Positions 1 through 40,024 of a stretch of 40,024 nucleotides of DNA are shown here, piece after piece. Within the stretch, counting starts at the first letter, position 1, and the number at the start of each line of letters is the position of its first letter. The notes under the pieces were generated by a model. That model was not told where the DNA came from. It saw only the letters and a list, made by a program, of their open reading frames with translations, and did not search any database. The position numbers were made by a program, and so were the translations under genes. Location: positions 1-40,024 of the forward strand of contig JACPQW010000039.1 in NCBI GenBank assembly GCA_016190285.1, in the 5' to 3' direction. The stretch is from Candidatus Methylomirabilis oxygeniifera. GTDB lineage: Bacteria; Methylomirabilota; Methylomirabilia; Methylomirabilales; Methylomirabilaceae.

Positions 1-774
1 GATAAGTTTGATGAAAAGATCCTCGAACAACTGAACCTGAAAGGGCAGGTTGTGGAAGGGCTGATCGGACGCCACCTGCTGCTTCATGAGGCAAGACGAT
101 TAGGCATCGTAATCAGTCCGGATGAACTTATCGCAGAGATCACCACCATACCGGCTTTCAGCGATGCAACAGGCTTTAAGCGGGACAGATATCTTCGGAC
201 CCTTCAATCGGCGCGCCTGACGCCTGAGCGGTTCGAAGAAAGCCTGCGTGAAGACCTGCTGCTTCGCAAGGTGGAAGAGTGGGTAAAGGGCGGGGTTCAT
301 CTCCTCCCGGATGAGACGTGGGAGGCCTTTCGCTTTAATCGGGCTTCCGTCAAGGCGGAGTACTTGATGTTCTCAGATCCGAAGACGCAACAGGCTACCG
401 TTCAGAAAATCACCGGACTACTCAAGGATAAAAAGTCCTGGGACGAGATCGTCAAGACGTCCGGACTCAAGCCGATCATCAGCGATTTCTTCTCATGGGA
501 TCGTAGCCTCCCGCAAATACCGGATCAAGAGCGGTTCAAGGAGACCGCCTTGGCAATGGAGCGGGGCGCAATCAGCCCGATCATCCAGGGCACGAAGGCG
601 AGCTACCTCCTGCGAGTCATCGATCGAAAAGACCCGGATGCCGCAGCATTCGAACGCGAGAAGGCTCAGTTCAGCCGCGGGCTCCTGCAAAGAAAGCAGG
701 AGCAGGTGTTTGCCGACTGGATTCGCCAAGTCCGGGCGCGAGCCAAGATCAAGATCGAAACAGCCAACCTTTAA
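1..774 (+). CDS. SurA/PpiD-like peptidyl-prolyl isomerase, C-terminal part (5' truncated by window edge)
   Basis: Frame 1 is open from base 1 (DKFDEKILEQLNLKGQVVEGLIGRHLLLHEARRLGIVISPDEL...), typical of a SurA_N-like chaperone region, and ends at TAA 772-774. Confidence 0.7.
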   Translation, partial: DKFDEKILEQLNLKGQVVEGLIGRHLLLHEARRLGIVISPDELIAEITTIPAFSDATGFKRDRYLRTLQSARLTPERFEESLREDLLLRKVEEWVKGGVHLLPDETWEAFRFNRASVKAEYLMFSDPKTQQATVQKITGLLKDKKSWDEIVKTSGLKPIISDFFSWDRSLPQIPDQERFKETALAMERGAISPIIQGTKASYLLRVIDRKDPDAAAFEREKAQFSRGLLQRKQEQVFADWIRQVRARAKIKIETANL

Positions 775-873
775 ACGCGGGATAGCGAGAGAGATGTTCC
801 CTTCCCCGTTCAAGGCGCAAACCCGACCACCAATCCGCGCCTATTTTGAATAGTAGCGAGGCGTGGTCACATC

Positions 874-1425
874 TCACTGGATCTCAATGGCGTGGAACCC
901 GGTTACGAAGAATCCCCCGAAGGCGTCGCTGATCGTGATGACCCAGTTCAGTCGCCCTCTGGCGAACAGCGATGCGGCGTCCACTGTAACGAAAAAGTTC
1001 GTCCGATCGTCGGGAGCTTGGATGCCAAAAAAGGAGAAACCGCCCGCCACCAACTGGCCACGCGGATCAAACACAAAGAGCGTCAAATCCGCTGTGGTCC
1101 CTGCCAAGCCGGATTCGAGCAGGACGGCGTTGAACTCGATCGACTCTGTGATGGAGAAGGTGTCGCGCGATGCCGCCACCGCATCCCCTAACCCTCCGGT
1201 TGGGGGGGTGGGAGGGGCGGTGAAGGCAGCCGTGACTTCTGCAAAGAAAGTGGGGATTGTCTGGGCTTGGGCCGTCAGACTCTGAGTCTGCTTGGTCGCC
1301 TCGCCGGAAACCGCCGGTCGCGCGCCGGCGGCCGGGGCTGACCCAGCCCAAGCGGGCACACCGGCTGTCACGTAGAGCAAGAGTGCCGCTGCCGTTATTG
1401 CGCCGGTCTTGAACCATCGTCTCAT
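874..1425 (-). CDS. secreted hypothetical protein with N-terminal signal peptide
   Basis: 183 aa ORF; MRRWFKTGAITAAALLLYVTAGVPAWAG signal sequence; strong AGGAGGAAGG Shine-Dalgarno just upstream of ATG. Confidence 0.7.
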   Translation of the reverse strand: MRRWFKTGAITAAALLLYVTAGVPAWAGSAPAAGARPAVSGEATKQTQSLTAQAQTIPTFFAEVTAAFTAPPTPPTGGLGDAVAASRDTFSITESIEFNAVLLESGLAGTTADLTLFVFDPRGQLVAGGFSFFGIQAPDDRTNFFVTVDAASLFARGRLNWVITISDAFGGFFVTGFHAIEIQ

Positions 1426-1689
1426 GATCCTTCCTCCTGGTCCAGGGTCATCTGTCGCGCACCATATCTAGACGTTACCTGTCACATACCTACCGAATCT
1501 ACATTACACTACGATACATGGGCAAGCCCGGTCACATCCGGTGCGCCTGGAGAAGTGGGGACGGAAACTGCTTGCCTTCTCGGGGTTGGAAACAGTAGAA
1601 TTTTGTGGAGCTCAGATCTCGAAGATGGCGGTCCGAGTGTGCCGTAAATCCGGTCGGCTCGTGCGCCCACAGCGTTTACTTATCCGAGG

Positions 1690-2061
1690 ATGGCGCCTAT
1701 GGTAGAGATCTTGCCGTATGTCTTCTTAGGTCTGGTTGCAGGAATCTTCAGTGGCCTGATCGGAATCGGCGGAGGGATTATCATCATCCCTGTGCTGGTC
1801 TTAGTGTTCGGGTTGTCACAGCATCAGGCCCAAGGGACAACCTTGGCCCTCTTAGTGCCGCCGATCGGCTTGTTGGCAGCCTGGACCTATTACAGCAAAG
1901 GGTATGTCGACCTGCGAATAGCCGGTCTGATCTGCATCGGCTTCTTCGTGGGGGGCTTAGCGGGTGCCAAGCTGGCGGTCGGCTTGTCCAGCTCGGTGCT
2001 GGAGAAGCTGTTCGGGGCCGCGCTGTTGCTGATCGCGTTGAAGATGATCTTTGCCAAATAG
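1690..2061 (+). CDS. TauE/SafE family sulfite exporter-like membrane protein (half-length)
   Basis: FLGLVAGIFSGLIGIGGGIIIIPVLVLVFGLSQHQAQGTTLALLVPP motif typical of TauE/SafE. Confidence 0.85.
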   Translation: MAPMVEILPYVFLGLVAGIFSGLIGIGGGIIIIPVLVLVFGLSQHQAQGTTLALLVPPIGLLAAWTYYSKGYVDLRIAGLICIGFFVGGLAGAKLAVGLSSSVLEKLFGAALLLIALKMIFAK

Positions 2062-2163
2062 CAGGGCGGCGCCTCTGGAATGACTCCGATACGTCCGACT
2101 CGTACCGCAACCCTCTTCCCTGTACTGAAAGATCCCAGCCGCTGCCCGCCAGATCCACAACCG

Positions 2164-3414
2164 TCAGGTGAGATGGAAGAGCGTGATCTCCGGACTGGCG
2201 TTGACGCGGACGGGGGTTCCGGTAGTCCCCAGACCACGATTGACATACAGGTGAGAATTCCTGAGACGGTACAGACCCTCCGGGTATGAGCTCAGCAGGT
2301 GAGCAAGGCTGATACTCAGTCCGAGCGCACTGACCTTAACCTGCCCCCCATGGTAATGACCGGACACCGTGAGGCCGATGTTGCGCGAGGCAGCCTGCGG
2401 AAAGATTTCAGGACGATGGGACAGCAGTATGGTTGGAAGCGTCGGATTCAGGCTTTCCAGCGCTCGACCAAGATCGGGCCTGCCGACACGCAGATCGTCG
2501 ATGCCCGCAACGGCAATGGAGCCGCGATCGGTCTCCACAACCCGATGAGTATTCTGCAGCATCGAGATCCCTGCACCTTCGAAGGCAGCAATAATCTTTT
2601 CGGTCTCTCCGTACCAATGTTCGTGGTTGCCAAGGACGGCGAAACTCCCATACCGGCTCTCAACCCGCGCCATTTCCTCGATGCAGGGGGGGAGGTCGGC
2701 TGCCGAGTTAGAGATGAAATCCCCTGTCAGCACGAACAGATCAGGCTCAAGCTGCCGGATCGCCTGGACACAATGGCGCATCTGGGCGGGGGTCATAAAG
2801 AGGCCGGAGTGGATGTCGGATACCTGGACCACCTTCAGCGGGGGATCAAAAGGACGGGCCGGACTGAGCGACAGACGTACCTCCTCAACCTCCCATCCAC
2901 TGCTCGCATAGGAGGCCCCATAGCTCGAGATCAAGATCGGCGCTGCGGCCAGCGCGCCCAGTGAGGTCTGCATAAATACCCTGCGCGAGGGATCGAGTGG
3001 TGGCGTGGAGGCTTTAGCCTGCGAGCCAACCCTGGAGCGGAACCATCTGACGCCATAACCGCTCAAATTGGCCAGAAACAGCAATAGCGATGAGAACAAC
3101 GATCCGAAACTCCAGATCGCGGTCGGATAAATCAACGTATATAGGATCAGTGGAGAAGGGTGCTCGAGAGGAGCCCATTGAGAGAGGAATGCAAAATAGA
3201 TGGCCAATGTTGAAACAAGGAATCCGGTCAGGGCGAGACGGAGCAGTTTCTTGCGCAGGGGACTCCACAGGGATAGCCGCAACGCCCGATCCCCTCTCAC
3301 GAAGAGATAGAGCTGAGATGCGACGAGAATCCCAAAGATGATCGACCGGAGCAGTATAAATCGCAAGAACAGGGGTATCCTCTGATGGACGTCCACACAG
3401 GAGAAGGTGGACAA
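2164..3414 (-). CDS. membrane-anchored metallophosphoesterase
   Basis: VVQVSDIHSG, LTGDFI, VLGNHEHW, LSHRPE and SGHYHGGQ metallophosphatase motifs; N-terminal TM helices. Confidence 0.9.
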   Translation of the reverse strand: MSTFSCVDVHQRIPLFLRFILLRSIIFGILVASQLYLFVRGDRALRLSLWSPLRKKLLRLALTGFLVSTLAIYFAFLSQWAPLEHPSPLILYTLIYPTAIWSFGSLFSSLLLFLANLSGYGVRWFRSRVGSQAKASTPPLDPSRRVFMQTSLGALAAAPILISSYGASYASSGWEVEEVRLSLSPARPFDPPLKVVQVSDIHSGLFMTPAQMRHCVQAIRQLEPDLFVLTGDFISNSAADLPPCIEEMARVESRYGSFAVLGNHEHWYGETEKIIAAFEGAGISMLQNTHRVVETDRGSIAVAGIDDLRVGRPDLGRALESLNPTLPTILLSHRPEIFPQAASRNIGLTVSGHYHGGQVKVSALGLSISLAHLLSSYPEGLYRLRNSHLYVNRGLGTTGTPVRVNASPEITLFHLT

Positions 3415-3547
3415 GTAAACCTAATAATGCTAATAGATTTCCGTACGCCGTACAAGTTTTTTTTCCACCTTAGTCTGGCGCAGAACGATCCTGGCAGCAA
3501 ACCGATAGCGACGTAGTCCCGGGAACCCATTCGGATGAGGTGTCTGT

Positions 3548-4450
3548 GTGGGTGCGAATGCGATAGCGATGGCCGGTGCTCGTCCGCTCGTCCGTCCAAC
3601 CGCCTTTGACTGGAACCCAACCCTCGAACCGAAGCTGGCGGAGATTGATGAGGGGACGGTCGCATATGTCGTAACCGGCGATGGCCCGCCGCTCCTCTTG
3701 CTTCACGGCTTTGGAGGAGAGATCTGGATGTGGGAAAGGCAGGTGGCGGCGCTGTCAAAGCGGTATCGCCTGTACATCCCCGATCTCCTCGGATACGGCT
3801 ATTCTGATCGGCCGAGGGTCGACTACACGCCGTCGCTTTTTATCAGTACGATCAGACAGTTCATGGACCGACTCGGTGTGAGAAGTGCCGGCCTGATCGG
3901 CAACTCAATGGGTGGGGGAATCGCCTGGGCGTTCGCCCTCACCTACCCCACGCGAGTGGACAAGCTTGTCCTGATTGATAGCATCCCCCCACAGGTGGTT
4001 CCCGCGGTTCGCAATCGCCTCTTTCGTTGGTTCCTCGCGATCCGTCACGTCCCACTCTTGCCGCACCTGGCCGTCGCATTACGGACTCGAGGCATGGTGC
4101 GGACGGCGCTCACGCAGGTCGTCTATGACGATCGGCTGATCACCGATGAGGTGGTAGAGCGACAATACCGGATCAGCCGCATTGCAGGGACCGCCAGGGT
4201 CATAGCCTCTACGGTGCGCTACGCTGATGAGGTGACTCGGTATGCGGGAGCGCTGGAGACCTTGCGCCAGCCGACATTGATTATCTGGGGCGAACAGGAT
4301 GGGCTCTTTCCTGTAACGGTTGGCGGGCAGCTCCACGCCTCAATTCGGAATTCCGAGTTGGTCATCATCAAAGACAGCGGTCATATGCCGATGTGGGAGA
4401 AACCCGACGAGACCAACCGGGCGATCCTGGAGTTCCTTGGCCGGGAGTGA
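3548..4450 (+). CDS. alpha/beta hydrolase
   Basis: LLLLHGFGG, GNSMGGG nucleophile elbow, GHMPMWEKPDE. Confidence 0.9.
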   Translation: MGANAIAMAGARPLVRPTAFDWNPTLEPKLAEIDEGTVAYVVTGDGPPLLLLHGFGGEIWMWERQVAALSKRYRLYIPDLLGYGYSDRPRVDYTPSLFISTIRQFMDRLGVRSAGLIGNSMGGGIAWAFALTYPTRVDKLVLIDSIPPQVVPAVRNRLFRWFLAIRHVPLLPHLAVALRTRGMVRTALTQVVYDDRLITDEVVERQYRISRIAGTARVIASTVRYADEVTRYAGALETLRQPTLIIWGEQDGLFPVTVGGQLHASIRNSELVIIKDSGHMPMWEKPDETNRAILEFLGRE

Positions 4451-4486
4451 CGAACAGCGCACTGTTGGGTGTTGCTAAGGCTGCCG

Positions 4487-5056
4487 TCAAGTCGGCTGTC
4501 GCTGATCGTGGAGCGGTGGGAGATCGAGCCGTTGCTTGGCCCAGAGAATACCAACGATGCTCTTGGCATCCACGATCTTGTGTGATAAGACCCACTGGTA
4601 GGCCTGCTCGAACGGGATCGCATGGACCTGCAGGAACTCGGTGGGATCGTGGCGGCGGTCGCGACCGGCCATAAGTCCTTGGGCCAGAAAAAGCCGGATA
4701 GATCCGGTAGAGAACCCGACCGCGGAATAGAAGGTACACAGTGTGAGCAGCCGGCGCGGGCGAAGTCCAATCTCTTCCTCGCACTCCCGGCGAGCGGTGG
4801 CAGTCGGGCGTTCGCCGTGATCGATAATCCCGGCGGGGATTTCATAGATAGCCCGCCGGATGGCCGGCCGATACTGCCGAACCAGGTAGATTCGACCATC
4901 ATCGCCGATCGGCACAATCGCAACAGCGTCCGGAGGACGAACGATGTCGCGGACCGCCTGTCGTCCATCCGGCAGGACAACCGTCTGTTGCTCGGTTGAC
5001 AGATATTTCCCCGCGTAGACGACCTGCGTGCTGAGTATGTGTTCGATCAGTTTCAC
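4487..5056 (-). CDS. NUDIX hydrolase (ADP-ribose pyrophosphatase-like)
   Basis: Nudix box-like GIIDHGERPTATARRECEEEIGL; GTG start at 5056 preceded by GGAGGAGAT (longer ORF to 5119 unlikely). Confidence 0.85.
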   Translation of the reverse strand: MKLIEHILSTQVVYAGKYLSTEQQTVVLPDGRQAVRDIVRPPDAVAIVPIGDDGRIYLVRQYRPAIRRAIYEIPAGIIDHGERPTATARRECEEEIGLRPRRLLTLCTFYSAVGFSTGSIRLFLAQGLMAGRDRRHDPTEFLQVHAIPFEQAYQWVLSHKIVDAKSIVGILWAKQRLDLPPLHDQRQPT

Positions 5057-5210
5057 ATCTCCTCCCGCGACTATTGAGCCTGACGAGGAAAGGATAAAGA
5101 CCTTGCAGGCCACTGTCAACGTCGACTTTTACGTTGACGCTCGGTTCCACGTTCTCTTCTCGTTGGATCGGGTCGGCTGAGAGGAAGCCGGCTCAAGAGA
5201 CGGTGCGACT

Positions 5211-6983
5211 ATGGTTCGCAGCAATACCACATTACGTAAAGAGCTCGTGAGCCACTTTTCAGCGAAGGGCGAACTGCTCCGGCGAGAATGGGTCCGCCGG
5301 ATGCGGGCAAAAGACCTGCTGGAGGGACTTACCCTTGACGAGATCGAGACCGAGTCCGGCGCGCTCTGTACCATCGTTCTGGAATGTGTGGAGACCGGGA
5401 GATATGATCCGGCCCTGGCCTATGCCCATCTCAAGGCGAAACAGGGGGTGCTTGGAGGACGGACTCCGGAGCAGATCATCGATCGCCTGGCGTTGCTGCA
5501 TGATGTGTACAGGCACTCCCTCTTCAAGAGGTATCGGGGCGAGGTGGATCGGCTGGCGAAGCTCCTCGATCTCTACGCCCCCGTAGCACACCGCCTCCAG
5601 ACCCTGATCACGCTCACGTTTGTGGAGGAACGGGAGCGGATGAGTAAGCGAGAGATGAACCAGCTTCGGATGCTGATACGCGCGGGGATGATCCTCAGCG
5701 CGAAGCTCTCTCTTGAAGAGGTCTTGCAGCGTATCGTCAACATGGCCTGTAAGTTGATGAGCGCCAAATACGCCGCCCTTGGCGTCTTAGATGGCAAGGG
5801 CGGCCTCAGCCGGTTCATCACGGCGGGCATTGACGAGACTGCCAGACAGGCCATAGGCCCTCCGCCGGTCGGAAAGGGGATTCTAGGTGTGCTGGTGCGC
5901 GAGGGAAAACCCTTGCGCCTGAAGAACCTGACCGCGGACCCGCGCGCGCGCGGCTTTCCACCTCATCATCCCGCGATGCACTCCTTCCTGGGCGTACCCG
6001 TCGTGTCAAAAGGGAAGGTCCGTGGCAACCTCTATGTGACGGAGAAGCAGGGCGCCGCCGAGTTCAGTGAAGAGGATGAGACCCTGGCCATCACGCTGGC
6101 CACTCAGGCCGCCATTGCGCTCGAGAACGCCAGCCGGTATGAGGAACTGCGCCGCTCGTATGACGAGTTGAAACAGTCGCAGCAGTTGCTAGTGCGACAG
6201 GAGAAGCTCGCCTCGCTTGGCCGATTGGCCGCCGGCCTGGCCCATGAACTGAACAACCCCCTCTCCTCCGTAGCCGGTTTCGCCGAGGCCCTTCAGCGGC
6301 GTGTCGAGACAGCGGAGATCGGTGACCATGCCGCCCTTGCAGAGTGGAGGCAATATGTCACGATGATCCAGGATGAAGTGGCTCGTGCAGCAACCATTGT
6401 CCGTCGCCTGCTCGATTTCGCGCGCCAACGCGAGCCTGCCTTCAGTTTGGTGGATGTGTATGATGTGGCGTTACACGCGGTCTCGTTTGTGGAGCGGCAG
6501 GCCAGCCTCGAAAATCAGCGGATTGTCGTGGCCCCATTCCCGGTTGGGAGCATGGTGCAGGCCGATGCCCAGATGCTTCAGCAGGTCTTCCTCAACCTTC
6601 TGACGAATGCGCTCGATGCCATCGAGAGCGGCGGGGAGATCCGCATCGACGCCCATCACCGTCGAGAGACTATCGGACCGGCTTGTGAACAAGCATGGCT
6701 CGATGTGTTCGTGTCCGATACGGGCAGCGGAATCTCGCCGGACAACCTTTCGAGGATCTTCGATCCTTTCTTTACCACCAAGGAGGTGGGCAGAGGGACG
6801 GGCCTTGGCCTGGCCATCAGCCAGAGTATCGTTGAACAGCACAAAGGCACCATCGAGGTGCGAAGTGAGGGGGTTGGAAAGGGGACGACGGTCATTGTCA
6901 GTGTACCGCTGGCCGATCGCCACACGATGAATGAGAAGCGATCCGATCTCCGGACAGGGGGTGAAGATGGTTCACGCGGTTGA
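5211..6983 (+). CDS. GAF-domain sensor histidine kinase, possible N-terminal RsbRD-like region
   Basis: GAF region (LQRIVNMACKLMSAKYAALGVLDG), H-box LAAGLAHELNNPLSSVAGFAE, HATPase DTGSGISPDNLSRIFDPFFTTKEVGRGTGLGL. Confidence 0.92.
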   Translation: MVRSNTTLRKELVSHFSAKGELLRREWVRRMRAKDLLEGLTLDEIETESGALCTIVLECVETGRYDPALAYAHLKAKQGVLGGRTPEQIIDRLALLHDVYRHSLFKRYRGEVDRLAKLLDLYAPVAHRLQTLITLTFVEERERMSKREMNQLRMLIRAGMILSAKLSLEEVLQRIVNMACKLMSAKYAALGVLDGKGGLSRFITAGIDETARQAIGPPPVGKGILGVLVREGKPLRLKNLTADPRARGFPPHHPAMHSFLGVPVVSKGKVRGNLYVTEKQGAAEFSEEDETLAITLATQAAIALENASRYEELRRSYDELKQSQQLLVRQEKLASLGRLAAGLAHELNNPLSSVAGFAEALQRRVETAEIGDHAALAEWRQYVTMIQDEVARAATIVRRLLDFARQREPAFSLVDVYDVALHAVSFVERQASLENQRIVVAPFPVGSMVQADAQMLQQVFLNLLTNALDAIESGGEIRIDAHHRRETIGPACEQAWLDVFVSDTGSGISPDNLSRIFDPFFTTKEVGRGTGLGLAISQSIVEQHKGTIEVRSEGVGKGTTVIVSVPLADRHTMNEKRSDLRTGGEDGSRG

Positions 6984-8325
6984 ACGACGCGGAGCGACCC
7001 GCGCGCTTGTGGTCGATGACGAGCGACCCATCCGGCTGCTCATGGAAAATGAGCTGCCACGGGCAGGGTATATAGTCACCTGCGCCGGAAGCGGCGAAGA
7101 GGCCCTGGAGCAGTTGCGAATGCGGGAGTTTGACGTCATCCTCCTCGACCTCAAGATGCCGGGGATCGGGGGGATGGAGGCACTCCGCCGGATTCGCGAT
7201 TCCGGGACCTCGGCGGAGGTGGTTGTCCTCACCGGTCACCCCGATGTGGATAGCGCTATTCAAGCGATGAAGCTGGGCGCCTACGACTACCTGACCAAAC
7301 CCTTCAAACTCTCCGAATTGGAGGATGTGCTGCGGCGCGCCGCAGACCGAAAGCGCCTGCAAACGGAAAATACTGCCCTGCGCCGTATGGTTGCCCAGCG
7401 CGAGCCTGCACCGATCATGGTCGGCCATAGTCCCGCCATGGCCTCCCTGCTGGCCACCGTGCGGCGGATCGCGCCAAGCGAGGCGAGTGTTCTGATTCAG
7501 GGGGAGAGCGGGACCGGCAAGAGCCTGGTGGCCAAGGCTATTCATATGGCAAGCCCTCGCGCCAACGGGCCGTTCCTGGTCATCAACTGCAGCGGTTTTC
7601 AGGATCCATTGCTGGAGAGCGAGCTGTTCGGACATGAGAAAGGGGCGTTCACCGGCGCAACCAGCGTCAAGATGGGTCTCTTCGAGGTGGCCGGAAGCGG
7701 GACCCTCTTACTGGATGAGGTGGGGGAGATGAGCTCCGCCATGCAGGCCAAGCTCCTTCAGGTGCTCGACACCAAGGAGTTGCGACGGGTTGGGGGCACC
7801 CGCGTGCACCGGGTGGATGTGCGCATCATCGCTGCGACCAACAAGGATCTGGCCCAGGAGGTACGGACGGGCCGGTTTCGCGAGGATCTCTACTATCGAC
7901 TGAACGTCGTCAGCTTGATGTTGCCGTCCTTGCGTGAGCGGAAGGAGGACATCTCGCTATTGATTGAGCACTTTGTGAAGCAATTCCGGGTGACTGGTCA
8001 AAAGCCCAAGACCGTCTCCCAGGAGGCCATTCACGCGCTGGCAGACTACCCGTGGCCCGGCAATGTGCGAGAGCTTGCGAATACGATCGAGCGCTTACAG
8101 ATTCTCTCCTCCGGCGACGTCATTGGTCTTGAAGATCTGCCACCCAACATCCGATTTCCGAGCGGCCTCACGGGTGGGCCAGCCTCGCTCCAGGAGATGG
8201 AGCGGCTGCACCTCATCCGGGTGCTCGATCACACGGGCGGCAAGAAAATGCAGGCAGCCAGACTTCTCGGCATCGACCTCAAAACCTTGAACAGCAAAAT
8301 CAAGCGGTATAATATTTCCCTCTGA
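6967..8325 (+). CDS. sigma54-dependent response regulator (NtrC family)
   Basis: Receiver (ALVVDDERPIRLL, ILLDLKMPG), GESGTGKS Walker A, GAFTGA sigma54 loop, C-terminal Fis-like helices; start overlaps the kinase end. Confidence 0.93.
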   Translation: MVHAVERRGATRALVVDDERPIRLLMENELPRAGYIVTCAGSGEEALEQLRMREFDVILLDLKMPGIGGMEALRRIRDSGTSAEVVVLTGHPDVDSAIQAMKLGAYDYLTKPFKLSELEDVLRRAADRKRLQTENTALRRMVAQREPAPIMVGHSPAMASLLATVRRIAPSEASVLIQGESGTGKSLVAKAIHMASPRANGPFLVINCSGFQDPLLESELFGHEKGAFTGATSVKMGLFEVAGSGTLLLDEVGEMSSAMQAKLLQVLDTKELRRVGGTRVHRVDVRIIAATNKDLAQEVRTGRFREDLYYRLNVVSLMLPSLRERKEDISLLIEHFVKQFRVTGQKPKTVSQEAIHALADYPWPGNVRELANTIERLQILSSGDVIGLEDLPPNIRFPSGLTGGPASLQEMERLHLIRVLDHTGGKKMQAARLLGIDLKTLNSKIKRYNISL

Positions 8326-8404
8326 AATGCCGGGCTCCATGCGCCAGGCGTCAGGTTCGAACCTGGAACTTGGGACCTGGAACAGCGTGATTGGAGATAA
8401 AGCC

Positions 8405-9313
8405 ATGAAGGTAGCGGTGGTGGGGGTGGGGGCAGTGGGGGGCTACTTCGGCGGCCTGCTGGCCAAGGGCGGCGCCGATGTCACGTTCATCGCACGCGGG
8501 AAGCGCCTGGAGGCGCTCAGAGCGAGGGGCCTTTCGGTCAAGAGTTGGAAGGGGGACTTCTCTATCCGGGTCAGCGCCAGTGATGATCCGGCCGAGGTCG
8601 GCCCCGTCGACCTGGTCCTGTTCTGCGTGAAATCGTACGACACCGAGTCGGCTATTCGTCAGGCACTCCCCATGATCGGGCAGCAGACCGACGTTCTGTC
8701 GCTTCAGAATGGGATCGATAACGAGGAAAAGATCGCATCTTTCATCGGACAGGAGAAGGTCTTGGCGGGAGTCGCCTACATTGGGGCGAGCACGCCGGAG
8801 CCCGGGGTGATCCTTCACCAGGAAAGTGGGAAGATCGTATTCGGAGAGCTCGACGGGGGCGTCAGCGAGCGGGTTATCAGGCTCAAGGCGTTCTTCGACG
8901 GTTACGGCTTTCCGGCCGACACCTCGCCCAATATCACAATAGTCTTATGGGCGAAGCTCGCCTGGAATGCTCCTTTTAATGCGATCAATACACTGGTCGG
9001 CGGCCCGGTCAAGGTCATCCTCGAGAACCCCCACACCCTTGAGCTGGCGAGGCTAGTGACGGCGGAGGTTGTCGCTGTGGCGAATGCGTCGGGGGTCGGC
9101 CTTACTCTTAAAGAGGTATGGGAACGACACGTCAAGTTCTCCCGGCACTACGGCGTGAAGACGTCAATGCTTCAGGACCATGAGGCGGGGAAACCGTTGG
9201 AGCATGAAGCCTTGAATGGCGCTATCATCAAAAAAGCGGCCGAACATGGTCTTCACGCACCTTACAACTTCGCCCTCTATGCCCTTCTGTCGCGGCTTCA
9301 GTTCACGAGTTGA
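8405..9313 (+). CDS. panE: 2-dehydropantoate 2-reductase
   Basis: MKVAVVGVGAVGGYFGGLLAKGGADVTFIARG Rossmann motif, LSLQNGIDNEE, KLAWNAPFNAINTL. Confidence 0.88.
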   Translation: MKVAVVGVGAVGGYFGGLLAKGGADVTFIARGKRLEALRARGLSVKSWKGDFSIRVSASDDPAEVGPVDLVLFCVKSYDTESAIRQALPMIGQQTDVLSLQNGIDNEEKIASFIGQEKVLAGVAYIGASTPEPGVILHQESGKIVFGELDGGVSERVIRLKAFFDGYGFPADTSPNITIVLWAKLAWNAPFNAINTLVGGPVKVILENPHTLELARLVTAEVVAVANASGVGLTLKEVWERHVKFSRHYGVKTSMLQDHEAGKPLEHEALNGAIIKKAAEHGLHAPYNFALYALLSRLQFTS

Positions 9314-9466
9314 GCCGTACCCGCGCGATCTCAGGGCACGCACGCCGCAGCCGCCGCCTAGGTATCTTGCGCTTTGCATGTGATTGCCTTACTATGAAAC
9401 CACTACCTGCAATGGTCCTGGAAGGCGTAATAGCCGTGTAGCGCGTTAGCGCTTGGAGAAGCCGCC

Positions 9467-9592
9467 ATGAACATCCTGCTGCTCTCCATGCCTGATTCAT
9501 TCGAGCACATGCCGACGGTAGCCATCCGGATGCCGAACGCCGCCCTCACGTCAGATCTTCGAGCGCTATCGCGCCCTCCGGCAGACCGAGCG
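9467..9592 (+). pseudogene. remnant of a B12-binding radical SAM-like gene (N- and C-terminal ends only)
   Basis: MNILLLSMPDSFEHMPTVAIRMPNAALTS resembles the N-terminus of B12-binding radical SAM proteins; a C-terminus-like FERYRALRQTEREHL* follows in another frame. Confidence 0.45.
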
Positions 9593-9743
9593 CGAGCATC
9601 TGTGACTCGCGGACAAACCTGTGGTATGGTAGCTTTGACTTGTTCACACAGATAAACCAGGCAACCGCTCATAGATGAGCCACTGCGGGTGTGTGACTCC
9701 TGGTTGCAGGCTAACCATTCGAGAGGAAAAGCGAAAAAAGCTC

Positions 9744-10550
9744 ATGAGTGAACACGAGGAGATCCTGCCGGGACACGGACTGCACGTTGAGAAGATGCCG
9801 GGGCACTGGCTGCTGGCACAGATGGGAAAGCGGGTGTTGCGTCCCGGCGGCCTTGAATTGACCCGCCGGATGCTGGACGCACTCACGATCGGCCCAACGG
9901 ATAGGGTGGTCGAATTTGCGCCAGGGCTGGGGGTGACGGCGCAACTGGTGCTGGCGAAATCGCCGTCCGCCTATACTGCGGTAGAAGCTGACGATGCCGC
10001 CGCGAAGCGAGTACAGAGCTATCTGAAAGGCGATAATCAGCGTTGTGTCGTCGGGCAGGCAGAACGCTCAGGCTTACCGGACAGTAGCGCCACGGTGGTG
10101 TACTGCGAAGCGATGTTGAGCATGAAAACCCCTGAGAATAAGGCCAGGATTATTCAAGAGGCCAAGCGCGTACTGGCGCGAGGCGGGCGTTGTGGCATTC
10201 ATGAACTATCTTTAGTTCCTGACGATATCGATCATGCGACCAGAGACGCCATCAACCGCGCACTCTCGCAGTCCATTCATGTGGGGGTGCGTCCGCTGAC
10301 CGTGTCGGAATGGAAGGCGCTGCTGCAAGGCGAAGGGTTCATTATCAAGGCGCAGGCAACCACCCCGATGCACCTGCTCGAACCGTCTCAGATGATCCGG
10401 AATGAAGGGCTGGCGGGGATGGCGCGAATCGCCTGGAATGTTCTGCGAAACCCGGCGGCACGCCAGCGGATACACACAATGCGGCGCGTATTCCGTCAGT
10501 ACGACCGGAACCTTGCGGCGCTCATGCTCGTTGCTGAAAAGGGGAATTAA
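9744..10550 (+). CDS. class I SAM-dependent methyltransferase
   Basis: VVEFAPGLGVTAQLVLAKSPSAYTAVEAD motif I and downstream pattern; ATG at 9744. Confidence 0.85.
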   Translation: MSEHEEILPGHGLHVEKMPGHWLLAQMGKRVLRPGGLELTRRMLDALTIGPTDRVVEFAPGLGVTAQLVLAKSPSAYTAVEADDAAAKRVQSYLKGDNQRCVVGQAERSGLPDSSATVVYCEAMLSMKTPENKARIIQEAKRVLARGGRCGIHELSLVPDDIDHATRDAINRALSQSIHVGVRPLTVSEWKALLQGEGFIIKAQATTPMHLLEPSQMIRNEGLAGMARIAWNVLRNPAARQRIHTMRRVFRQYDRNLAALMLVAEKGN

Positions 10551-10562
10551 CGACGCCCGAGA

Positions 10563-11303
10563 TCAGGAAGCCGGGACCTTGGCCGCTTCTTTCGGAAGCA
10601 GGCGGTGCTTTTGGAAGTGAATCTTCGAGATTTCGATCTTTGCCCCTTGGGCGACGAAGATCACACGGGACTCAGGAAGCCAAAACCTTTCCACCTCGAT
10701 GTACTCATCAGTAAAGACGGTGCTTTTCCCAAGCACACCCTTTTCGTCGAACTGGAAGACGGCCACCTGCCTGGGCAAGAAGCCATGAAGTGTCTGGACG
10801 TACTCTAAGACATTGAGGCTCAGCCATCCTTTTTCGGTCTTCTGGTTGACCTGGAGAATCTGTCGATCCTTGATGCGGTACGTCGATGAGAAACGGTCGC
10901 CTTTCTTCACCAGGCGTCCCAGCGGATGCTGATCCTCGGAACCAAAGGCAACCGGCGCCTCTTCGTGCTTGTGTGTTTCCGTTTTCAGTCGATGGTTAAC
11001 GAGCGACTTCAGGATCCCCCCGACCCACTCTGCCGCCTCGCGGTCTTGAAGCGTAACCTCCACCTTTCCGGATGGCAGGACCGTCAGTTCGCCGCCCGAC
11101 CTTTTTCCATCATGATCTACATCGAGTGTCGCCTCAAAGCCCGGGAAGCGGTCCCATACGACGACGCGCCGGCGGGCCTCTTCCAGGAGCGCACGGGCCT
11201 CAGGATCGTCGCGAATCTCCTCGGCTTTCAGGGGATCACCTGCAAAGGCGAGAAGAAGAACGGTGAAAAACAGGCTTTGGATCCAGCGTGACCGTCTCGT
11301 CAT
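10563..11303 (-). CDS. secreted DUF3386-like protein
   Basis: Signal peptide MTRRSRWIQSLFFTVLLLAFAGDPLKA followed by DPEARALLEEARRRVVVWDRFPGFEATLDVDHDG; SD AAGGAGGAAGG. Confidence 0.6.
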   Translation of the reverse strand: MTRRSRWIQSLFFTVLLLAFAGDPLKAEEIRDDPEARALLEEARRRVVVWDRFPGFEATLDVDHDGKRSGGELTVLPSGKVEVTLQDREAAEWVGGILKSLVNHRLKTETHKHEEAPVAFGSEDQHPLGRLVKKGDRFSSTYRIKDRQILQVNQKTEKGWLSLNVLEYVQTLHGFLPRQVAVFQFDEKGVLGKSTVFTDEYIEVERFWLPESRVIFVAQGAKIEISKIHFQKHRLLPKEAAKVPAS

Positions 11304-11479
11304 AGGTTCCTTCCTCCTTGTCAACAAAGAAACAATAAAGGGCTCAGGTGAAGTGTAGGCCAGGCGAGAAGCTGCGTCAAGCCGTCCTCAGCCGCTCGCG
11401 GTGATTTGCAGGACAACACCAGCAGAAGGATTCTTCGACCGCTGAGATCCTCTGGTGTTGACATAACGCCTTCACCTGA

Positions 11480-12523
11480 TCACCCCGGATGCGGGATGGG
11501 GCGGCCACTTCGAACAACCGCCAAGGCTGCCAAGCCGGCAACCACCACGGCCAGCTCTCGTATCCGTCTGACAACACTGAAAGAGAGCGCTACCTCCGCC
11601 GTTAACCCCACGGCCAGGAAGACGGCCACATTGCCCCCCTCCTCCACGCCGATGGCGCCAGGAACCAGGAAACCGGCGGCCTTGATGGCCGAGCTGAAGC
11701 CCTCGATAACCACGGCTGTCGTCAAGGAGATCGGAAGCCCGAGCAGCCAGAGGATCAGGTAGACCTCCAGGATCCCGACCAGAGACGCCATCAGGTGAAA
11801 GAGATACGACAGGGTGAGGCGCGGGCGGTGGGTCGTGTAGAACGCGGCAATGGCTTCATCCAGCCCCTGAGCGGCCTCTGCCCCCCGATGCCACGTAAAG
11901 CCCAGGCGGTTGAGCATCATCAGGGATCGACTGCAGAGCCCGCGTCGCTGCGCCATGATAAATCCTCCGATCGTCAACACCCCCAGCAGCGCCAGGCCCA
12001 CCATTCCACTCAGAAAGGAAGATCCTGCCGGTAAGAGCAGAGGGGAGAAAACGATGCCAAGCAGGAGCACGCATACCTGGGCCAGAAGCGACGTCGTCTT
12101 ATCGATGACCACCGAGGCTGCGCCTTCTTCTATGGATACCCACGGGCGGAGGAGATAGACCTTGACCGGTTCACCCCCCAGGGTGGCGGTGAGGCTCATC
12201 ATATTGAAGGCTTTACCCGCCAGGCGAACAGGTAAAAGAGTAGAAGCGGGTAGAAGGCGTCCTCGAAAGGCGTATCGCCATCCGAAGGTATCCAGAATCG
12301 TGGTAAGCCCGCACGGGAAAAGAAGGAGCAACAGTCCCCAGGAGAGGGATCGCACCTGATAGAGGACCGGGCGCAAGTCAATCCTGGCGAGGAGCACTCC
12401 CAAGAGCACGAGACCCAGGAGCAGGAGAAGACTACGGATCCGACCCACTTTTTTATCCCTTCCGTTTACGGTTGTACCCATTGCCGCCTTACCGTCATCG
12501 GTGCCTGCAGCGCGTGGAGGCAT
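11480..12523 (-). CDS. flippase-like YbhN/lysylphosphatidylglycerol synthase TM-domain protein
   Basis: Multi-TM protein with FNMMSLTATLGGEPVKVYLL and AAGFLVPGAIGVEEGG motifs. Confidence 0.85.
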   Translation of the reverse strand: MPPRAAGTDDGKAAMGTTVNGRDKKVGRIRSLLLLLGLVLLGVLLARIDLRPVLYQVRSLSWGLLLLLFPCGLTTILDTFGWRYAFRGRLLPASTLLPVRLAGKAFNMMSLTATLGGEPVKVYLLRPWVSIEEGAASVVIDKTTSLLAQVCVLLLGIVFSPLLLPAGSSFLSGMVGLALLGVLTIGGFIMAQRRGLCSRSLMMLNRLGFTWHRGAEAAQGLDEAIAAFYTTHRPRLTLSYLFHLMASLVGILEVYLILWLLGLPISLTTAVVIEGFSSAIKAAGFLVPGAIGVEEGGNVAVFLAVGLTAEVALSFSVVRRIRELAVVVAGLAALAVVRSGRPIPHPG

Positions 12524-12871
12524 GCTCCCTTTGGTGTTGATCGGGTATACCCCATCGAAACACCTAACACTAATATACTACCCGGTCGTCCCGTGATACA
12601 TGATACGCCGTCCATAGTTCCCGGTCGATCATGCTTTTGTCATACCAGCGAGCGTTGCCCATGTATGATCACTCGACTTTCGATACAGAGGGGTATGTTG
12701 AATTTGAATAATGAGTCTGCTAAGCTAGGAGCAATAAAGGCGGGGCGCGTTGCAGCCAAACCCGGGAAGGTTCTACTAAACGCTCCCGCATTTACCGTGT
12801 CGTAATAAAGGTGCATATCTGGGTTTGCCAACGGGAAACGGAGTCAGGTCACACCATCGCAGGGGGATATA

Positions 12872-14356
12872 ATGCGTAATGGACGGTTTCACACCAGGAC
12901 CTTAATCGCCGTTGCAGCGTCCTGTTTGATTCTTGGGGTGCTGATTACGGCCTCCTTGAATTTGGTCCCGCTCACAAAGGCCACGACGGCTCAAGTCTGG
13001 ACCGAAAAAGCAGAGAGCGGGCTGTTTAGTTCGAGCCAAATCTCAGACGGGAAGCTTTGGGTCAAACTGGCAAAGGAGTTGACCCCCGCTGTGGTGAATA
13101 TCAGCACCACCCAGGTGGTCAAAAGGGGCATCCAGTCACGGGGCCCTTTCAGCGAAGATGACCCTTTCAACGAGTTCTTCAAACGGTTCTTCGGCGACCA
13201 GCCGAGGCAGTTCAAGGCAACCAGTCTGGGGTCCGGATTCATTATCAACAAAGACGGCTACATCCTGACGAATAACCACGTGGTCGAAAATGCGACGGAC
13301 ATCACCGTCAAGCTGGGTGATAGTCGAGAGTTCAAGGCGAAGGTGATCGGGAGGGATCCGAAGACTGATATCGCCCTCATCAAAATCGAGGCCTCCAACC
13401 TCCCGGTGATCCCGCTTGGCAACTCGGACAAGTTGGAAGTCGGCGAGCCGGTCATGGCGATCGGTAATCCGTTCGGTCTCAATCAGACGGTCACCACCGG
13501 CATCGTCAGCGCCAAGGGCCGGTTTATCGGCGAAGGCCCATATGACAACTTCATCCAGACCGATGCGTCTATCAATCGAGGTAACAGCGGCGGACCGCTG
13601 ATCAACACGAACGGCGAGGCGGTGGGAATCAACACCGCGATCTTCAGCCCAACGGGCGGTTCGATCGGGATCGGTTTCGCGATTCCCATCGATATGACGA
13701 AAGAGGTCCTGCCCCAGTTGAAGGAGCGTGGGCAGGTGACCCGCGGATGGCTTGGCGTAGCGATTCAGCCGATTACCCCGGACCTCGGTAAGAAATTCTC
13801 CCTCAAGCAGGCAAATGGCGCCCTGGTGTCGGATGTGATGGAGGGATCACCGGCCGAACACGCCGGGGTCAAGCAGGGGGACGTCATCGTAGAGTTTGAC
13901 GGTAAAAAAATCAAGTCCTCCACCGATCTGCCGCATATGGTAGCCAGTACGCCGGTAGGAAAAGAGGTCCCCATGAAGGTTGTCCGCGACGGGGCCGAAG
14001 TCACGCTGCAGGTCAAGGTTGGGGAGCTTAAAGAGGAGCAAGTGGCGGCCATGACGTCGACTTCTCCGAAAACGAAGCTGGGGATCGATATTCAGGAGCT
14101 CACGCCGGCACTCGCACGTAAGTTTGGATTAAAGGGCGAAAAAGGGGTCGTGATCACAGAGGTTGAACCCGATAGCCCGGGCGACTCGGTCGGGTTGCAA
14201 CCCGGAGATCTGATCCTGGAGATTAACCGTGTCAGGGTGACAACAGTGAACCAGGTCAGGCGTGTCCTGGAGAAAACCAAGCCGGATGAACCGACACTTC
14301 TTCTGGTCAAGCGAGACGGTGGAACGCGGTATGTAGTGATCGGGTCGGAAGGGTAG
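12872..14356 (+). CDS. DegP/HtrA family periplasmic serine protease with two PDZ domains
   Basis: TNNHVV, DPKTDIALIKIEA, GNSGGPL catalytic motifs; two PDZ repeats; N-terminal membrane/signal segment. Confidence 0.95.
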   Translation: MRNGRFHTRTLIAVAASCLILGVLITASLNLVPLTKATTAQVWTEKAESGLFSSSQISDGKLWVKLAKELTPAVVNISTTQVVKRGIQSRGPFSEDDPFNEFFKRFFGDQPRQFKATSLGSGFIINKDGYILTNNHVVENATDITVKLGDSREFKAKVIGRDPKTDIALIKIEASNLPVIPLGNSDKLEVGEPVMAIGNPFGLNQTVTTGIVSAKGRFIGEGPYDNFIQTDASINRGNSGGPLINTNGEAVGINTAIFSPTGGSIGIGFAIPIDMTKEVLPQLKERGQVTRGWLGVAIQPITPDLGKKFSLKQANGALVSDVMEGSPAEHAGVKQGDVIVEFDGKKIKSSTDLPHMVASTPVGKEVPMKVVRDGAEVTLQVKVGELKEEQVAAMTSTSPKTKLGIDIQELTPALARKFGLKGEKGVVITEVEPDSPGDSVGLQPGDLILEINRVRVTTVNQVRRVLEKTKPDEPTLLLVKRDGGTRYVVIGSEG

Positions 14357-14407
14357 GCGTATCGGGCTTCTGTGCTATCTGGTGGGCAGGCCCTCTGACA
14401 TCGCTCA

Positions 14408-14449
14408 GGGCAGGCTTTCGCAGGGAGGAGAGCCTGCCCTTCTATTTTT
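14408..14449 (+). terminator. rho-independent terminator downstream of HtrA gene
   Basis: Inverted repeat GGGCAGGCT...AGCCTGCCC followed by TTCTATTTTT. Confidence 0.7.
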
Positions 14450-14497
14450 GGTGACATCCTAGTAGCCACTTAGGTAGATAGACTGTAGGAACGCGCC

Positions 14498-14600
14498 ATG
14501 CGAGACCATACCAAACTCAGAGCGTTTGAACTGGCCGACGAAGTGCGCCTTGATTCGGTCCGTGCGCAACGACTAACAGCCTACAGCCTAAACACCTGAG
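14498..14600 (+). pseudogene. truncated four-helix-bundle (23S rRNA IVS-type) protein gene
   Basis: MRDHTKLRAFELADEVRLDSVRAQRLTAYSLNT*: the N-terminus matches the conserved MRDxxKLRAFELADEL start of the family, then degenerates. Confidence 0.5.
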
Positions 14601-14629
14601 TAGTTAAGCATCCTGAAGTCGAGGCGGTT

Positions 14630-15271
14630 ATGAGCCTCCGCGTGAACGAAATCTTCTACAGTATCCAGGGAGAATCGACCTATGCCGGTCGGCCCTGTGT
14701 CTTTGTTCGCCTGACCGGGTGTAATCTTCGGTGCCGGTGGTGCGATACGACATATGCGTTCCACGAGGGCGAACAACGCTCGATCGAGCAGGTGCTGGAA
14801 CAGGTGCGAGGCTATAAGTGCCCGTTGGTCGAGATTACCGGGGGGGAGCCGCTGTTGCAGGGAGAGGTGTATCCTCTGATTCATCGCTTGCTCCTTGAGG
14901 GGTACGAAGTCCTGATCGAAACAGGGGGAAGCCTCAGCATCGATCGCCTCGACCCCAGGGTGGTCAAGATCCTGGACCTCAAGGCTCCTGGAAGTGAGAT
15001 GGACCCTCACAACAATCTTGAGAACCTCCAGCATCTCGACAGGAAGGATCAGATCAAATTTGTCGTGGCGGATCGTCGTGACTACGAGTGGGCCAGACGA
15101 GTGACGGCGGAGCATGCCCTGGCCGAAAAGGCCCACATCCTCTTCTCGCCGGTTCTCGGCGAACTCCATCCGAGGGAGCTGGCTGAATGGATCTTGACGG
15201 ACCGACTGAATGTCAGGCTTCAGATTCAGCTTCATAAGTATTTGTGGGATCCGAACCGGCGGGGGGTGTAG
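14630..15271 (+). CDS. queE: 7-carboxy-7-deazaguanine synthase
   Basis: [37 protein letters not shown] radical SAM CxxxCxxC; adjacent to queC. Confidence 0.93.
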
Positions 15272-15993
15272 TGAACCCGTCTGCGTGCAGCGCACAGGCA
15301 GGCAAGCCTGCCGTGGTCCTGTTGAGCGGCGGGATCGACTCCGCAACGGCGGCCGCGTTGGCAAAGGCCAAGGGGTATCAGCTTCATGCCCTGACCTGTC
15401 GCTACGGCCAGCGTCACGCGCGCGAGGTGGAAAGCGCGAAGCGGATCGCAGTGGCCCTCGGCGCGTCGCAGCACCTGATCCTTGAACTTGATCTTCGCCG
15501 GATCGGAGGTTCGGCGCTGACTGCTGAAATCCCGGTGCCGAAGGGTCGCGAGATGAAAGAGATCGGCTCCGGTATCCCCATTACATACGTTCCCGCCCGC
15601 AATACCATCTTTCTCTCCTATGCGCTGGCCTGGGCCGAGGTGATCGGTTCGGAAGATATCGTGCTCGGGGTGAACGCCATCGACTACAGCGGGTATCCGG
15701 ATTGTCGGCCTGAATATATCGCGGCCTTCGAGCAGATGGCGAATCTGGCGACCCGCGCCGGCGCTGAAGGCAGATCCGCGCTCACCATTTACACTCCGCT
15801 GATCCACCTGTCCAAGGCCGAGATCATACGCCAGGGCGCTGCCCTTGGGATCGATTTTCGGCTTACCTGGAGCTGTTACGACCCGACCCCGGATGGACGG
15901 CCCTGCCGCGCCTGCGACAGTTGTATGCTAAGGGAGAAAGGCTTCGCCGAAGCCGGCATCCCCGACCCCGGCCTTGGAGCGGCGAAGGGCTAG
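15271..15993 (+). CDS. queC: 7-cyano-7-deazaguanine synthase
   Basis: [23 protein letters not shown]-loop and C-terminal zinc cysteines [23 protein letters not shown] start overlaps queE TAG by 1 nt. Confidence 0.92.
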
Positions 15994-16035
15994 GATGAGC
16001 CGGACACACGTGTGACCCATGAAGGAGGAACGACC

Positions 16036-16548
16036 ATGAGCGACGATGTGAACGCCGCAGGTAAACACGGTATGACAGCCTTGATGAGAGCGGCTCAGGA
16101 CGGCTCTCCCAAGGCCGTGCAGGCGCTGATTGCGGCGGGCGCGAATGTGAACGCCAGAGATGAATATGGCTGGACGGCCTTGATGAGAGCGTCTCTAAGA
16201 GGCCATCTCGAGGTCGTACAAGCGCTGATTGCGGCGGGCGCGTGGGTACACGTCAAATCCGACGCGGGCTGGACGGCCTTGATGAGAGCGTCCCTGGCCG
16301 GCCATCTCGAGGTCGTACAAGCGCTGCTTGCGCAGGGCGTGGATGTGAACGCCACGCAGGATAATGGCGCAACGGCCTTGCTGTGGGCGTCTCAGGAAGG
16401 CCATTGCGAGGTCGTACAAGCGCTGCTCGCGGCGGGCGCGGATGTGCACGCCAAAACCAACAATGGCATCACGGCCTTGAAGATCGCGTTTAATAGGAGC
16501 GAGAACGAGGTCGTACGGCTCCTCAAGGAAGCCGGGGCAACGGAATAG
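16036..16548 (+). CDS. ankyrin repeat protein
   Basis: Consecutive 33-aa ankyrin repeats ([25 protein letters not shown]); SD GAAGGAGG upstream of ATG 16036. Confidence 0.92.
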
Positions 16549-16578
16549 CCCCCAAGAAAGATTGCCAATATCCCACGC

Positions 16579-16609
16579 AAGGGCTTACGACAACGCGTCG
16601 TAGGCCCTT
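16579..16609 (+). terminator. hairpin after the ankyrin gene, possible terminator
   Basis: 13-bp stem (one G-T) AAGGGCTTACGAC / GTCGTAGGCCCTT with 5-nt loop, weakly T-rich tail GTTGTCTG. Confidence 0.45.
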
Positions 16610-16627
16610 GTTGTCTGTGCTAACAGA

Positions 16628-17020
16628 CCGCAACACCATCTTTCTCTCCTGTGCGCTGGCCTGGGCGGAGGTGATCGATTCGGAAGATATCGTGCTCGGG
16701 GTGAACGCCATCGACTACAGCGGGTATCCCGATTGTCGTCCTGAGTATATTGCGGCCTTCGAGCACATGGCGAATCTGGCGACGCGGGCCAGCGTAGAAG
16801 ACAGATCCACACTCACCATTCACATTCCGCTGATCCCCACTTGTCCAAGGCCGAGATCATCCGGCAAGGCGCTGCCCTTGGGGTCGATTTCCATCTCACC
16901 TGGAGCTGCTACGACCCAACCCCGGACGGACGGCCCTGTCGCGCCTGCGACAGTTGCATGCTGAGGAAGAAAGGCTTTGGCGAAGCCGGCATCCCCGACC
17001 CCGGTCCTATTGCCTTGTAA
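16628..17020 (+). pseudogene. partial, frameshifted second copy of the queC 3' half
   Basis: Closely matches 15598-15993 ([53 protein letters not shown]...); +2 nt (CC) shift near 16835; similarity continues in the shifted frame to TAA 17018. Confidence 0.9.
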
Positions 17021-17311
17021 GGTGCCTGATGTTCACCATCCGGCTTTCGGCAAGCAATGTCTTCGCACCCCGCACATCCCCTGTAGGACCTGCCCCGACA
17101 ACTACCTACCTGAGCGTCTGACACAAAAAACAGACGCGTGCTGATACCTCTTCGCTCGGTGAGATGCTAGCGTTGCTCTTAGCAACGAGGGCGACACATT
17201 CACGGGGCGCTTCTGAAAGTCGGGGGGGTGCCGGAAGAGCCCATTCTTTAAATTCTCACAACACATTCCTATCACGCTCTGCATCCCGTGGTCGAAGAAT
17301 GGAGATCTGGG

Positions 17312-17962
17312 ATGACCCCTTATCGCGTGATCGTGGCTGCCGATCACAGTTTGTTCCGCAGCGGTCTGAGAAGCCTTCTGGAAAAGGACCCGGCTATTCA
17401 CATCGTCGAGGAGACGGGGAACGGCCTTGAACTCCTCAGCCTTTTGGAAAGGGTGACCACCGATCTGGTGATCCTCGACATCTCGCTGCCCGGTCTGCGG
17501 GGCATCGAAGCGATCCACGAAATCCAAAAAGGCTTTCCCGGCGTGGGAGTATTGGTCCTCACCATGCATAATGAGAGAGCATTCCTCCAGCAGGCCCTCG
17601 CGGCCGGCGCGCAGGGGTACCTGCTTAAAGACAACACCGCCGCGGATCTCTTTTCTGCCATCGAGAGAATCAGACAAGGGAACATTTACATCTCCCAAGC
17701 TCTTTCTGAGGGGATGGACCCTGAATGTATAACGGCCCTCCAATCGGATTCGCGGCCCTTCGCTCAGCCGGAGCGATTGACGATCCGCGAGAAAGAGGTG
17801 TTGAAACTGATTGTGGAAGGGAAAACAAGCAAGGAGATCGGCAACCTGCTCTTTATCAGCTTTCGCACGGTGAATCGCCACCGGTCCAGTATCATGCGGA
17901 AGCTGCACGTCAACAAGAATACCGACCTCGTGAAATACGCCATCCAGCACGGCTATATTTAA
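17312..17962 (+). CDS. NarL/FixJ-type LuxR-family response regulator
   Basis: Receiver (VILDISLPGLRGIEAI...LLKD) plus LTIREKEVLKLIVEGKTSKEIGNLLFISFRTVNRHRSSIMRKL HTH. Confidence 0.93.
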   Translation: MTPYRVIVAADHSLFRSGLRSLLEKDPAIHIVEETGNGLELLSLLERVTTDLVILDISLPGLRGIEAIHEIQKGFPGVGVLVLTMHNERAFLQQALAAGAQGYLLKDNTAADLFSAIERIRQGNIYISQALSEGMDPECITALQSDSRPFAQPERLTIREKEVLKLIVEGKTSKEIGNLLFISFRTVNRHRSSIMRKLHVNKNTDLVKYAIQHGYI

Positions 17963-18128
17963 GCGCTGCCCCGTAACCCGGTTCACGGTACCTGGGATAT
18001 TTCCCTCCCGAGTTGACAAATGGATATTTATATTCATGGCATTCTGCACACTCAACGCTTATGGTCACAATAGGAGAGGCAATGTCAAAGTGAGTTGACC
18101 TGTGCGAAGTAGACTCCCGATCATGCGA

Positions 18129-18480
18129 TCACGCAACCTGACGCTTTTGTATGCGCATCTTCCCACTGAGTTCCTTGTGCAATATATGGCGCAACAGTGG
18201 AAGGGCGAGGACACTTTTGAGCCAGTCAAGCCGCAGCGTGATGTCGGGAAGGGCTGCGACACACCCTCTCCGTTTCTACTCAACACTCCGCCACCGATCG
18301 ACCGTGTCGGTGCGCTGTTCGATAAATGCGCTGACGGATTCAAGACAATTGGTCGTCTTCAGGCTCATGCCCAGGGCCGAGCAGACGCCAAGGCGGTGGA
18401 GCGTGAGTGGCGCCTCGAACCCCTCACCGGGACTTGCCGCCGTCGATCCGCTCAGCATTCGGGTTGCCCTCTTCATGAAG
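18129..18480 (-). pseudogene. IS256/mutator-type transposase C-terminal remnant with in-frame stop
   Basis: Minus strand reads ...TLHRLGVCSALGMSLKTTNCLESVSAFIEQRTDTVDRWRSVE*KRRGCVAALPDITLRLDWLKSVLALPLLRHILHKEL, the IS256 C-terminal pattern, interrupted by TAG at 18276-18278. Confidence 0.75.
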
Positions 18481-18578
18481 CGACTCCTTTGTGTGCGGGG
18501 TACTCGGTTAGCGGTGCTGACCGCCCTACCATCAGGGAGTCGCGTCGCTTGTTCAACTAAGAATGGCACACCTTCCAC

Positions 18579-18628
18579 AAAGAGGGCCGTCTCTTGTTTA
18601 GTGAAAAGAGACGGCCCTCTTTTTTCTA
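18579..18628 (+). terminator. strong rho-independent terminator
   Basis: Perfect 17-bp stem AAAGAGGGCCGTCTCTT / AAGAGACGGCCCTCTTT, 10-nt loop, then a T-tract. Confidence 0.8.
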
Positions 18629-18805
18629 CGGGTGACCCGCGAGACCTTTGGGGCTCTTATCCCAAACATGGCCGGGAATGCCATGCTCCGAAGGTCACTG
18701 GTTGGCGGAACGAGGGAGCGGTGCACTCCGCGTATCACCGGCTGACAATGAAGCACGGCGGAATTGCCAGTCTGAGTTGGACCGCTTGTTGGCAAACATC
18801 CCCAA

Positions 18806-19105
18806 TCAATGGACCTCGGCGTACACCTTGACCTCTCTCTCAAGACGGTTACCCAGCTCATCCTCCTCGACATCAAGGTCATACTGAACCTGGAGCCCAA
18901 TCCAGAACTCAGGTGATGTGCCAAAATAGCGGGCCAAACGCAGAGCCGTATTGGCCGTCACACCCCGCTTGCCCAAGATGATCTCGTTGATGCGGCGTGG
19001 GTCAACCCCAATATCGAGCGCCAGCCGATGCTGACTGAGACCCAGCAGTTTGAGGAACTCCTCCTGCAGGACTTCTCCGGGGTGGATCGGTGCCATCTTC
19101 TGTTT
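18806..19105 (-). CDS. higA: HigA family antitoxin (XRE HTH)
   Basis: MAPIHPGEVLQEEFLKLLGLSQHRLALDIGVDPRRINEIILGKRGVTANTALRLARYFGTSPEFWIGLQ. Confidence 0.9.
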   Translation of the reverse strand, partial: KQKMAPIHPGEVLQEEFLKLLGLSQHRLALDIGVDPRRINEIILGKRGVTANTALRLARYFGTSPEFWIGLQVQYDLDVEEDELGNRLEREVKVYAEVH

Positions 19106-19123
19106 TACCATCCGATGCAACTC

Positions 19124-19403
19124 CTAATGATAGTCTGTGATCTCCACCTCAAAGGCATCGCTCCCTCGCCAGACGAAACAAATCCGCCATTGATCATTGA
19201 TACGAATCGAAGCTGCCCCGTACGATTGCCCTTGAGCTTTTCCAAATGATTCCCGGAAGGGCCAGAAGATCTGGTAACGAACGCGCGTTGTTCAGCATCC
19301 TCAGCTTCCGCAAGGCCGTCCGTTGAATGTCTTGCTGGAACTTCTTCGAATAAAGACGCTCATACACCTTCTCGGTCTCTTTGTCCTTGAAGGACTTGAT
19401 CAT
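19124..19403 (-). pseudogene. higB: HigB/RelE toxin gene disrupted by two apparent single-base deletions
   Basis: MIKSFKDKETEKVYERLYSKKFQQDIQRTALRKLRML... in one frame, (N)HLEKLKGNRTG in a second, ASIRINDQWRICFVWRGSDAFEVEITDYH* in a third. Confidence 0.85.
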
Positions 19404-19577
19404 GATAAGGAAATATAGCGACTCTCGCTAGGCGTCAAGCACTATACGGGGATGTCACTCTGGGCAGCACGCTGTAGATTACCACCACGAATCTGCACTA
19501 TCCATCCCACAATTAGGGCTACCGTGGATAGACGGGCTGTGAGCGATGAAAAAGCAATGATGGGGGTAAGCGGAAAT

Positions 19578-19600
19578 TGGTGACCCGTCGCGGACTCGAA
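19578..19600. repeat. degenerate tRNA-Lys 3'-end copy (possible old att site)
   Basis: TGGTGACCCGTCGCGGACTCGAA differs from the 23-bp att repeat by 3 central bases. Confidence 0.45.
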
Positions 19601-19739
19601 TCAAGTATTTGGCACTCCAGAACCTCGATTTGACCATCCCCTTCTCAGGAAGGGTGGCGGTCTGATGGAGCAATTTCGCCTTAATGCAGTAAGGTCAGAC
19701 GCTCGCCTATTCTAGCGCAGTGCGTTACTTGGTTTATTG

Positions 19740-20156
19740 TCAGTTCATCAGCATGCGCTGCGACTGCAGCCGAGCACTGGGACCTGCCAGTCTTCTCTGT
19801 GCATGTGCATGCGATTGTTTCCGGCTCGCCGATTTGGAGTCCGGTTCGTCTTCGGCGATACCGGACAGAGCGACCGGTGGGCGATCAGGGAATTCCGCGA
19901 CAAGAGATAGCGTTCCGCCCATCGCTTCAACGGTTTTCCGCAAGGTAGAAATCATCAGATCGGTACGTTTCTCGATCTTAGAAATGCCGTCCTGCCCGAT
20001 GCCAAGCTTCTTAGCCATGCGGACCTGCGTGAGCTTGCGTGCGCGCCGGAGTTCCTGTAACGTCAACTCCTCCGCGATGAGCTGGGCCGCGCGGGCTGCG
20101 ATCTTCTTGCGACGGGTCGGGCTTAGTTCCTTCCTTATGCGTTCGAGATGTGTCAC
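19740..20156 (-). CDS. XRE-family antitoxin (HigA-like)
   Basis: LTLQELRRARKLTQVRMAKKLGIGQDGISKIEKRTDLMISTLRKTVEAMGGTLSLVAEFPD; GTG start 4 bp after the full-length toxin stop. Confidence 0.88.
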   Translation of the reverse strand: MTHLERIRKELSPTRRKKIAARAAQLIAEELTLQELRRARKLTQVRMAKKLGIGQDGISKIEKRTDLMISTLRKTVEAMGGTLSLVAEFPDRPPVALSGIAEDEPDSKSASRKQSHAHAQRRLAGPSARLQSQRMLMN

Positions 20157-20159
20157 GGC

Positions 20160-20549
20160 TTACCCCCTTTCCTTTTTCTTCTGCCTTTTGAGTGTAGCCA
20201 GATGTGCATCAAAACGCGCATCGGCCTTGTCGATCAGTTAACGGTAGAACCGCTTGTCACTCACGCGGGACTTATCTCCGGCTGCCAGAATAATAGCCTT
20301 GCGGTATGGATCGAACGCAAATGCCACACGCCAGATACCATTAGCGGCATCGAACCGCAATTCCTTCATATGTGCATGACGTGAACCCTTCAGGGTGTCT
20401 GCATGGGGCCGCCCGAGCTGCGGGCCGAACTGTTCAAGCAGTTCGATGTGGGCCAGTAGTTCGTCCTGCACGTCCTTATGCAGATCGCGGTACTCGGGGG
20501 CGAAATCGTCGTGGAGATCAGCTTCCCACCTCACGTATGCAGTATGCAC
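20160..20549 (-). pseudogene. RelE/HigB (Gp49-like) toxin gene with premature in-frame stop
   Basis: VRWEADLHDDFAPEYRDLHKDVQDELLAHIELLEQFGPQLGRPHADTLKGSRHAHMKELRFDAANGIWRVAFAFDPYRKAIILAAGDKSRVSDKRFYR*LIDKADARFDAHLATLKRQKKKERG*; TAA at 20238-20240, original-looking end at 20160. Confidence 0.85.
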
Positions 20550-20664
20550 TATAATAACTATTTCGTCAAGTCCGCGTACGGCACTATCGTCATCGGCGTG
20601 AAGGACAAAACGAAAGAGGTGATCGGCATCGCTGGTCGCGCAGGGCCTCGGCGACAGGCATGTA

Positions 20665-20687
20665 TGGTGACCCGTTCGGGACTCGAA
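20665..20687. repeat. distal att core repeat
   Basis: 23-bp exact match to the tRNA-Lys 3' end at 26803-26825. Confidence 0.92.
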
Positions 20688-20698
20688 TCACCCCCCTC

Positions 20699-21793
20699 TT
20701 AGAAACCAATAGATTCAAGGAGTTGCGTGACGGCCATTTTCTCAGTGCTACTCTGGGTGCTACTTCCATCGCCAGTTTCGGGGTCAGCCAGCCGTTCGAC
20801 CGCCGTTCGAAGGTGCGCGTCTTCGACCTTGAGATACCGCCGGGTGGTCCGGAGGTCCCGATGTCGGGCCAGGGCCATCAGGGTCGTCGCGCTCACATGG
20901 GGGGCCAGTCTCGATATGAATGTATCTCGCAAGCAGTGAAACGTCACGCCTTCCAAGCCTGCTCGCTTCGCATACTCTACGAAACGGGTCGATACTCCCT
21001 CGGGAATGTCCGGAAACACCAGGGGGCCGGTTCGCTCCAGAGAGGTCAGCAGCCGTCGGGCCGTCTGGTTTAATGGCAGCACTTCACGCTTGCCGCTCTT
21101 GGGCCGGGTGACGGTCAGGGTCCCTTGCTCCAAGTCGGTATCCTTCCAGGTTTGCGCCCTCAGCTCGCCCAACCGAAGACCGGTATGGATCGCAAACCGC
21201 GTGAAGGCATGGTAGCGCGTCGGAAGCACACTCAACAGCCGTGCCTCGTCATCCGCGCTCAACGGTCGGGGGTGTTCGTCCGGCTCTTTGAGAGGGTCCG
21301 TATCGGCCAGGGGGTTCAGGGTAGCCAGCTTCCAGGTCCTCGCCTTCGTGAACAGGTGCCCGAGAACGGTACGCTCTCGATTGATCGTGGCCGGGGCCGC
21401 ACCCTCACCCTTCCGGCGTTCGATGTAGCCCTCCAGCGCCTCACTGTCGATGTCGGTCAACGGCTTCGGGCCGAACGCCGTCACCAAGTGCTTCATGGCG
21501 CATTGCCGGAACACCACAGACCGCGGCCGCTCACGCTCCGCCCATGCCAGGTACCGGCTCGCGACATCTTGGAACAGGACCGGCTTCTCCGCCTCTCGCT
21601 GAGCCTTGGCCTCGGTCAAGCAGAATCCTTCGAGCTTGACTTGAAGCTTGCGCTTCTGGTAGTAGTCGCGGGCCAGTCCCTTCGCCGTGCCGATCTTTTC
21701 CCGGTGCCGATGCCCATACGGGCACACCCAGAGAATCCACCAGACGCCCTCACGTCGGAACAACCCTCGATCTACGCCACCGTTACGCGCCAT
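20699..21793 (-). CDS. tyrosine recombinase/integrase
   Basis: HTGLRLGELRAQTW, TFHCLRDTFISRLA, ALARHRDLRTTRRYLKV give the R...HxxR...H...Y set. Confidence 0.95.
   Translation of the reverse strand: MARNGGVDRGLFRREGVWWILWVCPYGHRHREKIGTAKGLARDYYQKRKLQVKLEGFCLTEAKAQREAEKPVLFQDVASRYLAWAERERPRSVVFRQCAMKHLVTAFGPKPLTDIDSEALEGYIERRKGEGAAPATINRERTVLGHLFTKARTWKLATLNPLADTDPLKEPDEHPRPLSADDEARLLSVLPTRYHAFTRFAIHTGLRLGELRAQTWKDTDLEQGTLTVTRPKSGKREVLPLNQTARRLLTSLERTGPLVFPDIPEGVSTRFVEYAKRAGLEGVTFHCLRDTFISRLAPHVSATTLMALARHRDLRTTRRYLKVEDAHLRTAVERLADPETGDGSSTQSSTEKMAVTQLLESIGF
20743..20767. repeat. candidate integrase arm-type site (left)
   Basis: CAGTGCTACTCTGGGTGCTACTTCC with paired GTGCTACT, 12-bp period; related copy at 26669-26693. 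Confidence 0.55.
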
Positions 21794-21806
21794 AGCCTCT
21801 CCGTCG

Positions 21807-21986
21807 TTACCGCTTACTTGGGGGGTTCAGGTAGGCCGTCAACGCCTCGATAATAATCGCTCGCAGACTGCTTCGGGTCTCAATCGCTCGATGCTGGCAA
21901 GCCTTCCAGAGGTCTTCAGGGAGGGTCAGACTCGTTCTCACCATTGCGGGCTCCTCTGTGTTGGGTTTCTGCTTCGATGTCTTCAT
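21807..21986 (-). CDS. small ribbon-helix-helix-like protein (59 aa)
   Basis: MKTSKQKPNTEEPAMVRTSLTLPEDLWKACQHRAIETRSSLRAIIIEALTAYLNPPSKR*, read directly from the minus strand; absent from the ORF track (below its size cut-off). Confidence 0.8.
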   Translation of the reverse strand: MKTSKQKPNTEEPAMVRTSLTLPEDLWKACQHRAIETRSSLRAIIIEALTAYLNPPSKR

Positions 21987-21995
21987 GCTTGTATG

Positions 21996-22400
21996 CTATA
22001 GCGTATCAGGTACGCTGTCAAGAGGAAAATCGGGGGGTGACACGTTGCTTCCTTCTCCCTCATCCTCGGGTACTCCAACTCTTGCCACGATCTTCTGTTT
22101 GAATCGGTCATACTGCCTGGTCTTCGGTCGGCTCTGTCTTCGCTTTTCCTCAAGCTCCCACTTGTGCCGTACCCATTCATCAATCAGGGTGGGGGTCGTG
22201 GCGAGACCGTGCCCAAGGTGTGCACACCGGAGCGGGTTTTCAACGTCCAGGCGCCATCTGTAGAGCGTTCGGGGCGATACCCCCAGCGCCGCACAGATCG
22301 TTTTCGCGCCGGTGAGTACATACCGCCCCTTGAAGGCGAGCGCCGCCTCAATCTTCGCCTCGATCCGTGCCAAGTGCTCCCGTATCGGATCGTCATCCAT
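21996..22400 (-). CDS. HTH protein, possible element regulator or small-terminase-like
   Basis: GAKTICAALGVSPRTLYRWRLDVENP HTH-like segment. Confidence 0.65.
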   Translation of the reverse strand: MDDDPIREHLARIEAKIEAALAFKGRYVLTGAKTICAALGVSPRTLYRWRLDVENPLRCAHLGHGLATTPTLIDEWVRHKWELEEKRRQSRPKTRQYDRFKQKIVARVGVPEDEGEGSNVSPPDFPLDSVPDTL

Positions 22401-23082
22401 GTCGCTCGCCCTCCATTTCGATGCTGACGGCGAAATTGTGCGTCGCCGGTAGCTCCGGGTCGAAACGTACTCGCCTGGGTCGGATCGTCAGCCCGAAGCG
22501 CTCCTGTAGGGTGCTATGCCAGAGACTTAACTCCGCCGCGTGCACTCGAACGGTCGTGTACCGGGTCAGCATCTCTTCGACTTCCTTCTGAAGGGTGCGC
22601 TGCTCCTGCTTGAAGAGCACATCCGCATAGCGCTCGATCTCGGCTTCCACGATGGGCCGTACCCGTTCCCAATCCCTCTCAGCCGTCCTCAGCCCGTCAT
22701 CAATCCGTACAAGTGCTTCCCGGTAGGTCTCCGCTTCAATTTTGCGGATATGGTACCGTGCACGGTCTCGGTCATAGTCCAGGCTCTCAAGCTCGCCCGC
22801 TGTCAGCTTGGCGTGCAACGCCTCACGTTCGCGTTCGAGTGCGGCTATCGTGCTTGTCCAACCGTCCCGCACGCTCCGGGCCTCGGTGAAACTCCGGTGC
22901 AGATCCGCAAGCCAGGGGAAGACCGCCTCTCTGAAATCCTTTGGGTCGTAATCAACCGGCCAGGGTCGGGCCAAGCCTCGCAACCGCGCTTGCACGATGG
23001 ACACGGGTCCCGATTGTCTTGTCAGCTCATCGCTCAGGTCCGCTTGCCGTTGTCTCAATCGTTCACTCAGATTGTCTCGCAT
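22393..23082 (-). CDS. hypothetical coiled-coil-rich protein
   Basis: 229 aa ORF, highly charged helical composition, overlaps the next gene by 8 bp within the operon. Confidence 0.65.
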   Translation of the reverse strand: MRDNLSERLRQRQADLSDELTRQSGPVSIVQARLRGLARPWPVDYDPKDFREAVFPWLADLHRSFTEARSVRDGWTSTIAALEREREALHAKLTAGELESLDYDRDRARYHIRKIEAETYREALVRIDDGLRTAERDWERVRPIVEAEIERYADVLFKQEQRTLQKEVEEMLTRYTTVRVHAAELSLWHSTLQERFGLTIRPRRVRFDPELPATHNFAVSIEMEGERHG

Positions 23083-23086
23083 CTTC

Positions 23087-23470
23087 TCATCCCCTCCCGC
23101 TCAGATGCAGTTCGTCTTTCCCGCAGAATGGACACCGGGCTTTCTCCTGATACCAGCGCTTCGCCGCCTCTTCGAGCGTTCGCCAGGCTGTGTCTGCTCC
23201 GACGTGCTGCTCCAGATGGTCGATCTCTCGATGAAGCGCCTTGAAGGTCTCCAGAGGGTCGGTCTCGGGTTTGCTCCAGTATTTCCGGTACAGGTCGGCC
23301 AGGGTACGGCCAGGTTGCAGAAGTCGCAGGAGGTCTTCCTTGTGCTGCACGATCTTCGCCTTGAGTTCCGGCGTCACCTTGTCTCTCGGACCGAAGGCCA
23401 GTTTATCGCCTCTCGGGTGGAGCGTTACCCCTTGGTTCTGTAGCTCGCTGAGTAGGGCCGTCGGAGTCAT
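23087..23470 (-). CDS. TubC N-terminal docking-domain-like protein with C-terminal zinc-ribbon-like motif
   Basis: TALLSELQNQGVTLHPRGDKLAFGPRDKVTPELKAKIVQHKEDLLRLL and C-terminal CPFCGKDELHLSG. Confidence 0.65.
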   Translation of the reverse strand: MTPTALLSELQNQGVTLHPRGDKLAFGPRDKVTPELKAKIVQHKEDLLRLLQPGRTLADLYRKYWSKPETDPLETFKALHREIDHLEQHVGADTAWRTLEEAAKRWYQEKARCPFCGKDELHLSGRG

Positions 23471-23473
23471 CCG

Positions 23474-25501
23474 TCACACCTCCTCAAAGAGGGTTTCAGA
23501 AGGGGAAATACTGCGTCCCAAGATTTCCACCGGGTCCCCGTTTTTATCAAAAGCATGGGAACGAGAATACACTGAATCGTTTTCGCTACTTACGCCGTTT
23601 TCGGATGCTTGTTTTGCTTGTTCCCGCATATATATGGGAACAAGGGAACAAGAATCTGAAACCGCATAGCGATAGGGGTCGCCCTTACCCCCCTTGCCGG
23701 ACCTGGAAAGCTTCCCCGCCGCTACCAATTGCCGGAGTGCTCGGCGCTTGACTGCGAGCCGCGCTTCCACCGCGTCATTAATCTCCGGCTCGGTCACCGG
23801 CTCCCGCTGGGTCCTCAGAAACTCCAGAATCTTGTCAGCCACTTCTTGCCCCTCCACCTCTTGCCGGGACGGGCCAGCCGACACCCTCCGCGTGTCAGGG
23901 TCCAGGGTGAGCGTCACTTCTTCGAGGTCTTCGCCGTATCGCTGAATACTTCGCAACGTTCGATACTGGTCTCTCCGGGTCAGAAGCAACGCTGTGTCAA
24001 CGCTCCCGAAGATCGCCGTACTGCCAAGAATGCCGTCACCGTCGCCGCTCCCCTTCTTACTCGAATGATGCACAAGCAGCACATGGGCTCCCGTTTGCCG
24101 GGCCAGGGTGAGCAGGGGCTCCAGGGCCGCCGTCACCTGAGTGTAATCGTTCCCATCTTTCACGCGCACAAACCGGAAGAGGGGGTCAACCACAATCAAG
24201 ACCGGCTGATGAGCCTCCGCCGCCTTGCGAAGCTGGGCCAGGCCATCCGCCGGAGATGGTTCCATGAAGAGATACAGGTGATCCTCCCCCGTCGCGCCCA
24301 TCGCCTCGAAGTGCCGCCGGAGTTCCGCCCGCTTTTCCTCCAGCGCCAGATAGAAGACTGTCCCTTGGCTAGTCTGACACCCCAGCCAGGACTCGCCTTG
24401 AGCCACCGCCAACGCCAAGCATCGCGCCAGGGTGCTCTTCCCCACCTTGGGCTTGGCCGCCAGGATGGACAGGCCGCCGCTTGGCAAACGCTCCTCCACC
24501 AACCAGGACACGACTTCCTCGGGCTCCGCCAACAAGTCACCCAACCGCGTCAAGGGAAGGCCGCCGCTCTCCTGGGTGTGGGCCGACTCTTGCCGATCCG
24601 CCTTCCCGTTCGCATGATGGTTTCCCACGTAAAACTCCGTCCGGCCACTCAGGGCCTTGGTAACCACAGCTTCGAGATAGGTCTGTCCGTCGCCGTAGTG
24701 TCGTTTATCCCACTTCTCCCGCGCAAGGCCGGAGCTTCGCATCAGGGTTTCCAATTTCATCGCATCGGGGCCGGTCCAGAAGGCGAGCAGAGAGGCTAAC
24801 GCCATGTCCGCCTCACTTGCGGAGGGGTAATCAGTCGTGTCGCCATTCCACAGCCGCTGGAGCTTGTCGCCGTTCGCTGCGTCAAACGCCCGCGCCAGCA
24901 GCTTATCGTCCGTCGCGTCCAGGCCGCTGCCGTTCGTATTAGATTTCGTGTCACGCTGCTGAGAGAAGTAGGTGGCGAGCAACCAGTCTACAGCTTCTTG
25001 CCGCTCCTCGATCATCGAGGGATATGCTGACATGCACTTACCGGTGATGGTGAAGTACCGCCACCGGTCATAGACCTCAATGGGTCCCTTTTTCCGGCCT
25101 CCGCTTGGGAGGGTAGCCTTCATGATGAGATGTTGACCTTGGCCGCTTGGGGACAGCTCGCAATAGCTGTCGAATCGCCTCAAGATGGTCTGTCGGTCCT
25201 CCTCTAGTAATTCCTTGTCCAGGTCAATCCCCGTATAGGGATCATCTTCCGCGAATACGTAGCCGACGCCATCGAAGCCGCCGCGCTCGTACAGCCTCCA
25301 CGCTGCTTCGAATGACAGCCAGGTCGCAGGCTCCGTGCTGCTCGCCTTGCGGCCCACCGCGTAGTACGGGACCTTGGTAGGCTTGGGTTCGCCCTCCCGA
25401 AGCTCAAGTCGCCATACCACCCACTGCGAGCGAGCCCTCAGCTCTCCGGGGATGGTGTCGCGCAATGGGGCTAGGATCGGAGCTGTCGCCGTCCCGCTCA
25501 T
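23474..25501 (-). CDS. NrS-1-polymerase-like primase domain fused to RepA/AAA_25-type helicase ATPase
   Basis: RARSQWVVWRLE...GVGYVFAEDDPYTGIDLD...ELSPSGQGQHLIMKA primase-like region; LSILAAKPKVGKSTLARCLALAVAQG Walker A; VLIVVDPLFRF; HVLLVHHSSKKGSGDGDGILGSTAI. Confidence 0.85.
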   Translation of the reverse strand: MSGTATAPILAPLRDTIPGELRARSQWVVWRLELREGEPKPTKVPYYAVGRKASSTEPATWLSFEAAWRLYERGGFDGVGYVFAEDDPYTGIDLDKELLEEDRQTILRRFDSYCELSPSGQGQHLIMKATLPSGGRKKGPIEVYDRWRYFTITGKCMSAYPSMIEERQEAVDWLLATYFSQQRDTKSNTNGSGLDATDDKLLARAFDAANGDKLQRLWNGDTTDYPSASEADMALASLLAFWTGPDAMKLETLMRSSGLAREKWDKRHYGDGQTYLEAVVTKALSGRTEFYVGNHHANGKADRQESAHTQESGGLPLTRLGDLLAEPEEVVSWLVEERLPSGGLSILAAKPKVGKSTLARCLALAVAQGESWLGCQTSQGTVFYLALEEKRAELRRHFEAMGATGEDHLYLFMEPSPADGLAQLRKAAEAHQPVLIVVDPLFRFVRVKDGNDYTQVTAALEPLLTLARQTGAHVLLVHHSSKKGSGDGDGILGSTAIFGSVDTALLLTRRDQYRTLRSIQRYGEDLEEVTLTLDPDTRRVSAGPSRQEVEGQEVADKILEFLRTQREPVTEPEINDAVEARLAVKRRALRQLVAAGKLSRSGKGGKGDPYRYAVSDSCSLVPIYMREQAKQASENGVSSENDSVYSRSHAFDKNGDPVEILGRSISPSETLFEEV

Positions 25502-25704
25502 CGCCGCCTCTCGCCGGGAAACCCTTCGCGCCCGCGTTCCAACAGCCGGAGCAGATCCGATTCGAGGAACACGATCCTTCCGCCGATCCGCCGCGCCTGC
25601 AACCCGAGACGGATTCGAAACCGACGATCGCTCAACGAGCGGGGGGATACTGCCAACATTTCGCTTGCCTCTCCGACGCTTAAGGCTCTTTCACGCTCAC
25701 GCAT
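25498..25704 (-). CDS. excisionase/AlpA-like helix-turn-helix protein
   Basis: ALSVGEASEMLAVSPRSLSDRRFRIRLGLQARRIGGRIVFLESDLLRLLERG; 4-bp overlap with the primase-helicase start. Confidence 0.75.
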   Translation of the reverse strand: MRERERALSVGEASEMLAVSPRSLSDRRFRIRLGLQARRIGGRIVFLESDLLRLLERGREGFPGERRR

Positions 25705-25856
25705 ACGCCCTTCTCCTTACGCCGCCCGTCGCGCATCAGTGCGCGACATTGTGCGTCCTAGCGTGTAAGGTAACGGGGCCATGGCGCTAGTGTAAATCAG
25801 TGACGTTCAGCGAGAGTTTGTGGGCTGTTTTTGCGCGAAGAGTTACGGTAAGAGTG

Positions 25857-26495
25857 TTACGGTTCGGGGGGGAAGAATTTCCGGTAGGTCGCCTCATACT
25901 CAGCAGGCCAGTCAACCTTGTGCAGGCGAACACGGAGAAGTTCTGCAGGATCGTCTTTCCCTCGGCTCGAACCGCTTTGAAGACGCAAGACAGAGGTACC
26001 TGTTGCGGTTTCGGCCAGGGCCAGCATCTCCTTATAGTGTGGCCGCCTCAGCCGCTCTCGAAGCTCCTGTTCGAGCACTTTAAGAATTACCGTCTCCTCA
26101 AGCGGGCCTCGCCATCCGCGCTTGCCATGAAACCCATGTGCCTTGAGAAAATTCCGCATGGCCGCATCGGATCGGCGAACCTGCCGAGACGCTTCTTGTG
26201 TGGCTCCCACAGTCTTCTTGAGCTTGCGGATCGAGCTTGTCGGGTTCTTCGGAAAGTAGGGCAACAAGCCAGCACAGGTACCTTCAAGCTGTATGAGTTT
26301 CTTCTTGAAGTCTTGGGCCAGTGCAGGGTACTGAGGCTTCGGAATACGCGCCTTCTTTGACTCAGGGGTCAGATACCACAGCAGGGCGATCACGTTGTCA
26401 GGATTGCCGCCTTTCTTGGTGTAGCGCGTGAAGAAGTCCTCGCACTTACAGAGTAGGCGAGCGTGAAACTCCAGGTAGGGGCGCGTTGTCGGCAT
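25857..26495 (-). CDS. hypothetical protein, tRNA-proximal gene of the element
   Basis: 212 aa ORF with GGAGGAG upstream of ATG; no motif recognised. Confidence 0.7.
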   Translation of the reverse strand: MPTTRPYLEFHARLLCKCEDFFTRYTKKGGNPDNVIALLWYLTPESKKARIPKPQYPALAQDFKKKLIQLEGTCAGLLPYFPKNPTSSIRKLKKTVGATQEASRQVRRSDAAMRNFLKAHGFHGKRGWRGPLEETVILKVLEQELRERLRRPHYKEMLALAETATGTSVLRLQSGSSRGKDDPAELLRVRLHKVDWPAEYEATYRKFFPPEP

Positions 26496-26668
26496 GGCTC
26501 CTCCGTCGAGCGTCCGAAGAGGTCCCCGGTCAGGTCGGTCGGAAGCCGACTCTTCGGGCCGTCGCCCTAGACCGGGGAGAAAAATTGTATGTCAGTGTAG
26601 CGAATATATGAGGGGGGGTGGGGAAGCAATCCGAAGACCGTACGCCCCTCGCTTTTGCGCCTCAAATT

Positions 26669-26693
26669 CAGTGCTACTCCAGGTGCTACTCCC
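26669..26693. repeat. candidate integrase arm-type site (right)
   Basis: CAGTGCTACTCCAGGTGCTACTCCC, 3 mismatches to 20743-20767, same paired GTGCTACT arrangement. Confidence 0.55.
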
Positions 26694-26802
26694 GCGTCTG
26701 AAATGGTCGTTTTCCGTCGTACTCTAGCATGGTTCGTGCCAAGCGTATAAGTGTACGTGAATACAGGATTGTTCAGCGTTTTTAGGCAGATAGGAAGAGG
26801 GG

Positions 26803-26878
26803 TGGTGACCCGTTCGGGACTCGAACCCGAGACTCCCTGCTTAAAAGGCAGGAGCTCTGCCAACTGAGCTAACGGGTC
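26803..26878 (-). tRNA. tRNA-Lys (anticodon TTT), CCA encoded
   Basis: GACCCGTTAGCTCAGTTGGCAGAGCTCCTGCCTTTTAAGCAGGGAGTCTCGGGTTCGAGTCCCGAACGGGTCACCA folds as a complete cloverleaf. Confidence 0.97.
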
Positions 26879-26888
26879 GTGAAAATGG

Positions 26889-26966
26889 AAGCTGTCAGCT
26901 TTCAGCGGTCAGCTATTCTGATAGGTTACCGTATTGTCTGAAGCTGATGGCTGAGCACTGAACGCT
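26889..26966. repeat. degenerate TCAGC/GCTGA short-period intergenic repeat
   Basis: AGCTGTCAGCTTTCAGCGGTCAGCT...AGCTGATGGCTGAGCACTGA; similar tracts at 29599-29672 and 31267-31300. Confidence 0.6.
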
Positions 26967-26980
26967 CTTTCTAAGGCAGC

Positions 26981-28291
26981 TTAGCGTGTCAGCCCCCACT
27001 GCCGCAAGGCCGGCGTCGAGCGAAGGATCGTCTGGTCCCGCCGGGGCCCGGTAGAGATGAGCCCGACCTTGACCCCTGTCAGCCCCTCAATCCGCTCGAT
27101 ATAGGCCCGGCAGTTGGCCGGCAGACGCTTGTATGAGGTGATGCCGTCGATACTCTGGTTCCAGCCTGGCACCTCTTCATAGATCGGCTCACACGCCTGC
27201 AGCAGACCGATTTCGTTCGGAAACTCTCGAAGGATCGTATCGTTGCATCGGTAGCTCGTACAGATCCGGATCGAGTCGCAGGCATCCAGGACGTCCAGCT
27301 TCATGAGCGCGAGGGCCGAGAGGCCGTTGATTCTGGCGCTGTATCTGAGGGCCACGGCATCGAACCAGCCGCAGCGCCTCGGTCGTCCCGTCGTGGCTCC
27401 AAACTCCTGCCCGCGCGTCTGCAGCATCTGACCGGTGCTATCCGTGAGCTCCGTCGGCATCGGACCCTCACCGACTCGCGTCGTATAAGCCTTGGTGACG
27501 CCGAGGACACCGTCGATCGTCAGCGGACTGACCCCGGTCCCGGTACAGGCGCCTCCGGCTGTGGCGCTCGATGAGGTGACGTAGGGATAAGTCCCGAGAT
27601 CAACATCCAGGAGGGTCCCCTGCGCCCCCTCAAACAGGACGCGCTTCCCGGTTTTGATCAGATCGTGAATCACGAGGGAGCTGTCCACCACGAAACCGCG
27701 GATACGCTCAAACTGTTCAAGTTGCTCCGCCGCCATCTTTTCGTAATCCAGCTCCTGTAGTTCCTGATGGTGGGGGAACTGGGCTTTCTTTTGTTCAAGG
27801 TTACTGCGGAGCCGCTCTCTGAAGAGCTCGCGGTCGGCCAGCTCGCCTACCCGGATCCCTGTCCTCGCCATCTTATCCACATAGGCCGGCCCGATCCCGC
27901 GTCGGGTCGTCCCGATCTGCCGACCCTCTCGGAGCCGCTCCAGTTCCGCGTCGAGGATCATATGATAGGGGAGCACCAGATGCGCGTTTTTGCTGATAAA
28001 GAAGTTCTCCTCGATCTTGACGTGCAGCCTGCCGAGCTGATCCATTTCCTGGATGAGGGCGGTCAGATCAATCACCACGCCGTTCCCCAGGATGCAGACC
28101 TTCCCTTTCCTCAGCACGCCTGACGGGACCAGATGCAGGACAATCTTCTCCTCTTCTACGACGACCGTATGGCCGGCGTTGGACCCACCCTGGTACCGGG
28201 CCACCGCATCGAAATACTCGGAGAGAAGATCAACAATCTTCCCCTTCCCTTCATCGCCCCACTGCGTGCCGACAACGATTACATTAGCCAT
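26981..28291 (-). CDS. purA: adenylosuccinate synthetase
   Basis: MANVIVVGTQWGDEGKGKIVDLL; GSNAGHTVV; FEGAQGTLLDVDLGTYPYVTSS. Confidence 0.97.
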   Translation of the reverse strand: MANVIVVGTQWGDEGKGKIVDLLSEYFDAVARYQGGSNAGHTVVVEEEKIVLHLVPSGVLRKGKVCILGNGVVIDLTALIQEMDQLGRLHVKIEENFFISKNAHLVLPYHMILDAELERLREGRQIGTTRRGIGPAYVDKMARTGIRVGELADRELFRERLRSNLEQKKAQFPHHQELQELDYEKMAAEQLEQFERIRGFVVDSSLVIHDLIKTGKRVLFEGAQGTLLDVDLGTYPYVTSSSATAGGACTGTGVSPLTIDGVLGVTKAYTTRVGEGPMPTELTDSTGQMLQTRGQEFGATTGRPRRCGWFDAVALRYSARINGLSALALMKLDVLDACDSIRICTSYRCNDTILREFPNEIGLLQACEPIYEEVPGWNQSIDGITSYKRLPANCRAYIERIEGLTGVKVGLISTGPRRDQTILRSTPALRQWGLTR

Positions 28292-29592
28292 CGCCGCTCT
28301 CCACGTTCGACCTCGCCGCAAAACCGCTCGACCGGGACCCGCTCCTCAGCCCCGGAGGCAAGATCCCTGATAAGCAACTCATCTTGAGGCAGATGAGGAA
28401 GGCCCAGCACGATCGCTCGGCCGATCCCGGATCTCTTGGCATAGTCAAATGAGCCTTCCAGGTCCCGCGTAATGATGTCTCTCGCCGCCATGTAACCCTG
28501 TTCCCGCAGAAGCCGCGCGACGCGAAGGGCGTTCCGCTTATCGGGGTTGAAGTCGATAATCAGGAACCTCTGACCGGTCGCGAGCGGAGGCCGGGTCTCG
28601 GTCGCTACCGCCTCCATGACCTTGTCCAGATCGAAGGCGAAGCCGGTGGCGGGGCACGGATACCCAAACCCACCGATCAGGTTGTCGTATCGGCCGCCGC
28701 GCGAAATCTCGGAACCCAGGCCCTGCGCAAATGCCGAAAAGGTGACGCCGGTGTGGTACTCAAAGGCCCTCGCTTCACCGAGATCAATGATTACCTGATC
28801 CGCCAGACCGTACTGCTCCAGCACCTCATAGACCTGGGTGAGGTTTCTCAGAGCCTCCTGTGAGCGCCGGTTGGGCGCCAGATCCCGCCCGCGAGCCAGG
28901 ACCTCCTTCCCCCCATAGAGCATCGGCAGTTCCAACACCGCCTGCTTGGACTTGTCGTCCGCGTCCAGACCTCGGACGAGCAGTTCAATCTCGACAGTAT
29001 CCTTCCTATCGATGGCCGAGACCAGCGCCCGGCGTCGATCAGGTGGAAGTCCCAGGGCATCGACGAGCCCCCGCACATACTCGATCTGCCCCACATCGAT
29101 TTGAAAGCGCTGCAGGCCGAGGGCCCGACAGCCTTCCACCGCCATCGCCACCATCTCGGCATCGGCCTCCGGCCGCTGCAGCCCGATCAGCTCCACGCCA
29201 AGCTGGACATACTCGCGTTGCCGACCCGTCTGAGGGGCCTCATCGCGAAAGATATTCGTCGCGTACGAAAGACGCAACGGCAAGGGACGGTGCCGAAGGG
29301 TGGTGGCCGCGAGGCGCGCCACCTGAGGGGTCGGGTCGTACCGCAGCGCGAGCAGACGGCCGGTCTGCCGGTCGACGAACTTGAAGATCTTGTCTCCACC
29401 CTCCCGCTCCGGTTCTCCCGAGAAGACCTCCAGATATTCGAACGTCGGGGTGATGACCTCCTGGAACCCCCATCGCTCGAAGACCGTAAGGATCCGGCGC
29501 TCAGCCCAGCGGCGCAGTGCGGTTTCCTCCGGCGGAAAGACCCGAACCCCTTTCGGGATGGCGGTCTTGGGGGAATATTCGAAGTCGCTCAT
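28279..29592 (-). CDS. hisZ: ATP phosphoribosyltransferase regulatory subunit (HisZ, HisRS-like)
   Basis: GVRVFPPEETALRRWAERRILTVFERWGFQEVITPTFEYLEVF; LRYDPTPQVARLAAT; no anticodon-binding domain. Confidence 0.88.
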   Translation of the reverse strand: MSDFEYSPKTAIPKGVRVFPPEETALRRWAERRILTVFERWGFQEVITPTFEYLEVFSGEPEREGGDKIFKFVDRQTGRLLALRYDPTPQVARLAATTLRHRPLPLRLSYATNIFRDEAPQTGRQREYVQLGVELIGLQRPEADAEMVAMAVEGCRALGLQRFQIDVGQIEYVRGLVDALGLPPDRRRALVSAIDRKDTVEIELLVRGLDADDKSKQAVLELPMLYGGKEVLARGRDLAPNRRSQEALRNLTQVYEVLEQYGLADQVIIDLGEARAFEYHTGVTFSAFAQGLGSEISRGGRYDNLIGGFGYPCPATGFAFDLDKVMEAVATETRPPLATGQRFLIIDFNPDKRNALRVARLLREQGYMAARDIITRDLEGSFDYAKRSGIGRAIVLGLPHLPQDELLIRDLASGAEERVPVERFCGEVERGERRWLM

Positions 29593-29598
29593 GGGAGA

Positions 29599-29672
29599 TC
29601 AGCTTTCAGCATTCAGCCATCAGCATTCAGCTTTTCCTGATCGCTGACCACTGATCGCTGACCGCTGCTTTT
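29599..29672. repeat. degenerate TCAGC/GCTGA short-period intergenic repeat
   Basis: TCAGCTTTCAGCATTCAGCCATCAGCATTCAGC...GATCGCTGACCACTGATCGCTGACCGCTG. Confidence 0.65.
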
Positions 29673-31251
29673 AGGCCTTCACCAGCTTGACGAAAACGAT
29701 ATTGGGGAGTCGCCGGATCTCATCGATGACATGAGCGGGAACAGGATTGTCGACATTCACCACCGATACGGCCCGGCCGCCAGGCTGCTCCCGTCCCAAC
29801 TGCATTCCGGCAATGTTGACCCGGTGCTTTCCGAGCAAGGTGCCGATCGTCCCGATGACTCCGGGTACGTCCAGGTTGGAGAAGATCAGGAGATACCCTT
29901 CGGGGATAGCTTCCAGACGGAATTCGTTGATCCGGACGACCCTGGGCTCGCGGCGGCTGAAGAGCGTCCCTGCAACCTCACTCGTGCCACGGTCGCCCTT
30001 GACCGAGACGGTGATGAGGCTCGCGTAGTCGGCCTCCTCCAGCACCTTACTCTCAATGATCCGGATACCGCGCCCTTTCGCCAGAGCCAAGGCGTTGACG
30101 TAATTGACCTCATCGCCCAGGAAGGGGTCCAGCGTCCCCTTGACGACGGACGCGGTGAGCGCCGCCGGGTCGTAGCCCGCAATCTCGCCCCGGTAATCGA
30201 TCCGAATCTGACGCAGCCCCCCCTCGGCAAGCTGAGAGGCCAGGCGGCCCAGTTTCTCGGACAGGGTGAGGTACGGCTGAAGTACCTTGTACAGCGCCGG
30301 ATCGATCGACGGGGCATTCACGGCGTTCCTGATCAGCCCTTTCTGGAGGTACTCGACGACCTGCTGGGCGATCTCGACGGCGACATTCTCCTGCGCTTCC
30401 TCGCTCGCCGCGCCGATATGCGGAGTGCAGACAAAGTTGTTGAGCGTAAACAGTGACGAGTCGGTGGTCGGCTCCTGTTCAAACACATCCATCGCCGCGC
30501 CCGCAACCTTGCCGGCCTTCATCGCCTCATACAGGGCCGCCTCGTCGACGATCCCGCCCCTCGCGCAATTGATGATCCGAACGCCCGTCTTCATCTGCGC
30601 GATCGCGTCGCGATCGATGAGATGGTACGTCTCCGGGGTGATAGGGGTGTGAACGGTGATAAAATCCGACCGTTGGAACAGGTCCGGGAGTTCCACCAGT
30701 TCGACCCCCAGCGCGGTCGCGGTCTCCTCGGACACAAAGGGATCGGAGACGATGACGCGCATAGCAAACCCTTTGGCGCGTCGAGCCACCTCGCCGCCGA
30801 TCCGCCCCAAGCCGATGATCCCCAATGTCTTACCCCCCAACTCGACACTGAGAAATGCGCCCTTCTCCCACCGCCCGCCCTTCATCGAGGCGGTCGCCTG
30901 CGGGATATTCTTGGCGAGGGACAGCAGGAGCGAGAAGGTATGCTCGGCGGTGGCCAGGGTATTGCCGCTCGGGGCATTCATCACCAGGACGCCGCGAGCT
31001 GTCGCCGCCTCGACGTCGATATTGTCTACCCCGACACCCGCCCGCCCTACCACCTTGAGGCGGTGCGCAGCCCTCAGGATCGGCGCGGTGACTTTGGTGG
31101 CGCTACGGACAATCAGGCCGTCGTAGTTGTCGATGCACTCCTGCAGCGCCTCTGGGGTCAACTTGCGCCGCTCATCGACCTCAAACCCCTCGGCCTGGCG
31201 CAACACCTCAATGCCGCGCGGCGACAAGCCGTCGCTCACAAGAATCCGCAT
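29671..31251 (-). CDS. serA: D-3-phosphoglycerate dehydrogenase
   Basis: VGRAGVGVDNIDVEAATARGVLVMNAPSGNT, LGIIGLGRIGGEVARRAKGF, C-terminal ACT domain. Confidence 0.95.
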   Translation of the reverse strand: MRILVSDGLSPRGIEVLRQAEGFEVDERRKLTPEALQECIDNYDGLIVRSATKVTAPILRAAHRLKVVGRAGVGVDNIDVEAATARGVLVMNAPSGNTLATAEHTFSLLLSLAKNIPQATASMKGGRWEKGAFLSVELGGKTLGIIGLGRIGGEVARRAKGFAMRVIVSDPFVSEETATALGVELVELPDLFQRSDFITVHTPITPETYHLIDRDAIAQMKTGVRIINCARGGIVDEAALYEAMKAGKVAGAAMDVFEQEPTTDSSLFTLNNFVCTPHIGAASEEAQENVAVEIAQQVVEYLQKGLIRNAVNAPSIDPALYKVLQPYLTLSEKLGRLASQLAEGGLRQIRIDYRGEIAGYDPAALTASVVKGTLDPFLGDEVNYVNALALAKGRGIRIIESKVLEEADYASLITVSVKGDRGTSEVAGTLFSRREPRVVRINEFRLEAIPEGYLLIFSNLDVPGVIGTIGTLLGKHRVNIAGMQLGREQPGGRAVSVVNVDNPVPAHVIDEIRRLPNIVFVKLVKA

Positions 31252-31310
31252 CCGTTCCTCTCTACAAAGCAGCAGTTAGCTATCAGCTATCCGCTAAAAG
31301 CCGTTCTTTC

Positions 31311-32450
31311 TCAACCTGCCTGGCCCAGTACCTCCTGGACCGCCCGTACCCCCTCGCCCAGCTTGACCGGGTAGCCGAGATCCGTAAGGGTTCGTTCCAG
31401 TGCCGCGAGGCAGATAACAACATCGGATTCATCAGCGTATCCCAGGTGGGCCAGCCGGAAGATCTTCCCCTTGAGCTGAGCCTGTCCGCCCGAGATGGTG
31501 ATGCCGTGGGCCGTTCGAAGCCTTTTCACGATAGCACCGGCCTCGATACCCGACGGGGCAGTCACAGCGGTCAGCGCCGGGGTAGGCCGGTCGGCGAACA
31601 GTTCGAGCCCGAGCGCCCGAACGCCGGCGCGGGTCGCCCGCGCAAGCCGGTCATGCCGCGCGAACAGCGCGGTGAGACCCTCCGCTCTGATCGCGGCGAG
31701 AGACTCGTGAAGCGCCATCACCAACGAGACCGCCGGCGTGAAGGTATTCTGGTTCTTCTCCAGGCTCTTCCGCTCGGCCAGGAAGTTGAAGTAGAACTTC
31801 GGAAGACGGGATTGTCGCGCCATCGCCCAGGCTTTGTCAGAGACCGCGCAGAAGGCGAGGCCTGGCGGGATCATCAAACCCTTCTGAGATCCGCCCACAA
31901 CGACGTCCACCCCCCAGGCATCCATCGGCAGGCTTGCCACCCCCAGACTCATAATGGCGTCAACGACCAGGATGGCGCGCGTCCTTCCCACGATCCGGGC
32001 GATGGCCTCAATATCGTGCAGGACGCCCGTGGAGCTTTCCGTGTGCGTAGCAAAGACTGCCTTGATCGAGGGATCAGCCGCGAGCGCTTCCGCCACGAGG
32101 TCGGGCTCTACCGCCCGCCCCCACTCTACATCGATGTAGCACGGCTGAAGGCCATAGGCCTCGCAGATCTCTCCCCAGCGTTCGCCGAACTTACCGCTCC
32201 TGATGACCACGGCATGATCGCCGGGCGAGAGCGTGTTCACCACCGTCCCCTCCATCCCACCGGTACCGGATGAGGTGAACAACAGCACCTCGTTTTTGGT
32301 TTGGAAGAGAAATTTGAGCCCTTCCCGGACGGAGGCAAGGAGGGCTTCATACTCCGGACCGCGATGATACAGAATCGGCCTGGCCATCGCCAGCAAGGCG
32401 TCCGGAAGGACCGGAGTCGGGCCTGGCGCTAGTAAATGTCGCTTTTTCAT
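31311..32450 (-). CDS. class V aminotransferase (alanine/serine-glyoxylate aminotransferase family)
   Basis: MKKRHLLAPGPTPVLPDALLAMARPILYHRGPEY; VVGGSQKGLMIPPGLAF; adjacent to serA. Confidence 0.93.
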   Translation of the reverse strand: MKKRHLLAPGPTPVLPDALLAMARPILYHRGPEYEALLASVREGLKFLFQTKNEVLLFTSSGTGGMEGTVVNTLSPGDHAVVIRSGKFGERWGEICEAYGLQPCYIDVEWGRAVEPDLVAEALAADPSIKAVFATHTESSTGVLHDIEAIARIVGRTRAILVVDAIMSLGVASLPMDAWGVDVVVGGSQKGLMIPPGLAFCAVSDKAWAMARQSRLPKFYFNFLAERKSLEKNQNTFTPAVSLVMALHESLAAIRAEGLTALFARHDRLARATRAGVRALGLELFADRPTPALTAVTAPSGIEAGAIVKRLRTAHGITISGGQAQLKGKIFRLAHLGYADESDVVICLAALERTLTDLGYPVKLGEGVRAVQEVLGQAG

Positions 32451-32572
32451 TGCTGCCTCTAACGTTATGATGATGCCGATATGTCCCTTTAATCCGTGCC
32501 GACTATATCCAAAACGGCGCGCGACTGTCAAGGTGAAACGCGGTTCGGGAAGGCTGGGCGCACATCCGTCGC

Positions 32573-32923
32573 TTACTCATCGGTCTCTGCTCCCCCTCCG
32601 GCCGCCCCCTCTTCCTCCATCGCCTGCTCCATCATTTCATCAAAGTCCTCACCGACATCCTCGCCCATCGCTTTCCCCATCCGCTTGGCCCAGCGCGCCA
32701 CACTCTTCGGATCGTTCTCATCGAGATCGCCGAAATTGCTGGGGTCAGCCATTCGCTCGAAGCGGCTTTCTTCAGACTTGACCACCGCGAACCGGGAGAG
32801 CAGCCGCGTCAACTCCAGACCCCCACAGCGGGGGCAAACGGGTGTGGCGGGGCTATGGATATTCCGGATCAGCAGGCTCACCCGCTTCCTGCAAGTGCGA
32901 CACGCGTATTCATAGATCGGCAT
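32573..32923 (-). CDS. FmdB-type zinc ribbon protein
   Basis: MPIYEYACRTCRKRVSLLIRNIHSPATPVCPRCGG. Confidence 0.88.
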   Translation of the reverse strand: MPIYEYACRTCRKRVSLLIRNIHSPATPVCPRCGGLELTRLLSRFAVVKSEESRFERMADPSNFGDLDENDPKSVARWAKRMGKAMGEDVGEDFDEMMEQAMEEEGAAGGGAETDE

Positions 32924-33312
32924 CGTACACCTCATGTCTGCTAAGGCTCATCACCGCACAGAGCCGCCAGCTCTCGGCATAGGAGGAGACAACCCCCTAC
33001 TCGTGTAAGCAGTTATCAGATCACCCCGCCGCTGTCAAGACCAGACGGCTACCCCAAGAACACCGATAGGCCAGACGGGTTCCGGCTCCCAGGGCCTGGC
33101 ACCTAGCCGCTGTAGCTCGCTCGGGACGGCGGATGACAGGATCGGCAGTTATATAGCGGCCAACAGTGGGTCATGGCACACCTTGACAAGTCCCCGCAAA
33201 GGCGAGAGAATCGGCACGTTGCTTGGATGTTTCACGAGTCGAGATAGCTGGACCGGTTTCATGACAGTCTGGCCCACCGCGCCTTACGCTGGGGTGAAGG
33301 AGGAATACCTTG

Positions 33313-33648
33313 ATGGAAGTGCTCCGCTGGCTGATCCCGTTGCTGGCAGTCGTGGCGATCTTTGTGATGGGTGCCCGCGCCGTCTTATCGTTAAGTCGCT
33401 CTGAGGAGTCCCTGATCTGCACAACCTGCGGCGCTCAGACTGACACGCCTCACACAAAGACCAGAGGCTCAGTTGTGATCGAGGTTGTGCTGTGGTTCGC
33501 GCTGATCATTCCCGGCCTTCTCTATAGCCTGTGGCGTCAGTCAACTCGCCAGAAGGTATGCCCTGCATGCGGCAACGCGACGTTGATTGTGGCGAACACA
33601 CCCGATGGACGCAAACTTGCGGAGCAGTTTTCCGGGCGGAAGCGCTGA
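33313..33648 (+). CDS. small membrane protein with CxxC motifs
   Basis: MEVLRWLIPLLAVVAIFVMG TM helix; ICTTCG and VCPACG; SD GAAGGAGG upstream. Confidence 0.65.
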   Translation: MEVLRWLIPLLAVVAIFVMGARAVLSLSRSEESLICTTCGAQTDTPHTKTRGSVVIEVVLWFALIIPGLLYSLWRQSTRQKVCPACGNATLIVANTPDGRKLAEQFSGRKR

Positions 33649-33665
33649 GAGGCGGGAGGGCATTC

Positions 33666-34190
33666 ATGGGGACGGTGAGTGACGTTGAGTGCTGCGATTC
33701 TGCTGCACCGATCGATAGTGCGCAGATTATCGCAGGGCCTCAAGAGCGTAAGGCCGGATTCTGGATTCGACTGGCGGCCTGGATCGCCGATCTTACCTGC
33801 CTCTTTCTGATTACCATGGCTCTTACTTTTGTTGCATTGACGACTATTTATCTCGGCGGTCAGTTAGGCGGCGAGATCAATGACCAGGTCATCGCATTGG
33901 CCGGCTATACAAGCGCGGCCATCGTCCTGTTCAGCGGCGTGGTATATTTCACCATCTTTGTCGGATCGTGTGGGCAGACGCCGGGGAAGATGCTCTTCCG
34001 CCTGAAGGTCGTTCGAGTGGACGGTCAGAAGATAACCTACGGCAAGGCATTGCTTCGCTCGCTGTGCTGGATGCTCTCGCTGCTGCTTTTCGGCCTTGGT
34101 TTTCTGATGATCGCATGGACCCGGCAAAAGCGCGCCATACACGATATGCTGGCAGGCACGTCCGTCATCCGTCTTCAGCCCCCATCCTAA
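33666..34190 (+). CDS. RDD family membrane protein
   Basis: KAGFWIRLAAWIADLTCLFLI...GQTPGKMLFRLKVVRVDGQKITYGKALLRSLCWMLS...RQKRAIHDMLAGTSVI. Confidence 0.88.
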   Translation: MGTVSDVECCDSAAPIDSAQIIAGPQERKAGFWIRLAAWIADLTCLFLITMALTFVALTTIYLGGQLGGEINDQVIALAGYTSAAIVLFSGVVYFTIFVGSCGQTPGKMLFRLKVVRVDGQKITYGKALLRSLCWMLSLLLFGLGFLMIAWTRQKRAIHDMLAGTSVIRLQPPS

Positions 34191-34265
34191 CAATTATGCA
34201 GTTTTAACCTTGACAAGGGGCGCCGAGAGGGCTATTTTTAGGCGCTGCAAAGGGAGTAGTGTAAG

Positions 34266-35609
34266 GTGTTTGAAGGGCTTACAGAACGATTAAGCGTAGT
34301 CCTGAAAAAGCTTCGTGGCCACGGGCGGCTCACCGAGGAGAACATCACTGAAGCGCTTCGAGAGGTGCGACTTGCGCTCCTCGAAGCCGATGTCAACTTC
34401 AAGGTCGTCAAGGTATTCATCGAGCGCGTCCGCGAACGTGCTGTCGGCCGCGACGTGTTGGAGAGTCTGACCCCAGGCCAGCAGGTCGTCAAGGTCGTCT
34501 ACGAAGAGCTGGTTGAAGTGCTGGGCAAGACACGGGCCCCGCTGACCTATGCGTCGGATCCCCCGACCACCATCATGCTGTTCGGCCTGCATGGATCCGG
34601 CAAGACGACCACGTCGGCGAAGCTGGCTCGATGGTTCGTGTCGGAAGGGCGGTCGCCGCTTCTGGTGGCGGCTGATACGGTGCGGCCCGCGGCCAGAGAG
34701 CAGCTCCAGACTCTGGGACGCGCCCTTGGGGTGCCCGTATACGCGGGACCGGGTTCTGCGCTGCAGGTATGCCAGGAGGCAAGAAAACTGGCAAAAGAGC
34801 GCGGGCAGAATCCGGTGATCCTTGACACCTCCGGGCGACTCCATATCGATGAGCCGCTGATGCAAGAGCTGGTGGCGATCGCTGCGGCCACCGCGCCGAC
34901 CGAGCGGCTGATGGTTGCCGACGCCATGACCGGACAGGATGCGGTCAATTCCGCCGTCCGGTTCAATGCGGATCTTGACCTGACAGGGTTCATCCTCACG
35001 AAGTTGGATGGGGATTCCCGAGGCGGCGCAGCCCTCTCGATCAGGTCGGTCACGGGAAAGCCGATCAAGTTCATCGGTGTCGGCGAGAAGCCGGATGCCC
35101 TTGAACCGTTTCACCCCGAACGACTGGCTTCGCGGATCCTCGGGATGGGCGATATCCTGACCCTCGTGGAAAAGGCGCAGGCGAGGGTGGATCAGAAACA
35201 GGCCCAGGAGCTTGTCAGGAAGGTTCGTTCTGAGGGCTTTACGCTGGAGGATTTTCGTCTGCAACTCCAGCAGTTGAAGGATATCGGGCCCCTCGATCAG
35301 GTGATGGAGATGATCCCGGGGTTGTCGCGGCACAAGGGCCTGGCTGACACCTTTTCAGCAGAGCGAGAGTTCAAGCAGGCCGAGGCGATTATGAACTCGA
35401 TGACCCGGAAGGAGCGGGAGGTTCCCGAGATCCTGAATGGGAGCCGACGCCGACGGGTCGCCGGCGGAAGCGGCACATCGGTCGCAGACGTGAATCGTCT
35501 GCTCAAACAGTTTGTCCAAGCCAGGAAACTGATGAAACGGGTCATGCCTGGGGGTAGCGGGGCGAGGGCAAAAATGGCAAAGCGCCTTCGGTCCTTCATG
35601 GGCGTGTGA
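34266..35609 (+). CDS. ffh: signal recognition particle protein
   Basis: MFEGLTERLSVVLKKLRGHGRLTEENITEALREVRLALLEADVN; GLHGSGKTTTSAKLA; C-terminal M domain. Confidence 0.96.
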   Translation: MFEGLTERLSVVLKKLRGHGRLTEENITEALREVRLALLEADVNFKVVKVFIERVRERAVGRDVLESLTPGQQVVKVVYEELVEVLGKTRAPLTYASDPPTTIMLFGLHGSGKTTTSAKLARWFVSEGRSPLLVAADTVRPAAREQLQTLGRALGVPVYAGPGSALQVCQEARKLAKERGQNPVILDTSGRLHIDEPLMQELVAIAAATAPTERLMVADAMTGQDAVNSAVRFNADLDLTGFILTKLDGDSRGGAALSIRSVTGKPIKFIGVGEKPDALEPFHPERLASRILGMGDILTLVEKAQARVDQKQAQELVRKVRSEGFTLEDFRLQLQQLKDIGPLDQVMEMIPGLSRHKGLADTFSAEREFKQAEAIMNSMTRKEREVPEILNGSRRRRVAGGSGTSVADVNRLLKQFVQARKLMKRVMPGGSGARAKMAKRLRSFMGV

Positions 35610-35661
35610 CGCCGGGCAAACTGCCTGTGCGGGAGACGCAGAAGAGTAAAGGGAGATCAAT

Positions 35662-35943
35662 ATGTCTGTGAAGATTAAGTTGCGGCGGATGGGGGCAAAG
35701 GCGCACCCCTTCTATCGCCTGGTGGTAGGAGATGCGCCGGTCGCGGTGGGCGGCAAGGTCCTGGAGACCCTAGGCACCTACGATCCTCACGGCGATCCGC
35801 CTGTGCTGTCCGTACAGGCCGAGCGCGCATTGCATTGGTTGCAACGGGGCGCTGAGCCCACCGACAGCGCCCGGCAGCTTTTGCGTCGGGCAGGCATCAT
35901 GCGCCAGTTAGCTGAGCTGAAAGCCGCCGGCAAGGGTCAATAA
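35662..35943 (+). CDS. rpsP: 30S ribosomal protein S16
   Basis: MSVKIKLRRMGAKAHPFYRLVVGDAPVAVGGKVLETLGTYDP. Confidence 0.97.
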   Translation: MSVKIKLRRMGAKAHPFYRLVVGDAPVAVGGKVLETLGTYDPHGDPPVLSVQAERALHWLQRGAEPTDSARQLLRRAGIMRQLAELKAAGKGQ

Positions 35944-35982
35944 CGCTGGGGTTGTTGGGCCAACGCACCGGAAGGAGGACAC

Positions 35983-36267
35983 ATGGAAGGCGGTCCGTCG
36001 GTTCCGAATCAGAGTCCCGTAGAGGAAGCGCAGGCGCTCAAAGATCTGGTGGAACGGATGGCCAGGGCGCTGGTGGACAGTCCGGATCAGGTAACCGTCG
36101 AAGCGGCAGAGGCGGATAACGCGATGGTCCTCCGGCTGCGAGTGGCCTCCTCCGATGTCGGCAGAGTCATCGGCAAGCAAGGCCGGACGGCCAAGGCGAT
36201 GCGTACAGTGCTGCACGCCATCGCGGCCAAGTCGAAGCGCCGGGCCGTTCTGGAGATACTGGAATAG
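35983..36267 (+). CDS. khpA: KH domain RNA-binding protein
   Basis: KDLVERMARALVDSPDQVTVE...GRVIGKQGRTAKAMRTVLHA; between rpsP and rimM. Confidence 0.93.
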   Translation: MEGGPSVPNQSPVEEAQALKDLVERMARALVDSPDQVTVEAAEADNAMVLRLRVASSDVGRVIGKQGRTAKAMRTVLHAIAAKSKRRAVLEILE

Positions 36268-36795
36268 GTGAATAGCGCACCGCACCTTGCGCTGGGTAGA
36301 GTCGTCAAGGCTTGGGGGCTGAAGGGGGAAGTAAAAGTACAGCCCTACGCCGACTCGATCGTGATTGCAGTAGGGGCGGTAACCCTGTACCTCAGGGCGG
36401 CTACAGGCGACCTTGTCGAGTACGTCGTAGAGCGGGTTCGACAGGTAGGCCGCGCCTGGATTATACAGTTGCGGGACGTACAGACTATTGAGCAGGCGGA
36501 ACAACTGGTTGGCCGCGAGATGCTCATTTCCAGATCGGCTGCTCCAACGCTTCCAGAGGGAACGTATTACCAGACCGATCTCATCGGCCTTCGGGTCGTG
36601 ACTGAGGATGGACGAGAGCTTGGACGGATCGTCGAAATCCTGGAAACGGGCGCCAACGATGTGTACGTGGTCCACGGCGGAGGTTCCGAATGGCTGGTGC
36701 CCGCCACCAGGGAGGTCGTGAGAAAGGTCGATCTTGCGCGGAAGATGATGCTGATCCATCTCCTGGAAGGGATGATCGAAACTGAGGCGATATGA
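36268..36795 (+). CDS. rimM: 16S rRNA processing protein RimM
   Basis: LGRVVKAWGLKGEVKVQPYAD; PRC-barrel region; GTG start directly after khpA stop. Confidence 0.93.
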   Translation: MNSAPHLALGRVVKAWGLKGEVKVQPYADSIVIAVGAVTLYLRAATGDLVEYVVERVRQVGRAWIIQLRDVQTIEQAEQLVGREMLISRSAAPTLPEGTYYQTDLIGLRVVTEDGRELGRIVEILETGANDVYVVHGGGSEWLVPATREVVRKVDLARKMMLIHLLEGMIETEAI

Positions 36796-37522
36796 TATCC
36801 TCACCCTCTTCCCTGGGTTTTTTCAGGGACCCCTGTCGGAAAGCATCCTCAAGCGAGCCCAGCAGCGCGGCATTGTGCAGATCGCCGTTCACGATCTTCG
36901 GAGCTATGCTCATGATCGCCATGCCATTGTGGATGATCGGCCATACGGGGGCGGCGCCGGCATGGTGCTCAAGCCCGAGCCGATCTTTGAGGCGGTCAAG
37001 AGCCTCCGACAGGGACCAGAGTCTTATCTGGTCCTCTTGACCCCACAGGGTCGTCCGTTTAAGCAGGCGATTGCCCGAGAGCTTATCGAACACCAGCACC
37101 TGTTGTTAATCTGCGGCCGGTACGAGGGGTTCGATGAGCGGGTAAGAGACCTCCTGTCGCCCGACGAGATTTCGATCGGGGACTACGTCCTGACAGGGGG
37201 AGAGTTGCCGGCGCTTGTGCTCCTGGATGCCGTGATCAGGCTGCTGCCTGGCGCGCTGGGCGATGAAGACTCGGCCCGGTACGACTCATTTGTGGACGCG
37301 TTGTTGGACTTTCCACAGTATACGCGGCCGCCGAGTGTGCAGGGGCTTGCAGTTCCGGACGTGCTGTTGTCCGGCGACCATGAGCGGATCAGGCGGTGGC
37401 GTCGGAAGGAGGCCCTCCGACGCACCAGGGTGCGTCGGCCTGATCTGCTGCAGTACGCTTCGCTGAGTGAAGAGGATCTTGAGCTCCTGGGAGAGATCGA
37501 AGAAGAACAAGGGACCGGTTAA
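36782..37522 (+). CDS. trmD: tRNA (guanine-N1)-methyltransferase
   Basis: (L)[66 protein letters not shown]; the N-terminus lies upstream of the track ORF (36875), with only CTG available as a start. Confidence 0.9.
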   Translation: [246 protein letters not shown]

Positions 37523-37588
37523 ACGATTCGAGAGTCGATTGGTACGGTGCGAAATAGCTCGCACGTTTTGCATAGCGGAGGCAGCAAT

Positions 37589-37936
37589 ATGGATGTCATC
37601 AGAAGCGTCGAAGTACCCTCGCTGAAGGCGCAGACCCTGAGCTTCTCGCCCGGCGACACGATTAAGGTGCAGGTGAAGGTGCGGGAAGGGGACAAGGAAC
37701 GACTCCAGGCCTTTGAAGGGACAGTCATTCGCAAACGCGGCAGCGGACTGGGCGCCACCTTTACGGTCCGCAAGGTAACGTACGGTGTCGGCGTGGAGCG
37801 CATCTTCCCTGTCCATTCCCCTATGATCGAGAAGATCGAGTGCACAAGACGGGGTCGTGTCCGTCGAGCCAAACTCTACTACCTGCGGAAGCTGAAGGGC
37901 AAGGCGGCTCGGATCTCAGAGCGCAAGCTGACATAA
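37589..37936 (+). CDS. rplS: 50S ribosomal protein L19
   Basis: [67 protein letters not shown]. Confidence 0.97.
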
Positions 37937-37965
37937 AGAGGATCGCTGCGCTGCCGCCCGCAGAG

Positions 37966-38553
37966 GTGGAATCCTGCCTCCGTGCCGCCGGATATCATCT
38001 TCTTGCGGGTGTTGATGAGGCCGGGCGCGGGTCGCTGGCCGGGCCGGTCGTAGCTGCCGCCGTAATTCTTCCGCCGACGTGCGCGATCAAAGGGGTGGAT
38101 GACTCCAAGGCGCTCAGCGCGCAGCAACGCGAGCGACTCGACCTGGCGATCATGTCCGAAGCGGTCGCCGTCGGCTTCGGCGTGGTCCAGGAGGAGGTGA
38201 TCGATGCCCTCAATATCCTCCAGGCAACAATGCTTGCCATGCGGCGCGCCATCGAGGCGTTGAACCCGCCCCCCGGGTTCGTCCTGATCGACGGCGACCA
38301 ATCCCCCCGTTGCGCCATTCCTCATCGATTGATCCCTTCCGGGGATCGTCTCTGCTTCTCCATCTCTGCGGCGTCCATCCTTGCGAAGGTTGCCCGGGAC
38401 CGGATCATGCGGGCGTACGACCTAGCGCTCCCGCACTACGGCTTCGGCCGACACAAAGGGTACGGGACCTCGGAACATCTGTCGACCATTGCGCGGTTCG
38501 GTGTGAGCCCTATCCATCGGAAGAGCTTCAAAGGTGTCCGGGAATACGTGTAA
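37966..38553 (+). CDS. rnhB: ribonuclease HII (start approximate)
   Basis: LLAGVDEAGRGSLAGPVVAAAVILP; DSKALSAQQRERL; ASILAKVARDRIM. Confidence 0.95.
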   Translation: MESCLRAAGYHLLAGVDEAGRGSLAGPVVAAAVILPPTCAIKGVDDSKALSAQQRERLDLAIMSEAVAVGFGVVQEEVIDALNILQATMLAMRRAIEALNPPPGFVLIDGDQSPRCAIPHRLIPSGDRLCFSISAASILAKVARDRIMRAYDLALPHYGFGRHKGYGTSEHLSTIARFGVSPIHRKSFKGVREYV

Positions 38554-38566
38554 CGGAGGCCTGCGG

Positions 38567-38956
38567 ATGAGAACCGGACGGTCAGCTCTGGGAGCGGAAG
38601 GAGAGCGCACAGCGAAGGCGTATCTGCAGGCCAAAGGATTCCGGATCCTCCACGAGAACTACGCAACTCCACTGGGCGAGATCGACCTGATTGCGCAGGA
38701 CGGCGGCGTCGTGGTATTCGTGGAGGTCAAGACACGCACGTCGGGAGAGTTCGGTCCGCCGCAGGCCTCGGTCACACGTCGGAAGCAGCACCAGATCGTC
38801 AAGGTGGCGGAGCTGTTTTTGCAGCGTAACAGGCTCTCGTGGGCAGCGTGCCGCTTCGATGTTGTCGCCGTCACGTTTGCAGGGAGTCAGGCAGGGCGGC
38901 CCGAGATCCTTCTCATCCGGGATGCGTTCAGCAGCGAGGGGACCGCCCTCTTTTGA
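38567..38956 (+). CDS. YraN family endonuclease-like protein
   Basis: [52 protein letters not shown]. Confidence 0.93.
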
Positions 38957-38966
38957 CGGAGACAGA

Positions 38967-40024
38967 ATGCTGGCCAAGGTATTATCCAGTGCAGTGCTGG
39001 GGGTCGAGGCCTATCTGGTTGATGTCGAGGTCGACATCGCCCAGGGCCTGCCCAACTTCAACACCGTCGGGCTGCCGGATGCGGCGGTCAAGGAGAGCCG
39101 TGACCGGGTGAGGGCAGCCATTAAGAACTGTGGCTTCGACTTTCCCGCACGACGGATCACCGTCAACCTGGCGCCGGCCGATATCAAGAAGGAGGGCGCC
39201 TGCTTCGACCTCCCCATCGCCTGCGCCATCCTGGCGGCCATGGGCCTGATCAAACCTGATCGGCTCCAGAGCCATCTACTGCTGGGCGAATTGGCGCTGG
39301 ACGGCGGTATCCGAGGGGTCACCGGCGCCCTGCCGATGGCAGTCGCAGCCGCGCGCACCCGACTTACCGGGATGGTCCTGCCTGCAGAGAATGCCCCAGA
39401 GGCGGCCGTCGTGGAGGGGATCCAGGTCTTCGGGGTTGAGACACTTCCGCAGGTGGTGGAGTTTCTGAACGGCGCACAGGAGGTTCCGCCCACGCGGGTC
39501 GATCTCCAGGAGGTCTTCGCGCAGCACGCCGGCTACGGCGTCGATCTGGCCGATGTGAAAGGGCAGGCCCACGCAAAGCGGGCACTTGAGGTGGCGGCGG
39601 CCGGCGGCCACAACATCCTCTTCATCGGACCGCCCGGCTCCGGCAAGACGATGCTTGCCAGGCGACTCGCCACTATCCTGCCTGATCTGGTCCTGGAGGA
39701 AGCAATCGAGGTGACAAAGATCCATTCCATCTGCGGCCTTGTGCCTTCCCGTGCGGCGCTGGTAGCGACGCGACCCTTCCGGGCGCCTCACCACACCATC
39801 TCGGATGCCGGGCTGATCGGCGGCGGGACGAACCCGCGCCCAGGCGAGGTAAGTCTGGCACACCACGGGGTTCTCTTCCTGGATGAACTGCCGGAGTTCA
39901 AGCGGTCGGTTCTGGAGGTGTTGCGTCAGCCGCTGGAGGACGGCACGGTGACCATCGCGCGCGCGGCGACTTCCGTCACCTATCCGGCTCGTTTCATGCT
40001 AGTCGCTGCCATGAATCCCTGCCC
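38967..40024 (+). CDS. comM: ComM/YifB-type Mg-chelatase-like AAA ATPase (3' end outside window)
   Basis: [72 protein letters not shown]; frame open to the window end (absent from the ORF track because no stop). Confidence 0.93.

Follow-up and report, generated by a model that had tools for sequence, protein, structure and literature searches.

The window analyzed here is a stretch of 40,024 nucleotides from a methane-oxidizing bacterium that indirect evidence assigns to Methylomirabilis, and at a tRNA-Lys gene within it lies a 6.1-kb element with eight genes. As the initial annotation had claimed for the convincing open reading frames between two att copies, every one of these genes is located on the minus strand (Table 1). 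All of them are open and co-directional, and the integrase gene is intact. The two att copies that bound the element are identical over 23 bp with 6,138 bp between them. Shuffled sequences gave an expectation of 0 for such an exact repeat, and no further exact copy of the 23-mer was present in the genome (2.24 Mb searched, 84% complete).

Table 1. Features of the element and the adjoining insertion at tRNA-Lys
Feature	Positions	Strand	Evidence or remark
tRNA-Lys(TTT)	26803-26878	minus	integration target, intact after insertion; ARAGORN and Rfam tRNA
att copy 1, attL core, T-arm to CCA	26803-26825	minus	exact 23-mer
Doubled arm site AGTAGCAC, period 12	26668-26693	minus	+134 bp from core centre
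int-alpA RNA (RF02996), three-way junction and covarying pseudoknot	26511-26577	minus	50.2 bits, E 1.9e-9
Shine-Dalgarno and possible sequestering hairpin, directly before start codon	26496-26516	minus	sequence comparison; putative
212-aa orphan protein, variable slot after RNA	25857-26495	minus	no family match
AlpA-like HTH_17 protein, 68 aa	25498-25704	minus	PF12728 E 6e-7, above cut-off
NrS-1-type primase-polymerase fused to AAA_25 helicase, 675 aa	23474-25501	minus	PF22763 E 7e-22, PF13481 E 6e-38
TubC_N domain with C-terminal CxxC zinc-ribbon-like motif, 127 aa	23087-23470	minus	PF18563 E 2.8e-12
Conserved helical protein, 229 aa	22393-23082	minus	homologues in G008 and G007 elements
Second excisionase/HTH-like protein, 134 aa	21996-22400	minus	phrog_66 E 3e-5; PF13384 below cut-off
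Ribbon-helix-helix/Arc-like repressor, 59 aa	21807-21986	minus	phrog_6506 E 7e-5
Tyrosine integrase, 364 aa	20699-21793	minus	PF00589 E 9.5e-20, phrog_1 E 5e-55
Doubled arm site AGTAGCAC	20742-20767	minus	-78 bp from core centre; within int 3' coding end
att copy 2, attR core	20665-20687	minus	exact 23-mer
Gp49/HigB-like toxin, between att copies 2 and 3	20238-20549	minus	PF05973 E 2e-18
XRE antitoxin partner, between att copies 2 and 3	19740-20156	minus	PF01381 E 1e-7
att copy 3	19578-19600	minus	3 mismatches, end of older insertion

Profile searches of the open reading frames returned functions in recombination, regulation, and replication and no structural genes. With an integrase, an AlpA-like HTH protein, a PrimPol/AAA helicase, a TubC_N protein, and regulators, the element looks complete as judged from its sequence. 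The PrimPol-helicase matched phrog_1829 (E 1.5e-81); matches to the primase in contigs of other genomes (Sporomusa, Oscillochloris, and an Armatimonadetes MAG) were distant and partial only. The 229-aa protein has homologues with 68% identity in the G008 element and ∼23-25% in G007; its structure model was helical (pLDDT 71) and gave no structural match at E ≤ 0.001. A 67% homologue of the 59-aa repressor was found in G014. The model of the 212-aa orphan protein was uninformative (pLDDT 42). No capsid or terminase gene was present among the element genes, and none of them had a PHROG head, tail, or lysis match of credible E value. Scans with Pfam, NCBIfam, and PHROGs detected no relaxase or conjugation gene in the element, and no partition gene, identifiable origin, cargo gene, terminase small subunit, capsid-remodelling gene, or cos/pac site was found in it. 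A match of the 134-aa HTH protein to the terminase small subunit family phrog_2538 (E 0.026) was dropped in favor of the better phrog_66 excisionase match, and PADLOC matches to LmuB, mad1, mad8, and NsnC as defense genes were rejected as weak or partial. The same genome carries a Mu-like prophage with a terminase, which shows that a phage exists and no more.

In three genomes of the same genus (G003, G001, and G008), queC is located ∼10-150 bp past the 3' end of tRNA-Lys, which represents the empty site. In the window, homology to queC stops near position 17004. Because tRNA-Lys adjoins queC in the three relatives, the total insertion is estimated from this alignment at ∼9.8 kb. The locus is composed of two att-bounded units in tandem. 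The initial annotation correctly recognized an integrative element that has tRNA att sites as its boundaries and carries a replication gene; its precise delimitation holds for the exact att pair but not for the locus as a whole, where the third att copy and the toxin-antitoxin pair before it had been overlooked. Homologues of the toxin (91%) and of the XRE antitoxin (89%) occur in G004, the former after tRNA-Lys copy 2. Within the genus, tRNA-Lys is a hotspot with several different insertions, including large islands (∼69 kb in G004).

The same gene order was searched for at other tRNA genes and was found. In G014, the same gene set lies at tRNA-SeC and is bounded by 21-bp repeats at a distance of 6,437 bp; this genome also has another, decayed copy of the element, again at tRNA-SeC. 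Related elements occur at tRNA-Glu, tRNA-Phe, and tRNA-Thr, and insertions with int-alpA at tRNA-Met, tRNA-Val, and tRNA-Cys, so that the tRNA genes occupied by relatives are of at least six further kinds. The sister elements span 5.4-10.7 kb. Primases and integrases are swapped among them: the AlpA/TubC/RNA frame stays constant, while the modules for replication and integration around it are exchanged. The assertion that virion genes are lacking applies to the element in the window, but not to all of its relatives: the G007 sister element contains an isolated gene for a head-maturation protease, and in G035 a tape-measure-like protein adjoins a related helicase.

The AGTAGCAC direct-repeat pair flanks the core; at each end of the element the motif occurs twice, with a period of 12 bp. 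None of 500 simulations gave an equal arrangement. Helper-embedded PICIs (HE-PICIs) likewise have doubled arm sites, at the near-identical distances of 132 and 81 bp from the core (PMC10111431). The P4 record (NC_001609) gave computed distances of 134 and 75 bp for its doubled 12-bp arm repeats. The attP of the window, with a co-oriented doubled motif at -78/+134, therefore has the P4/HE-PICI-type geometry (∼75-81 bp to one side of the core and 132-134 bp to the other). In the tRNA-SeC element, ACCGGCAC is a candidate arm site, and the arm motif would then differ with the integrase.

The RNA match upstream of the first gene spans the full RF02996 model and exceeds the gathering cut-off of 35.8 bits. 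Covariation supports its pseudoknot. Single-leader RNAfold z-scores were modest (-0.9 to -2.6), and the structural case is therefore based on the Rfam model and covariation. Clade-A elements carry the RNA, and so do E. coli elements that lack a capsid and have the order int, RNA, variable gene, HTH, and TOPRIM/DUF927 or DUF5906 primase; a 19.2-kb circular Klebsiella plasmid record also shows int, RNA, and variable gene in this order. In 15 of 19 loci (window and E. coli) the RNA lies 15-23 nt upstream of a start codon, and the gene that follows varies between elements. The pseudoknot and this spacing to the start codon of a variable gene suggest a cis translational switch. RF02996 is typed as gene/sRNA in Rfam, whereas the copies in the window and in E. 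coli are placed like a cis leader. Only tentatively do we propose that int-alpA, instead of being a free sRNA, acts in cis as a pseudoknotted leader in satellite elements and is common to two phyla.

The conserved organization of Gram-negative PICIs (integrase, replication module, and master regulator) has counterparts in the PF00589, PrimPol-AAA_25, and HTH_17/AlpA proteins, and the element shares with them the lack of phage structural and lytic genes. In EcCIMP1 and other Gram-negative PICIs, the integrase, AlpA-type regulator, and primase are likewise co-directional and tRNA att sites are used (PMC11773190, PMC6092414, and PMC10111431). EcCIMP1, like the element, is without capsid or terminase; it circularizes only with its helper (PMC11773190), and the E. 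coli int-alpA elements share gene types with it. Differences from Gram-negative PICIs concern the size (6,138 bp versus 10-20 kb, typically 12-15 kb), the integrase at the attR end instead of beside attL, and the NrS-1-type PrimPol in place of a DUF3987/DUF5906-type primase. No Bro-zone, Icd-like, SSB, or late genes were recognized in the element. The PICMI of Vibrionaceae (PMC10803314) also has few genes (int, the non-conserved gene iolg, alpA, and primase) and no capsid remodelling, and on the circular map the 212-aa orphan takes the position of iolg. However, PICMIs lie beside fis and encode DUF3987/DUF5906 primases, whereas the element lies at tRNA-Lys and encodes PF22763/PF13481. P4 shares the core and the doubled arm repeats, int, an AlpA/Vis-type protein, and a primase-helicase, but no family corresponding to Sid, Psu, or delta is present among the element genes. 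C4 and isrK are both present in EcCIMP1 and in P4, neither of which has an int-alpA match above threshold; in the scanned sister loci, no C4 or isrK match exceeded the threshold. It is therefore shared gene content, and not the RNA, that connects the element with a proven helper-dependent one. The order of int, RNA, variable gene, AlpA, and primase and the arm geometry match Gram-negative PICIs, PICMIs, and P4 (PMC10111431, PMC11773190, and PMC10803314). To read the element as a satellite or an integrative plasmid was reasonable, but the proposal of a perhaps undescribed class is not supported in the form given.

Because of the attP arm geometry and the int-alpA leader, we place the element with phage satellites, and a minimal PICI-like satellite is its probable identity. 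This assignment is based on the order of the genes, the RNA, and the geometry of the arm sites and not on close protein homology. The integrase would recombine the 3' end of tRNA-Lys with the circular attP, in which doubled arm sites flank the 23-bp core, and thereby restore the tRNA. Excision on induction would be driven by the AlpA-like protein together with the second HTH protein and possibly the 212-aa protein, and the PrimPol-helicase would replicate the excised circle. The int-alpA RNA would be the 5' leader in front of the first gene, the translation of which it probably gates by means of the pseudoknot and a Shine-Dalgarno hairpin. Since the element itself encodes neither capsid nor terminase nor relaxase, it presumably spreads in the particles of a helper phage.

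A self-replicating integrative plasmid with its own integrase, spreading by transformation, vesicles, or foreign conjugation machinery and without helper phage, is a less likely alternative. It would account for the PrimPol-helicase, the N-terminal half of which resembles haloarchaeal plasmid proteins (39-46% over about half of the query); AEP primases are described as common on integrated plasmids (PMC5862659), and the record of the relative from Klebsiella is labelled a plasmid. Against a plasmid stand the lack of a relaxase, partition gene, and identified origin, the head protease or tape-measure genes in relatives, and the arm geometry and int-alpA/AlpA core, which indicate satellites.

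A prophage remnant that lost its structural genes is improbable and already disfavored. The primase N terminus is common to many phages (754 records, none of which covers 80%), and the helicase half adjoins the tape-measure-like gene in G035. However, the same compact gene order with conserved ends repeats at different tRNAs, which argues for a lineage and not for a single event of decay, and open co-directional genes, an intact integrase, and identical att copies do not fit decay. That the tRNA-Lys hotspot also hosts large islands and toxin-antitoxin genes would agree with an inert cargo island or with a genomic island that travels by conjugation (IME), but almost all element genes serve recombination, regulation, or replication and neither a relaxase nor cargo was detected, which makes such an island very improbable.

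With the satellite reading, PICI/PICMI-like elements are extended to what appears to be Methylomirabilota, the phylum of nitrite-dependent methane oxidizers. We found no earlier description of such a satellite from this phylum in the literature, and no evidence of lysogeny was reported in 2016 from a study on the virome of a Methylomirabilis enrichment (PMC5099504). The element would represent a 6-kb minimal parts set for a PICI/PICMI-like satellite, and the unexplained Rfam RNA RF02996 gains a testable location, structure, and hypothesis.

The initial annotation had proposed a 6.1-kb integrative element bounded by repeats of the tRNA-Lys 3' end, and both the boundaries and the gene content were confirmed. 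The exact 23-bp repeat TTCGAGTCCCGAACGGGTCACCA occurs within tRNA-Lys(TTT) and again at the far end of a 6,138-bp unit, with no copy expected by chance, and the 84%-complete genome contains no further exact match. A third, imperfect copy had been missed. Gene scans recovered replication and integration genes, all on the minus strand (Table, genes 1 to 8 from the tRNA inward). No structural, terminase, lysis, or relaxase genes were found among the genes of the element.

Features of the element, its insertion site and related insertions (G numbers, genomes of the genus or phylum, G000 being that of the window; L numbers, extracted loci)
Feature	Location	Size, strand	Remarks
att copy 1	window 26803-26825	23 bp	within tRNA-Lys(TTT)
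int-alpA RNA	window 26511-26577	(-)	
Gene 1		212 aa (-)	no relatives
Gene 2		68 aa (-)	AlpA-like HTH_17
Gene 3		675 aa (-)	NrS-1-type primase-polymerase with AAA_25 helicase
Gene 4		127 aa (-)	TubC_N, C-terminal CxxC motif
Gene 5		229 aa (-)	helical protein
Gene 6		134 aa (-)	excisionase-like HTH
Gene 7		59 aa (-)	Arc/RHH
Gene 8		364 aa (-)	tyrosine integrase
att copy 2	window 20665-20687	23 bp	
Toxin-antitoxin pair	between att copies 2 and 3		Gp49/HigB-like toxin, XRE antitoxin
att copy 3	window 19578-19600		three mismatches
att3-side sequence	window 19578-19680; L042 15179-15270; L047 3350-3436; L039 1700-1792, 6640-6730	80-85 bp	
Toxin-antitoxin remnant	window 18806-19410		HigA-like antitoxin gene, apparently broken toxin frame adjacent
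Partial queC copy	window 16608-17004		homology stops near 17004
Ankyrin-repeat gene	window 16012-16548		between queC and partial second queC end
queC	window 15244-15993		
G004 contig 8 island	L045 315-390, L046 18763-18838		two complete tRNA-Lys, then toxin-antitoxin pair, then queC
G014 element	tRNA-SeC	6,437 bp	21-bp repeat
G000 contig 153 element	tRNA-SeC	5,446 bp	integrase gene interrupted by stops
G008, G005 elements	tRNA-Glu		47- and 45-bp repeats
G007 element	tRNA-Phe	9,360 bp	
G041 element	tRNA-Thr		45-bp repeat
G030 int-alpA insertion	tRNA-Met	6,978 bp	
G046 int-alpA insertion	tRNA-Val	10,732 bp	
G019 int-alpA insertion	tRNA-Cys	1.7 kb	remnant
XkdF-type protease, G007	L041 16322-16723		PF14550, E 1.8e-19
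Helicase-half relative, G035	L055 13048-14850		~2 kb from tape-measure-like gene (phrog_339, E 3e-9)

The tRNA-Lys site is empty in G003, G001, and G008, where the end of queC lies ~10 to 150 bp past the tRNA 3' end. Because tRNA-Lys adjoins queC in these relatives and queC homology in the window ends at ~17004, the DNA from ~17005 to 26802 is inserted, and the 6,138-bp unit is the tRNA-adjacent copy within this larger stretch. Other insertions at the same tRNA measure 3.5 kb (G010), 5.6 kb (G007), several kb (G013 and G006), and ~69 kb (G004), the last terminating in a second complete tRNA-Lys and a toxin-antitoxin pair 89-91% identical to that of the window. The site is an integration hotspot. 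In G006 the ankyrin region is present and the second queC fragment absent. The sequence on the inner side of att copy 3, conserved in four Methylomirabilis genomes and present twice in G006, abuts a tRNA-Lys 3'-end copy in every case and forms the terminus of a separate, older group of insertions at tRNA-Lys. The tRNA-Lys genes of G008 and G014 (L049/L050) have matching purA-flank coordinates, one site being empty and one occupied, and differ in one T-stem pair (C-G versus T-A), as if part of the tRNA had been replaced by integration.

When the TubC and integrase proteins were used as queries across the phylum, elements of the same kind emerged at tRNA-SeC, Glu, Phe, and Thr. G005 holds a second tRNA-Lys element, which has the 100 bp adjoining att in common with the window element at 94% identity. 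Two groups of integrase recur: in one, to which that of the window is similar, int lies at the far end and the repeats are 21-23 bp; in the other, int adjoins the tRNA and the repeats are long (45-47 bp). The primase slot between AlpA and TubC is an exchanged module, occupied by the NrS-1 type in the window, a PF09250 Prim-Pol in G005, a DUF3854 type in G014, and in G007 an unrelated N-terminus joined to the same helicase (55%). By eye, most members retain M(S/T)(G/A)xAT as a short motif at the start. The satellite-like G007 tRNA-Phe element contains a lone head-maturation protease; beyond the genus, the nearest relative of the helicase half is in G035.

Gene 1 is preceded by an int-alpA RNA (RF02996, 50.2 bits, E 1.9e-9), which is also present in the G005 tRNA-Lys and both tRNA-SeC elements. 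Of 95 genomes from the phylum, 12 contain it, 11 of them scoring above the cut-off, versus 0 of 14 controls, and several matches flagged further tRNA-bounded insertions. RNA and integrase are on the same strand wherever both share a contig. In E. coli, BLAST with the Rfam consensus matched 216 of 5,426 genomes. In each of the three cases inspected there, the element is flanked by yicC and dinD, has the order int, RNA, ~300-aa variable gene, HTH, accessory genes, and TOPRIM/DUF927 or DUF5906 primase, and also bears C4 and isrK RNAs. A circular 19,229-bp Klebsiella pneumoniae plasmid record (L146, CP031370.2) has the same int, RNA, variable gene order and the appearance of a PICI with int-alpA that has excised as a circle.

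In 19 sequences drawn from two phyla, pairing between the hairpin-3 loop and the 3' tail, a pseudoknot, takes at least seven different forms, including UCCGA/UCGGA, CCUGA/UCAGG, CCCUGG/CCAGGG, and CCUUA/UAAGG. Uninterrupted Watson-Crick pairing averaged 5.3 bp versus 4.0 bp with permuted tails, and 0 of 2,000 permutations, uncorrected for relatedness, reached the observed mean. An open frame begins 15-23 nt past the RNA in 15 of 19 loci (Eco2 counted by its annotated start), and its Shine-Dalgarno can often be paired, by eye, with the stretch immediately past the pseudoknot strand, CUCC in most NC10 leaders. The encoded proteins mostly lack kinship to one another. A conserved RNA that precedes changing genes would be better explained as a regulator acting in cis than as a free sRNA.

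The predicted attP of the window element has the geometry of helper-embedded PICIs and P4 relative to the core. The 8-bp motif AGTAGCAC is doubled with 12-bp spacing on both sides of the core, at +134 bp from its centre and, within the end of int, at -78 bp; no other 8-mer is doubled in this manner at two places, and such a case arose in 0 of 500 first-order Markov simulations. Sister elements keep the arm positions with a changed motif: ACCGGCAC at +133/-79 in G014, +133 in the G000 tRNA-SeC element, -79 in G022, and +137/-105 in G030, and ATGTACAC near +135 in the G005 tRNA-Lys element. Helper-embedded PICIs carry a doubled motif 81 ± 2 and 132 ± 2 bp off the attP centre (PMC10111431), and for the paired 12-bp arm repeats of the P4 record the computed distances to the core are 134 and 75 bp.

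The suggestion of an undescribed class was not supported as stated; the element is more probably a new form within a known kind of satellite. Size, primase, and int position set it apart from standard PICIs, and integration site and primase from PICMI. No description of satellites in Methylomirabilota was found in the literature searched, and PMC5099504 reports that lysogeny was not detected in Methylomirabilis. The host is probably Methylomirabilis (phylum Methylomirabilota/NC10); an AMO/pMMO-family gene (PF02461) is present in 10 of 15 genomes of the genus and was not found in the 84%-complete genome of the window. Contig 38 of that genome (L159) holds a Mu-like prophage with a large terminase and Mu-like transposition genes (ORFs read by eye), a candidate helper by its presence, which is not evidence of help.

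In PICMI115 and EcCICFT073, AlpA expression alone sets off excision or replication, excision or transfer requires int, and normal replication requires the primase; excision of PICMI115 also needs iolg, which is not conserved and sits between int and alpA (PMC6092414, PMC10803314). EcCIMP1 has no capsid or terminase genes, yet is induced and mobilised by its helper (PMC11773190). Once circular, the window element would read int, attP, int-alpA RNA, 212-aa gene, AlpA, primase, and the 212-aa protein therefore holds the iolg position. By this analogy the element probably shares their life cycle: AlpA would trigger excision or replication, int would serve excision or transfer and the primase replication, and a helper would mobilise it.
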